Positions 1 to 47,607 of a stretch of DNA of 47,607 bases are shown one piece after another. A model generated the notes under the pieces. The model did no database searches. It had not been told where the DNA came from and saw only the letters and a list, made by a program, of their open reading frames with translations. The position numbers were made by a program, and so were the translations under genes. How positions within the stretch are numbered: the first letter of the stretch is position 1; the number at the start of each line of letters is the position of its first letter. Source of the DNA: Thermococcaceae archaeon (GTDB taxonomy: Archaea; Methanobacteriota_B; Thermococci; Thermococcales; Thermococcaceae); assembly GCA_030156945.1 (NCBI GenBank), contig JASGLT010000012.1, forward strand, positions 1-47,607, given 5' to 3'.

Positions 1-152
1 CCAACTCGAACGTGTCCCTTGACGTTTCTTCTGATGACGCGCCCTTTGTCTTGGCCCTCAAGTATCCTGACTTTGACCTGAGTAACGCCACCGGTCACAC
101 CAGTTCTGGCAATGATCTCAATAACCTCTGCGGGGTATCCTTCGTCGCTCAT
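1..152 (-). CDS. rps28e: Ribosomal protein S28e (partial, 3' end outside window)
   Basis: Small ribosomal subunit protein. The translated N-terminus reads [18 protein letters not shown] and continues with [11 protein letters not shown] and [15 protein letters not shown], which matches archaeal S28e. The start ATG is at 150-152 with GAGGTG just upstream. The gene lies downstream of L7Ae on the same strand, 67 bp from its stop, the usual rpl7ae-rps28e-rpl24e order of Thermococcales. About 50 codons are visible; the C-terminus runs off the left edge. Confidence 0.93.
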
Positions 153-219
153 ACCTCACACCTCTTAATGACTCGCAGGAGTGAACTTAAACCTTTCGTG
201 AAGGAAAGGGGAGGGGAGC

Positions 220-591
220 TCACTTCATGAGCTCCTTAACCTTCATGGCTATGTCCTCAACGAGCTCACGGGCCTTGCCAGGCTCGATGATTGCAACGCT
301 GGCAGCAGGAACCTCAAGGCCAGCGGCCGCTCCGAGCTCCTTCTTGCTCGGGACGTAGACGTACGGGATCTCCTTCTCCTCGCAGAGCGGCGGGAGGTGA
401 GCAACAATCTCCTCAGGGTCAACGTCCTCAGCTATAATAACGAGCTTGGCCTGGCCCCTCTCGACGGCCTTGGTGGTCTCGTTGGTACCCTTCCTTATCC
501 TCCCGGTGTCGCGAGCGATCTCAACGGCCTCAAGGGCCTTCTCAGCGAGCTCCTGGGGAACCTCAAACTTCACGTAGCTTGGCTTCGCCAT
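220..591 (-). CDS. rpl7ae: Ribosomal protein L7Ae, K-turn binding
   Basis: L7Ae (123 aa) binds kink-turns in 23S rRNA, C/D and H/ACA guide RNAs and RNase P RNA. The sequence starts [15 protein letters not shown] and carries the RNA-contacting segment [19 protein letters not shown] followed by IAEDVDP and the [13 protein letters not shown] region, all typical. A longer frame begins 8 codons upstream, but MAKPSYVKF is the family start and is preceded by GGAGGGATGG. A TATA-like TTTTAAAG on the minus strand around 651-662 would give a leader of about 40 nt. It is cotranscribed with S28e. Confidence 0.97.
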
Positions 592-708
592 TTTCCATCC
601 CTCCGAAATCTTCATCGTTCATCCAGTTTGGGCATGCTCGATTCCGGGACAGGCTTTAAAAGGATTTCGATAGGAAAGAATTTAAGCTCCACTGCCAAAA
701 TATTAACT

Positions 709-906
709 ATGTCAGAATTTGTAGAAAGGTATGGATTCCTCAAGACACTCCCCCCAGGGTTAAAGAAAAAAATCGAGATCGACATTATGAAAGCAGAACT
801 TGAGAGAGAGATTAAAGAGACCCTGCAAAAAATCAAGCCGGGATTCGGAGGCAAGGCAACTGCCGAAGAGCTTGACGAGTATGCCGATGAGGTGTATGAG
901 TCTTGA
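709..906 (+). CDS. Small VapB-like antitoxin
   Basis: A 65-residue, highly charged, probably helical protein (KAELEREIKETLQKIK) directly upstream of and overlapping a PIN-domain gene by 4 bp. That position and size suggest a VapB-type antitoxin. I recognise no ribbon-helix-helix or AbrB motif, so the family is uncertain. A TATA-like TTTAAG at 681-686 lies about 25 bp before the ATG, which suggests a leaderless mRNA. A longer in-frame extension back to 397 runs antisense into rpl7ae and is not real. Confidence 0.7.
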   Translation: MSEFVERYGFLKTLPPGLKKKIEIDIMKAELEREIKETLQKIKPGFGGKATAEELDEYADEVYES

Positions 907-1373
907 TTTACATCGACGCTAACATCCTTTACAACTATATTTTCGAGACAGAACTCACTGAATATGCCACCGAAGCACTCTCCAATGCAGTTCCCAAAAT
1001 GACATCAGACACCGCAGTTAATGAAGCTGTTTTTACTACCTTAAGAAAGCTTGCAAAGGATGAATATGGACTGAATTCAAGTCGTTCGATGAAAAAATAC
1101 CTGAAAACTGGCAGAATTAACCCATCCCTAATCTCAAAGGCTTACAGCTACGTGAAGGCCACGATGATATCGTACAATGTTGTGATAGTTCCTGAAAATG
1201 TTAACTGGGATGATGTTGTTGTTCTTGCAGAAAAATACCGTCTCCTCCCAAGTGACGCCCGTATTCTAGCCACGGCCCTCAACAATGGGGCTGATAAGCT
1301 CGCTACTTTAGACAGGGATTTTGAAACGGTTCAGGACTTAATCGAACTCTATCCACGAAGTTTTTGGGAATAA
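903..1373 (+). CDS. VapC-like PIN-domain ribonuclease toxin
   Basis: A 156-residue PIN-domain protein. Acidic residues expected in the metal site are D5 (YIDAN), E41 (NEAVF), D118 (PSDARILATAL) and D137/D139 (LDRDF). VapC toxins are metal-dependent RNases held inactive by the antitoxin. It starts with TTG at 903, overlapping the antitoxin stop (TTGA), so translation is probably coupled. Length fits the longer archaeal VapC group. The target RNA cannot be inferred. Confidence 0.85.
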   Translation: MIYIDANILYNYIFETELTEYATEALSNAVPKMTSDTAVNEAVFTTLRKLAKDEYGLNSSRSMKKYLKTGRINPSLISKAYSYVKATMISYNVVIVPENVNWDDVVVLAEKYRLLPSDARILATALNNGADKLATLDRDFETVQDLIELYPRSFWE

Positions 1374-1387
1374 ATAGAAATGGAGAC

Positions 1388-1450
1388 TCAGCAGCGGCCA
1401 AGCTCTTCATTCCCCTAAGGGTCAGCAAAAAGGAAAAACCATCATCACCA
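1388..1450 (-). ncRNA. Candidate C/D box guide RNA (lower confidence)
   Basis: On the minus strand, in order: box C GTGATGA (1442-1448), a 16-nt segment, D' CTGA (1422-1425), a spacer holding CCC-TTA-GGG, C' ATGAAGA (1404-1410, one mismatch), a 12-nt guide GCTTGGCCGCTG, and D CTGA (1388-1391). It sits 26 bp after the stop of the zinc-ribbon gene on the same strand and could be processed from its transcript. The spacer hairpin would give a closed internal kink-turn. The first guide is longer than usual and no terminal stem is evident. Confidence 0.42.
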
Positions 1451-1473
1451 AAGTGGGAGTATAGTTCTTGAAC

Positions 1474-2088
1474 TCACTCCGGCTCCTTATCATAGCCCCT
1501 GTATATCTCGAGGCTTCTTCTTGCTCTGGCCTTCGGAATCTGGTGCCCCATTATGGCCACGATTTCATCTGCCCTGGCCTTCCCGTGGTGGAGCATCTTC
1601 CTCTCCGTCTTTATCTTCTCCACCCTGAAGGTGTAGCCCCCGACTTCCAGGACTTCCCCAACGACGAACTCCTCACTCCTCGGCACCTTCACCTTAAAGG
1701 CTTGGGTGATGCCCTTCGGAAGGTAGATGGAGACCTTTATGACCTTCGGATAGGTTAAGCTCTCGCCCCAGAGAGTCTTGACTTCTTCCACCTTAGCCTT
1801 GTCGACCCTCTTGTCCCCCTCTAGCTCTATCCCTGTTATTCTGACCTCATCGTCCTCCGTCTCGACGATGTCCCCCACTTTTATTTCTTCACCCTCCGGA
1901 AGCTCGGCCTCGCTCTTGAAGCTCCTCTCGTGCTTGCTGACAATGAGAGGAACCTTCCTGAACTTCGGAAGGGTAACGTGCCAGACGTGGCCGCAGTCGT
2001 TACAGCGAAGGGTAAGCTCTCTTCCCCTCCCCCTGATGACTTCAACGTTCTCGCTACCGCATTCGGGACATACGAACATCTCTTCCAT
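1474..2088 (-). CDS. Archaeal zinc-ribbon protein (HVO_0476/COG1326-like)
   Basis: A 204-residue conserved archaeal protein of unknown function. The N-terminal zinc ribbon shows CPEC near residues 6-9 and CNDC-H about 20 residues later. The rest is beta-rich with a KVGDIVETEDDEVRITGIE segment, then KVPRSEEFVVGEVLEV. The ATG at 2088 is preferred over a GTG at 2097 because GGTGAG lies just before it. It ends 26 bp from the candidate C/D RNA. A role in RNA or transcription biology is plausible but not shown. Confidence 0.82.
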   Translation of the reverse strand: MEEMFVCPECGSENVEVIRGRGRELTLRCNDCGHVWHVTLPKFRKVPLIVSKHERSFKSEAELPEGEEIKVGDIVETEDDEVRITGIELEGDKRVDKAKVEEVKTLWGESLTYPKVIKVSIYLPKGITQAFKVKVPRSEEFVVGEVLEVGGYTFRVEKIKTERKMLHHGKARADEIVAIMGHQIPKARARRSLEIYRGYDKEPE

Positions 2089-2121
2089 TTCTCTCACCGG
2101 AAGGGAAGAAGGGAAAACGGT

Positions 2122-3426
2122 TTATAAACCTGCCCCAAGGAGCCACTTCCAAAGGGGTATGAATTCAATATTCTTTCCATCAACGGTTTCCACGGCTTCG
2201 TAATCCCACGTGATCACCTTTAGATTCTCGCACCCAAGATGCCTGGAAGCAGAGATCAGAGCCTTTACCTCACGTCTCTTCGTTTCTGGGTCGTCAACGC
2301 TCCAGCTGACCTGGATCAGCTCAGAAACCTTTGGCCCCCTCGAAACCACGAAATCAACTTCTCCCTCACGTCCTTCCCAGTAATGAACCGCGATTAATGG
2401 GTCGGAGTAGTGCTTCCTCCTCAAGAGCTCAACAGCAACGATGTTCTCCAGCCTGAAGCCGAAGTCCTCCACCCCAAGAGCCTCTGCAAATCCAACATCT
2501 GCCAGATAGAGCTTTGGGGCGCTCCGAAGCGATTCAACGGTGTTGCCGTGATACTTCCGAACGGGAACGACGAACCCGACGTCCTCAAGGTAGGAGAAGT
2601 ACTCGTAGACGGTCGGCTTGCTTAGTTTAACCCCCATGGATGACAGAAATCCGTGGAGCTTTCTAACCGAGGTTTTCCTGACAAAGTTTCTTGTTATAAC
2701 CCTTATTAAGGCCTTCATAGCGGAGCTTTTTTCAACGCCGTACCTCTCGATCAAGTCCCTGTAAACTATCAGGTCGAGGTACTCCTGGAGCGTTCTGATC
2801 TTTAGGAGAGGCGAATAATTCACTATTCCTGGGAAACCGCCGTATCTGACGTATTCGTCGAGGAAAGCAAAAAGCCGGCCCCTTCTGGCTTCGGTTAACG
2901 GAGATGTCAGCTTAAACCCCTTGAACTCCAGGAATTCTCTAAAAGACAGCGGAAAGAGCTGGAACGACAGCGTTCTCCCCCTAAGGGAAGTTGCAATCTC
3001 CTTCGAGAGTAGTTTTGAAGAGGAACCCGTTAGAAAAACCCTGGAGTTTCCCCTCTCCACCAGCCGCCTCACGAATTTTTCCCATCCCTCCACAGCCTGC
3101 ACCTCGTCAAGGAAAAGGTAGAGAACCCTGGCTCCGGGGTTGTGCTTGTGATAGAGCTCAACTATGCTGGAGAGATCCTTGGCCGTCATTCCAACTAGTC
3201 TCTCGTCCTCGAAGTTAACGTAAAAAAGCCTCCTGAGAGGAAGCCCCGATTCCATGAGCCTCTTCATCGTCGCATAGAGGAGGTGGGTCTTACCCACCCT
3301 CCTAAGACCGAAGACGGAGAGGGCAGTGTCGAGGTTCGTGGGCAGGGCAAGCTCCCTCTCCTTCACCTCTGGGAGTCCAAGCTCCCAAAACTCTGCTATG
3401 ACCTCTTCGAGCACCTCTTTCATCAT
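2122..3426 (-). CDS. COG1373-type AAA+ ATPase with DUF4143 C-terminus
   Basis: A 434-residue P-loop ATPase. Walker A is GLRRVGKTHLLY near residues 40-51; YVNFEDERL and the Walker B LFLDEVQAVEGW follow, then TGSSSKLLS, the sensor-like segment of this family. The LFPLSFREF segment and C-terminal VDFVV signature (nuclease-like fold, DUF4143) complete it. Cellular role is unknown; such genes occur in many copies in archaea. The TATA-like TTAAATAT lies about 25 bp before the ATG, so the mRNA is probably leaderless. Two near-identical 19-bp repeats flank the TATA box. A paralogue lies at 35173-36465. Confidence 0.88.
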   Translation of the reverse strand: MMKEVLEEVIAEFWELGLPEVKERELALPTNLDTALSVFGLRRVGKTHLLYATMKRLMESGLPLRRLFYVNFEDERLVGMTAKDLSSIVELYHKHNPGARVLYLFLDEVQAVEGWEKFVRRLVERGNSRVFLTGSSSKLLSKEIATSLRGRTLSFQLFPLSFREFLEFKGFKLTSPLTEARRGRLFAFLDEYVRYGGFPGIVNYSPLLKIRTLQEYLDLIVYRDLIERYGVEKSSAMKALIRVITRNFVRKTSVRKLHGFLSSMGVKLSKPTVYEYFSYLEDVGFVVPVRKYHGNTVESLRSAPKLYLADVGFAEALGVEDFGFRLENIVAVELLRRKHYSDPLIAVHYWEGREGEVDFVVSRGPKVSELIQVSWSVDDPETKRREVKALISASRHLGCENLKVITWDYEAVETVDGKNIEFIPLWKWLLGAGL

Positions 3427-3428
3427 GT

Positions 3429-3481
3429 GTATAACTCAGCTTTACCATATTTAAGTGTTTTTGTTAAACTCAACTTTACCA
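3429..3481 (-). promoter_or_regulatory. Promoter with paired direct repeats before ATPase gene
   Basis: Two direct repeats, GTTAAACTCAACTTTACCA (3463-3481) and GTATAACTCAGCTTTACCA (3429-3447) as read on the plus strand, start exactly 34 bp apart. The TATA-like element lies between them (3448-3455). The proximal copy covers the predicted start site, ending three bases from the ATG. This looks like an operator pair for repression, possibly autoregulation. Confidence 0.6.
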
Positions 3482-5377
3482 TCAGAGCTGGCTCCCCTCC
3501 TCAGGGTTCTTGATCTTCAACAGCGGGCAGACGTCCATACACTCGCGGCAGTGGATGCATGAGTCCCAGTCAACGACTATCTTCTTGCTCCTCTCATCGA
3601 TGCTCAATGCATTTTCAGGACATTTGCCGACGCAGACCCCACAGCCAACGCACTCGTAGGCCCTCTTGACGAGGTAGTAGGCGCTCCAGGCCTCTTCTTC
3701 ATTCGGAGCTCTGGCGGTTCTCGTGCCGGTTAAGAACTCGACCTGCCCCGCCTTGATAATGTCGCCCTCAAATTTCACCTCTCCGAGGATTGGGGCCACC
3801 TCAAGGAGCCTCTTCTTGTTGAGGACGGTGTTGAATGTCAGCTCGTAGCCATCGCCGGTCTCTTGAATCTGGACTTTTACAGGTTCCCACGAGCGCTCTT
3901 CTGGAATATCAACACCCAGCTTCCGCGCTATTGACTTTTCGCCCTTGCTGAGCCTCTTCCAGCGCCAGAAGCCGTAGGTCATCCACTCCTCAGGAAGGTT
4001 AAAGCGCCTCCCCCAGTACTCCAGCGCGCTCTTCCACTTTTCCCAGAGTTCGGGCTTCTCCCTCTTCAGCCTCTCGAATTCAGCCAGGGAAGCGCTCGGG
4101 CAGAGGAAGCAGCCAATTCTGTCGAAACCGCGAGCGTAGAGCGGGTTGTAGTTCAGCTTTCTGCTGAATATGTAGAGCCAGACCTCTATGGCCCTCCAGT
4201 GGAAGATCGGGGAAGCCCCTATCTCGTTCGGCACCCACTCGTTCCTCCACACGCGCGGCTGCTTGAAGCGTTTTATGCTCTCATACTTCCTCTGGCCGAT
4301 GAACATTAGAACGCCTTTCGGATAGTTCTCCTTTATCGCCATCGTGATCGGCCCGAGCTTCGTAATCTTACAGCACCAGCGGTAGTCCCTCCCCGGCGGT
4401 GAGAAGACATACAAAGCTCTCCAGAAGGCATCGCCGGCGTCGGCTACTATGAACCTAACCCCCTTAGGCTCAAGCTCTTTCCTCAACTCTTCAACGTATT
4501 GAACCGTCTCAGGGAACTCGATGCCCGTGTTGTTGAAGAAGACTGTGAAATCACTCCCAAACTCCTCCAGCGCCAGACCGAGAACAGCCAAACTGTCCTT
4601 TCCGCCCGAGAAAGCGACCGCCTTCGGAAGGTCGGAGTACTTGTTAGCTACCCTTCTCATGAACTCCCTGCTCTTCATGACCTTCTCTTCAAGTGCTATG
4701 CTGTTCGCCCGCAGAACATCCTCCATGGTGGCCTTCTTGCCCTCGCGGTAGTTGATTGTCTTCTGCCTCTTCGGCTTTACGCCGGTTCCCCTTTCGCCCC
4801 TCATCAGGGCATCGTAGTCCTTCTTTGCTATCCCGGTGGCAAAGACTTCCCCGTCTTCGGTGACGAGTATGACCTCATCTCCAATCCTTATGCTCGGATC
4901 CGCTTCGAGGACGCCCACTGCCATTAAGTTTGCACCATTATTTATCGGCTCTACAGCTCCCTTATCAACGACTATCCACTTCCTCATCTTCTTTCCGAAG
5001 CGCTTCCAGAGGGCAATGGCTCCCTCTACCTTTAGTCCGGCATGCCACTTCAGCTCAAGCGGGTCGAACTTGATGTAGCCAAAAACGTAGCCGTCGAGGA
5101 TTATCTCGTAGGCATCATCCTCGCTCGGGAGCTTGTTGAGGAGGACGATCTTCCCTTCAAGGATTTTGCCGATGTCAACGCCGTAGTGCTCCATGAACAC
5201 TGAGCGGATGAACTCAATGTCTTTCTCAAAGGCGAAGCGCAGGTCTCCGGGCGGAGTGATGTTTAGCCTGAACACTCCTTCCTTTCCGTGAACCGCGCAG
5301 GAGTCACCGGTGAGCGGGACGTTGCACTTCTCGCACCAGTTTATGTAAGCCTTTCCAAGGAAGACGGGTCTCCCCAT
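3482..5377 (-). CDS. PAPS reductase-family protein with PUA and ferredoxin domains
   Basis: A 631-residue fusion. Residues 1-30 form a zinc-binding knuckle (C15, C18, C27). A middle segment, roughly 120-200, resembles a PUA RNA-binding domain. A PP-loop AMP-forming domain of the PAPS reductase family follows, with AFSGGKDSLAVLGLA and the cysteine motifs RWCCKITKLGP and GCFLCPS. The C-terminus carries two 4Fe-4S motifs, CVGCGVCVGKCP and CIHCRECMDVCP. It is usually annotated as a PAPS reductase, but the PUA domain and clusters point equally to RNA sulfur chemistry. The ATG at 5377 follows GGTGAG; a GTG at 5386 is less likely. Confidence 0.85.
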   Translation of the reverse strand: MGRPVFLGKAYINWCEKCNVPLTGDSCAVHGKEGVFRLNITPPGDLRFAFEKDIEFIRSVFMEHYGVDIGKILEGKIVLLNKLPSEDDAYEIILDGYVFGYIKFDPLELKWHAGLKVEGAIALWKRFGKKMRKWIVVDKGAVEPINNGANLMAVGVLEADPSIRIGDEVILVTEDGEVFATGIAKKDYDALMRGERGTGVKPKRQKTINYREGKKATMEDVLRANSIALEEKVMKSREFMRRVANKYSDLPKAVAFSGGKDSLAVLGLALEEFGSDFTVFFNNTGIEFPETVQYVEELRKELEPKGVRFIVADAGDAFWRALYVFSPPGRDYRWCCKITKLGPITMAIKENYPKGVLMFIGQRKYESIKRFKQPRVWRNEWVPNEIGASPIFHWRAIEVWLYIFSRKLNYNPLYARGFDRIGCFLCPSASLAEFERLKREKPELWEKWKSALEYWGRRFNLPEEWMTYGFWRWKRLSKGEKSIARKLGVDIPEERSWEPVKVQIQETGDGYELTFNTVLNKKRLLEVAPILGEVKFEGDIIKAGQVEFLTGTRTARAPNEEEAWSAYYLVKRAYECVGCGVCVGKCPENALSIDERSKKIVVDWDSCIHCRECMDVCPLLKIKNPEEGSQL

Positions 5378-5409
5378 TTTTCTCACCTGGGGAATGAGGG
5401 TAATGGGGG

Positions 5410-5424
5410 TTTATAAAGGCGATT
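5410..5424 (-). promoter_or_regulatory. TATA element for the PAPS reductase-family gene
   Basis: The minus strand reads CCTTTATAAACCCC, a good archaeal TATA element about 35-45 bp before the ATG at 5377, leaving room for a short leader with GGTGAG. The rest of the gap to 5520 shows nothing recognisable. Confidence 0.55.
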
Positions 5425-5520
5425 GAGTCTGCACCCCCCACACCTCTTTGGACACTTGCATCTGATAATAACGACTCCACTCAAGATCAGTAAAAGGGGC
5501 AAAGAGCGTGAAGTGGAAAA

Positions 5521-6540
5521 CTAAACCCCAAACTTCTCCTCGATGTAAGCTTTTATCAGATCCTTCGTCGCTAACATCCCCTTAACGTGCGTCCTCTCCA
5601 TTCCGTGACTCGCGTGAACTCCCTGGCCGATGAGGGCAACCTTAAAGTCCCATCCGGCCCTCAAGGCCGCGCTTCCATCGGAGCCGTAGTAGGGGAAGAC
5701 ATCAACAGTGTGGGGGATTTCCCTCTTCTCGGCGAGCTCGATGAGCTTTGTAGTCATCTCGTAGTCGTAGGGGCCGCTCGAATCTTTGGCTGCTATCGAG
5801 ACGGCCGTCTCCTTTCCTGCAGTCCCCTCCCCGACGACGCCCATATCGACGACAAGGAGCTCTTTCGTGCTCTTGGGATAGCCCGCCGAGCCACCGTGGC
5901 CGACTTCCTCGTAGGGCGAGAAAAAGAACGCCACCGGGAGCTTTTCGAGAGTTTCGGCACCGAGTTCGAGCATGAGGTCAATGAGAACCGCGACGCTCGC
6001 CTTGTCGTCCAAAAAGTGGGCCTTCACGAAGCCGTTCACGTATTCGAACTTCGCGTCAAAGGCAATAAAGTCGCCGGGCCTTATGCCGAGCTTTTCTGTA
6101 TCTTCCTTCTTCTCGACCTCTGCATCGAGGCGGATGTACATGTTCTCCTCTGTTCTCTCCTTTTTTGCGGCGTCTTTGTTCACGTGGACGCTCGGGTTCT
6201 TGAGGAGTAGGGTACCGCGGTAGCGCTTTCCTGAGCGGGTGATTATGGTGCAGTACTCTCCTTCGAAAGCAGGCAGGAGGAGGCCGCCGATTCTGGTGAA
6301 GCTGAGGTGTCCATTGGGGAGGATTCCCTTCACCATAGCACCGAGGGTATCAACGTGTGCTGCAATCACAAGCTCGGGCTCGGGATGGTTGCCCGCTATC
6401 AGGGCTCCCTTGTTTGTGTAGTGGCTCTCTATTCCGTTCTCGGCCAGAAGTTTCCTTATGTGCTCCAAAACCTCTTTCGTGTAGCCCGTTGGGGAGGGCA
6501 CCTCAAGTATTTCCTTTAGAATTTCCACGACGCGCTCCAT
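5521..6540 (-). CDS. M42 family metallo-aminopeptidase (TET-like)
   Basis: A 339-residue cytosolic dinuclear metallopeptidase related to archaeal TET aminopeptidases, which trim peptides released by the proteasome. Metal ligands are visible: H62/D64 (AAHVD), D178 or D179 (FLDDK), the catalytic E211 and E212 (SPYEEVGHGG), D232 (LVVDMG) and H312 (HASHGMERTH). Length is normal. GGTGGTAAT precedes the start. Substrate preference cannot be read from the sequence. Confidence 0.93.
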   Translation of the reverse strand: MERVVEILKEILEVPSPTGYTKEVLEHIRKLLAENGIESHYTNKGALIAGNHPEPELVIAAHVDTLGAMVKGILPNGHLSFTRIGGLLLPAFEGEYCTIITRSGKRYRGTLLLKNPSVHVNKDAAKKERTEENMYIRLDAEVEKKEDTEKLGIRPGDFIAFDAKFEYVNGFVKAHFLDDKASVAVLIDLMLELGAETLEKLPVAFFFSPYEEVGHGGSAGYPKSTKELLVVDMGVVGEGTAGKETAVSIAAKDSSGPYDYEMTTKLIELAEKREIPHTVDVFPYYGSDGSAALRAGWDFKVALIGQGVHASHGMERTHVKGMLATKDLIKAYIEEKFGV

Positions 6541-6586
6541 ATTACCACCGTTAAGAAGTCCCTGGAAAGGTTGAAAAAGACATCGG

Positions 6587-7465
6587 TCAGAGAAGTGCTT
6601 TCAGGAGGATGAACAGCCCCAGGACGAGAAGCGTGAGCACGAAGGTGACGCTTATCGCCTCCTCTGCCTTCAGCCGGTACTGGGCAAGAATTCCGTTTGC
6701 AGCTATGGCGGGGGGCATGGAGGCCTCAACGAGGACTGAGTAGAATACGTGGGGCTCTGCGTTTCTTAGGGTTGCGAAGACGAAGATGAACGGAACGACT
6801 ATCCTGAAAGTGCCGACCTCGAGGAACTTTCTGAAGTCGAACTTTCTCAGCGTTATGCGGGAGCCGAAGTACACAAGGAGCAGGGGCATGCTCCACCAGC
6901 CGATTGCTTTTATGGGCCCGATGAACCATCCGGGAAGGTGAACCCCAGCAATCACGAGGCCGAGGGCTAACAGGTTGGCAACGGTCGGTGGGAACTTTAG
7001 GGCCTTCCTGAGGCTCCCCTTTATCGAAGCGCCCCCGGTTGAATAGTGCGCCGCTATGAAAGTGACGAGGGGGATTACGATGAGGCTGTTTGTGGTCGAG
7101 TAGAGGACGGCGGGAGTTATGTCATCCAGGAATAGGCTCGCTATGGGGAATCCGAGGGCGGCGGTGTTGGGGTGAACCGAGAGGACCATCAGTGCCCCGG
7201 CCCATGGATCGTTTTTTAAGACGAAGCGCCCGTAGATGTAGGAGAAGCCGAGGCTTATTCCAATGACGATGAAAACGTAGATGAACACCATTTTTATCTG
7301 AAGGAGGTATTCGAGGTCTTTGCTCGCCACGTTGCCGAACACGAAGAGCGTGAGAAGAACGTTGTTTATAAACTGCCTTAGGTATTCGAAGGCTTGGTCC
7401 CTCCTTATGATGAGCTTGAGGACGTATCCTGCCGCTATAAGGGCGAGCATCTCTGGTATGTTCAT
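6587..7465 (-). CDS. AEC (auxin efflux carrier) family transporter
   Basis: A 292-residue integral membrane protein with about ten hydrophobic helices and the AEC family pattern, including HPNTAALGFPIA and a final MPPAIAANGILAQYRLKAEEA-like stretch before the last helix. Family members export organic acids or amino acids; the substrate is unknown. TTTTAAA on the minus strand lies about 27 bp before the ATG, suggesting a leaderless transcript. The palindrome GTGCGCAC overlaps the start region. Confidence 0.87.
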   Translation of the reverse strand: MNIPEMLALIAAGYVLKLIIRRDQAFEYLRQFINNVLLTLFVFGNVASKDLEYLLQIKMVFIYVFIVIGISLGFSYIYGRFVLKNDPWAGALMVLSVHPNTAALGFPIASLFLDDITPAVLYSTTNSLIVIPLVTFIAAHYSTGGASIKGSLRKALKFPPTVANLLALGLVIAGVHLPGWFIGPIKAIGWWSMPLLLVYFGSRITLRKFDFRKFLEVGTFRIVVPFIFVFATLRNAEPHVFYSVLVEASMPPAIAANGILAQYRLKAEEAISVTFVLTLLVLGLFILLKALL

Positions 7466-7505
7466 GTGCGCACATTCGAAAAAAAGTTTAAAAGTGTACT
7501 CCCGT

Positions 7506-10500
7506 TCACTCCTCCCCCTTGGGGAAGGTGATTAGGAGGTAAAGGACAAATCCTGAAATCACTAGCGCCAGTCCGCTTGCCAGTCCGATTGGTGATAGAA
7601 CCCCCATGACCCCTGCGGAAAGCAACGGTGCACCGACGATTGCTCCAAAAGTTAGCCCCCTCCTCCCTTCGAGCAGGGCCCCCAGAAGGGGGATGGTGCC
7701 GAAGAGTGCTAAGGTCATTGCTAAAACCACAATCCAGTGGGAAATCTGGAGGAAATCTCTGAGCAGGAGGGAAATTAGGGCGACAATGAACGCCGATGCT
7801 CCCGTGGATGCGATTACCAGCGGTATCGTCCCCAGCCGGATCCCGTAGAGCACAGACAGTAGGAGGCCACCAGCTATCAGGGATAAAATTGCGGCCTTCA
7901 GCAGTGCATTCTGTGTAGCATCTGAGAGCTCCTTCTCTGCAACGTATCTGCCCCCGAGCATTAAGCCCTTTATTTCATCGGCTCTGTTCTCTGCTAATGC
8001 TTCCCTTACACGGTCTACGAGCTCTATGTCCGCTGAATCTTCGGTAGTCATCACAATGACCACGGAGGAGCCGTTCTGGGATATGTAACGCCCACCTCCA
8101 AGCTCTACCAGAGTCTGGAGGGGAGCATTGATTGGGATTCCGTAGGGGCTCGTGAGAGTGTAGACTCCGCTGATGCCCGGAATTTCTTTTAGATCGCCAG
8201 TGATTGAGTTTAAGAGTCCGAGTTTCGATTCCAGACTTCCATCCAGGTTCAGTATCGCGTAGAGCTCGTTTCCAGCGGGTAACTCACCTGAGATGTATCC
8301 TTCCTCTCCCGGGGCGAATGAGCTCAAAAGGAGAAGGGAAGGAGCCAGAAGGATTATTGCTATGGCAATGACTCCAACAGCCCTGCTCATGCTAAATTCT
8401 TTTAGCTCGATGTATTTTGGAGGCTCGAGCACGCTCTCGCCGCTCCTCGGCCACCAGAACAGCATTTTGTCTCCTATAAGGGCTGCTGTGGACGGAAGTA
8501 TCGTCCAAAGGGAGGCGAGGATTGTCAAAGTTGTGAAAATGCCGGAGATTCCCATCTCTCTTATAGCAGGGACGTTGTTGACCGCTAACATTCCAAAGGC
8601 TGGGATTAAAGCTCCCGCGGCAACAATGGAGACCCTCAAAGCTCCATAGCTCACGTAGGGATTTCCATCCTCGTACCCTGCAATCTTTTCCCTGAATTCC
8701 TCGAAGTACACTCCAGCGATGAGGTACCCAAGTCCCACCATCAGGGCTGCGGACAGGGATGATGGCCAGTAGCTGGTCAAGAATCTGCTCGAGAGGGCAA
8801 GTCCAAGGGAGAGCCCGGCTCCGATGCTCAGTAGGGCTGTAAGTGACTTCACGAAGGAAAACCCGGTGAGAAGGAGAAAGGCCACAAAACCCAGTATGAG
8901 AGCATAGAGCGGAACCCTCCACCCAACCGGGTCATTATAGGTATTAACGTGGTTTTCAAAGTGGAGGAGGGAAACTTCTGCTGAGGGCGAAACTCCCCTA
9001 AACTCGGCCAGCGCAAGGGTCTTGACTTTCGTCATTTCCTCCATTTCTTCAGGGGTTTCCAGAGTGCCATAGTGGTTGAGAATCACGCTCATGCTTCTGT
9101 TGTCGTTGGATTTGAGGGCCGAAATGTCCGATTCATGAGCTTTGACCAATTCCGAGTAAATAATCTCGGCGATGTTTTCAGCTTCACGGCTGTCTATTGA
9201 GTCTGGGATGTCCTTCAGTTCCCAGCCGACTTCTGACAATTTTTCCGTGGGGATGCGCACTGGAGTGCCGTAAATTATCACAGTGTCGTCCGAGATAGCT
9301 TTTTTGAAGATTTCAATTGTCATGGCTTTAAGCTCTTCAGGACTAAGGGGGTATATGTTGGGAATTTCTTCAAGGGCTTGCGAGAGGGCTCCCACAATCT
9401 GCCCAACTTGCACGGAACTTGTTTCTTCTCTGACCCATTCTGAGAAAATCTTCTTGGCGGCGTCTTCGGGTGAAGACACCTCATATAGAGCCTTTACTAT
9501 TTTGGATGAATCTTCTCCATACACTCTGGAGATTACGTCTGCGGAAATTTCAGTTATAGTGTCTTTTGAAACTTTTTCTGTGGGGGTGCTGATAATGGAA
9601 TCCACTATTGCTGAAAGGAGCTCCTCCGTTGTTTCGATTCCCCTTTGCGTCAAAAGGAGCTCTGCATCAACCTTCATCCTTTCCTTGAGAATTTCCGTTG
9701 TGTCTTCTGAGAGCACTTTTTCGACGTCTTCCGGAGAGGCTATTCCAGCGATATCAACAACCCTCACCAGAATTTCTTTTAGAGCTTCGGGGTCATCCCT
9801 CAGTCCCCCCGAGTATCCAATGCTCGTCTCATAGTCTACAACGGCAGCGGCGATTGCCTCAGAGAGGTTCGATATGGTGGGGGGCAATATCTCTTCAATC
9901 TTTTTGCTTAGAAGGCGCTTTTCGATGTCTGAAGCGGTCTCATTTCCGAGCAGCATAGCTGCAAGTTCCTTTGATGGGGGGTCCGGGAGCAGCGGTAGTA
10001 GTTTCAGAAGTGCTGAGTTTAATTCCGGGGACGCGGGGTTCTCCCCCAGGGAAATTGCTTCCTGGAGAAATGCAGAAAAAGTGCTGGCATCGACGGTACC
10101 AATGCTGGGGAGATAATAACTGCCCTCCGAGTTGCTTATCTTATTCGGCAGTTCCTCCAGAACGCTCATCGTTAGGTTATCTACGAGCTTATACACCACA
10201 CTGGAGTCGTACGAGCCAGATTTGAGTATTGTTAGATTGTTTCCGTGAGCGCTGTCTATGCTAACTACCTTCTCATAAAACAGCTCTCCAAAGCTCTCAG
10301 CAAGCATCTTCCTGAGGTCATCGCTCTGGTTTTCCACCACCCATGTAACCGTAAAGTTCGCCAGCAAAGTGTCAGTTATTCCATCGTAGCCGTACCTCCT
10401 GTAGGCGGGGAGGGTTGCATAAAAAACTGCATACAAGAAATCTTCATCCATGCCAGTTTGCACGCACACTTCCCCCGCGAGACATGGTGGCAGAACTCCT

Positions 10501-11372
10501 CTTTCGTATGCCTTGAGAGTGTTTCTCAGGAAGTTGTAGGTATACATGGAGCGGAGATAAATTATGAAGTACTCGTGTCTAATGGAGTACACATCCTCGT
10601 GAAGCTTTTCGAATGCGATTGAGGTTCTCTGAACTTTATTCTTCGTTGCGCTTAGATTTTCGTGAAGGTCGGGGTAAATCCTATCGGCGGTTTGTATGGC
10701 GCTTTTGATGTCAAGAATCGTCCGCTGAGTTGAGCTAAGGTTCTTTGAGAGCTCTTCTCTCATCTTCAGTAATTCTGGTATTGTCCCCCCCAAAGCATTG
10801 GCCAGGGGGGCAATTTGTTTGCTCTCCTCCAGATAGGTTCCGTATGTTCTGTTCGCAGAGAGTAGCGCGTTGTATATAACATGAGTGGTGTTTGCGGCAA
10901 AAACCGTGAGGTTAGTGGCGGCAATGGAGGAGTCCTCCTTTAATTGGGAAACCAAGTCGTAATACGAGAAAACTGTGAATGATGGGGGGAGCTGATTCTT
11001 AAATCTCTGGTAAGCCTCAAACGTTTCAGGATCGTTCAGGTCAACTCCCCTTATAAGAAGCAGGCCGTAATTTGAGTTTAAGTAGGGGAAATCTTCAATC
11101 AGAACCCGTTCGGCTTTAAAGGCTTGAATTTCGAGGTTTGAGTAGGGAGGTTCAATGGGTTCGGTTTCAATGGGGGCCATGTCCCCGGTACCGTTTATTA
11201 TTTGGAGCTCCTTACTACTTACTTCCTCCGGGTATTTTGTCCCAATCTCACCAATGTTTTGTTGATGCGTGGAACTCCCCGACTGGAGCAGGTTGATTGA
11301 AAGCATGCTCAGGACGAGCCATAATATCACAATGAACTTCCCCACTCGTTCAAAAAACCCTCGCTTTCCCAT
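7506..11372 (-). CDS. Very large MMPL/RND-family membrane protein
   Basis: A protein of 1288 residues. One N-terminal membrane helix (about residues 12-29) is followed by an exceptionally long extracytoplasmic region of about 800 residues, helical, partly coiled-coil and rich in Glu, Ser and Asn. Then come two blocks of membrane helices (about 865-1050 and 1130-1285), separated by a second outside loop near 1050-1130. This is the RND/MMPL topology with one loop greatly expanded. Such proteins move lipids or hydrophobic compounds. The start at 11372 follows GGTGATGAAA. It diverges from the arsR-like operon and may share its regulation. Confidence 0.78.
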   Translation of the reverse strand: MGKRGFFERVGKFIVILWLVLSMLSINLLQSGSSTHQQNIGEIGTKYPEEVSSKELQIINGTGDMAPIETEPIEPPYSNLEIQAFKAERVLIEDFPYLNSNYGLLLIRGVDLNDPETFEAYQRFKNQLPPSFTVFSYYDLVSQLKEDSSIAATNLTVFAANTTHVIYNALLSANRTYGTYLEESKQIAPLANALGGTIPELLKMREELSKNLSSTQRTILDIKSAIQTADRIYPDLHENLSATKNKVQRTSIAFEKLHEDVYSIRHEYFIIYLRSMYTYNFLRNTLKAYERGVLPPCLAGEVCVQTGMDEDFLYAVFYATLPAYRRYGYDGITDTLLANFTVTWVVENQSDDLRKMLAESFGELFYEKVVSIDSAHGNNLTILKSGSYDSSVVYKLVDNLTMSVLEELPNKISNSEGSYYLPSIGTVDASTFSAFLQEAISLGENPASPELNSALLKLLPLLPDPPSKELAAMLLGNETASDIEKRLLSKKIEEILPPTISNLSEAIAAAVVDYETSIGYSGGLRDDPEALKEILVRVVDIAGIASPEDVEKVLSEDTTEILKERMKVDAELLLTQRGIETTEELLSAIVDSIISTPTEKVSKDTITEISADVISRVYGEDSSKIVKALYEVSSPEDAAKKIFSEWVREETSSVQVGQIVGALSQALEEIPNIYPLSPEELKAMTIEIFKKAISDDTVIIYGTPVRIPTEKLSEVGWELKDIPDSIDSREAENIAEIIYSELVKAHESDISALKSNDNRSMSVILNHYGTLETPEEMEEMTKVKTLALAEFRGVSPSAEVSLLHFENHVNTYNDPVGWRVPLYALILGFVAFLLLTGFSFVKSLTALLSIGAGLSLGLALSSRFLTSYWPSSLSAALMVGLGYLIAGVYFEEFREKIAGYEDGNPYVSYGALRVSIVAAGALIPAFGMLAVNNVPAIREMGISGIFTTLTILASLWTILPSTAALIGDKMLFWWPRSGESVLEPPKYIELKEFSMSRAVGVIAIAIILLAPSLLLLSSFAPGEEGYISGELPAGNELYAILNLDGSLESKLGLLNSITGDLKEIPGISGVYTLTSPYGIPINAPLQTLVELGGGRYISQNGSSVVIVMTTEDSADIELVDRVREALAENRADEIKGLMLGGRYVAEKELSDATQNALLKAAILSLIAGGLLLSVLYGIRLGTIPLVIASTGASAFIVALISLLLRDFLQISHWIVVLAMTLALFGTIPLLGALLEGRRGLTFGAIVGAPLLSAGVMGVLSPIGLASGLALVISGFVLYLLITFPKGEE

Positions 11373-11465
11373 TTTCATCACCAGACGCCTTTGAGTATCG
11401 TTTTTTGAAGTGTTAATAACGTTTGCTGGCCAAAAGTGTGAACTCATACGTCAGTCCCAACCGAT

Positions 11466-11526
11466 AAATTTTTATATACCTATCGCGCTAGTTGAGTACA
11501 GAAAATTGTACTACAAAACTCTGTAC
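11466..11526 (+). promoter_or_regulatory. Promoter and operator of the ArsR-like operon
   Basis: A strong TATA element, AATTTTTATATACC, at about 11467-11480 predicts a start site near 11500. Exactly there is the inverted repeat GTACA-GAAAAT-TGTAC (11496-11511), and another TGTAC half-site at 11522-11526. A repressor bound here would block initiation, consistent with autoregulation by the ArsR-like protein encoded next. Confidence 0.6.
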
Positions 11527-11537
11527 CCGGTGGTAGC

Positions 11538-11948
11538 ATGGAGGACTTGAGAACCCAGCTGGAGGAGCTGAAAAAGAGGCTGGAGGTGCTTGAGGAGAGC
11601 ATTGATCCCGTTGACGAGCTAATGCTCTCTATAAAGGCCCGCCTCAAAAAGCGGCTTGAGGGAGGGGCCCTACCTGGGATAGACGAGGAAAAGGCTGCAA
11701 AAACCCTCAAGGCTCTCGCCAACCCCGACAGGATAAGGATACTAAAAATGCTGACGGAGGGGCCAATGGGATTCAAGGAGATCAAGGAGACCTTGGGAGT
11801 CGAGAGTCCGACTGTTTCTCACCACCTCAAGCTCCTCGTGAAGACTGGAATGGTGAAGAAGGGGGAGAAGTACGAGCTCTCATCTAACGGGCGTTTGTTT
11901 TTGCGCTTGCTCGAGATTATAACTGCCCTTGAGGAGGTGGAAGAATGA
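11538..11948 (+). CDS. ArsR-family HTH regulator with N-terminal coiled coil
   Basis: A 136-residue regulator. Residues 1-55 form a charged coiled coil (LEELKKRLEVLEE). A winged helix follows from about 60, with ALANPDRIRILKMLTEG and the recognition helix region SPTVSHHLKLLVKTGMV. The classic CxC metal site of arsenic sensors is absent, so the signal is probably not a metal. It starts after GGTGGT and overlaps the next gene by 4 bp (ATGA). It probably controls its own operon and perhaps the divergent MMPL gene. Confidence 0.9.
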   Translation: MEDLRTQLEELKKRLEVLEESIDPVDELMLSIKARLKKRLEGGALPGIDEEKAAKTLKALANPDRIRILKMLTEGPMGFKEIKETLGVESPTVSHHLKLLVKTGMVKKGEKYELSSNGRLFLRLLEIITALEEVEE

Positions 11949-13255
11949 TTTACGGGCTTGGTTTCCATGAAGAAAAAAGTCTCAGGTTTAAGGTCGCAGA
12001 ATACCTGAAGGCGCTCACGGCTCTATTGATAATCGTCTGGCTCTTCAAAGGGCCGCTGAAGCTTAAGGCCTACAACGACTACATGGTGTACGCGATAATC
12101 GCGCTAATCTTCGCATTCGAGCTCCTGAGCGTCGGCAAGTGGTTCGGGGTAACGATAAGCGGAATAGTCTTTGCTTTAGCTAAGGGAGCTTTCTGGACGA
12201 GTGTCTTCCTGTTCTTCGGGAAGTGGCTTGGACTTTCGGAGACGTTCACAGGCGAGAACGCAACGATAACAGCGGGCACGGCCTTCGCCTACGCGGTCGT
12301 TCTCACAATAGCGGGTCTCCTTTTATCCAAGTTCGACGAGAGAAGGGTCGATTGGAAGGTCGAGAAGAAGGCCTACGAGTTCAGTGGTGTCTCCTTCGGC
12401 GAGGTTAAGCTCAGGGGGAGCGGTAAGGCCTACCCAGTGAATTTCGGGAGGAAGCTGGTGGGCTGGATAATCGACGGCGACCTCACGGTCGAAGCAGAAA
12501 CTCCAATCGGAAAGATCACGAGAAAGCTCCTATCTCCCGTTGCGGTGTGGACTTCGGAAAAGATCGCCGAAAAGAAGACTTCCCCTGATCCAGGATTCGT
12601 CAAGAGGGCGAACGAGCTGATTAATCCCGACAGGATCTACCGTGACAAGAACAAGGCGAGCGTCGTTGACCTTGGGATAGTGAAGGTCTACGAGGGCAAC
12701 GGCTTCGAGTACGTGAAGGTGCCCTTTGTGGAGGTCATAAGCACTCCAGCGGGGGAGGAGGTGAAGGTAGGCCCCATGAGGTTCCGCGATGGCAGGAGAT
12801 GGAAGCCAAAGGGGGAGATGCTCACAATCAGGGAGCTCACCAACGGCTTCCAGCTCACCAGATTTGGTGAAAGGTTGACCATCCAGACGGAGGAGTACAC
12901 GATAGAGGTTTCCGGGGACAGGGTGACCTACAGGAGCGGCGATGAAGTGCTGAGCCTCGGCGAGACCGTTTCCCTCCGCTCGGGCGATATCTCCGTAACG
13001 GTGGGAAGGGGAAAGGCAAAGCTGAGGATAGAGGACGTTGTAATCTCGGCCCGCGACGGGACGGTGAGAATCCGCGTTGGAGGGAAAACCCACACTATTG
13101 AGAGCAGAGAGGCCTGCGACCTCGTCCTAAGGAAGGCCAAGGAGATAGTGGAGGAGCAGGGCGTTGAGATGGTTGAAGGTCTCGGCATAGACAGGGCCAA
13201 ACTCAACGCGCGCGTTAAGGATCTCATAGACGAGCTAATGAGGTACCTGGGGTGA
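11945..13255 (+). CDS. Membrane protein with large beta-rich C-terminal domain
   Basis: A 436-residue protein I cannot assign to a named family. Four hydrophobic helices lie at about residues 20-35, 46-65, 68-92 and 108-128. The remaining 300 residues are polar, mostly short beta strands with repeated valine and glycine (TVEVSGDRVTYRSGDEV, SLRSGDISVTVGRGKAKLRI). A C-terminal helix ends the protein. N-terminal helices followed by a beta domain resemble the layout of LiaF/PspC-like envelope proteins, but this is inference. It is coupled at both ends (ATGA at the start, TGATG at the stop). Confidence 0.75.
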   Translation: MIYGLGFHEEKSLRFKVAEYLKALTALLIIVWLFKGPLKLKAYNDYMVYAIIALIFAFELLSVGKWFGVTISGIVFALAKGAFWTSVFLFFGKWLGLSETFTGENATITAGTAFAYAVVLTIAGLLLSKFDERRVDWKVEKKAYEFSGVSFGEVKLRGSGKAYPVNFGRKLVGWIIDGDLTVEAETPIGKITRKLLSPVAVWTSEKIAEKKTSPDPGFVKRANELINPDRIYRDKNKASVVDLGIVKVYEGNGFEYVKVPFVEVISTPAGEEVKVGPMRFRDGRRWKPKGEMLTIRELTNGFQLTRFGERLTIQTEEYTIEVSGDRVTYRSGDEVLSLGETVSLRSGDISVTVGRGKAKLRIEDVVISARDGTVRIRVGGKTHTIESREACDLVLRKAKEIVEEQGVEMVEGLGIDRAKLNARVKDLIDELMRYLG

Positions 13256-13347
13256 TGGTCTTGGAGCCAGAGCGGGAGAAGCAGGAAGAGAGATATACGG
13301 GGGTCGAGAGGCCCCTCTTTGACTTTGTTTCGGAGGGGTGGCTGTGA
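13255..13347 (+). CDS. Overlapping 30-residue microprotein
   Basis: An uninterrupted 30-codon frame fills the gap between its neighbours. Its ATG overlaps the previous stop (TGATG, 13253-13257), and its stop overlaps the next start (GTGA, 13344-13347). The first half is charged (EPEREKQEERY); the second is aromatic and hydrophobic (RPLFDFVSEGWL). The exact fit suggests a real, translationally coupled gene rather than spacer. Function is unknown; it could bind the membrane protein encoded before it or the paralogues after it. It could also be only a translational bridge. Confidence 0.55.
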   Translation: MVLEPEREKQEERYTGVERPLFDFVSEGWL

Positions 13348-14012
13348 GGTTTGAGGGTGTTGAAGAGGTCTGGATGAAGCTCGTGGATGTTGACCTTAGA
13401 GTAACCGGCTGGGAAAAGGACTACGTGGAGCTGAACCCCGGCACGGAGAGGGCAATTAAGCTGGACTTCAAGGACGGGGAGCTCCGCGTGGACTACAAGG
13501 CAATCTGGAAGCTTAAAAAGGCCTTGAAAAGGGACAGGACGCTCGAGCCCCTCGAACTCCGCGTTCCACAGAATCTTCCCGTGTCCGTTGGGATGAAGAG
13601 GGGGAGAGTGTACGCGGAGCGAGTCCGCTTTAAGAGCCTCGCCCCAGGAGAATGCACGGCAGAACTGAGGGAATGCATCATAGGGGAGCTCATTTCGGTC
13701 GCTTCAACTGTAAAAGGCTCAGTAAACGTCCTTGAAAAGGCTTCCGCGATGGTGCTCGCGGGGACTGCCTCTCTCAGGTTTGAGAGGGTTGAAGGGAGCT
13801 TTGATGGGACGGCCATGAGCGGCATGCTGGAAATCTGCATTCCGGAGGATGGGGACGTTTCCCTGAACGTTGAGCAGAATGGGGGGGTTGTAAGTCTGGA
13901 AGGGGTTGAAGATGGGCTTTTCGAGGACGGAAAGCATCCCCTAAGGCTTGTGGCACACAATGGAGGGGTTGTTAAGGTAAAGGTCTGTGGAAGTGATGAC
14001 CATGATCTTTGA
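13344..14012 (+). CDS. DUF4097/toastrack-like beta protein, first paralogue
   Basis: A 222-residue soluble-looking protein paralogous to the next gene: MRFEGVEEVWMKLVDVDLRV aligns with the start of its neighbour, and WEKDYVEL matches WENDHVEL. The body has repeated short strands but fewer VNG motifs than the paralogue. GTG at 13344 is chosen over GTG at 13338 from this alignment and the GGAGGGGTG site. Related DUF4097 domains occur in LiaG and other envelope-stress proteins; assignment rests on the repeat pattern. No signal peptide is seen. It overlaps the next gene by about 11 bp. Confidence 0.72.
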   Translation: MRFEGVEEVWMKLVDVDLRVTGWEKDYVELNPGTERAIKLDFKDGELRVDYKAIWKLKKALKRDRTLEPLELRVPQNLPVSVGMKRGRVYAERVRFKSLAPGECTAELRECIIGELISVASTVKGSVNVLEKASAMVLAGTASLRFERVEGSFDGTAMSGMLEICIPEDGDVSLNVEQNGGVVSLEGVEDGLFEDGKHPLRLVAHNGGVVKVKVCGSDDHDL

Positions 14013-14655
14013 AAACGTGAAGATGGTTGAGATATCCGCCGTGAACGGCCGGCTTGATATCGAGGGTTGGGAGAACGACCACGTGGAATTAAGCTATACC
14101 ATACACGGGGAGGCCGAAGTGGAAGTCGAGCAGAAAGGGGAGAGGCTCGTCATCAGGGAGGAGCCGAAGAAGAGGTTCTTCAACCTTCTCGGGAAAAGCG
14201 GCTGGGCCGAGATTGCCGTGAAGGTGCCGAGGAAAGCCACCGTTAGGGCCTCCACCGTGAACGGCGAGATAAGGGCAAAAAACGTCTCCTTCGAGAAGGT
14301 CTCCACGGTTAACGGCAGGATAGAGCTTGAAAACTGTGAGGCGGGGGAGATAAGCAATGTGAACGGGAGGGTAAGGGCCCACTTAACGCTCGCAAAATCC
14401 TTGAAGGCTGGCAGCGTCAACGGCCCGATCGAGCTTGAGATAGAGGAGCTTGAGGGAAACGCAAAGATAAGCACCGTGAACGGGAGCATTACCCTTGTCC
14501 TCTCCGACTTCTGCGACGCGAGGATAAAAGCGAGCCGAGTGAATGGAGCTATAACCTTCGAGGGCATTGACCCCGAGAACCCGGTCATCGGCACGGGCGA
14601 GTTCGAAGTTAAGGTCAGCACGGTGAACGGGAGCGTGGTGGTAAGGAGGGTCTAG
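14002..14655 (+). CDS. DUF4097-like protein with VNG strand repeats
   Basis: A 217-residue protein built from short repeats, each ending in a turn: SAVNGRL, STVNGEI, STVNGRI, NVNGRV, SVNGPI, STVNGSI, RVNGAI and STVNGSV. That pattern is typical of DUF4097-type beta-helix or toastrack domains. These domains often accompany membrane-stress proteins and may act as scaffolds. The ATG at 14002 follows AAGTGATG and aligns with the paralogue start; an upstream ATG at 13996 is possible. It lacks a signal peptide and is last in a tightly overlapping run. Confidence 0.8.
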   Translation: MIFENVKMVEISAVNGRLDIEGWENDHVELSYTIHGEAEVEVEQKGERLVIREEPKKRFFNLLGKSGWAEIAVKVPRKATVRASTVNGEIRAKNVSFEKVSTVNGRIELENCEAGEISNVNGRVRAHLTLAKSLKAGSVNGPIELEIEELEGNAKISTVNGSITLVLSDFCDARIKASRVNGAITFEGIDPENPVIGTGEFEVKVSTVNGSVVVRRV

Positions 14656-14742
14656 CTTTCTTTTTTGCTCACTTCTGCGCGGAAGGTAGAAGGGGAGTGA
14701 GCAGGCAAGAGTCATTAGCAGGTGGGGAAAGGGGGAGAGACC
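14656..14742 (+). terminator. Possible T-rich terminator between DUF4097 gene and MFS gene
   Basis: A run CTTTCTTTTTT at about 14656-14666 follows the stop codon at once. Archaeal termination often occurs at such T runs. The MFS gene starts 77 bp further on, so read-through or partial termination is possible. No clear TATA element was seen for a separate MFS promoter. Confidence 0.35.
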
Positions 14743-16008
14743 ATGAGATTCAACAGGGACTTCTGGCTTTTCGCGGTGGGACGCTTTGTTTCCCAACTCG
14801 GCTGGGCGGTGCAGGATGTGGCCTTACCGCTCTACGTGCTGGATCAGACGAAGAGCGGCTCTATGATGAGCCTTTTCATAATAGCGGAGATACTCCCTAG
14901 GGCGCTCCTCTCGCCGATTGCGGGTGTCGTTGGGGACCGCTACAACAGGAAAAACCTAATGGTGTGGTTAGACATAGTCAGGGGCCTTCTCCTCTTCGCG
15001 GTCATCGGCTTCGGGCTTCTCGGCATCAGGGAGCTTTTAGTTGTACAGATTCTCATGAGCATCATGGGGACGTTCTTCGGCGCCGCTACGGGGGCCATGT
15101 ATCCTGACTTGGTCAGCGAGGAGGAGCTTGCCTCCGCCAACTCCCTCCTCCAGAGCTTTGGAGTTGTGGCGAGAATAATCGGCCCGGCCCTCGGCGGAAT
15201 AATCTACGCCTTCGGCGGGATTAAGCTGGCCATTCTAATCAACGCAGTCAGCTTCTTCGGCTCCGGTCTTTTCGAGGCGTTCATTCGTTACGAGTGGACA
15301 TCAAGAAAAATAGAGTCCCTCGGCGAGGTCGTTGAAGACCTTAGGGAAGGCGTTAACTTCCTCCGCTCGAGCACCTACCTCAAGGTGCTCCTCAGCTACG
15401 CCCTCTTCATAAACTTCCTCCTCAACCCTGTCTTTGCAGTTGCCCTCCCCTACGTCTACAGGGTGGAGCTGGCCTTCTCGAGCCAGTGGTTCGGCTTCCT
15501 CCAGACGGCGTTCATGGTGGGCATGCTCGCTGGAAACGTCCTCATAATGGCAAAGCTCGGCAATAAGGCGGAAAACTTCCTGTTCAAGGGCCTTTTCGTC
15601 CAGCTCGGCCTCGTGCTCGTGCTGGCGTTCCTCATATCACCTCTGGTTACCTTAAGTACCGGAGAGCTCTTCGCCATCTTCATGACGCTCAACGTCGTGG
15701 ACGGGGTGTTCAACGCGCTCATCAACGTGCCCATAGTCACGAAAGTCCAGAGGGCAATACCGAGCGAGCTCAGGGGGAGGATATTCTCCGTCTTCGACCT
15801 CATAGTGGGGGCGATGATACCAATTGGAATGGCCGTGGTTGGCACAGCCCTCGATTATGTCCCGGCCTGGGTGATGTTTCTAGTTTCCGGAACGCTCGGC
15901 ATTACAGTGACGGTCTACTACTACCTCCGCTATGGGACAATACTGGAAGAGGGCTCAGTGGTAGAAAAGAACATCCCGGAAAAAGCAAAAATAGCAGAAG
16001 CGGCCTGA
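14743..16008 (+). CDS. MFS transporter
   Basis: A 421-residue major facilitator with about twelve helices. It begins MRFNRDFWLFAVGRFVSQLG and has the cytoplasmic loop signature GVVGDRYNRKNLMVW between helices 2 and 3. The pattern resembles the MFS_3/enterobactin-exporter-like (EntS) group, often drug or siderophore exporters. The ATG at 14743 follows GGGGGAGAG; a GTG at 14722 is less likely. It lies downstream of the toastrack-like genes on the same strand and may belong to that operon. Confidence 0.88.
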   Translation: MRFNRDFWLFAVGRFVSQLGWAVQDVALPLYVLDQTKSGSMMSLFIIAEILPRALLSPIAGVVGDRYNRKNLMVWLDIVRGLLLFAVIGFGLLGIRELLVVQILMSIMGTFFGAATGAMYPDLVSEEELASANSLLQSFGVVARIIGPALGGIIYAFGGIKLAILINAVSFFGSGLFEAFIRYEWTSRKIESLGEVVEDLREGVNFLRSSTYLKVLLSYALFINFLLNPVFAVALPYVYRVELAFSSQWFGFLQTAFMVGMLAGNVLIMAKLGNKAENFLFKGLFVQLGLVLVLAFLISPLVTLSTGELFAIFMTLNVVDGVFNALINVPIVTKVQRAIPSELRGRIFSVFDLIVGAMIPIGMAVVGTALDYVPAWVMFLVSGTLGITVTVYYYLRYGTILEEGSVVEKNIPEKAKIAEAA

Positions 16009-16524
16009 TCAGCCCACTTTTTTTATCTTCCCCTCTCTCTTCTCAATCGCCCTTGCCATTATGTAGAGCAGATCGCTGAGCCTGTTAAGGTAGACGAGTG
16101 CGTTCTGGCCGAACCCATAGTCAAGGACGAGCTTCGCAACTCTCCTCTCAGCCCTCCTAGCTATTGTCCTGCAGACATCGAGCTTGGCGCTGGCTATTGT
16201 AGAACCAGGCAGGACGAAGGACTTAAGCTGGACTTCTTCCTCGTATTTATGGATGAGCCCTTCGAGCCACTTCACATCTTCCTCGCCGACCTTCGCGTAT
16301 TTGCCCTTGCTCGCCAGCTCGGCCATGAGGTCGTAGAGCTGAACCTGGACTCTCTCAAGGATTTCGACCATCTCCTCCGGAACGTGGTGCTTCGCCTCAC
16401 CAATAAAGCTGTCCAGCTCGTCTATCGTCCCGTTGGCTTCCATAATCGGCGAGAACTTGGCCACGCGGTCGCCTGTGAAGAGGCCTGTCAGGCCTTTGTC
16501 TCCGGTTTTTGTGGTAATGGACAT
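16009..16524 (-). CDS. Cob(I)alamin adenosyltransferase, PduO type
   Basis: A 171-residue enzyme that transfers the adenosyl group of ATP to cob(I)alamin to form coenzyme B12. Family signatures are TKTGDKGLTGLFTGDRV at the N-terminus (ATP binding), NGTIDELDSFIGEAK, and the C-terminal RRAERRV with LVYLNRLSDLLYIMAR. The ATG follows GGTGGTCAAA; the longer upstream frame is not supported. It is convergent with the MFS gene, whose stop abuts. Confidence 0.94.
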   Translation of the reverse strand: MSITTKTGDKGLTGLFTGDRVAKFSPIMEANGTIDELDSFIGEAKHHVPEEMVEILERVQVQLYDLMAELASKGKYAKVGEEDVKWLEGLIHKYEEEVQLKSFVLPGSTIASAKLDVCRTIARRAERRVAKLVLDYGFGQNALVYLNRLSDLLYIMARAIEKREGKIKKVG

Positions 16525-16692
16525 TTTGACCACCGCATGGTTTTGTGCGGCGATGTTTTTAGAATTTGCGGAGATTTTAGTGGCCACGCTTATGGGAGAG
16601 CAACTGGCCATTTATCAAGGGAGCCCTGATGTGGCTTGTGCACCAAATCTGAATCCTTCTCTTCTTTTCAAGATTTCCACCTTAGAAGGCTT

Positions 16693-17520
16693 TCATATTT
16701 CTTTTGGAGGCACCAGGATCCCGAGTTCTGTTATTATCCCACGAATATACTTCCATGGCGTTATATCGAATAGGTAGTTCCTGACGCGATAACCCTGACG
16801 TGAATATGGCCTCTCCATCAACTCAACATCTTTTGCGTCCGCCTCTGGGTGCATCTTGAAGCTTTCCGCCGCAACATAAAAAGGAACTCCGGCATCATGG
16901 CAGGCGAGGGCAAGTAACTTGGTACCCGCCTTGTTGACAACGGCCCCATCCTTTGTTACGCTGTCTGCACCCACCAGAGCGAGGGTAGCTTTTTCAGCAA
17001 AAAGGCCGATTTGGGCGTCGGTAATCACCTCAAAAGGCACGCCGAGGGCATCAAGCTCCTTTGAAAGGTGGAGACCCTCGTAGTCAGGAGAGCTCTCGGT
17101 AAGAATTACTTTAAAGCGTTTTCCCTTCCTAAGTGCATTTTTCAGGATTTCCAGGACTGCGGAAGAAAATGAGTGAGTTATTATAACCTCGTTTTCATCT
17201 ATGAGCTCGCTTCCTATGTTTCCAATCTCCTTTCTAGCCTCTTCACTAAGACGGACAAACTCCTCTGCCTTCATCCTCACGGTTTTCGGATCTCCCGTTA
17301 TAGGGATGAAGCGCGAAAGGTTGTACAACGATGCCATTGACGGATTCACCGCCCTTATTTCCCTCCCCACTTCCCGGATGGCTTCTTTGAGTTCATCGCC
17401 CTGGAGAAGCTCAGAAAGCAGCAGGTAAGCCTCTGCACCTTTTTTGGCGAGATAGCTGGCCCCGCGGATCCTTTCAAGTCGCATTTCCTCAATAATCCTC
17501 ATGACTTCCTTCGGAATCAT
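16693..17520 (-). CDS. eIF2B alpha/ribose-1,5-bisphosphate isomerase-like protein
   Basis: A 275-residue member of the eIF2B alpha/beta/delta superfamily, which includes methylthioribose-1-phosphate isomerase and the archaeal ribose-1,5-bisphosphate isomerase of the AMP pathway. Helical N-terminus, then the Rossmann-like part with VILTESSPDYEGLHLSKEL, TDAQIGLFAEKATLALVGADSVTKDGAVVNKAGTK-type core, and FYVAAESFKM. It is shorter than the 320-residue isomerases, so a function as an isomerase paralogue or an aIF2B-like subunit cannot be decided. The ATG at 17520 follows GGAGTGG. It diverges from GAPDH. Confidence 0.85.
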   Translation of the reverse strand: MIPKEVMRIIEEMRLERIRGASYLAKKGAEAYLLLSELLQGDELKEAIREVGREIRAVNPSMASLYNLSRFIPITGDPKTVRMKAEEFVRLSEEARKEIGNIGSELIDENEVIITHSFSSAVLEILKNALRKGKRFKVILTESSPDYEGLHLSKELDALGVPFEVITDAQIGLFAEKATLALVGADSVTKDGAVVNKAGTKLLALACHDAGVPFYVAAESFKMHPEADAKDVELMERPYSRQGYRVRNYLFDITPWKYIRGIITELGILVPPKEI

Positions 17521-17724
17521 AACATCCACTCCATGTGGCGTCAGTTCTTAGAGAGTTTAGAGCACTGAGCCTGGATGAGTGTTTATTCGACGCCCCCTTT
17601 ATGTTTTTTTCGCTTTTTTACTTCATTTCATTAGGAGGCCTTGGATTGTCTAAGGGCCACAGGGTTTGGGAAGCCTTAACTGATTTCCATGTTCGTGCTA
17701 AAATTTTAGTCCAGAGTACATACT

Positions 17725-17762
17725 TTTCACCAGGAGTGAAAGCAAGCCTTAAGTATTTTACA
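17725..17762 (+). promoter_or_regulatory. GAPDH promoter with Tgr-like inverted repeat
   Basis: A perfect inverted repeat, TTTCAC-CAGGA-GTGAAA (17725-17741), lies a few bases upstream of a TATA element (CCTTAAGTATTTTA, 17747-17760). The Thermococcales glycolytic regulator recognises TATCAC-N5-GTGATA; here one base differs in each half. Placement upstream of BRE/TATA is that described for gluconeogenic genes activated by Tgr, which includes GAPDH. The identification is an inference from the spacing and core TCAC/GTGA. Confidence 0.55.
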
Positions 17763-17786
17763 GTCATAAAACTGTTGGGTGGTAGC

Positions 17787-18791
17787 ATGAAGGTGAAAGT
17801 CGGAATAAACGGTTACGGGACCATAGGAAAGCGCGTTGCTTATGCAATCTCAAAACAGGACGACATGGAGCTCGTTGGTGTCACAAAGACAAAGCCCGAT
17901 TTCGAGGCTTATTTGGCAAAGGAAAGAGGAATTACAGTCTATGCCGCGAGCGAGGAGTTCATGCCGAGGTTCGAGAAGGCGGGCTTTGAGGTTGCTGGAA
18001 CGCTCAACGACCTCTTGGAGAAGGTTGACGTAATCGTTGACGCCACCCCGGGCGGGATGGGCGCGAAGAACAAGGCCCTCTACGAAAAGGCCGGAGTTAA
18101 GGCGATCTTCCAGGGCGGGGAGAAGGCAGAGGTTGCTCAGGTCTCATTCGTTTCCCAAGCCAACTACGAGAAGGCCCTCGGAAAGGACTATGTCCGCGTT
18201 GTCTCCTGCAACACGACGGGCTTAACGAGGACTCTCTCGGCCCTCCAAGACTACATCGGCTACGTCTACGCCGTCATGATTAGGAGAGCTGCGGATCCAA
18301 ACGACTCCAAGCGCGGCCCGGTCAACGCCATAAAGCCCACGGTTGAGGTTCCTTCCCACCATGGGCCGGACGTTCAGACGGTCATTCCGATAAACATCGA
18401 GACGATGGCCTTCGTCGTGCCTACTACACTCATGCACGTCCACAGCATTATGATAGAACTCAAGAAGCCGATAACGAGAGAGGACGTGATAGATATCTTT
18501 GAGAACACTACCAGGGTTCTGCTCTTTGAGAAGGAAAAAGGTTTTGACAGCACAGCCCAGCTCATAGAGTTCGCAAGGGATCTCCACCGCGAGTGGAACA
18601 ACCTCTACGAGATAGCAGTCTGGAAGGAGAGCATAAGCGTGAAGGGCAACAGGCTCTTCTACATCCAGGCCGTCCACCAGGAGAGCGACGTTGTTCCGGA
18701 GAACGTGGATGCCATAAGGGCGATGTTTGAGATGGCCGACAGGTGGGAGAGCATAAAGAAGACGAACAGGAGCTTGGGGATTCTGAAGTGA
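17787..18791 (+). CDS. gap: Glyceraldehyde-3-phosphate dehydrogenase (phosphorylating)
   Basis: A 334-residue archaeal GAPDH, the length usual in Thermococcales. It starts [21 protein letters not shown], the NAD(P)-binding Rossmann motif, and contains the catalytic cysteine in [12 protein letters not shown]. In Thermococcales this enzyme works mainly in gluconeogenesis, because glycolysis uses GAPOR. The ATG follows GGTGGTAGC. The open frame continues upstream to 17535, but that extension passes through the promoter and is not coding. Confidence 0.97.
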
Positions 18792-18853
18792 GGTAACAGG
18801 CCTTTTCATGTTTCCATTCAACACTTTTTCCTTGAAATGCCGGCCACTCATAA

Positions 18854-19214
18854 AAAGAGAATGGCTTCGAATTCATAAACCTCAAAAACTGTGAAGGCTT
18901 ACATGAGGTGCTGGATGAAAGCATGCCGATTCGAATAATAGGGAAGGTGGATAATCCTGAACGCAGAGCTGAAGTTTTCAAAAGAGTGGCCCCATAAGGA
19001 GGCCTTGAAAAAGCGAAAACTTGTTCTGTTAAATGGGAAGACTTCGCACATTTCTCTCATTGAACTTCAGATAGCATACAAGCTCTATCTTGGAAGCGAT
19101 AAAGATGTTGAAGACGCCTACTACCTTTATGAGCTTTTTAGAGAACACCTAACCAGGGGGCTATTGGATGGGTACTCCAGAAGAATGGGCTTCGGCATTC
19201 CCTTCAAAGCGTGA
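18854..19214 (+). pseudogene. Decayed nucleotidyltransferase-like gene fragment
   Basis: A remnant readable in two frames. From 18854 the frame reads ENGFEFINLKNCEGLHEVL, then IRIIGKVDNPERRAEVFKRVAP, and hits a stop at 18995-18997. One frame shift later the sequence continues HKEALKKRKLVLLNGKT and IELQIAYKLYLGSDKDVED to a stop at 19214. The second part resembles the C-terminus of AbiEii-like or MNT nucleotidyltransferases, from memory of the family. The N-terminal catalytic part is missing. Confidence 0.6.
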
Positions 19215-19395
19215 TCTAAAAGAGAGGCTCGAGTTCATCCGCCTCTACGTCTCATGCTCAAGCAAAACCCGGACAGAGTTTTCAGAGAACAGGCTAAGTT
19301 TATTAACTCCCTCCCTCAAATCATCGAAGAGCTTTCCGATCTCAAGGGAGGAGTACCTCCGCCTCAAAGGGGAGCTGAGGGCTAAGAAAGACTAA
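19168..19395 (+). pseudogene. Frame-shifted small partner gene
   Basis: A 75-codon frame reads MGTPEEWASAFPSKRDLKE, then RLEFIRLYV, and ends SFPISREEYLRLKGELRAKKD. The middle looks out of frame: from about 19253 an alternative frame reads MLKQNPDRVFREQAKFINSL, which joins the flanking parts sensibly. Two compensating shifts seem to have scrambled about 20 residues. It overlaps the decayed nucleotidyltransferase-like gene, and together they look like a lost two-gene module. An altered but expressed protein cannot be excluded. Confidence 0.5.
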
Positions 19396-19468
19396 ATCCG
19401 GGCCTCTCCTATAAAAGTCCCTCTCCGATATCTTTTAGGAGAAACAAAAAGTGAGGAGTGAATAAATC

Positions 19469-20575
19469 TCAGATCACCGAGACCAGAGAGTAAACGAAAA
19501 CCAGGAAAAACAGCGTCCCAACAAAGTAAGCTACCTCATGTGGGATCTTAACACACTTTGGTGACCAACTGTCCCTTGACTTCACATACATGAGCACTGG
19601 CAGGATCCCCGCGTAAAGGAGACCTCCGAAAGTTCCGGCCAGCCATAGAGCACTTATAAAGCTCTTTAGTCCCGCAAAGTAGACTATGAGCGGTGGTACC
19701 ACCGTCAGCACCCATGATGTCCTTTTGTCGAGGTTTAGTGCCTCCCGGAGGTTGTCCATCTGGGCAAGTCCTATTCCGATGAAGCTCGTGCTTATCGCTG
19801 CCAGGGGGAGGAGAAGCCCGAGTACCTTCCCCAGGTTGCCGTAATAGTCCTCAAGCGCCGCAGTTGCCAGTTCCGGGGTACCTCTGCCGAGAGCTCCCAC
19901 AAACGCCACAACGAAGAGTGCGTAGAACACCATCGGGACAAGATATCCCACTAAGACGGCCTTCTTGGTCTTCTCAGCGTCCCCAAGCCCGCGGTACATC
20001 TCAGGCACTACCATGTGACTGACGTAGGCGAATATCGCAACTCCAACACCGGAAATGAGAGCCCCTCCGTCAAAGTTTTTCAGATTTTGAGGAGCGGCTT
20101 TTGGAAGCATTAGAGCCACCGCCATGCTCAGGGCGCCGAGGAGTAGGAAGTTTAGCCCCAGCTCCACTTCTCCAGAGGCCTTGAGCCCCATGAGGATGAT
20201 CCAGCTCATAACTCCCCAGAAGATGAGAGAACCCACTGTAGTGTTCAGACCGGTTAGGGATGAAATTATCTCCCCGCTGCCCGCTATGTAAGCTATTAGG
20301 GCACCGTAGCTCAGAACAGAAATGCTCACGAGCATCAGCCAGCCCCCGACCTCACCGAGGGTCTCCCTTGCGAGGGAAGTCATGGTGCCTCCCCTCTGAA
20401 CTGCAAGTTCGAGGATGAAAAGCGCTGTAAGGAGAGTTAGAACTCCAACGGCAACTATGACTCCAACTCCAGCTATTCCAGCCTCCTTGAAAGCCGAAGG
20501 CAGACCCAGAACACCGGCCCCTATTTGAGTCCCGATGAGTATTGCACTGGCTTCGGCAAGGGTTAGCTTTTTCAT
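19469..20575 (-). CDS. Amino acid permease of the aromatic/AAAP type
   Basis: A 368-residue membrane protein with about eleven helices. It starts MKKLTLAEASAILIGTQIGAGVLGLPSAFKEAG, which carries the G-A/S-G unwound helix 1 motif typical of APC-fold amino acid permeases. It resembles the hydroxy/aromatic amino acid permease group (TyrP/Mtr-like). The substrate is a guess. The ATG at 20575 follows GGTGGTGGTC. A TATA-like ACTTATATT on the minus strand lies 30-40 bp upstream. Confidence 0.87.
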   Translation of the reverse strand: MKKLTLAEASAILIGTQIGAGVLGLPSAFKEAGIAGVGVIVAVGVLTLLTALFILELAVQRGGTMTSLARETLGEVGGWLMLVSISVLSYGALIAYIAGSGEIISSLTGLNTTVGSLIFWGVMSWIILMGLKASGEVELGLNFLLLGALSMAVALMLPKAAPQNLKNFDGGALISGVGVAIFAYVSHMVVPEMYRGLGDAEKTKKAVLVGYLVPMVFYALFVVAFVGALGRGTPELATAALEDYYGNLGKVLGLLLPLAAISTSFIGIGLAQMDNLREALNLDKRTSWVLTVVPPLIVYFAGLKSFISALWLAGTFGGLLYAGILPVLMYVKSRDSWSPKCVKIPHEVAYFVGTLFFLVFVYSLVSVI

Positions 20576-20804
20576 GACCACCACCAATAGGTGACGACAA
20601 TTTCATCAATATAAGTTTTATCTGGAACAGGATGTTCTTCTTAGTATTTGGACGTTTAGACCAGAATATGCCTGTACACTGGAGTTCGGGCCGATTCATT
20701 GTAGTATTAGCCAGGTAAAGCTGTCTATGTAGAGTTCCACCCTAACGCTTCGGAGTTTAAAGCTGGGGAGAAGGTATTTGAAAAAACTCTGCATATTCAT
20801 GCTG
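20576..20804. other. Non-coding gap
   Basis: About 230 bp between the permease start and the DUF167 stop. Apart from the AT-rich permease promoter near 20605-20620, I see no gene, RNA motif or repeat. Codon-like structure is absent on both strands. Confidence 0.5.
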
Positions 20805-21089
20805 CTAAATACCCAGCTTCTTCCTAACTTCCTCCACACCCAGCCCCTTTACAAGCAGGTCTTTCTCCCTGCTCGTCTCTCCCCTGACTATGCTGATCTC
20901 CGCTCCAAGGAGCTTCGAGAAGAACTTCACGACTTCCTTGTTCGCCTTGCCTTCAACTGGCGGTGCCGCTATCCTTACTTTCAGCCTCCCGCGCCACTCA
21001 TCTACCCCTTCAATCGCGTTCTTCTTAGCCTTCGGCTGGACGTGGATCAGGAGCAGAACGCCATCCTTGGTCTCCTTGAGGAACTTCAT
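20805..21089 (-). CDS. DUF167/UPF0235 (YggU-like) protein
   Basis: A 94-residue conserved protein of unknown function, found in all domains. The family signature is visible: LLIHVQPKAKKNAIEG, WRGRLKVRIAAPPVEGKANKEVVKFF and a C-terminal VRGETSREKDLLVKG. Its start lies one base from the stop of the DUF402 gene, so the two are an operon. Confidence 0.93.
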   Translation of the reverse strand: MKFLKETKDGVLLLIHVQPKAKKNAIEGVDEWRGRLKVRIAAPPVEGKANKEVVKFFSKLLGAEISIVRGETSREKDLLVKGLGVEEVRKKLGI

Positions 21090-21090
21090 T

Positions 21091-21594
21091 CTAATCCCTC
21101 CAGTCGTACTTCCAAACTATTTCCGGCGGGAAATCGCCTCGCTTAAGCTTTTCGAGTATCTCACCAGCCATCGAGTATGCAAAGTCAAAGGTTCTCTTAT
21201 CAATCAGCCCGTAGTTGAGCGCCATCTCAATCTCGTCCTCGTCGAGGAGGAAGGCCTCTCCATTGGGGAAGACGAAGATATCTAAAAACAGGTCAAGCAT
21301 CTCAATCGTGTTCCTGTACCTCTTCGTGTAAGCTAAAACGTCGATGTAAAGTCCCTTAAAGTTCCCGTCCTCATCGTAAATCTTGAGGATGTCATAGTTT
21401 TCCCCGATGAAAGCGAAGTACACCATCCTATAGCCGTTGTCTATGACCTTAACTCCGTTCACAAGAAGGGGGGCAAGCATGCCCGAAAACTCCGACTTTG
21501 CAACAACGATGTTTCCAAAATCTGCTATGACCTCGTCTTCACGCTCAAGAACCCTGTTCGGAATGCGTTTGTAGATGAGGTGAATATTCCCCAT
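21091..21594 (-). CDS. DUF402 family protein
   Basis: A 167-residue DUF402 protein. The fold includes bacterial nucleoside tri/diphosphatases and the AU-rich RNA-binding protein FAU-1 domain. Visible hallmarks are the acidic patch residues in NFKGLYIDVLAYTKRY, MLDLFLDIFVFPNGE and LLDEDEIEMALNYGLID. Acidic residues suggest metal binding and hydrolase activity. The ATG at 21594 follows GAGGGGGAG; TTG at 21606 is an alternative. It lies between the broken TauE gene and DUF167 on the same strand. Confidence 0.88.
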   Translation of the reverse strand: MGNIHLIYKRIPNRVLEREDEVIADFGNIVVAKSEFSGMLAPLLVNGVKVIDNGYRMVYFAFIGENYDILKIYDEDGNFKGLYIDVLAYTKRYRNTIEMLDLFLDIFVFPNGEAFLLDEDEIEMALNYGLIDKRTFDFAYSMAGEILEKLKRGDFPPEIVWKYDWRD

Positions 21595-21602
21595 TCTCCC
21601 CC

Positions 21603-22328
21603 TCAAACGAGTTCACTCAGAAGCTTTAAGGCAGTTGCGGAACCGAAGATAAGATAAACCCAGCGGAGCCTCTCGCTTCCAAGCTTTAGGGCAACCCTGG
21701 CGCCGAGCCACGCCCCCAGGCATACCGGGATGAGTATCGGGAGAAGCAGTTCGCCATTGATTTTCCCTCACAGCTCGTAGACGAGGGCAGCAACGAGATC
21801 GTTGGCGAATATTATCGCCTTGGCCGTTCCGTTGGCCCTAAGCGTGTCCATTCCGAAAAAGGCCCTCAAAGCGGCTATCACTACGAGCGTGGAGGCTATG
21901 CCGAGGATCCCGATGTAGGCACCTATGATGAAGCCCACACCCGAAACGTGCATCCAGCTCGCGCTCCCGCTTTTGGGTGGTATTTCTTCCGGCTCGCCCC
22001 GGATAGAGAGGTAGATGCCGACAAAGAGAAGTGGAAGCACCACGATTCTCGCTGTTTTCTTAGGGATTGATGCAAAGAAGTAGCTGCCGACAAGGGCGCC
22101 TACTATAGAGAAGATACCAAGGTACGGAGCGCTCCTCACATCAACGGCACCGCCGCGGTAGTAAGTCAGAGCAGAGACAAGGGTTAACGCCGCTATAGCC
22201 ACCTTTAGCGTTCCAACGGCGCTTTGCACGGGAATCCCGAGAAGGGTCAGCAGGGAGAATATCACGATGCTCCCGCCGCTCATGAGGGAGCCTATGAAGC
22301 CCGCGGAGAGTGAGATGATGGCGAGCAT
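21603..22328 (-). pseudogene. TauE/SafE-family permease with in-frame TGA
   Basis: A sulfite/anion exporter-like permease. From the ATG at 22328 (MLAIISLSAGFIGSLMSGGS) the frame runs through about six membrane segments to a TGA at 21768-21770 after ALVYEL. The same frame then continues as GKINGELLLPILIPV and AWLGARVALKLGSERLRWVYL to a stop at 21603-21605. The combined length of about 240 codons is normal for TauE, and the second part is the expected last two helices. So one nonsense change, or a sequencing error, splits an otherwise intact gene. Selenocysteine is not expected in this group. Confidence 0.8.
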
Positions 22329-22461
22329 CAGAGTTCTTATGTGCCCGAGTTGGCGAAAGTCCTTAAAGGGTTGCTGGACAATAAGCGACTGTTCTGTGTG
22401 AGTTCGGGTGTAGAAAGGGGTTTGTAAATAAAACTGACGCAATGGAAAAGAGAGAAAAGAA

Positions 22462-24174
22462 TCAGCTTCCAAAAATAAGTTCCTTCAGCTTCTCCGGCAG
22501 TTCTTCGATCTTCACCCTGACCTGCTCCCTCGTGTCCCGGTCTCTGATGGTCACGGTTCCGTCCTCAGGCGTCTGGTTGTCGACGGTCACGCAGTAAGGC
22601 GTACCAATCTCGTCGTAGCGGAGGTACCTCCTCCCTATTGTGTCCTTCTCGTCGTAGACGACTATGAATCCCTCCTTCTGGAGCGTCCTGAAGATATCGT
22701 AGGCGATGCCCTTCAGCGGCTCCTTGGCGACGAGCGGGAGCACTGCTACCTCAATCGGCGCCATGTCCTTCTTGATTTTCAGGTAAGTCCTGTCCTCCTC
22801 GATGACGAGGCTGTTCTCGAGGAGCAGGTAGAACGGCCTGTCTATACCAAAGCTCGGCTCAAGGACGTGCGGGACGATCTTCTCGCCGGTTATCTTCTCA
22901 TCGACTTCTTTAATTATGAAGTCGTCCTTCTCAAGCTCGTAGCCATCGATGGTAACTTTCCCGTCCTTTTCGAGGAGCTCCACCAGCTCGCGCTTCTTTT
23001 CCTCGTCCCAGCCCTTGATGAGCCCGTTTATCCTCTTGGCGTCCTTCTTCAGCTTCGGTCCGACCCTCTTCATGTTGAGGCTTACCTCAAGCTTCTTCAC
23101 GATCTTCGGCTCGTCGTAGTGGATGAGGACTGTCAAGTCGGCGCCGCTCATCTTCATGTGCCTGCTCAGGTCGTAGTCGCCCCTGTTCGCTATTCCAACG
23201 CACTCGACCCAGCCGAAGCGCTCGCTGTGGATTTCTGCGTCCCAGGTGTCCCTTGAATAGTGCGCCCTCTCCTCCGGGAGCTGCTGGCGGAACCTGATCT
23301 TCTCCTCGGGGATGCCGATGTCGAGGAGAACCCTCTTGACCATGACCATGTAGTAGGCGAAGAGGGTGTTCATTATGTAGCCCTTCTTTACGGCCTCTTC
23401 CGCCGTTATCTCGATCATACCGAGGTTCTTGAGCTGGTGCTCTATCGGGTAGAGCCTTAGGACTTCGTGCTTGACCTCGTCGAAGTGCGGATGCTCCGTC
23501 TCGTTGGGGTTGAAGAATATCTCAGCTTCAGCCTGCGTGAACTCCCTGAGCCTTAACATGCCCTGTCTCGGCGAAATCTCGTTGCGGTAAGCCTTGCCTA
23601 TCTGGAAGACACCAAAGGGCAGTTTGTTCCTCGCGAAGGCGTTCAGCCTCCTGAAGTTCACGAAGATGCCCTGTGCCGTCTCGGGCCTCAGGTAGCCCTT
23701 CTGGTCGCCGTAGGGGCCTATCCTCGTTTCGAACATGAGGTTGAAGTACCACACATCTGAAAGCTCGCCGCCGCACTCAGGACAGCGGATGTCGTGCTCG
23801 CGGATGAGCTGGGTGAGGTGCTCAGCGCTCATTCCCTCGGTGTCTATGCCCAAAGCCTCCTCAACCAGGTGGTCTGCCCTGAACCTTGCCCCGCACTTCC
23901 TGCACTCCACCAGCGGGTCAACGAACTTCTCAACGTGGCCGCTCGCTATGAAGACCTTCTCCGGCGTTATGTCCGGCGTTTCAAGCTCGAAAAAGCCCTC
24001 CCTCTGGAAGGCTTCCCTTATCTTCTGCTCGATTTTACGCTTTATCGTCGCACCGAGCGGGCCGTAGTCATAGAATCCACGTGAGCCGCCGTAGATTTCA
24101 AAGCTCCCCCAGGCAAAGCCTCTCCTCCTCATCAAATCCTGGAGAACCTCATACTTGTCGAGCTTCTCCTCCAT
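22462..24174 (-). CDS. glyS: Glycyl-tRNA synthetase
   Basis: A 570-residue class II synthetase that charges tRNA-Gly. It begins MEEKLDKYEVLQDLMRRRGF and has FEIYGGSRGFYDYGPLG, the zinc-binding CRKCGARF/CPECGGEL segment, motif 2 (FGVFQIGKAYRNEISPRQG), the insert with EIHSERFGWVECVGIANRGDYDL, and motif 3 FGIDRPFY. The C-terminal anticodon-binding domain ends in EELPEKLKELIF. The ATG follows GGTGGAGAG; 46 upstream in-frame codons are not coding. A TATA-like TTTTTATGAAAA lies near 24205. Confidence 0.97.
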   Translation of the reverse strand: MEEKLDKYEVLQDLMRRRGFAWGSFEIYGGSRGFYDYGPLGATIKRKIEQKIREAFQREGFFELETPDITPEKVFIASGHVEKFVDPLVECRKCGARFRADHLVEEALGIDTEGMSAEHLTQLIREHDIRCPECGGELSDVWYFNLMFETRIGPYGDQKGYLRPETAQGIFVNFRRLNAFARNKLPFGVFQIGKAYRNEISPRQGMLRLREFTQAEAEIFFNPNETEHPHFDEVKHEVLRLYPIEHQLKNLGMIEITAEEAVKKGYIMNTLFAYYMVMVKRVLLDIGIPEEKIRFRQQLPEERAHYSRDTWDAEIHSERFGWVECVGIANRGDYDLSRHMKMSGADLTVLIHYDEPKIVKKLEVSLNMKRVGPKLKKDAKRINGLIKGWDEEKKRELVELLEKDGKVTIDGYELEKDDFIIKEVDEKITGEKIVPHVLEPSFGIDRPFYLLLENSLVIEEDRTYLKIKKDMAPIEVAVLPLVAKEPLKGIAYDIFRTLQKEGFIVVYDEKDTIGRRYLRYDEIGTPYCVTVDNQTPEDGTVTIRDRDTREQVRVKIEELPEKLKELIFGS

Positions 24175-24538
24175 TCTCTCCACCTGGAAAGTTGGTGGGA
24201 GATTTTCATAAAAAGCTTTTGGAGCACCATTCGTCGGTGTGCCAAGGAGAAGATAAAGTGAGCGGCGGAGGGATTCGTCTCCAAAAATCCCCTGTGGCAA
24301 CCAATACAACATGTGCCAGTAGCAGAAAGCTCACTAAATACTCGGTAGGCTCCAGTGCGGCGGGTCTTTTCACTCTTTCAAGTTGAACTTCTTAAAGTGC
24401 TCAAAAGAGGCGGTTAAGTATGGGGGTTCTGGGGGGCGAAGCTGCTATTTTATCCTTCTCGCTGGTTGGCAGGGAAAGAGTTATAAACCGTTTCCCTCGT
24501 TAAGGCTATGAGCTTTGATTATTTGGAGGTGTGCGAAA
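24175..24538. other. Non-coding gap with two divergent promoters
   Basis: This 364-bp gap holds the glyS promoter near 24205 (minus strand) and the Sm-like gene promoter: TATA-like GTTATAAACC at about 24480-24489, then GGAGGTGTG before the ATG. Between 24220 and 24470 I see no gene, guide RNA boxes or repeats that I can support. Confidence 0.55.
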
Positions 24539-24769
24539 ATGGCGGAAAGACCACTCGATGTTATACACAAGTCCCTTGATAAGGACGTGCTCGTGCTCCT
24601 GAAGAGAGGGGGAGAGTTTAGAGGCAAGCTCATCGGTTACGACATCCACCTGAACGTAGTCCTGGCTGATGCAGACTATATCCAGGACGGCGAGGTTGTT
24701 AAGAGCTACGGTAAAATCGTCCTCAGAGGGGACAACGTCCTTGCTATTTCCCCCGTGGAGATTGAGTGA
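24539..24769 (+). CDS. Sm-like archaeal protein (Lsm)
   Basis: A 76-residue Sm-fold protein that forms heptameric rings binding U-rich RNA. Sm1 is visible in DVLVLLKRGGEFRGKLIGYDIHLNVVL with the conserved D-x-H-x-N, and Sm2 in GKIVLRGDNVLAI. It is cotranscribed with L37e 22 bp downstream, a conserved archaeal pairing. GGAGGTGTGCGAAA precedes the ATG at 24539, and the longer upstream frame is not coding. Confidence 0.96.
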   Translation: MAERPLDVIHKSLDKDVLVLLKRGGEFRGKLIGYDIHLNVVLADADYIQDGEVVKSYGKIVLRGDNVLAISPVEIE

Positions 24770-24791
24770 ATGAGCTTAGCGGGGTGATATC

Positions 24792-24983
24792 ATGGGAGCT
24801 GGAACAGCACCGAAGGGCAGAAGGAATCATACTCCGACTCACATAAAGTGCAGGCGGTGTGGAAAGAGGGCCTTCAACGTTAAGAAAGGCTACTGTGCTT
24901 CCTGCGGCTTCGGCAGGAGCAGGAGAATGAGGAAGTACAGCTGGTCCCACACCTGGAGGAAGAAGAGAAACCTCGCTTACTGA
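24792..24983 (+). CDS. rpl37e: Ribosomal protein L37e
   Basis: A 63-residue zinc-binding protein of the large subunit. It begins [20 protein letters not shown] and shows the paired motifs CRRCG and CASCG, followed by the basic tail [23 protein letters not shown] precedes the start. It is the second gene of the Lsm operon; a T-rich tract (CCCTTTTCTTTTTC) right after the stop is a plausible terminator. Confidence 0.97.
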
Positions 24984-24984
24984 A

Positions 24985-24998
24985 CCCTTTTCTTTTTC
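24985..24998 (+). terminator. T-rich terminator after L37e
   Basis: CCCTTTTCTTTTTC starts two bases after the stop codon. T-rich runs like this are the usual intrinsic termination signal in Thermococcales. No hairpin is present or needed. Confidence 0.5.
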
Positions 24999-25078
24999 TG
25001 CTTTGAGTGTTCCCACATAATGTCGACCGCAACCCTTATTAACTCAACGTTTCTCTGCTCGTTTAGAGGGATATCTTA

Positions 25079-26479
25079 ATGGTAGACTCCCATGATATTC
25101 GACGGAGAATCTGGGAGCTTGCTTGGCCCGCGATACTGGCCAACATATCGGGTACACTCGTGAACTTAGTGGACATGATAATGGTAGGTCAGCTGGGATC
25201 TCTGGCCATAGCGAGCGTCGGTCTTGGGGGTCAGTTCTCATGGTTCATGATGCCCCTGATGTTCGCGGTCTCCACAGGGACGCTGGCCATAGTGGCCCGC
25301 TTTGTCGGGGCGAAGGATTTTGATACCGCTGAGAAGACGCTCGAGCAGAGTCTTTACCTTGCGTTTTTAATGGGCATTCCCGTCCTCCTCCTTGGAGTTC
25401 TCTTTGGTGACGATGCTTTGAGAATAATGGGTGCCAGTGAGGAGGTAATAAAGCTCGGGTACGATTACATCAGGGTATTCTTTATGTTCTACCCCATTAA
25501 CTTCGTCGGCTTTACGGCCTACGCGGCTCTTCGTGGGGCCGGGGACTCAAAGACGCCGATGAAGCTGAGCATTCTCACGAACGTCCTAAACGTCCTCCTA
25601 AACTACACTCTCATCTTTGGAAAGTTTGGCTTTCCGAGGCTCGAAGTTGTTGGAGCTGCTTTAGCTTCTGGCCTCTCAATCACAGTGGCTTTTATTGTTG
25701 GGCTGATACTGTTCATGAGGGGTAAACTCATACTGAGGCTCCAACCAACTTTCCGCCTCGATTTACACACCATAGAGCGAATACTCCGCATAGGGATTCC
25801 CGCAACCATAGAGAGGGCCATATTCAGCTTCTATAATTTCATCTACATAAGCATAGTCACGCGCTTTGGTACTGTGGCTTTGGCCGCCCATCAGGTCGGA
25901 TTAAGGGTTGAGAGCATAGCTTACATGCCTGCATTCGGCTTCAACGTTGCTTCTTCGGCACTTGTGGGGCAGAGTCTCGGCGAAGGGAACCCAGAGAAGG
26001 CCGAGAGGGTGGTTTATGAGGCCTTGAAGATGGTCACGGCTTTCATGGCGGTAATGGGCCTCGTTCTGATAGTCTTCCCAAAGTACCTCGTCATGCCGTT
26101 CATAACGAGGAGCGACCCAAATTACGCTGATGTCATGAGACTTGCAACCATATACCTCATAATAGTCGGGATAAGTGAAGTCCCGCTCGGATGGGTCTTT
26201 GTCCTCAGTGGAGCGCTGAGGGGAGCTGGAGACACCAAGAGCCCGATGTACGTTACTGCAGTAAGCAAGCTCCTGTTCCGCATCCTTCCCTCCTACCTCC
26301 TCGGCTTCGGCTTCACCATTCCGCCTTTCAGCATTGGCTCATTATCATTCCCCGGATTCAGGTTTGAGGGGTTGGGAGTTATAGCCGCGTGGTTTGCAAT
26401 GACGATAGAGACCTTCACGAGTGCAGCGATGTTCTGGTGGCTTTTCAAGAAGGGCAGATGGAAATACGTGAAGGTGTGA
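25079..26479 (+). CDS. MATE family efflux transporter
   Basis: A 466-residue multidrug/toxin extrusion pump with twelve helices. N-terminal WPAILANISGTLVNLVDMIMVGQLGS and the internal duplication (AALRGAGDSKTPM and SGALRGAGDTKSPM in the two halves) are diagnostic. Archaeal members, including the Pyrococcus furiosus protein of known structure, export drugs by proton or sodium coupling. GAGGGATATCTTA precedes the ATG. Substrates are unknown. Confidence 0.95.
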   Translation: MVDSHDIRRRIWELAWPAILANISGTLVNLVDMIMVGQLGSLAIASVGLGGQFSWFMMPLMFAVSTGTLAIVARFVGAKDFDTAEKTLEQSLYLAFLMGIPVLLLGVLFGDDALRIMGASEEVIKLGYDYIRVFFMFYPINFVGFTAYAALRGAGDSKTPMKLSILTNVLNVLLNYTLIFGKFGFPRLEVVGAALASGLSITVAFIVGLILFMRGKLILRLQPTFRLDLHTIERILRIGIPATIERAIFSFYNFIYISIVTRFGTVALAAHQVGLRVESIAYMPAFGFNVASSALVGQSLGEGNPEKAERVVYEALKMVTAFMAVMGLVLIVFPKYLVMPFITRSDPNYADVMRLATIYLIIVGISEVPLGWVFVLSGALRGAGDTKSPMYVTAVSKLLFRILPSYLLGFGFTIPPFSIGSLSFPGFRFEGLGVIAAWFAMTIETFTSAAMFWWLFKKGRWKYVKV

Positions 26480-26508
26480 GCCAGTTTTCCTTTTGAGTCA
26501 TCCCGAAA

Positions 26509-26550
26509 TGTTTATATTCTTTGTATTACAAAAGTGTAAACGGTGGTTGT
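26509..26550 (+). promoter_or_regulatory. vapBC promoter with palindrome at the start site
   Basis: A TATA element TTTATATT (26511-26518) is followed by the perfect palindrome TTTGTA-T-TACAAA (26520-26532), which overlaps the expected initiation region. GGTGGTTG then precedes the ATG. VapB antitoxins commonly bind palindromes like this to repress their own operon. Confidence 0.5.
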
Positions 26551-26772
26551 ATGGCAGTGATAAGCGTGCGCATCCCCGACGAGCTCAAGGCAAAGATGAA
26601 GGAACTTGATATTAACTGGAGCGAGGAGATACGGAAGTTCATTGAAGAAAAGATTAGGGAACAGGAAAAGGAAAAACTGCTTAACGAGATAGACTCATTT
26701 CTTGAAAGAATCCCTGAGCTTGAACGTGGAAAGGCAACAAAGCTCGTGAGGGATTCACGTGATAGTAATTGA
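26551..26772 (+). CDS. vapB: VapB-family antitoxin
   Basis: A 73-residue ribbon-helix-helix antitoxin. The strand MAVISVRIPDELKAKMKEL is followed by INWSEEIRKFIEEKIREQEK, the CopG/VapB-type helix pair, then a charged tail that would wrap the toxin. The ATG at 26551 is preferred to an earlier start at 26521 because it follows GGTGG and keeps the promoter palindrome outside the gene. It overlaps the toxin gene by 14 bp. Confidence 0.88.
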   Translation: MAVISVRIPDELKAKMKELDINWSEEIRKFIEEKIREQEKEKLLNEIDSFLERIPELERGKATKLVRDSRDSN

Positions 26773-27163
26773 CACTTCCTCGCTTATAAAGTACCTTCTC
26801 AGAGAGGAAGGCTGGAAGAACGTTTCACATTTTCTCAGGAAGGAAAAAGAGCTTGTCTCCCTCTATATGACCCTGATTGAGGGAGCCAACGCGGTATGGA
26901 AGAGATATTCGCTTTACAGGGACATATCTTTTGAAACCGTTGGGCAAATCCTCGATTACCTGCATGCGACCAGGGAGATTATATTCTATGAGGACCCTCT
27001 GAAGTACCTGAGAGAAGCGGAGCGTATAGCACTTGAGCAGGGAATAACGGTCTACGACGCCCTCTACATAGCCCAGGCCCTAAAGTACGGAAAGCTCGCC
27101 ACAAGCGATGAAAAACAGGGAAAAACGGCAGAAAAGCTCGGCATTGAAGTTAACTACCTCTAA
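26759..27163 (+). CDS. vapC: VapC PIN-domain toxin
   Basis: A 134-residue PIN-domain RNase. The acidic site residues are D5 (VIDTSSLI), E41 (LIEGANAV), D100 (VYDALYIAQAL) and D117 (LATSDEK). It starts with GTG inside the end of vapB, so it is coupled to the antitoxin. Its stop overlaps the convergent ferritin-VIT1 gene by four bases. The RNA target is not inferable. Confidence 0.92.
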   Translation: MIVIDTSSLIKYLLREEGWKNVSHFLRKEKELVSLYMTLIEGANAVWKRYSLYRDISFETVGQILDYLHATREIIFYEDPLKYLREAERIALEQGITVYDALYIAQALKYGKLATSDEKQGKTAEKLGIEVNYL

Positions 27164-28254
27164 AGAGCCGAGACGTGGAAGAGAGCTTCCATCAGCCTTC
27201 CGAAGAGGTAGCTCAGGAACGCCGCCCCGAGGCCGGTTGAAACCATCTCCAGGGCCTTCTTTCTGATGGAGATTCCCGATAGTAGTGCCACCATCGTACC
27301 AACGACGCCGAGGACAGTGCCTGCGAGCAGAATTGAGAACGGAAGTGCGGTTAAAGAACTCGACGCAAGGGAGTAAGGCGTTACTGGAAACGCCACTCCG
27401 AGCAGATAGGAGAGGCCTGTGTAGAGTGCCGACCGGACTTCGTTTTCGCCGCTTTCCCCGATGATGAGATTTATCACCGCATCTCCTTTCTGAGCAAGTT
27501 CTTCTGCCGTTTTCTCGGCTATTTCCTCTGGAAGGCCCCCTTCCATGAGCCTTCCCATTATCTCTTCCCTGGCCCTCTCAGGAGAGACCCTGAAGAGGAC
27601 TTCCATCTTCTCCCTGAGGGCCTCGTTGACCTGTCTCTGGGAGCGGACGGAGATGAAGGCGCCTATTCCCATCGAGAGCGCTCCAGCGACCCCAACGATT
27701 AGGCCGCTTATGCCGACGAGTTCTGGCCTGTTGGGGTAGACTGCGGAAAGACCGGTAACAGCACCCAGAATCTCGACGAGGCCGTCGTTCATGCCCAAAA
27801 CCAGGTCGCGGATGTTCTCGGTGTGGAATGCTTTCTCCTCTTCCCTGAAGAACTTTTCGTGCTCAAGCTCGTCCAGGATGACATTCTTAAGTCTCTCCCT
27901 TTCATCTTCGCTCATCTCTGAGGAATACTCGGTCAGAAACCTGTAGTACTTCCTTACCGCGTCCCTCTCGCCCATCTCGAGGAGAGAAGCTACAGCCCCA
28001 GCACCGAGCACTTTCCTGAGGACGAAAACCGATGTGAAGTGGAAGCGCCCTATCTTCGGTTTTTCCGGTTTTACACCCCTCTTCTTGAGGAACTCGTACC
28101 AAAAACTAGCATGCTCGGACTCTATCTGGGCCAGCCGGTGGAACTCCTCTTTCACGCGCTCGTTTTTTTCAATTCTGACAAGCCGGGAGTACAGGACCGA
28201 ATCTGTGTATTCGTCTCTATAGAACTTTTTGGCTATAGCCGATAACTCTTCCAT
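27160..28254 (-). CDS. Ferritin-like/VIT1-CCC1 family fusion transporter
   Basis: A 364-residue protein. The N-terminal 130 residues form a rubrerythrin-like di-iron bundle with EEFHRLAQIESEHASFWYEFL (ExxH) and LDELEHEKFF. From about 145, the VIT1/CCC1 membrane domain follows (NDGLVEILGAVTGLSAVYP, GALSMGIGAFISVRSQRQVNEA) with five helices. VIT1 proteins export Fe or Mn. The fusion suggests iron sensing or loading next to the pore. The ATG at 28254 follows GGGGGAT; an ATG two codons earlier is possible. Confidence 0.9.
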   Translation of the reverse strand: MEELSAIAKKFYRDEYTDSVLYSRLVRIEKNERVKEEFHRLAQIESEHASFWYEFLKKRGVKPEKPKIGRFHFTSVFVLRKVLGAGAVASLLEMGERDAVRKYYRFLTEYSSEMSEDERERLKNVILDELEHEKFFREEEKAFHTENIRDLVLGMNDGLVEILGAVTGLSAVYPNRPELVGISGLIVGVAGALSMGIGAFISVRSQRQVNEALREKMEVLFRVSPERAREEIMGRLMEGGLPEEIAEKTAEELAQKGDAVINLIIGESGENEVRSALYTGLSYLLGVAFPVTPYSLASSSLTALPFSILLAGTVLGVVGTMVALLSGISIRKKALEMVSTGLGAAFLSYLFGRLMEALFHVSAL

Positions 28255-28349
28255 GCTCATCCCCCTAATAAATTCTTGTCAAAACTTAAAAATAGTGATG
28301 CACTCGGGGTTTTTCCATCATTCTTCAGAAGACCGCTCTGGCAGTTAAC

Positions 28350-28440
28350 TTTTTAAACCGCTCCCTCAACTTACCTCCGGAACTCATGAGGCCTCCCCGA
28401 AAACGGCGGGTTTCCCGCCCGAGGGGGCCGAGGTTCGAAA
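28350..28440 (+). ncRNA. Candidate structured RNA upstream of EF-1alpha
   Basis: A TATA element, TTTTTAAA (28350-28357), predicts a transcript beginning near 28379. There follows a GC-rich region that folds strongly: an inner hairpin CGGCGGG-TTT-CCCGCCCG inside an outer stem pairing GGCCTCCCC with GAGGGGGCC, one mismatch. It ends just before the EF-1alpha TATA element at 28442. It could be a small non-coding RNA or a long-leader element of EF-1alpha. No C/D or H/ACA boxes were found. Confidence 0.4.
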
Positions 28441-28441
28441 G

Positions 28442-28473
28442 ATTTAAAAAGCCATCCTAGTCAATCGGACTAG
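28442..28473 (+). promoter_or_regulatory. EF-1alpha promoter with inverted repeat
   Basis: TATA element ATTTAAAAA (28442-28450) lies 48-56 bp before the ATG. Directly after it is the inverted repeat CTAGTC-AATCG-GACTAG (28457-28473), which ends near the expected start site (about 28471). The leader then has a strong GGAGGTG ribosome site. Confidence 0.55.
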
Positions 28474-28497
28474 ACCAAAATACGGAGGTGTTTGAAA

Positions 28498-29784
28498 ATG
28501 GCTAAGGAGAAACCACACGTTAACATTGTGTTTATAGGCCACGTCGACCACGGAAAGAGCACCACCATCGGTAGGCTGCTCTTCGACACAGCGAACATAC
28601 CGGAGAACATCATCAAGAAGTTCGAGGAGATGGGTGAGAAGGGTAAGTCCTTCAAGTTCGCTTGGGTCATGGACAGGCTCAAGGAGGAGCGTGAGAGGGG
28701 TATCACCATCGACGTCGCCCACACCAAGTTCGAGACCCCGCACAGGTACATCACCATCATCGACGCTCCGGGCCACAGGGACTTCGTTAAGAACATGATC
28801 ACCGGTGCCAGCCAGGCTGACGCCGCCGTCCTCGTCGTCGCCGCTACCGACGGTGTCATGCCGCAGACCAAGGAGCACGCCTTCCTTGCCAGGACCCTCG
28901 GTATCAACCACATCATAGTTGCCATCAACAAGATGGACATGGTCAACTACGACGAGAAGAAGTTCAAGCAGGTCGCCGAGCAGGTTAAGAAGCTCCTCAT
29001 GATGCTCGGCTACAAGGACTTCCCGATCATCCCGATCAGCGCCTGGGAGGGCGACAACGTCGTCAAGAAGAGCGACAAGATGCCCTGGTATAACGGCCCG
29101 ACCCTCATCGAGGCCCTCGACCAGATACCCGAGCCGCCGAAGCCGGTTGACAAGCCGCTCCGCATCCCGATCCAGGACGTCTACTCAATCAAGGGTGTTG
29201 GTACTGTCCCGGTCGGCCGTGTCGAGACCGGTGTCCTCCGCGTCGGTGACGTCGTCATCTTCGAGCCGGCCAGCACCATCTTCCACAAGCCGATCCAGGG
29301 TGAGGTTAAGTCCATCGAGATGCACCACGAGCCGCTCCAGGAAGCCTACCCAGGCGACAACATTGGTTTCAACGTCCGTGGTGTCGGTAAGAACGACATA
29401 AAGCGCGGTGACGTCGCCGGCCACACCACCAACCCGCCGACCGTCGTCAGGCCGAAGGACACCTTCAAGGCCCAGATCATCGTCCTCAACCACCCGACCG
29501 CCATCACCGTCGGCTACACCCCGGTCCTCCACGCGCACACCCTCCAGGTCGCCGTCAGGTTCGAGCAGCTCCTTGCCAAGCTCGACCCGAGGACTGGAAA
29601 CATCGTCGAGGAGAACCCGCAGTTCATCAAGACCGGTGACTCAGCAATCGTCGTCCTCAGGCCGACCAAGCCGATGGTCATCGAGCCGGTCAAGGAGATC
29701 CCGCAGCTCGGCAGGTTCGCCATCCGTGACATGGGCCAGACCGTCGCTGCCGGTATGGTCATATCCATTCAGAAGGGCGACTGA
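28498..29784 (+). CDS. tuf: Translation elongation factor EF-1alpha
   Basis: A 428-residue GTPase delivering aminoacyl-tRNA to the ribosome. GTPase motifs are [12 protein letters not shown] (G1), DAPGHRDF (G3) and NKMDMV (G4); ITIDVAH lies in switch I. Domains 2 and 3 follow with the typical [10 protein letters not shown] and [11 protein letters not shown] segments. Codon use is strongly biased toward C-ending codons, as expected for a highly expressed gene, which also creates long spurious frames on both strands. S10 and tRNA-Ser lie downstream. Confidence 0.98.
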
Positions 29785-29835
29785 AGCCCTTCTTTGACCT
29801 TTCCTTTACTTCCTCAGCTTTTAGGAGGGACGAAA

Positions 29836-30144
29836 ATGCAGAAGGCGAGGATTAAGCTTGCGAGCACCAACATTAAGGCCCTCAACGAGGTCACAGATCA
29901 GATCAAGCAGATTGCCGAGAGGACTGGCGTCAGGATGAGCGGCCCGATACCGCTCCCGACCAAGAGGATAAGGATTACCACCAGGAAGAGCCCCGACGGA
30001 GAGGGTTCAGCCACCTTCGACAGGTTCGAGCTCCGCGTTCACAAGAGGCTCGTTGACATCGAGGCCGACGAAAGGGCCATGCGCCAGATCATGCGCATCC
30101 GCGTCCCCGAGGACGTCACCATCGAGATCGAGCTCATCTCCTGA
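29836..30144 (+). CDS. rpsJ: Ribosomal protein S10
   Basis: A 102-residue small-subunit protein. It begins [19 protein letters not shown] and contains [23 protein letters not shown], the conserved S10 loop, and ends [14 protein letters not shown]. It follows EF-1alpha by 51 bp with TTAGGAGGGACG before the ATG, the conserved archaeal tuf-rpsJ-tRNA order. Confidence 0.97.
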
Positions 30145-30160
30145 TTCCTCTCATTTATGC

Positions 30161-30247
30161 GCCGGGGTAGCCTAGCCTGGGAAGGCGCGGGCCTGGAGAG
30201 TCCGTGGGCGTTTGCCCGCCAGGGTTCAAATCCCTGCCCCGGCGCCA
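30161..30247 (+). tRNA. tRNA-Ser (GGA)
   Basis: A class II tRNA with CCA encoded. Acceptor GCCGGGG pairs CCCCGGC. The D arm is GCC...GGC; the anticodon stem CGGGC/GTCCG encloses the loop CTGGAGA, anticodon GGA. The variable arm is TGGGC-GTTT-GCCCG, and the T arm CAGGG-TTCAAAT-CCCTG is canonical. Discriminator G is followed by CCA. No intron. It begins 16 bp after the S10 stop and is probably cut from the same transcript. Confidence 0.97.
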
Positions 30248-30583
30248 TTTCAGCCCTTTGCTTCGCAAAGCGCTGGCGGAAATTGTGCACTGTTTTTAAA
30301 ATGCGATTTCTAGAGGAGGTTACTCATTAATTGTTACTTCTTGAGCGTTTGCTCTCCACAAGGCACTCGAAGAACGCCAGAATAAAGTGCAAACATGTCT
30401 GAGTGGCTTTCTTTCAGGGTAACCTTCACTTAGGTAAGAACTTGAGAGTGCACACTAAACTTTCCCACCTGTTTTAGGAGAAAGAACGCTCTTTTGATGA
30501 AGCTTTTTTCTAAAATCTTGCGCTTGAGCGCAATCACACCTCAATTTCAGGGGTCGAATCCAGAGCAAAAGAAAAAGAAAACG
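30248..30583. other. Non-coding gap
   Basis: A 336-bp stretch after the tRNA. A small hairpin CTTTGC-TTC-GCAAAG (about 30257-30271) followed by TTTTTAAAA near 30292 may end the tuf transcript. A TTGATGA at about 30497 resembles a box C, but no correctly spaced CTGA follows. I see nothing else recognisable. Confidence 0.45.
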
Positions 30584-30814
30584 TCAACCCCCACTGAGGA
30601 CCGGCATTACCTTGAGCTCGTCGGTATCTTCAACCTCAGCGTCCCCCCTCGCCGGCTTTCCGTTTATCATTATGATTTTGTCTTTGAACTCGTCGTACCT
30701 CGGAATAAGCTCCCTGAGGAGCTCGTCCACCTTTTTCTTTCCATCAATCTTCACCTCAAGCTCCCTCGCGCCGGCGAGGTGAGCGAAGGCTCCCATCAGC
30801 TTTATACGCACCAT
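30584..30814 (-). CDS. MoaD/ThiS-family ubiquitin-like protein
   Basis: A 76-residue beta-grasp protein ending in the diagnostic Gly-Gly (PVLSGG). MoaD-like proteins carry sulfur as a C-terminal thiocarboxylate for pterin cofactor synthesis, and archaeal relatives can also be conjugated to proteins. It lies 69 bp after the tungstopterin-dependent formaldehyde oxidoreductase on the same strand, which favours a role in tungstopterin assembly. The ATG follows GGTGATGAAA. Confidence 0.92.
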   Translation of the reverse strand: MVRIKLMGAFAHLAGARELEVKIDGKKKVDELLRELIPRYDEFKDKIIMINGKPARGDAEVEDTDELKVMPVLSGG

Positions 30815-30883
30815 TTTCATCACCACCAAGAATTATGCCCAGAACGATAAAAATTTGTCGAAGGTAAAGGAAAGAAAAGGAGA

Positions 30884-32743
30884 TCACTCGAGCTTGGTAA
30901 CCTTCTCCAGCTCCGGAATGACCTCTTCGAGGCCGAGCTTCTGGAGGGTCTCCTTCTTCGGGATTCCGCGCTCGTCCCAGCCCCTGAGCCTGTAGTACTC
31001 GCTGAGCAGCTCGTCGTACTTCTTCTCGTCGAGGTGCTGGCCCTTGTACGGGCCGCTCTTGAGGCCCTCGATGAACCATCTCCTCGGCGGGTAGTCCATC
31101 TTCCTGTCCCAGTTGCCGTTGTATTCTCTGACCCAGTAGGCCCTTATGAGGGCGTAGACTCTGTCGGCAGCGGCGTAGAGGTCGTCCCAGGTGTACTTGA
31201 CGCCGGTGATGGCCTCGAGGAGCTTCGGGTAGTAGTCGAGGCTGAGACCGACTTCGACCCACGGGAGCCTGCACGCGGTGAGCATCTCGAAGAGGCCGCC
31301 CCTGAGGCGCTGGAGCTCTATGACCTTGGCGGCCTTCTCCGGAGTGTAGGTTATCTTGTACTCGACCTTCTTGGCCTTCTCGCCCTCAATTGGGGCAGTA
31401 CCAATCTCCCAGGCTATGACCCAGGCCTCCTTGTGGTGGGCACCGATTGAGCTGGTTCCATAAGCAAGTGCCATCGCCGGGTAGATGAAGCAGTTGTAAC
31501 CGCTGACCTCAAGGCCCTTCACGTGCATGGCGAAGTCGTGGGTGCCGAGCTTCTCGGCCATGGCCTTGACACCCTCAGCCGCGAGGTTTCCGAGCTCTCC
31601 CCTGCGGTAAGCGATGTCAAGGGCGAGCTCCTTGGCCTTCTTGAAGTCGCCGAAGGTCGGGCCGTCCTTGAGGATGCCCTTCTCAACGGCCTCCATCACG
31701 TGGGCAATGGAGACACCGAGGCTGATGGTGTCCATACCCATGTCGTCGGCGATCCTGTTGAGGACGGAAACCTCGTTGAGCTTTCCGAGGCCGAGGTTTG
31801 AGCCAAGCAATGCAACGTTCTCGTAGTCGAGCTCACTCTCCTGGCCCTCAGCGTCGAGCACGACGTTTCCACAGGGCATGTTACAGTAGGGGCAGCCGCG
31901 CTGCTTGACCTTCATTCCCTCCATGGTGTAGCCGTCTATTGAGCGGGCGAACTCAAAGCTTCCATCGCTGAAGTTCCTGGTTGGCAGGGCTGAGTTCTCG
32001 TTCGTCCACTCAACGGCCGCCATCGTACCCTGCCTGTGCCAGAACGGGTATCCCGGTGAGTTCAGGATGGCGTTGTAGGCTTCCTGGCTGAGCTCCCTGA
32101 GCTTCTCCTTGTCTGCAACTGGTATCTCCTTGGTTCCCTTTATGACGACGGCCTTGAGCTTCTTGCTCCCCATGACGGCACCCATACCGGGCCTTCCAGC
32201 GGCCCTGCCCTCCTGGGACATCACAACAGCGTACTTGACGAGGTTCTCGCCGGCCGGGCCTATTGAGAGCACTCCAACGTTCTTGCCGTGTATCTTCTTA
32301 AGCTCCCTCTCGGTCTCGAAGGTTCCCTTGCCCCAGAGGCCCTCAGCGCTCAGGATGCTCACGTTGTCGTCCTCGATGTAGAGGTAGACCGGCTTCTTGG
32401 CCTTGCCCTCGACGACTATGGCATCGTAACCGGCCTTCCTGAGGTGGACGGTCGCCATGGTTCCAAGGTTTCCGTCACCGTATCCACCGGTGAGCGGGCT
32501 TTTAGCTGCTACGACCATCTTACCCCCGCTCGGTGTCGGGAGGCCGTTGAAGGGACCGGAGGCAAAAACGAGCTTGTTCTCGGGCCCGAGCGGATCAACG
32601 TTTTTGGCCTCGTTCCAGAGAATCCATGCGGCCAGACCCCTGCCGCCTATGAACTTCTTCGCGACCTCCTCCGGGTACTCCTGCACCCAGACCTTGTTGT
32701 TGGTAAGGTCAACCCTGAGAATCCGTCCCCACCATCCTTTCAT
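30884..32743 (-). CDS. for: Formaldehyde:ferredoxin oxidoreductase (tungsten)
   Basis: A 619-residue AOR-family enzyme that oxidises short aldehydes with a tungstopterin and a 4Fe-4S cluster, reducing ferredoxin. The start [23 protein letters not shown] and total length match the P. furiosus FOR I know. Pterin-binding segments include [13 protein letters not shown] and [20 protein letters not shown]; cluster cysteines lie in [10 protein letters not shown] and a C-terminal TACRLPW. An ATG two codons upstream (32749) has better spacing to GAGGTGAT and may be used. A TATA element is near 32783-32792. Confidence 0.94.
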
Positions 32744-32974
32744 TGTCATACCAGAATCACCTCGAAAGATTTTCGGCCCCGAGGATATAAGTCCTTCGCA
32801 AAAGGAAGCGTTTCATAGTCTTCCACAAGTTAAGCCCTTATGTTAACCATCGAGTAAAAATTGGTACATCAACGTCCGTGAGCCGAGGGGAGTGCCTCTA
32901 ATTGTCACGATGAACACATCTGAAACTGACCAGAACAGGCGAAACCTCCTTAAGCTGGTCAGCTCCACGGCGAT

Positions 32975-33811
32975 TTATTTCTTGAAAACCCTCACATCGA
33001 CAACCACGTGCCAAACCCCCGGAGCGTAGCGCTTGATGACCAGTTCTTTGAGCTTTTCTGCCTCGTATCCATATTCCCTCGCCACTTTTTTGAAAGTGTT
33101 GAAGGGCTCCTCCGGTCTCAAACGCTCCGGTACGGTGTTGTGGTAGTGGATTATAGCTTCGTCCTTGGCTATGCTGAGGGCCTTTGGGATGAATTCGTGG
33201 GTCGTGACTACGTATCCCATGAGGATGCGGTCCCCAATGTTCTCTGCAGGGAAATCTCTGTTGTCCATGTTGTAGGGAGTCATCAAATCCTGGACGCGGT
33301 TGAGCCATATGTTTTCCACAAGGAATCTGAAGGTGTAAGGGTCCTTTTCTATGGCGACAACCCGTGCCCCCTTATGGACTGCCATGGGCAGACTTAGATG
33401 GCCGATGCCGGCGAACATATCCACTACGAGCTCCCCGGGCCTGGCAACCTCCGCCATTCTCACTCTCTCCTTGACGTTGGCAGGGGAGAACATGACTTTG
33501 GCGGCATCGAGCTTGTATTTGACTCCGTTTTCAACGTGAACAGTTACGGTGTCGTTGCCATATATGAGCTCGTAATCCGGCTTTCTCGTCTCCCCGTGGA
33601 TGTGACCCTTCCTCAATACGGCCTTAACGCCGAGAACCCGGGCGTAGACTTCCGCTATCCTTTCCTCGTAGTCTTCGAGTTCGGGTCTGAGGGGGAGAAT
33701 TAGGACGTCTCCGATTCTAACCCAATGCTTGGGGATAAGGTCGAGAAGATCAGGAGGGAGCTCCTTTGATAGAAGTTCCCTTATTCTTGGCTTTATGACT
33801 TGAGTCTTCAT
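32975..33811 (-). CDS. taw2: Taw2 wybutosine aminocarboxypropyltransferase
   Basis: A 278-residue Trm5/TYW2-family enzyme, the length of the characterised P. horikoshii Taw2. It transfers the 3-amino-3-carboxypropyl group of SAM to imidazopurine G37 in tRNA-Phe. The SAM-binding motif is VVDMFAGIGHLSLPMA, followed by AIEKDPYTF and a motif IV segment YVVTTHEFIPKALSIA. The latter lacks the NPP of many methyltransferases, consistent with Taw2 rather than Trm5. Confidence 0.88.
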   Translation of the reverse strand: MKTQVIKPRIRELLSKELPPDLLDLIPKHWVRIGDVLILPLRPELEDYEERIAEVYARVLGVKAVLRKGHIHGETRKPDYELIYGNDTVTVHVENGVKYKLDAAKVMFSPANVKERVRMAEVARPGELVVDMFAGIGHLSLPMAVHKGARVVAIEKDPYTFRFLVENIWLNRVQDLMTPYNMDNRDFPAENIGDRILMGYVVTTHEFIPKALSIAKDEAIIHYHNTVPERLRPEEPFNTFKKVAREYGYEAEKLKELVIKRYAPGVWHVVVDVRVFKK

Positions 33812-33927
33812 CGAAATAGGGCTGGGTGAGCCACTTAAAAGGGTTCCGTCTTTTCGGCAAAAAACTATGAGAAAGGCTTAAAAACACAAAGAAAATGATT
33901 TAAGATGAGAACCCATGCCGGAGGTCG

Positions 33928-34269
33928 ATGGAGTCTATGGACGATGAACCGCCGAATAGTTGGTTTTCCCGCCTTTTTAAACACAGGGAGCAGGGACTTA
34001 TTGAGCAGAGGTTGAGCGAAGAGGCCTACGAGGACTACAAGCGCCTTCTGATGAAAGCGCGTCCAGAGGTGTCAGGGTCTAAGATCACCCTCAGGCTTTC
34101 GAATGGGACTGTCGAGCTTGATAAGGGGGTTCTTAGGATAAAAGCAAAGAACAAAAGCACTGCGGAAAAACTCCTCAGAAACCTTCACCACTACAAAGAG
34201 CCCCCAAGCATATGGCCGGCGTATGGGTTGAGCTATTCTCTGAAAAGGCGGAGAAAGCCCATAGTTTGA
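33928..34269 (+). CDS. Small conserved-looking hypothetical protein
   Basis: A 113-residue protein I do not recognise. It is charged, with a helical N-terminal half (EQGLIEQRLSEEAYEDYKRL) and a short strand-rich middle (SKITLRLSNGTVELDKGVLRIKAKN), ending in a basic tail. A TATA-like CTTAAAAAC lies near 33876, and GGAGGT at about 33919. An ATG three codons on (33937) is an equally good start. It precedes the C/D RNA gene on the same strand. Confidence 0.68.
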   Translation: MESMDDEPPNSWFSRLFKHREQGLIEQRLSEEAYEDYKRLLMKARPEVSGSKITLRLSNGTVELDKGVLRIKAKNKSTAEKLLRNLHHYKEPPSIWPAYGLSYSLKRRRKPIV

Positions 34270-34279
34270 ACTCCCAAAG

Positions 34280-34291
34280 GTTTAAATTTTG
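34280..34291 (+). promoter_or_regulatory. TATA element of the C/D RNA gene
   Basis: GTTTAAATTTTG at 34280-34291 is a near-consensus BRE/TATA element. Its centre is about 25 bp before the predicted 5' end of the C/D guide RNA near 34309. There is no open reading frame in between. Confidence 0.65.
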
Positions 34292-34308
34292 CCTCCCCTA
34301 CATTTCTT

Positions 34309-34366
34309 TGCGGATGACGACCCTTGCCCAGTCTGAGCAGTGATGACGTCGGTATTAGCTGACGCG
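34309..34366 (+). ncRNA. C/D box guide RNA (2'-O-methylation)
   Basis: Canonical archaeal architecture: box C ATGACGA (34314-34320, one mismatch), guide CCCTTGCCCAGT, D' CTGA (34333-34336), 3-nt spacer, perfect C' GTGATGA (34340-34346), guide CGTCGGTATTAG and D CTGA (34359-34362). Flanking GCG and CGC form the terminal stem. Both guides are 12 nt, as usual. The rule of five predicts methylation of G in ACUGGGCAAGGG and U in CUAAUACCGACG in some rRNA or tRNA. L7Ae, Nop5 and fibrillarin would be partners. Confidence 0.85.
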
Positions 34367-34419
34367 GGGCAGGGAGGTTCGCGGGCCGATGATCTGCCCC
34401 ATAAAAGGGAGGGAATAGA

Positions 34420-35055
34420 ATGGAGCCGAATGGAGAAAACAGTGAGGAGTTCGTTGAATTCTATGCAAGTGAGGCCCTCACCTGTCCGAGGAGGATATAT
34501 TTCAGGCTCATGGGATATCCAGAGAGGTGGCCCGAGTTTGTTCGGGTTAGGTTAACTCAGGGAGTTAACACCCACAACGTTCTGGGGGATATCCTGAAGA
34601 GAAGATTTGGCTTTGAGCTTGAGAAGCATCTCGTTCTCAGATCCAGGAAGCTGGGGCTGGAAATCCACGGAAGGATAGACGCTATCAGAGACTTCCCAAT
34701 TGAGATAAAGGGCAAGACCACGCTCCCGAGAACTCCCTATGAGTACCACATGGCCCAGCTTAACGTCTATATGCGGTGGGCAGAAGCGGAGTACGGATAT
34801 CTTTACTACATAAAGCTCCACGAGGAACCAACAAAGGTAATAAACAAAATCGACTTCTCAAACTTTCCAGTTATTAAGGGGCCGAACTTCCGGGCCTTTG
34901 AGGTTCCATACGACGGAAAGATGTTCCGGGAGACCCTGAGACACTTTTACTCGGTTAAGAGGGCCTATGAGAGGGGGAAACCGCCCAGGGGATGGAGGGA
35001 CTACTCCTGCCGGTTCTGCCCCTACCGCTACCTGTGCTATCCGGACGATGAGTGA
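34420..35055 (+). CDS. Solo Cas4-like RecB-family nuclease
   Basis: A 211-residue PD-(D/E)XK nuclease. The cluster cysteines C22 (TCPRRIYF), C197, C200 and C206 (CRFCPYRYLC) are all present, as is H52 and the catalytic D87, E95 and K97 (GRIDAIRDFPIEIKGK). Cas4 proteins process spacer ends or act as exonucleases. No CRISPR array or other cas gene is nearby, so a repair role is equally possible. GGGAGGGAATAG precedes the ATG. Confidence 0.88.
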   Translation: MEPNGENSEEFVEFYASEALTCPRRIYFRLMGYPERWPEFVRVRLTQGVNTHNVLGDILKRRFGFELEKHLVLRSRKLGLEIHGRIDAIRDFPIEIKGKTTLPRTPYEYHMAQLNVYMRWAEAEYGYLYYIKLHEEPTKVINKIDFSNFPVIKGPNFRAFEVPYDGKMFRETLRHFYSVKRAYERGKPPRGWRDYSCRFCPYRYLCYPDDE

Positions 35056-35086
35056 GCGTGGGCAACACTTCAAAGAGGGACTCAAT

Positions 35087-35150
35087 CTTTGTGGTTGCCA
35101 ACCACATAATTCTGTGCGGACTTTGTGGTTGGTAACAGCAAAGTTTAAGA
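35087..35150 (+). promoter_or_regulatory. Promoter with palindrome and direct repeat before second ATPase
   Basis: The perfect 17-bp palindrome TGTGGTTGCCAACCACA lies at 35090-35106. The sequence CTTTGTGGTTG recurs at 35087 and 35121, exactly 34 bp apart, followed by GTAAC. A TATA-like AAGTTTAAGA (35141-35150) comes next, about 25 bp before the ATG at 35173, so the mRNA is probably leaderless. The layout suggests an operator pair. Confidence 0.6.
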
Positions 35151-35172
35151 GTGTTGAAGATAATGGATAACC

Positions 35173-36465
35173 ATGAAGATCGAGGAACTAAAAAATGTGC
35201 TGATTTCTCAAAGGGAAGAGCTTCTGGACTTTCTGGGCAGAGAGAAACTCGTAGATAGGGACGTTGAGGGAACAGCCAAGAAGCTTCTTTCTTCCCCCAA
35301 TGTCCTTGCCATACTTGGGGTGCGGCGTTCCGGAAAGTCCGTTTTATCGTGGCGCCTCGCAGGGGAGGATGCCCTCTACGTCAATTTCTTCGATGAGAGG
35401 TTAATAAACTTCAAAAGTGAGGACTTTGAGAGGCTCCTCAACGCCGCAAGGGAACTCTGGGGGGAACCCACAACCATCGTACTGGATGAGGTCCAAGAGG
35501 TAGAAGGTTGGCAGAAATTCGTTTCGCGCATGAGGTTGAACAAAAGGATCATAGTCACTGGCTCATCGTCAAAGCTCCTCTCAGGAGAGATGGCAACCTA
35601 TCTAACTGGGAGACACGTTGAGCTCACGCTTTTTCCGTTTTCCTTCAGGGAGTTCCTGAGACTCCGTGGGATAAACCTGGGGAAGAACTGGGAGCACTCA
35701 GACAGAAAGCTGGCAGAGATAAAACGCTCCCTTGGCGAGTATTTGGAAATTGGCGGCTTTCCAGAAGTCGGAAAGTTCGGAAAACTATATCTGAACCAGA
35801 TATACCGGGATCTCGTGGAAAGGGACGTGATAATGAGGCACAACGTAAGACACCGGGATGCCCTCCGGGAGCTCTCTAGGTACCTGGTTTCAAACTATTC
35901 TTCCGAGTTCACTTACTCCAAACTGGGCTCAATAGTTGGCTTAAAGGACGTCCATACAGTCAGGGATTACGTTTCTTACCTCGAAGAGGCCTACCTAATC
36001 TTCACGCTAATGCGCTTTTCTTTTAAGCCTAAGGGTCAACTGCTCGCCCCCAGAAAGGTCTATCCGATAGATACAGGCATTGCAAGGGCACTCTCCCTGA
36101 AGACTCACCCCGAGAGAGGAAAACTCATGGAGCTGGCAGTGTTTCTTGAAATCAAGCGTTCACTGAGCTACTCTTTTTCCCCTGGAGAAGTTTATTACTG
36201 GAGAGACGATAAAGGAGAGGTGGACTTTCTGGTACGCCAGGGAGGAAGCCTGCTTCCTATTCAAGTGACATTTTCCCTTGAAGATGCTCACGAACGGGAA
36301 ATCGGAAATCTTGTGAGAGTTTCTAAACTGCTCGGGTCGAAGAAGGCCCTTGTGATAACGTGGGAGGAAAAGGGCAGGAAAAACCTAAACGGTGTTAAGG
36401 TCGAAATCCTCCCGTTATGGGAGTTACTGGTAAAAGGGCTCAATCCCTTCTTATCTTCCACCTGA
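35173..36465 (+). CDS. COG1373-type AAA+ ATPase, second copy
   Basis: A 430-residue paralogue of the ATPase at 2122-3426. Walker A is LGVRRSGKSVLSW; then come YVNFFDERL, Walker B TIVLDEVQEVEGW, TGSSSKLLSGEMATYLTGR and LFPFSFREFL, all collinear with the first copy. The C-terminal DUF4143 part carries the nuclease-like VDFLV and QVTFSL segments. Function is unknown. Its 3' end overlaps the convergent MBL hydrolase gene by 26 bp. Confidence 0.9.
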   Translation: MKIEELKNVLISQREELLDFLGREKLVDRDVEGTAKKLLSSPNVLAILGVRRSGKSVLSWRLAGEDALYVNFFDERLINFKSEDFERLLNAARELWGEPTTIVLDEVQEVEGWQKFVSRMRLNKRIIVTGSSSKLLSGEMATYLTGRHVELTLFPFSFREFLRLRGINLGKNWEHSDRKLAEIKRSLGEYLEIGGFPEVGKFGKLYLNQIYRDLVERDVIMRHNVRHRDALRELSRYLVSNYSSEFTYSKLGSIVGLKDVHTVRDYVSYLEEAYLIFTLMRFSFKPKGQLLAPRKVYPIDTGIARALSLKTHPERGKLMELAVFLEIKRSLSYSFSPGEVYYWRDDKGEVDFLVRQGGSLLPIQVTFSLEDAHEREIGNLVRVSKLLGSKKALVITWEEKGRKNLNGVKVEILPLWELLVKGLNPFLSST

Positions 36466-37318
36466 GCCCGTTATCAACGAGCGCCTCTATCTTTCCTTCG
36501 TTGTAGAGCTCAGCTATGAAGGCCCGTACGGGAACGAGATTCAGGGCCAGTTTCTGGGGAGTTGCTTCCACACCGTAGTGTTTCATTACCCTGAACGCAA
36601 GCTCGGCCATGCTCATTGGCTTTTCAAGAAACTCCAGGATGAGCGATTCAGTCTCTTCAACCCGAGCGAGGTTGAAGTTCAGCAGATTGAGGGCTTCCTC
36701 TCCTTTAACTGGCTTCCCATGGGAGGGGATCAGAAGGTATCCATTTTCTGCATAATTCTGCAATTCTTTAATTGAAGCTTTGTATAATCCTAGGTCAACG
36801 AGGTAGGGAAGGCCAACGGAATTTATGACCCTCTCGCCGAAAAAGGAGTCGCCGGCATAGAGAAGGCTGTTTTCATTATCGACGAAGCCCGTCATACCAG
36901 GAGAGTGGCCACTGAGCTGGATTGTCTCCATCCCGAAAAGCTCGTCTCCCCACTCAAAGACCGCGTGAACCCTCACCTCCTCTGGGAACTGAAATACGAG
37001 AAATCCCCGGGGTGCCTTCGAGCCGAAGGTAAGGAGCTCTCTGTTCAGTGGGCTCTCCGCTATTGAGAACTCAAACCGGTGCATAAAAAGTGGGGCATCA
37101 AGCCTGGGTGCAACGGCTACATGGTCGGCGTGACCGTGGGTGGCAAGCTGTGCCTTTAGTTTCACTCCGAGTTTTCTTATCTCCCGCTTAAGGTCTTTGT
37201 GTCTTCCGCCTCCGTGGCCGGGATCAATAATCACGGCCTCATCATCAAGCACTTTTATAAGCGTCCCAGGACTCCCCGGATAAAGGTACACTCCCTCATC
37301 GAGCTTCCTTAATCCCAT
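36440..37318 (-). CDS. Metallo-beta-lactamase fold hydrolase
   Basis: A 292-residue MBL-fold protein. The metal motif is THGHADH (H61, H63, D65, H66), with GHSPGM and AGDSFF supplying later ligands and IPSHGKPV the last histidine. A C-terminal helical/winged part (SMAELAFRVMKHYG) resembles the tail of some MBL thioesterase-like proteins. The ATG at 37318 is preferred over a TTG two codons upstream. The substrate is unknown. Confidence 0.85.
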   Translation of the reverse strand: MGLRKLDEGVYLYPGSPGTLIKVLDDEAVIIDPGHGGGRHKDLKREIRKLGVKLKAQLATHGHADHVAVAPRLDAPLFMHRFEFSIAESPLNRELLTFGSKAPRGFLVFQFPEEVRVHAVFEWGDELFGMETIQLSGHSPGMTGFVDNENSLLYAGDSFFGERVINSVGLPYLVDLGLYKASIKELQNYAENGYLLIPSHGKPVKGEEALNLLNFNLARVEETESLILEFLEKPMSMAELAFRVMKHYGVEATPQKLALNLVPVRAFIAELYNEGKIEALVDNGLRWKIRRD

Positions 37319-37387
37319 TTTCAATCCCCAGAATAAGGGGAGGAAGCAAAGATAAAAAAGGTATCGAAAAAATCGTCATGAAAGCCA

Positions 37388-37567
37388 TCAAACGTGTCTG
37401 GCGTAAAGGGTCTTTTTGCCCTCAGCCTGGGCCCTCTTAACGGCCTTTTCAATCAGAGCCTTGAGCTCTTCCTCGAGAGCGTCGTAGAACTCCGGGCTGA
37501 CCCTCATTTCCTCGTCCACGCCCTTAACAAACTCCTTAACCTTGGACTTAACGATCAACTCTGCCAT
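37388..37567 (-). CDS. Small histone-fold-like protein (DUF1931 type)
   Basis: A 59-residue protein. MAELIVKSKVKEFVKGV, then MRVSPEFYDALEEELKAL, and KKTLYARHV at the end resemble half of a DUF1931 histone-fold protein rather than the classical HMf-type histones. The GKKTLYARHV end matches the histone-fold K-T-x-x-A-R-D/H-V ending. It may bind DNA as a dimer. A consensus GGAGGTGTTGCAG precedes the ATG, and a TATA element GGGTTATAAACCC lies at about 37628. Confidence 0.75.
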   Translation of the reverse strand: MAELIVKSKVKEFVKGVDEEMRVSPEFYDALEEELKALIEKAVKRAQAEGKKTLYARHV

Positions 37568-37805
37568 CTGCAACACCTCCTACCAGCGCTCTGCATACCA
37601 GCAGAGCTCGGGCTATTTAGGTTTCTGGGGTTTATAACCCTTTCTGATGTGAGTCCAGGGAGCATCACCCCACTCTGTACAGTTTGCCAAACGACGAGGG
37701 GAATTTAGGATTTCTTTTGTATTATGAAAGCTCAGGCGGAGAAATATTTTCCTGCCGTCAAGAAAAAGGTTAAAATCCTGAAAGACAACTTCGGGTGGTG
37801 ATGGG

Positions 37806-39107
37806 ATGAAAAGGATCGTTTTGATCGACGGGGAACACTACCCGGACGTTACCAGATGGGCGATTCAGAAGCTTGGAAACGTCTGCTGTGCGGTCTTCCT
37901 GGGGGGAACCGAGAAAATAGGCAGTTTAAGAGCCCTTGAGGATAGAATAGGTGTTCCCCTTTACCACTCCCCTAACTACCTCGATGCACTAAAGAGGGCC
38001 ATCCTCGAGAACGACGTCGAAGAGGTTGTTGACTTAAGCGACGAACCCGTTTTAACGTACGAGGACCGCTTTAGAATAGCTTCCCTTTGCATGCTCTTCG
38101 GAGTGACCTACAGGGGAGCCGATTTCATGTTCACTCCAAAGCCGCTAAAGAAGACCAAAAAGCCGAGCATATCAATCATCGGTACTGGAAAGAGGGTTGG
38201 GAAGACAGCAGTTAGCGGTTTTGTGGCGAGGACGCTTAAGGAAGTTGCACGTCCGGTTATCGTGACGATGGGCAGAGGAGGCCCTGAAGAGCCTGAACTC
38301 ATAGACGGCGAGAAAATTGAGATAACTCCCCAATTCCTTATCAAAGTTGCTGAAGAGGGTAAACACGCAGCATCCGACCACTTTGAGGACGCCCTGACTT
38401 CAAGGGTGACGACCATCGGTTGTCGGAGATGCGGTGGAGGGATGGCTGGCTTCCCGTTCTTTGACGTCGTGGACAAAGGTGTTGAGATCGCTGAGAACCT
38501 CCCCCACGACCTCATAATCCTCGAGGGAAGCGGGGCAACGTTTCCAGCTTATAGAGCTGATGCGTACATCCTCATCATCGGCGGAAGGCAGAAAACGGAT
38601 TTCCTGCGGGGCTACTTCGGCCCCTTCAGGATAGCCCTTGCAGACCTGATAATCGTCACCATGTCGGACGAGATAAGCCCTGAGAAGAGGAAAGAAATCA
38701 GGAAAATCGTGGAGGAAATAAATCCGAAAGCCGACCTTCACTTCACAGCATTCTGCCCAAGGCCGCTGGGCAACATCTCGGGCAAAAGGCTCGGCCTCAT
38801 AATGACATCTCAAAGTGCTCTACCTAAGGCCAAGGAGCAACTTGAGAAGCTTGGAGCAGAGGTCGTTGCAACTTCAGGAAACCTCTCAAACAGGCCGAAG
38901 CTCCGGGCAGACCTCGAAAACTTCAGCGGCATCGATGCCGTGGCGGTGGAGCTCAAGGCGGCGGCCGTTGATGTGGTGACGAAGTGGGCGCTGGAAAGGG
39001 GCATTGAAGTTATATACCTCGACAACGAACCAGTAAATATAGACGGCAAAGGTCTTAGGAAATCTGTCCTGGAGCTTGGAAAAAGGGTCCTGGGGAGGAG
39101 AGCATGA
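37806..39107 (+). CDS. cpgS: Cyclic 2,3-diphosphoglycerate synthetase
   Basis: A 433-residue ATP-dependent enzyme that closes 2,3-diphosphoglycerate to the cyclic anhydride cDPG, a thermoprotectant known from hyperthermophilic methanogens. It starts [20 protein letters not shown]; the P-loop is GTGKRVGKT (126-134), followed by [12 protein letters not shown] and [22 protein letters not shown] precedes the ATG. It overlaps the 2-phosphoglycerate kinase gene by 4 bp, so the two steps are encoded together. Thermococcales are better known for other solutes, so the physiological role is open. Confidence 0.88.
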
Positions 39108-39976
39108 TCATAGTGACCGACAGCGAGAGAAAGATAAGGCTCCCGTTTTCGAGGGGCATACCCACCCGTTCCATAACGCTGGCAGGAATAGACGTGGGTA
39201 TAGCCTACGCCATAGCTACTGAGGTTCAGAAAGAGCTCGAACGGAAAGGGAAGAAAGCGATAACCACCGACGAGATAAGGGAGCTGACCTACCAGAAGCT
39301 CCTCGAAAAAGGACTTAGGGAAGAAGCGAAGAGGTACCTTTTCTGGCGTGAGCTGAGGAGGAGAAAGGTCAGGCTAACCGTCCTACTCGGCGGAGCGACT
39401 GGAGTTGGAAAGTCCACGATAGCGACCGAACTGGCCTTCAGGCTTGGAATAAGGAGCATAATCGGAACCGATACGATAAGGGAGGTTATGAGGAAGATAA
39501 TAGCCAAGGAGCTTCTCCCTGACATTCACGTCTCTTCATTCCTTGCCGAAAGGGTAGTAAAGGCCCCCAGGAACTCTGATCCGCTCATCTACGGCTTTGA
39601 GACCCAGGTCAAGCACGTTTCAGTTGGGATAAAGGCCGTTCTTGAAAGGGCCAGAAGAGAAGGGTTGAACGCCCTAATAGAGGGCATCCACGTAGTTCCG
39701 GGCTTCGTCGAGCCGAGAGAAGACGAGTTCATGTACATAATCACGGTGCCAATGAAGGAGCACCTCATAGCCCATTTCTACGAGCGCGCCCGATACTCCC
39801 AGAGGGACGCGGAGAAGTACGTTAAACACGCCGACAGAATAATGCGCATCCAGGACTACCTTGTTGAGCGGGCAAGGGAACACGGAATCCCGGTTATTGA
39901 GAACGTGGAGCTTGAGAGCACAGTTTCCACAATTATTGCCGACATGATGAAAAAGCTGGAAGAAATGGGAGTTTAG
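39104..39976 (+). CDS. pgk2: 2-Phosphoglycerate kinase
   Basis: A 290-residue kinase converting 2-phosphoglycerate to 2,3-diphosphoglycerate, the substrate of the preceding gene's product. The N-terminal 90 residues form an ATP-cone-like domain ([18 protein letters not shown]). The kinase P-loop is [10 protein letters not shown] (96-105) with [20 protein letters not shown] after it. It starts ATGA inside cpgS. Its stop lies 4 bp inside the convergent phosphoesterase gene end. Confidence 0.9.
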
Positions 39977-41475
39977 CCCTTCTTCCTCTTCCATATTCCC
40001 AGGAGCTTTCTGCTTCCCCAGGTAGACTGGACCTCCCAGACGACTACCATTTCCCTGTAGATGTCCACGAGGTTGAAGCTGTTTCCGAAGGGGTTCCTGT
40101 GGAGCTCCCAGCTAACGGAGCCGGCATTGACTATTGGAGTGTTCTCTATCTTCACCCCGAAGGCGTTCCCGCCGTGGCCAGTAAGAACCAGCTCCGTTCC
40201 CTCATCGGTCAGAACCTTCAAAACGTCCCCAGCATCCTCAAGGAAGCCTATCTCCCTGCTCTTCGGCACCGGAACCACGTTGTGGTGCATGACCACTATT
40301 CTGAACTTGCCTTCGTATTCTCTGAGCGTGTTCCTGAGCTTCCTCTGGCCCATCCTTCCGACGACACCTATCGGCGTCTCGTACTGCGCGCTGAGGACGG
40401 GAATTATAACGATGTCCCCGAGTTCCAGAACCTCGGGCTCCCCAAAGTACTCCTGGAAGAGCTCGTGCCCGAGGTAGGTTATGTCGTTGTGGCCCGGGAC
40501 GAGGACTTTCCCCGGCTTCACGAGCCTGTAGTACTCGTAGGCCCTCTCGTAGTACCTTTCAATCCCCGCATCGACCATGTCGCCGTTGTGCACCACCAGG
40601 TCGGGCTTGAGCCTCTCGTTGATCATCCTGACGACGTTCTCAAGGGTCTTTCTCCTGAAGTAAACTCTGTCTGAGACGTTGCTCTCGCTCATCTGGACTA
40701 TCCTGAAGAGCCTCCTTCCAGAGGGCACGAATATCTTGGGCTTAACGGGCTTGTGCTCCTTTGTGGTCTCATCCCCCGTGACGCGCCTTATGGTCACCCT
40801 CACCCTGCCGTCGTCGTAGAGCTCTATTATGTTGTAGCCGTTCACGTCTCCCTTCCTGGTCTTCTTGCACGAGGTACAGCCTGCGTTGTCTATTACGAGG
40901 TCTTCAACGCGGTAGACGTTTGGCACGTGCTTGTGGCCGCAGGTGTAGAGGGTAACCCCGTGCCTTAAGAGGAGGTCCAAAACATCTCCCGCGTTGAACA
41001 GGACGTTCCTCTCCCTTCCGGTGTCCGGGAGCGGGACGAGGTGGTGGTGGGCAGCGACGATCTTGAACTTCCTGTCGGAATACTCCTCAAGCCTCTCCTT
41101 AAGCCAGCGGAACTTGTGGCCGCCTATCCTTCCATCGCTCAAATCTGGTATCGTTGAGTCCACCCAGATAACGACGCCGTCCCTGAACTCATAGACGCCG
41201 TTGAGAGGCCCGATGAAGTCTTCAAAGAGCTTGTACCCGACGTTCCTGACGTCGTGGTTGCCCGGCAGAACAACGAGCGGCTTCTGGATTTTCTTAAGCT
41301 GGTAGGCCGCCTGTTCGTACTCCTCGCGGAGGCCCTGGTTGGTGATGTCTCCGGTGTGAATAACGAAGTCGAAATTTCCGCGGTTTATCTCCTCGACGAT
41401 AAGATCGAAGGCGTAGCCCTTGAAGGCTCCTTCACCGGTGATGTGGGTGTCGCTTATGTGGGCTATCCGTATCAT
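39973..41475 (-). CDS. Tandem metallophosphoesterase, second domain degenerate
   Basis: A 500-residue protein made of two calcineurin-like domains. The first has the full metal set: D9/H11 (SDTH), D43 (TGD), N73/H74 (GNHD), HHH near 145 and CGHKH. The second (from about 260) keeps NGD and HHNVVP but reads MSESN in place of DxH, GHND in place of GNHD and GHGG in place of GHxH. Thus it probably lost catalysis and may regulate or bind. The ATG follows a perfect GGAGTGAT. It is cotranscribed with the CBS protein 3 bp upstream. Confidence 0.85.
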
Positions 41476-41480
41476 ACCAA

Positions 41481-41891
41481 TCACTCCGCGGCTATGGCCG
41501 TTTCAAGCCTCCTCCTGCTCGCCTCAAGGAGGTCGCTTATCGAGAATATGCCCACTATCTTGCCTTCCTCTTCCACGAGAATGTGCTTGATGCCCTTCTT
41601 CGAGAGCAGGTCGAGAACCTCCCCCAGGGGGGCTGTTGAAGGCACGGTTACGAGGTCTTTGGTCATTATCTCCTTCACAGGGGTGGTGTTTGGGAGGCCG
41701 GGGATAACCATCCGCCTTATGATGTCCCCTTTCGTCAGGAAGCCCACGACGTCCCCGTTTTCATCAACGACCACGAGAGAACCTATGTCGAACTCTACCA
41801 TTACCTCTCCTGCCCTCCTAACGGTGTCGTCCGGCTTCACTCCAATCAGCTTTTTAGTCATGTACACCCTTATGGGCGTCCTGAGGTCCAT
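41481..41891 (-). CDS. CBS-domain pair protein
   Basis: A 136-residue protein of two CBS motifs: VYMTKKLIGVKPDDTVRRAGEVM and EIMTKDLVTVPSTAPLGEVLDLL, each followed by the usual GFLTKGDI or GIFSISDL ending. CBS pairs bind adenine nucleotides and sense energy state. Its stop codon lies within the ribosome site (GGAGTGA) of the phosphoesterase gene, so the two are coupled. Confidence 0.92.
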   Translation of the reverse strand: MDLRTPIRVYMTKKLIGVKPDDTVRRAGEVMVEFDIGSLVVVDENGDVVGFLTKGDIIRRMVIPGLPNTTPVKEIMTKDLVTVPSTAPLGEVLDLLSKKGIKHILVEEEGKIVGIFSISDLLEASRRRLETAIAAE

Positions 41892-41940
41892 AGGAAACTC
41901 ACCTAGGGTAAACTATGAGCATGAAGTATAAAACATTACC

Positions 41941-42738
41941 TCAGCCCAGGATGAGCTCCTTAACGTTGAAGTCCTCGTTTTTATGGTCGATCTCAACGTA
42001 GAAGGCTGTCCCGTTTACTGCGTTCTTCCATTTGGCTTTGTGGTAAAGTTCGAGTGTTGATGAAGCCACAGCGAAGAGCCCTTCTTCCCTCAGGACGATC
42101 TGCCTCACGTATTCCCAGTTCTGGCGCTTCAGGAGGTAAGTTGGCTCAGCGTAGGCCGTTACGAAGCCCACCATAGAGTCCGGGGACAAGAAGAGAGTTC
42201 CAGTGTTGAAGCTCGTCCGTGTAGTTGTTGCAATGAGAGAGTAGTGCCTCAGCAAATCCTCCTCCGAAGGGGACTCAAGCTTTCTGCAGAGGTATGCGGC
42301 AAAGGCGTAGCTGTCTGAGGCCTTCTCGAAGTCCTTTTCTTCGAACTCTGCCAGATCGATTATCCTCTTCTTGTCGAGGTCGCCGTTGTGGTAGAGCCAG
42401 AACGAGAACCCTCTCCGAGTTGAGAATGCAAAAGGCTGGACGTTGAAGAGGTCCTTTGAGCCCTGGCTAGCGGCCCTGGAGTGAGCCAGGAGAACCGTGA
42501 AGCCGTGAAGGGACTCAGAAAGCTTATTTACAGCTTCCAAATCCTCGAAGACTGGCCTCTCGGAACGGTAGTGCGTTAAACTCCCATCCCGGAAAAGGAC
42601 GTATCCCCAGCCGTCTTTATGCTGGCTGCCCTTTCCCCTCGCGGCCTTGTACGGGTCGTTTTCTGAGGCCTTCACGAAGGCATCAAGGAGGGGCTTTATC
42701 CTCTCCCCTTCACCGACGGCGAATAAAACCCTGCACAT
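41941..42738 (-). CDS. Class II glutamine amidotransferase-like protein
   Basis: A 265-residue Ntn-type glutaminase domain without a visible synthetase partner. Cys2 of MCRVLFAVGEG would be the N-terminal nucleophile after Met removal. The fold signatures are HKDGWGYVLF, LLAHSRAAS and LYHNGDLDKKR. It resembles the YafJ/GATase_4 group. The ATG at 42738 follows GGGTGAAAC; the longer frame would bury the nucleophile. TATA-like ATTTTATACC is near 42805 on the minus strand. Confidence 0.87.
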   Translation of the reverse strand: MCRVLFAVGEGERIKPLLDAFVKASENDPYKAARGKGSQHKDGWGYVLFRDGSLTHYRSERPVFEDLEAVNKLSESLHGFTVLLAHSRAASQGSKDLFNVQPFAFSTRRGFSFWLYHNGDLDKKRIIDLAEFEEKDFEKASDSYAFAAYLCRKLESPSEEDLLRHYSLIATTTRTSFNTGTLFLSPDSMVGFVTAYAEPTYLLKRQNWEYVRQIVLREEGLFAVASSTLELYHKAKWKNAVNGTAFYVEIDHKNEDFNVKELILG

Positions 42739-42813
42739 TTGTTTCACCCAAACAGTTAGGAAATTTGTCCACAAAAATCTTTTGAGAGCTCAGGAGGGGT
42801 ATAAAATAGTGCT

Positions 42814-43803
42814 TCAAAAGACCTTCCAGAGCTCGTCGCTTACAGGCCTTTCAAGTGGCTTTTCAATGCCTTTCTCCACTATGACGCGTTTGTCCTCCTG
42901 ATCAAGGAACTCCCCGATTATGGAGGCGTTAATGGAGTTTTCGAGAAGTTTTTGCACGACGGCTTCCGCCTTATCTCTCCTTACCGCTATCAGGAGTGCT
43001 CCGGAACTTATAAGCGCCAACGGGTTTAATTTGTAGAACTCACATATCTGCCTGGTTTCTTCCCTGATTGGTATTCTCTCCGCGACAACCCTGAATCCGA
43101 GCCCTGCAGAATCAGCCATCTCGTGCAGGCCGTTCGCTATTCCCCCTTCCGTTGGATCGTGCATCGCATGGACCCCAATTTCGTTGGCCAGAAGCGCATC
43201 CTTTACAACGCTTATCATCTCGATGAAGGACTTGGCTTTCTCAACGAACTCCCTACCAAAGACCTTTTCCAGCTCCCCGCCTTTTTCGTGTGCTATTATC
43301 GAAGTTCCCTCTAACCCGGCCCATTTAGTAAGAATTATTGCGTCACCGGGCTTTGCTCCGTCCGGCCTAACGAGATTTTCCCTCTCGACTTCACCAAGCA
43401 TTGTCCCGATGACTATAGGCCTATCGAGGCCAGGAGTTACTTCCGTGTGGCCGCCGATGACTGCTATGCCGAGCTTCTTCGCCTCCCTATCGATTTCTTC
43501 CATTATTCTCTCCGGAAGTCTCTCGTCAGACTCTTCAGGCAGGAGCATCGTGAGTAAAAACCACTTTGGCCTCGCTCCCGCAACGGCAACGTCGTTGGCG
43601 TTGACGTGAACCGCGTAGAAGCCGATGTCCTCAACTGCCCCTGTTATCGGGTCGGTTGAGGCCACCAAAATCTTCTCGCCGAAGTCAACGGCTCCAAAAT
43701 CTATTCCTTTGCCCGGGCCGAGCAGAACCCGGGGGTCGCTCGCCCCAAGTCTCTTGAAGAGCTTCTCCAAGACCTCCGGTGGAACTTTTCCAGCGGGAAG
43801 CAT
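42814..43803 (-). CDS. AIR synthase-related protein (HypE-like)
   Basis: A 329-residue PurM/HypE-superfamily ATP-binding protein. GPGKGIDFGAVDFG and VASTDPITGAVEDIGFYAVHVNAND (the PurM Asp motif), AVIGGHTEVTPGLD and MHDPTEGG are visible. It lacks the C-terminal P-x-x-C of genuine HypE (the end is ISDELWKVF-like), so it is not the hydrogenase maturation enzyme itself. It is coupled to the ferritin-like gene (stop and start 2 bp apart), which may hint at an iron- or cofactor-linked role. Confidence 0.85.
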   Translation of the reverse strand: MLPAGKVPPEVLEKLFKRLGASDPRVLLGPGKGIDFGAVDFGEKILVASTDPITGAVEDIGFYAVHVNANDVAVAGARPKWFLLTMLLPEESDERLPERIMEEIDREAKKLGIAVIGGHTEVTPGLDRPIVIGTMLGEVERENLVRPDGAKPGDAIILTKWAGLEGTSIIAHEKGGELEKVFGREFVEKAKSFIEMISVVKDALLANEIGVHAMHDPTEGGIANGLHEMADSAGLGFRVVAERIPIREETRQICEFYKLNPLALISSGALLIAVRRDKAEAVVQKLLENSINASIIGEFLDQEDKRVIVEKGIEKPLERPVSDELWKVF

Positions 43804-43805
43804 GC

Positions 43806-44354
43806 TCACACCCCGGGTTCTTCTCCTTGAGTCTTCTCTAGCACGGCGGAATACAGAGTTTCCAGGGACTTTATGCGTTCTTCACACCTCTTTGAAAGCT
43901 TTGAGAAGAGCTCCCTGACTTCGCTGTTAGTTGCTTTTTCTTCCAGATGCCTGTAAACTTCCCTCGCCAGGCTTTCAATTTCAAGGAGGTGATCCAAGAC
44001 CTGCTGAAGATTCCCACGGTACACCATATTCCTCAGGCGTTCCTCGGAGAGCTCTATTTCGAGGGAGGGCATCTCTATCTGGGGAGGCTTCTCCTGGTGA
44101 AACTGCTCTTTAAAAGCCTTAAGCAGTAGCTGGGCCTGGTTAATGCTTTCCTCGTACAGCCACTTTAAGAGTCTTGAGACCCTCTCATCCCATATAACCT
44201 CCTCGCTGAGCTGGGAAAGGGAATTGTACATCTCGGCCTTCCTCGTCTCCTGTACGATCCAGTATGAGAGGAGTTCCTTATAATCAAGGCGAGAGAGCTC
44301 ATCGATGATCTTTCTTAGTTTTTCCCTTTCGTTTGGTCTGTATTGAGGTTCCAC
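43806..44354 (-). CDS. Ferritin-like helical protein
   Basis: A 182-residue all-helical protein. It resembles the rubrerythrin/ferritin-like bundle in spacing of ETRKAEMYNSL, WLYEESINQAQLL, ESLAREVYRHLEE and RCEERIKSLETL. Where iron-binding families have ExxH, it shows EESINQ, so a complete di-iron site may be absent. The GTG at 44354 follows GGTGGGG and is preferred over the longer frame. It is coupled to the AIR synthase-like gene. Confidence 0.7.
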   Translation of the reverse strand: MEPQYRPNEREKLRKIIDELSRLDYKELLSYWIVQETRKAEMYNSLSQLSEEVIWDERVSRLLKWLYEESINQAQLLLKAFKEQFHQEKPPQIEMPSLEIELSEERLRNMVYRGNLQQVLDHLLEIESLAREVYRHLEEKATNSEVRELFSKLSKRCEERIKSLETLYSAVLEKTQGEEPGV

Positions 44355-44441
44355 GATACCCCACCATTTTAGGCTTCGTTTTTGGAGTTTATAGTTTTGT
44401 TGGGAGTGGGCAAGTTGACAAAGCAAGGAAAAATAGAGGGC

Positions 44442-46220
44442 TCAAGCTGAGAGGTAGTAGTACTCACCAATCTCCTTCTGCTCCCTGTCCTTAACCGAGC
44501 CCTCCTTGTTGGCCCTCGGCCTTCCCGTGTCGGGGTCGCGCCTGAAGGTTATCCCGATGTTAGCTAAAAAGTGGTTCATTCCCTCCCTCATGCCCATCGG
44601 CGGGAGGGCCCTTCCGTATTTGCCCGGCTCGCCCTCGAAGACTATGAGGCGGTCGCTGAGGTAGTCCACCATCATGACGTCGTGCTCGACTATCAGCGCT
44701 GTCTTCTCGTTCTTGGCCATGAGCGAGCGTATTGCCTTTGATACTGCCAGCCTCTGCTCGACGTCGAGATGAGCTGAAGGCTCGTCGATGAGGTAAATGT
44801 CGGCATCCCTGATCAGGCAGGCGGTTATGGCTACTCTCTGCAACTCGCCACCGGAGAGCTCGTTGACCTGTCTGTCGTAGAGGTCGGGAATACCGAGCGG
44901 GTTGAGCAGTTCGGTCTTGTAGAAGTTGCTCATGAGCTTCGAGGCGTCTATCTTGCTCAGAAGGTCGAAGACAGTTCCCTCGTAGTCCGTCTTAATGTAC
45001 TGGGGCTTGTAGCTGACGGTTAGCGACCAGTCAACCTCTCCCTCGGTCGGCTTCTCAACACCCGCGAGCATCTTCACGAAGGTCGTCTTCCCGATACCGT
45101 TCGGCCCGACGATGCCAACAACTTCTCCAATGTAGAGCTCTCCTCCCTCGACCTCAAGCCTGAAGGAGCCGTAGTCCTTCACGAGCCTCGGGTACTGGAC
45201 GAGTATCTCGCCCTCCTGGGCCTTTCTCTCACCCGTCTTGGTGAAGGTTATCTCGAAGGGCCTGAAGCGGACGTTTTCATCCCTCAGGTAACCCCTCAGG
45301 AACTCGTTTATACCGTTTCTCGTTGATTTGGGCTGGGAAAAGATACCATAGGCTCCCGGTTTACCGTAGACAACGTGGATGATGTCGCTCATGTAGTCGA
45401 GCAAAGCCAAATCGTGCTCGACTGTGAGAACGTTCTTCCCGCTCTCGGCGAGCCTCCTGATAGTTTTCGCTATCCTGAGTCTCTGCCTTATGTCGAGGTA
45501 GCTTGAGGGCTCATCGAAGAAGTAGAAGTGCGCATCCCTTAGAAGGGCGGCCGCTATGGCAACCCTCTGCAGTTCACCGCCCGATAACTGCTGGATTTCC
45601 CTATCCAGGATGTTCTCAAGCTCAAGCTCCTTGACGACTTCGCCGAACTTTCCGCTCTCGTCGGCCTTCTTGAGCAGGTCCCTAACCTTGCCCTTCACGG
45701 CCTTAGGGATGAGGTCAACGTACTGCGGTTTGACTATTGGTCTTATCTCGCCCTTCTTGAGCTTCTCGAAGTAGTTCTGGAGCTCGTTGCCGCGGAAGGC
45801 CCTAATGACGTTGTCCCAGTTATCGTTGTTTCCGCAGAGGTTCGGGATGAGCTGGCCCGAGAGTATCTTAACAGCGGTAGTCTTACCGGTTCCGTTTGGA
45901 CCGAGGACACCGACGACCATGCCCTCCTTGACTACCGGTAAGCGGTAAAGGACGAAGGCGTTTATTCCGTAGCGGTGGACACAGCCTTCCTCAAGCTCCT
46001 CCGGGAGGTTCACTATCGTTATCGCGCCGAAGGGGCACTTGTGGACGCAGATTCCGCAACCAGTACAGCTCGCCTCCTGGATTATCGGGCGGTAGTTCTC
46101 CTCGTCTATGATTATCGCCTCTCCACCCATTCGGTTGACGGGGCAGACCCTCTCGCAAAGGAAGTGACCGCACTTATCCGGATTGCACTTGTCGTAATCG
46201 ATAACCGCTATCCTCGCCAT
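44442..46220 (-). CDS. abce1: ABCE1 ribosome-recycling ATPase (RLI)
   Basis: A 592-residue ribosome-splitting ABC protein. The N-terminal part has two 4Fe-4S motifs, CNPDKCGHFLCERVCPVNR and CTGCGICVHKCP. Twin ABC domains follow: Walker A GPNGTGKTT and GPNGIGKTT, signatures LSGGELQRVAIAAALL and LSGGELQRVAITACLI, and Walker B FFDEPSSYLD and LIDEPSAHLD. The length matches Pyrococcus ABCE1. GGTGGTGAGG precedes the ATG; a GTG three codons upstream is unlikely. Confidence 0.97.
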   Translation of the reverse strand: MARIAVIDYDKCNPDKCGHFLCERVCPVNRMGGEAIIIDEENYRPIIQEASCTGCGICVHKCPFGAITIVNLPEELEEGCVHRYGINAFVLYRLPVVKEGMVVGVLGPNGTGKTTAVKILSGQLIPNLCGNNDNWDNVIRAFRGNELQNYFEKLKKGEIRPIVKPQYVDLIPKAVKGKVRDLLKKADESGKFGEVVKELELENILDREIQQLSGGELQRVAIAAALLRDAHFYFFDEPSSYLDIRQRLRIAKTIRRLAESGKNVLTVEHDLALLDYMSDIIHVVYGKPGAYGIFSQPKSTRNGINEFLRGYLRDENVRFRPFEITFTKTGERKAQEGEILVQYPRLVKDYGSFRLEVEGGELYIGEVVGIVGPNGIGKTTFVKMLAGVEKPTEGEVDWSLTVSYKPQYIKTDYEGTVFDLLSKIDASKLMSNFYKTELLNPLGIPDLYDRQVNELSGGELQRVAITACLIRDADIYLIDEPSAHLDVEQRLAVSKAIRSLMAKNEKTALIVEHDVMMVDYLSDRLIVFEGEPGKYGRALPPMGMREGMNHFLANIGITFRRDPDTGRPRANKEGSVKDREQKEIGEYYYLSA

Positions 46221-46372
46221 CCTCACCACCGGGCGGGACTGGGAAAAGGTATTTTAAAGGGTTGCGGAGAAACGGTTCCCGTCATAGGACCGGACGCGTA
46301 GATTCATAATTGCCCTGGGGCGTTAACAATCAAGTTTTTATTTGTTTGTGATTTCAACTACCATGAGGCCCA
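46221..46372. other. Divergent promoter region
   Basis: It holds the ABCE1 promoter (minus-strand TTTAAAATACC near 46245-46258) and the helicase promoter (CAAGTTTTTATTTG about 46330-46343 on the plus strand). No other gene, guide RNA or repeat was seen. Confidence 0.45.
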
Positions 46373-47607
46373 ATGTCCCTCTTCGAAGCCCTCAAGCCTT
46401 TAAAGTCAGAGATGGCGAGAGTCCATGTTTTCCCGCCGAGAGACGGTGATTTTGGAGAATTCACGTTCAAAAACCCAGAAATAAACGCCCTCGTGGAGGA
46501 ACTTGGCTTTTCCCTCTACCGCCACCAGGTCGAGGCACTGGAGAAGCTCTATTCTGGCAAAAACATCGTAGTTACAACGCCCACTGCCAGCGGGAAGAGT
46601 GAAATCTTCCGCTTAGCTATCTTCGACTTCTACCTCTCGGATCCGCGGAAGACCTACCTCCTCGTTTACCCCACGCGGGCGCTCATAAACAACCAGCTTG
46701 AGAAGTTCCAGAGGGCGAACCTTGCGTTCTACCGCATAACTGGAAAGCTCGTACCTGCGAGGATTCTTACCGGAGACGTCCCGTGGGAAGAGAGAAGAAG
46801 GCTCCTCCGCGAGAGACCGAGGGTGGTCTTCACCACGCCGGACATGCTCCACTACAACGTACTGAGGAGGCGGAGAGAGTACGAGTGGCTCCTCCGGAAC
46901 CTCAGGTACCTCGTCGTTGATGAGCTCCACGTCTACCGCGGGGTCTTCGGGAGCAACGCGGCGTGGCTCTTCAGGCGTCTGCTCTTTAGGCTTAAGCGCC
47001 TTGGGGCAAGGCCGCAGATAATAGCCCTCTCCGCCACGCTGAGGAACCCAAAGGAGTTCGCGGAGAAGCTCTTTAGAACGGAGTTTGAGCCGATAACCCA
47101 GGCAACCAATCCTTTTCCGCGGAGGTATCTGGTTCTCTTCGAGCCGAAGAAACTCGACGATAAACAGCTCTTGAGGGCAGTAATCGAAAGGCTCGTGAGT
47201 AAGGGAATAAAGACCCTCGTCTTCTTCGACAGCAGGAAGGGCACCGAGAAGGCCTTACGCTTCCTCCTTAGTTCGCCAGCTTTCTCAAAGGTGACGACAT
47301 ACAAGGGCACCCTTCCCAAAAACGTCCGCTGGGATGTCGAGAGGGACTTCAGGGATGGAAAATTGCTCGCTCTCTTAACTACGAACGCCCTCGAGCTCGG
47401 GATAGACATAGGCGACCTTGACGCGGTTATAAACTACGGTATTCCCCCGGACGGGCTGTTCTCCCTCATCCAGCGCTTTGGGAGGGCTGGAAGGAGCGCT
47501 GACAGGGAAGCCCTCAACGGCGTTGTTTTGAGGAAGAACGGGCTTGACTACTACTACCGCGAGCACTTTGACGAGCTCGTCGAGAGGCTTGAGAAGGGCA
47601 TCATCGA
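46373..47607 (+). CDS. YprA/COG1205-type DEAD/H helicase (partial)
   Basis: An open frame of at least 411 codons running off the right edge. N-terminal MSLFEALKPLKSEMARVHVF leads to a Q-motif-like YRHQVEALEKL, Walker A TPTASGKSE, DELH Walker B, LSATLRNP and motif VI RFGRAGRSA. This matches the SF2 helicase group with a large C-terminal extension (YprA/MrfA/Hrq1-like), usually linked to DNA repair. The full C-terminal domain is not seen here. Confidence 0.9.
   Translation, partial: MSLFEALKPLKSEMARVHVFPPRDGDFGEFTFKNPEINALVEELGFSLYRHQVEALEKLYSGKNIVVTTPTASGKSEIFRLAIFDFYLSDPRKTYLLVYPTRALINNQLEKFQRANLAFYRITGKLVPARILTGDVPWEERRRLLRERPRVVFTTPDMLHYNVLRRRREYEWLLRNLRYLVVDELHVYRGVFGSNAAWLFRRLLFRLKRLGARPQIIALSATLRNPKEFAEKLFRTEFEPITQATNPFPRRYLVLFEPKKLDDKQLLRAVIERLVSKGIKTLVFFDSRKGTEKALRFLLSSPAFSKVTTYKGTLPKNVRWDVERDFRDGKLLALLTTNALELGIDIGDLDAVINYGIPPDGLFSLIQRFGRAGRSADREALNGVVLRKNGLDYYYREHFDELVERLEKGII

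Follow-up and report, generated by a model that had tools for sequence, protein, structure and literature searches.

Introduction

The question raised by this locus is why a small guide RNA lies directly ahead of the gene for the nuclease Cas4, and whether the leader between them serves the RNA, the gene or both. In the window (the whole stretch of 47,607 nucleotides of Thermococcaceae DNA that was analysed), a C/D box sRNA was found to be followed by a hairpin with a kink-turn signature and then by cas4, all on the same strand (Table 1). The boxes, the complementarity to target rRNA, the promoter-like box, the linkage to cas4 and the kink-turn signature are seen in the sequence itself. The reading favoured here, to which a probability of roughly one half is given, is that guides and kink-turn stand on one transcript with cas4 and that a leader bound by L7Ae would couple the translation of cas4 to the C/D machinery.

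Table 1. Features of the sRNA-cas4 region, in positions of the window
Feature	Position	Strand	Basis or remark
TATA-like box TTTAAA	34281..34286	+	ends 24 nt before G34310
C/D box guide sRNA	34310..34365	+	RF00095 match, box order
Terminal stem, 5′ half GCG	34310-34312	+	sequence
Box C ATGACGA	34314..34320	+	one mismatch to RTGATGA
D′ guide CCCTTGCCCAGT, 12 nt	34321..34332	+	predicted target in 16S rRNA, Gm at nt 450 of L032 (E. coli G505)
Box D′ CTGA	34333..34336	+	sequence
D′-C′ spacer, 3 nt	between 34336 and 34340	+	
Box C′ GTGATGA	34340..34346	+	sequence
D guide CGTCGGTATTAG, 12 nt	34347..34358	+	predicted target in 16S rRNA, Um at nt 479 of L032 (E. coli U534)
Box D CTGA	34359..34362	+	sequence
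Terminal stem, 3′ half CGC	34363-34365	+	
Hairpin with kink-turn signature	34366..34400	+	fold, alignments, covariation, model R1
Shine-Dalgarno-like GGGAGGG	34407..34413	+	by eye
cas4, 211 aa	34420..35055	+	TIGR00372 97.3 bits, cut-off 65; PF12705 29.4 bits, cut-off 22

Structure and class of the guide RNA

The first-pass annotation had described a canonical C/D box guide RNA with the boxes C, D′, C′ and D in order, 12-nt guides between them and a terminal stem, and all of these elements were located in the sequence, the box C with a single mismatch. The region was found to match the Rfam family RF00095 (snoPyro_CD) with 47.6 bits, just above the gathering cut-off of 45, and to share with the archaeal C/D sRNAs of that family the box order, the length of the guides, the 3-nt D′-C′ spacer and the terminal stem. 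The description therefore stands, the RNA being a double-guide C/D sRNA that is conserved across relatives. The nearest model of a single sRNA, sR12 (RF01147), was rejected as its identity; the window's sRNA differs from it in the guides and scored 34.7 bits, below the cut-off of 38, and two sRNAs of relatives were found to exceed that cut-off on their boxes.

A query of 131 bases recovered the sRNA locus in 35 of 61 genomes, and in all the 30 loci aligned from these the two guides and the four boxes were retained with few changes. The conservation of the guides was taken from these 30 loci and not from the sRNA alignment A2 (26 of 41 distinct sequences), because the pattern by which A2 was gathered fixes the guide cores. 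The conserved block reaches 34400, past the end of the interval first annotated. The predicted guide function is an ordinary one, of a known class, and is well supported.

Predicted targets in helix 18 of 16S rRNA

Archaeal 16S and 23S models gave no match in the window's own assembly, so the rRNA of relatives was used for the target tests. The D′ guide was found to form ten of ten consecutive Watson-Crick pairs with CUGGGCAAGG of the relatives' 16S rRNA and the D guide ten of ten pairs (one of them G-U) with UAAUACCGGC, in both cases at guide positions 2-11, so that in the rRNA of relatives the complementarity lies at the D-box-proximal guide positions, as in C/D sRNAs. The targets lie in helix 18 (the 530 loop, in the decoding centre of the ribosome), one on each side and 29 nt apart, and the arrangement was identical in all five of the relatives' 16S genes. 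After shuffling, both guides matched somewhere in 16S or 23S rRNA in 24 of 20,000 pairs, and in none of these within 60 nt of each other. The search for guide targets in rRNA that had been suggested earlier was thus successful for both guides, and the bases predicted earlier to be methylated, G for the D′ guide and U for the D guide, agree with the targets found. The 12-nt target strings as literally written out at that time do not occur, the real matches being the ten consecutive pairs at guide positions 2-11.

The methylated base is set by the fifth-nucleotide rule of C/D guides, which predicts the G at nt 450 and the U at nt 479 of the 16S gene L032. The former was numbered G505 by counting back 29 nt without gaps from the latter, and this register was checked against the E. 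coli 16S sequence. The latter was numbered U534 because the second target contains GUAAUA, which corresponds to E. coli G530 to A535 by the equivalences given in the relevant part of PMC4644070. The sRNA is accordingly predicted to direct Gm505 and Um534 (E. coli numbering). The same part of PMC4644070 describes archaeal helix 18 as a hot spot for predicted methylation and gives Tte sR114, Iho sR21, Pca sR28 and Sac sR115 as double guides on it. The guides of these four sRNAs, like those of the window's sRNA, are aimed at the 530 loop, but the sites predicted for them there are E. coli A535 and G515 in place of U534 and G505.

Promoter-like box and probable transcript

A promoter of its own had been claimed for the sRNA, and the promoter-like TTTAAA upstream of it was found to be conserved in relatives: 58 of 79 distinct upstream regions contained an exact TTTAAA at a suitable distance, compared with 1.3% after shuffling. 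In P. furiosus, transcription starts 23 bp downstream of the last A of the TATA box according to the portion of PMC6640164 concerned, and this spacing would put the start on the first nucleotide of the sRNA or beside it. No TATA-like box was seen by eye in the interval between the sRNA and cas4 of the window, so the two are likely to share one transcript. An intrinsic terminator at the hairpin was set aside by eye, as no T run follows 34400.

Archaeal C/D genes often adjoin other genes without a promoter of their own, and in reporters the transcription of a gene fell when a C/D gene overlapped its 5′ end, as summarised in sections of a review (PMC7994747). If the effect described there extends to this locus, the arrangement may hold cas4 low even without a kink-turn.

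Linkage of the sRNA to cas4

The gene following the leader was identified as cas4 on a score that exceeds the NCBIfam equivalog cut-off (TIGR00372, 97.3 against 65 bits). Relatives of this Cas4 were found in 91 of the 94 family genomes and in all 74 of those with completeness of at least 90% and contamination of at most 5%. Cas1 was present in 72 of the 94 and in 60 of the 74 good-quality genomes, and the universality of Cas4 beside this lower figure hints at a role apart from spacer acquisition.

The sRNA model R2 was found to match in 90 of the 115 class genomes, all of them within the window's family. Two weak sRNA matches (G002 and G109) were removed before linkage was counted, and in 85 of the resulting 88 genomes the sRNA directly preceded a cas4 of the same orientation, at a distance of 9-81 nt from the first Cas4 residue in the match; the three exceptions are all three genomes of the genus g11. 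The place of the sRNA ahead of cas4 is nearly fixed across five genera.

In the genome G011, which is probably that of T. kodakarensis KOD1 as judged by the agreement of its rRNA coordinates with those in PMC9014305, the sRNA was found at 58,302-58,357 on the minus strand, and if the genome is KOD1, this sRNA is absent from the circular RNAs in Table 1 of PMC9014305. Within the open-licence literature without supplements, no paper was found that joins Cas4 to a C/D sRNA or to a kink-turn in a leader. A catalogue of Pyrococcus sRNAs dates from 2000 (Gaspin et al., as reported in part of a review), and the window's sRNA may well be listed already in published catalogues or their supplements.

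The kink-turn hairpin

The 35-nt tail was found to fold with a lower stem and a short upper stem, between which a tandem GA faces a three-base bulge together with another GA. A kink-turn consists of tandem GA/AG pairs beside a three-base bulge between two stems, and each of these parts was found here, the upper stem being short with two secure pairs. This definition is in line with the passages on kink-turns in PMC3124441 and PMC5539422.

The hairpin model R1, searched with strict filters that can lose weak matches, was found to match once in each of 56 of the 94 family genomes; these belong without exception to the window's genus, which has 61 genomes, and in all 56 the hairpin lay directly between the sRNA and cas4. 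Of the five genomes of the genus that were missed, G083 contained both sRNA and cas4 but lacked the hairpin, G017 and G087 gave no cas4 match, and G002 and G025 contained fragments of cas4 only. In 28 leaders of the linked genera g12, g13, g14 and g15, inspected by eye, the sRNA was followed by a spacer without the kink-turn hairpin, so neither the sRNA nor cas4 depends on the hairpin. In 48 distinct leaders, the hairpin was found to begin 3-5 nt beyond box D (at 4 nt in 45 leaders), and its end preceded the Shine-Dalgarno core by 2-7 nt and the likely start codon by 15-19 nt; the kink-turn thus lies near the ribosome-binding site, as in a leader controlled by L7Ae.

The alignment A1, composed of 30 hairpins chosen by the sRNA pattern alone, was found to contain invariant GA pairs (both), an invariant upper GG/CC and invariant bulge bases 2 and 3 (A and U), and the first bulge base, the pair adjoining the GAs and the loop were variable. 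Across 54 distinct leaders the bulge was GAT in 47, AAT in three, TAT in three and CAT in one. A further hairpin of the genus (L113), with one upper-stem base altered and GA/GA retained, failed the pattern used for the alignment A3 and stands outside it. Because the pattern used to select the A3 leaders required the GA and upper-stem bases, A3 is uninformative on the invariance of these bases, which was therefore taken from A1.

Over nine pairs in 31 distinct hairpins of A3, 98.2% of the cells were standard pairs, three stem pairs were found to change on both sides and none of 500 shuffles reached the covariation score, in an alignment that by our choice omits the pair adjoining the GAs and the upper U-G pairs and whose related sequences can exceed shuffles without structure. 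When the three weaker pairs were included, the covariation of A1 was not significant (104 of 500 shuffles reached the score), and its share of paired cells was equalled in 352 of 500 shuffles. A kink-turn hairpin of such geometry with a 7-bp lower stem occurs once in the window, against a Markov expectation of 0.067 per strand. The hairpin alone was mildly stable against shuffles (z -1.74) and the folding energy of the whole leader was unremarkable (z -0.23), so the case for the hairpin rests on comparison. Of 54 naked leaders, only 15 preserved five or more base pairs of the hairpin in the minimum-energy fold, and the fold of the window's leader favours another pairing over it.

As separate observations, some of the g13 leaders (L145, L148, L152 and L153) were found to contain CCTTTAAAATTTAGGGGG just before cas4; L145 folds into a hairpin in which the Shine-Dalgarno bases would be masked. 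Outside the cas4 leader, the 14-mer GGCCCTATGAGCCG was met repeatedly among the family genomes listed, in many of them.

Proposed mechanism and alternative readings

Under the favoured reading, a single promoter would give a transcript that starts at the first base of the sRNA and continues into cas4. The sRNA would be trimmed out and would then bind L7Ae, Nop5 and fibrillarin, and its two guides would clamp both sides of the 530 loop of 16S rRNA, leading to Gm505 and Um534. The kink-turn hairpin immediately ahead of the ribosome-binding site of cas4 in the window's genus would form a second L7Ae site, through which L7Ae free of C/D particles would repress the translation of cas4; the hairpin may also protect the 5′ end left after removal of the sRNA. 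Co-transcription, methylation, L7Ae binding and translational control are what we infer from the features described.

The main rival to this mechanism, a plausible though not a probable one, is that the hairpin serves the sRNA and not cas4, by marking or protecting the 3′ end of the sRNA (in processing, as a block to exonuclease or through partial termination), with cas4 supplying no more than a transcribed place. The chief evidence for it, and against an L7Ae leader, comes from the genus g11 (L159, L160 and L161), in which the sRNA is unlinked from cas4 and yet a GC-rich hairpin of 10-11 bp follows box D at a near-equal distance; that plain hairpin may serve the sRNA itself. The nearly fixed distance from box D to the hairpin in the window's genus points the same way, but the end of the hairpin there also keeps a narrow distance from the Shine-Dalgarno core. 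The g11 hairpins, moreover, were found without the GA/GA bases, and in the 28 leaders of g12 to g15 the sRNA has no such hairpin and so does not need it.

It is quite unlikely that only the guide RNA matters and that linkage and hairpin are passively inherited, with no regulation either way. That archaeal C/D genes are often found beside other genes and lack their own promoter (PMC7994747, in the sections cited above) would favour such inheritance, but the hairpin is present in 56 of 61 genomes with three stem pairs changed on both sides.

A switch, in which the D′ guide would pair with the 5′ strand of the hairpin and open it when the sRNA is outside its particle, was considered for the window, where the pairing of CCUUGCCC with GGGCAGGG reaches -15.7 kcal/mol and is used in the minimum-energy fold of the leader. 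It was rejected as not conserved and is very improbable, since only 7 of 54 leaders had four or more base pairs between the strand and the guide in the fold, and in five leaders with U for C in the stem (L023, L043, L103, L109 and L154) the hairpin stays and the guide match is only -7.1 to -8.8 kcal/mol. A cis-regulatory role, in which the sRNA element would imitate a guide without acting as one, is a possibility raised generally for some snoRNA calls in 5′ UTRs of T. kodakarensis in part of PMC4247193. It is hardly credible here, as the guide cores were retained in 30 of 30 aligned loci and fit helix 18, and as in g11 the sRNA occurs without linkage to cas4.

Relation of the proposed L7Ae leader to known systems

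The proposed control of cas4 by L7Ae has precedents. Control of kink-turn leaders by L7Ae has been reported, including that of the T. kodakarensis l7ae leader in a reporter, in the part of PMC5539422 consulted. The l7ae leader and the nop5 mRNA described there contain a kink-turn in the leader or at the start of the message, as the cas4 leader is predicted to, that of l7ae near the Shine-Dalgarno sequence; in the present case, by contrast, the gene is cas4, the kink-turn comes after a C/D sRNA and the L7Ae site is a predicted one. The P. abyssi RNAs sRkB, sRkC and sRk52, which bind L7Ae in vitro, are likewise Thermococcales RNAs with a K-turn or K-loop, sRkB being at a gene start, but they come from repetitive loci, are 130-343 nt long and have no adjoining C/D sRNA described in the corresponding part of PMC3124441. 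A map of T. kodakarensis contains 11 snoRNAs in 5′ UTRs, and its authors propose that some K-turn regions may be cis-regulatory (PMC4247193, in the part seen); the portion of the main text covered does not name the window's sRNA.

The placement in five genera, with the kink-turn in one, suggests that ribosome modification and a nuclease of defence or repair may share one transcript. If L7Ae binds the hairpin, cas4 would join, as a clear case, the small set of archaeal messages believed to be regulated by L7Ae. A composite leader, in which the methylation guide and the separate L7Ae kink-turn act jointly and the supply of C/D parts sets the output of a stand-alone Cas4, is a more doubtful proposal; if it were true, the state of ribosome building would set the level of a Cas4 nuclease that is kept even where no cas1 is detected.

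Other RNA genes

In the genome G083, which lacks the kink-turn hairpin, a tRNA was found directly upstream of the sRNA (L119, 73-210). Two g12 genomes (L126, 176-343; L127, 222-389) were found to contain the HgcF H/ACA RNA (RF00058) upstream of the sRNA on the opposite strand. In the window, the SscA RNA (RF00063) was found at 28379-28474 with 92.3 bits.
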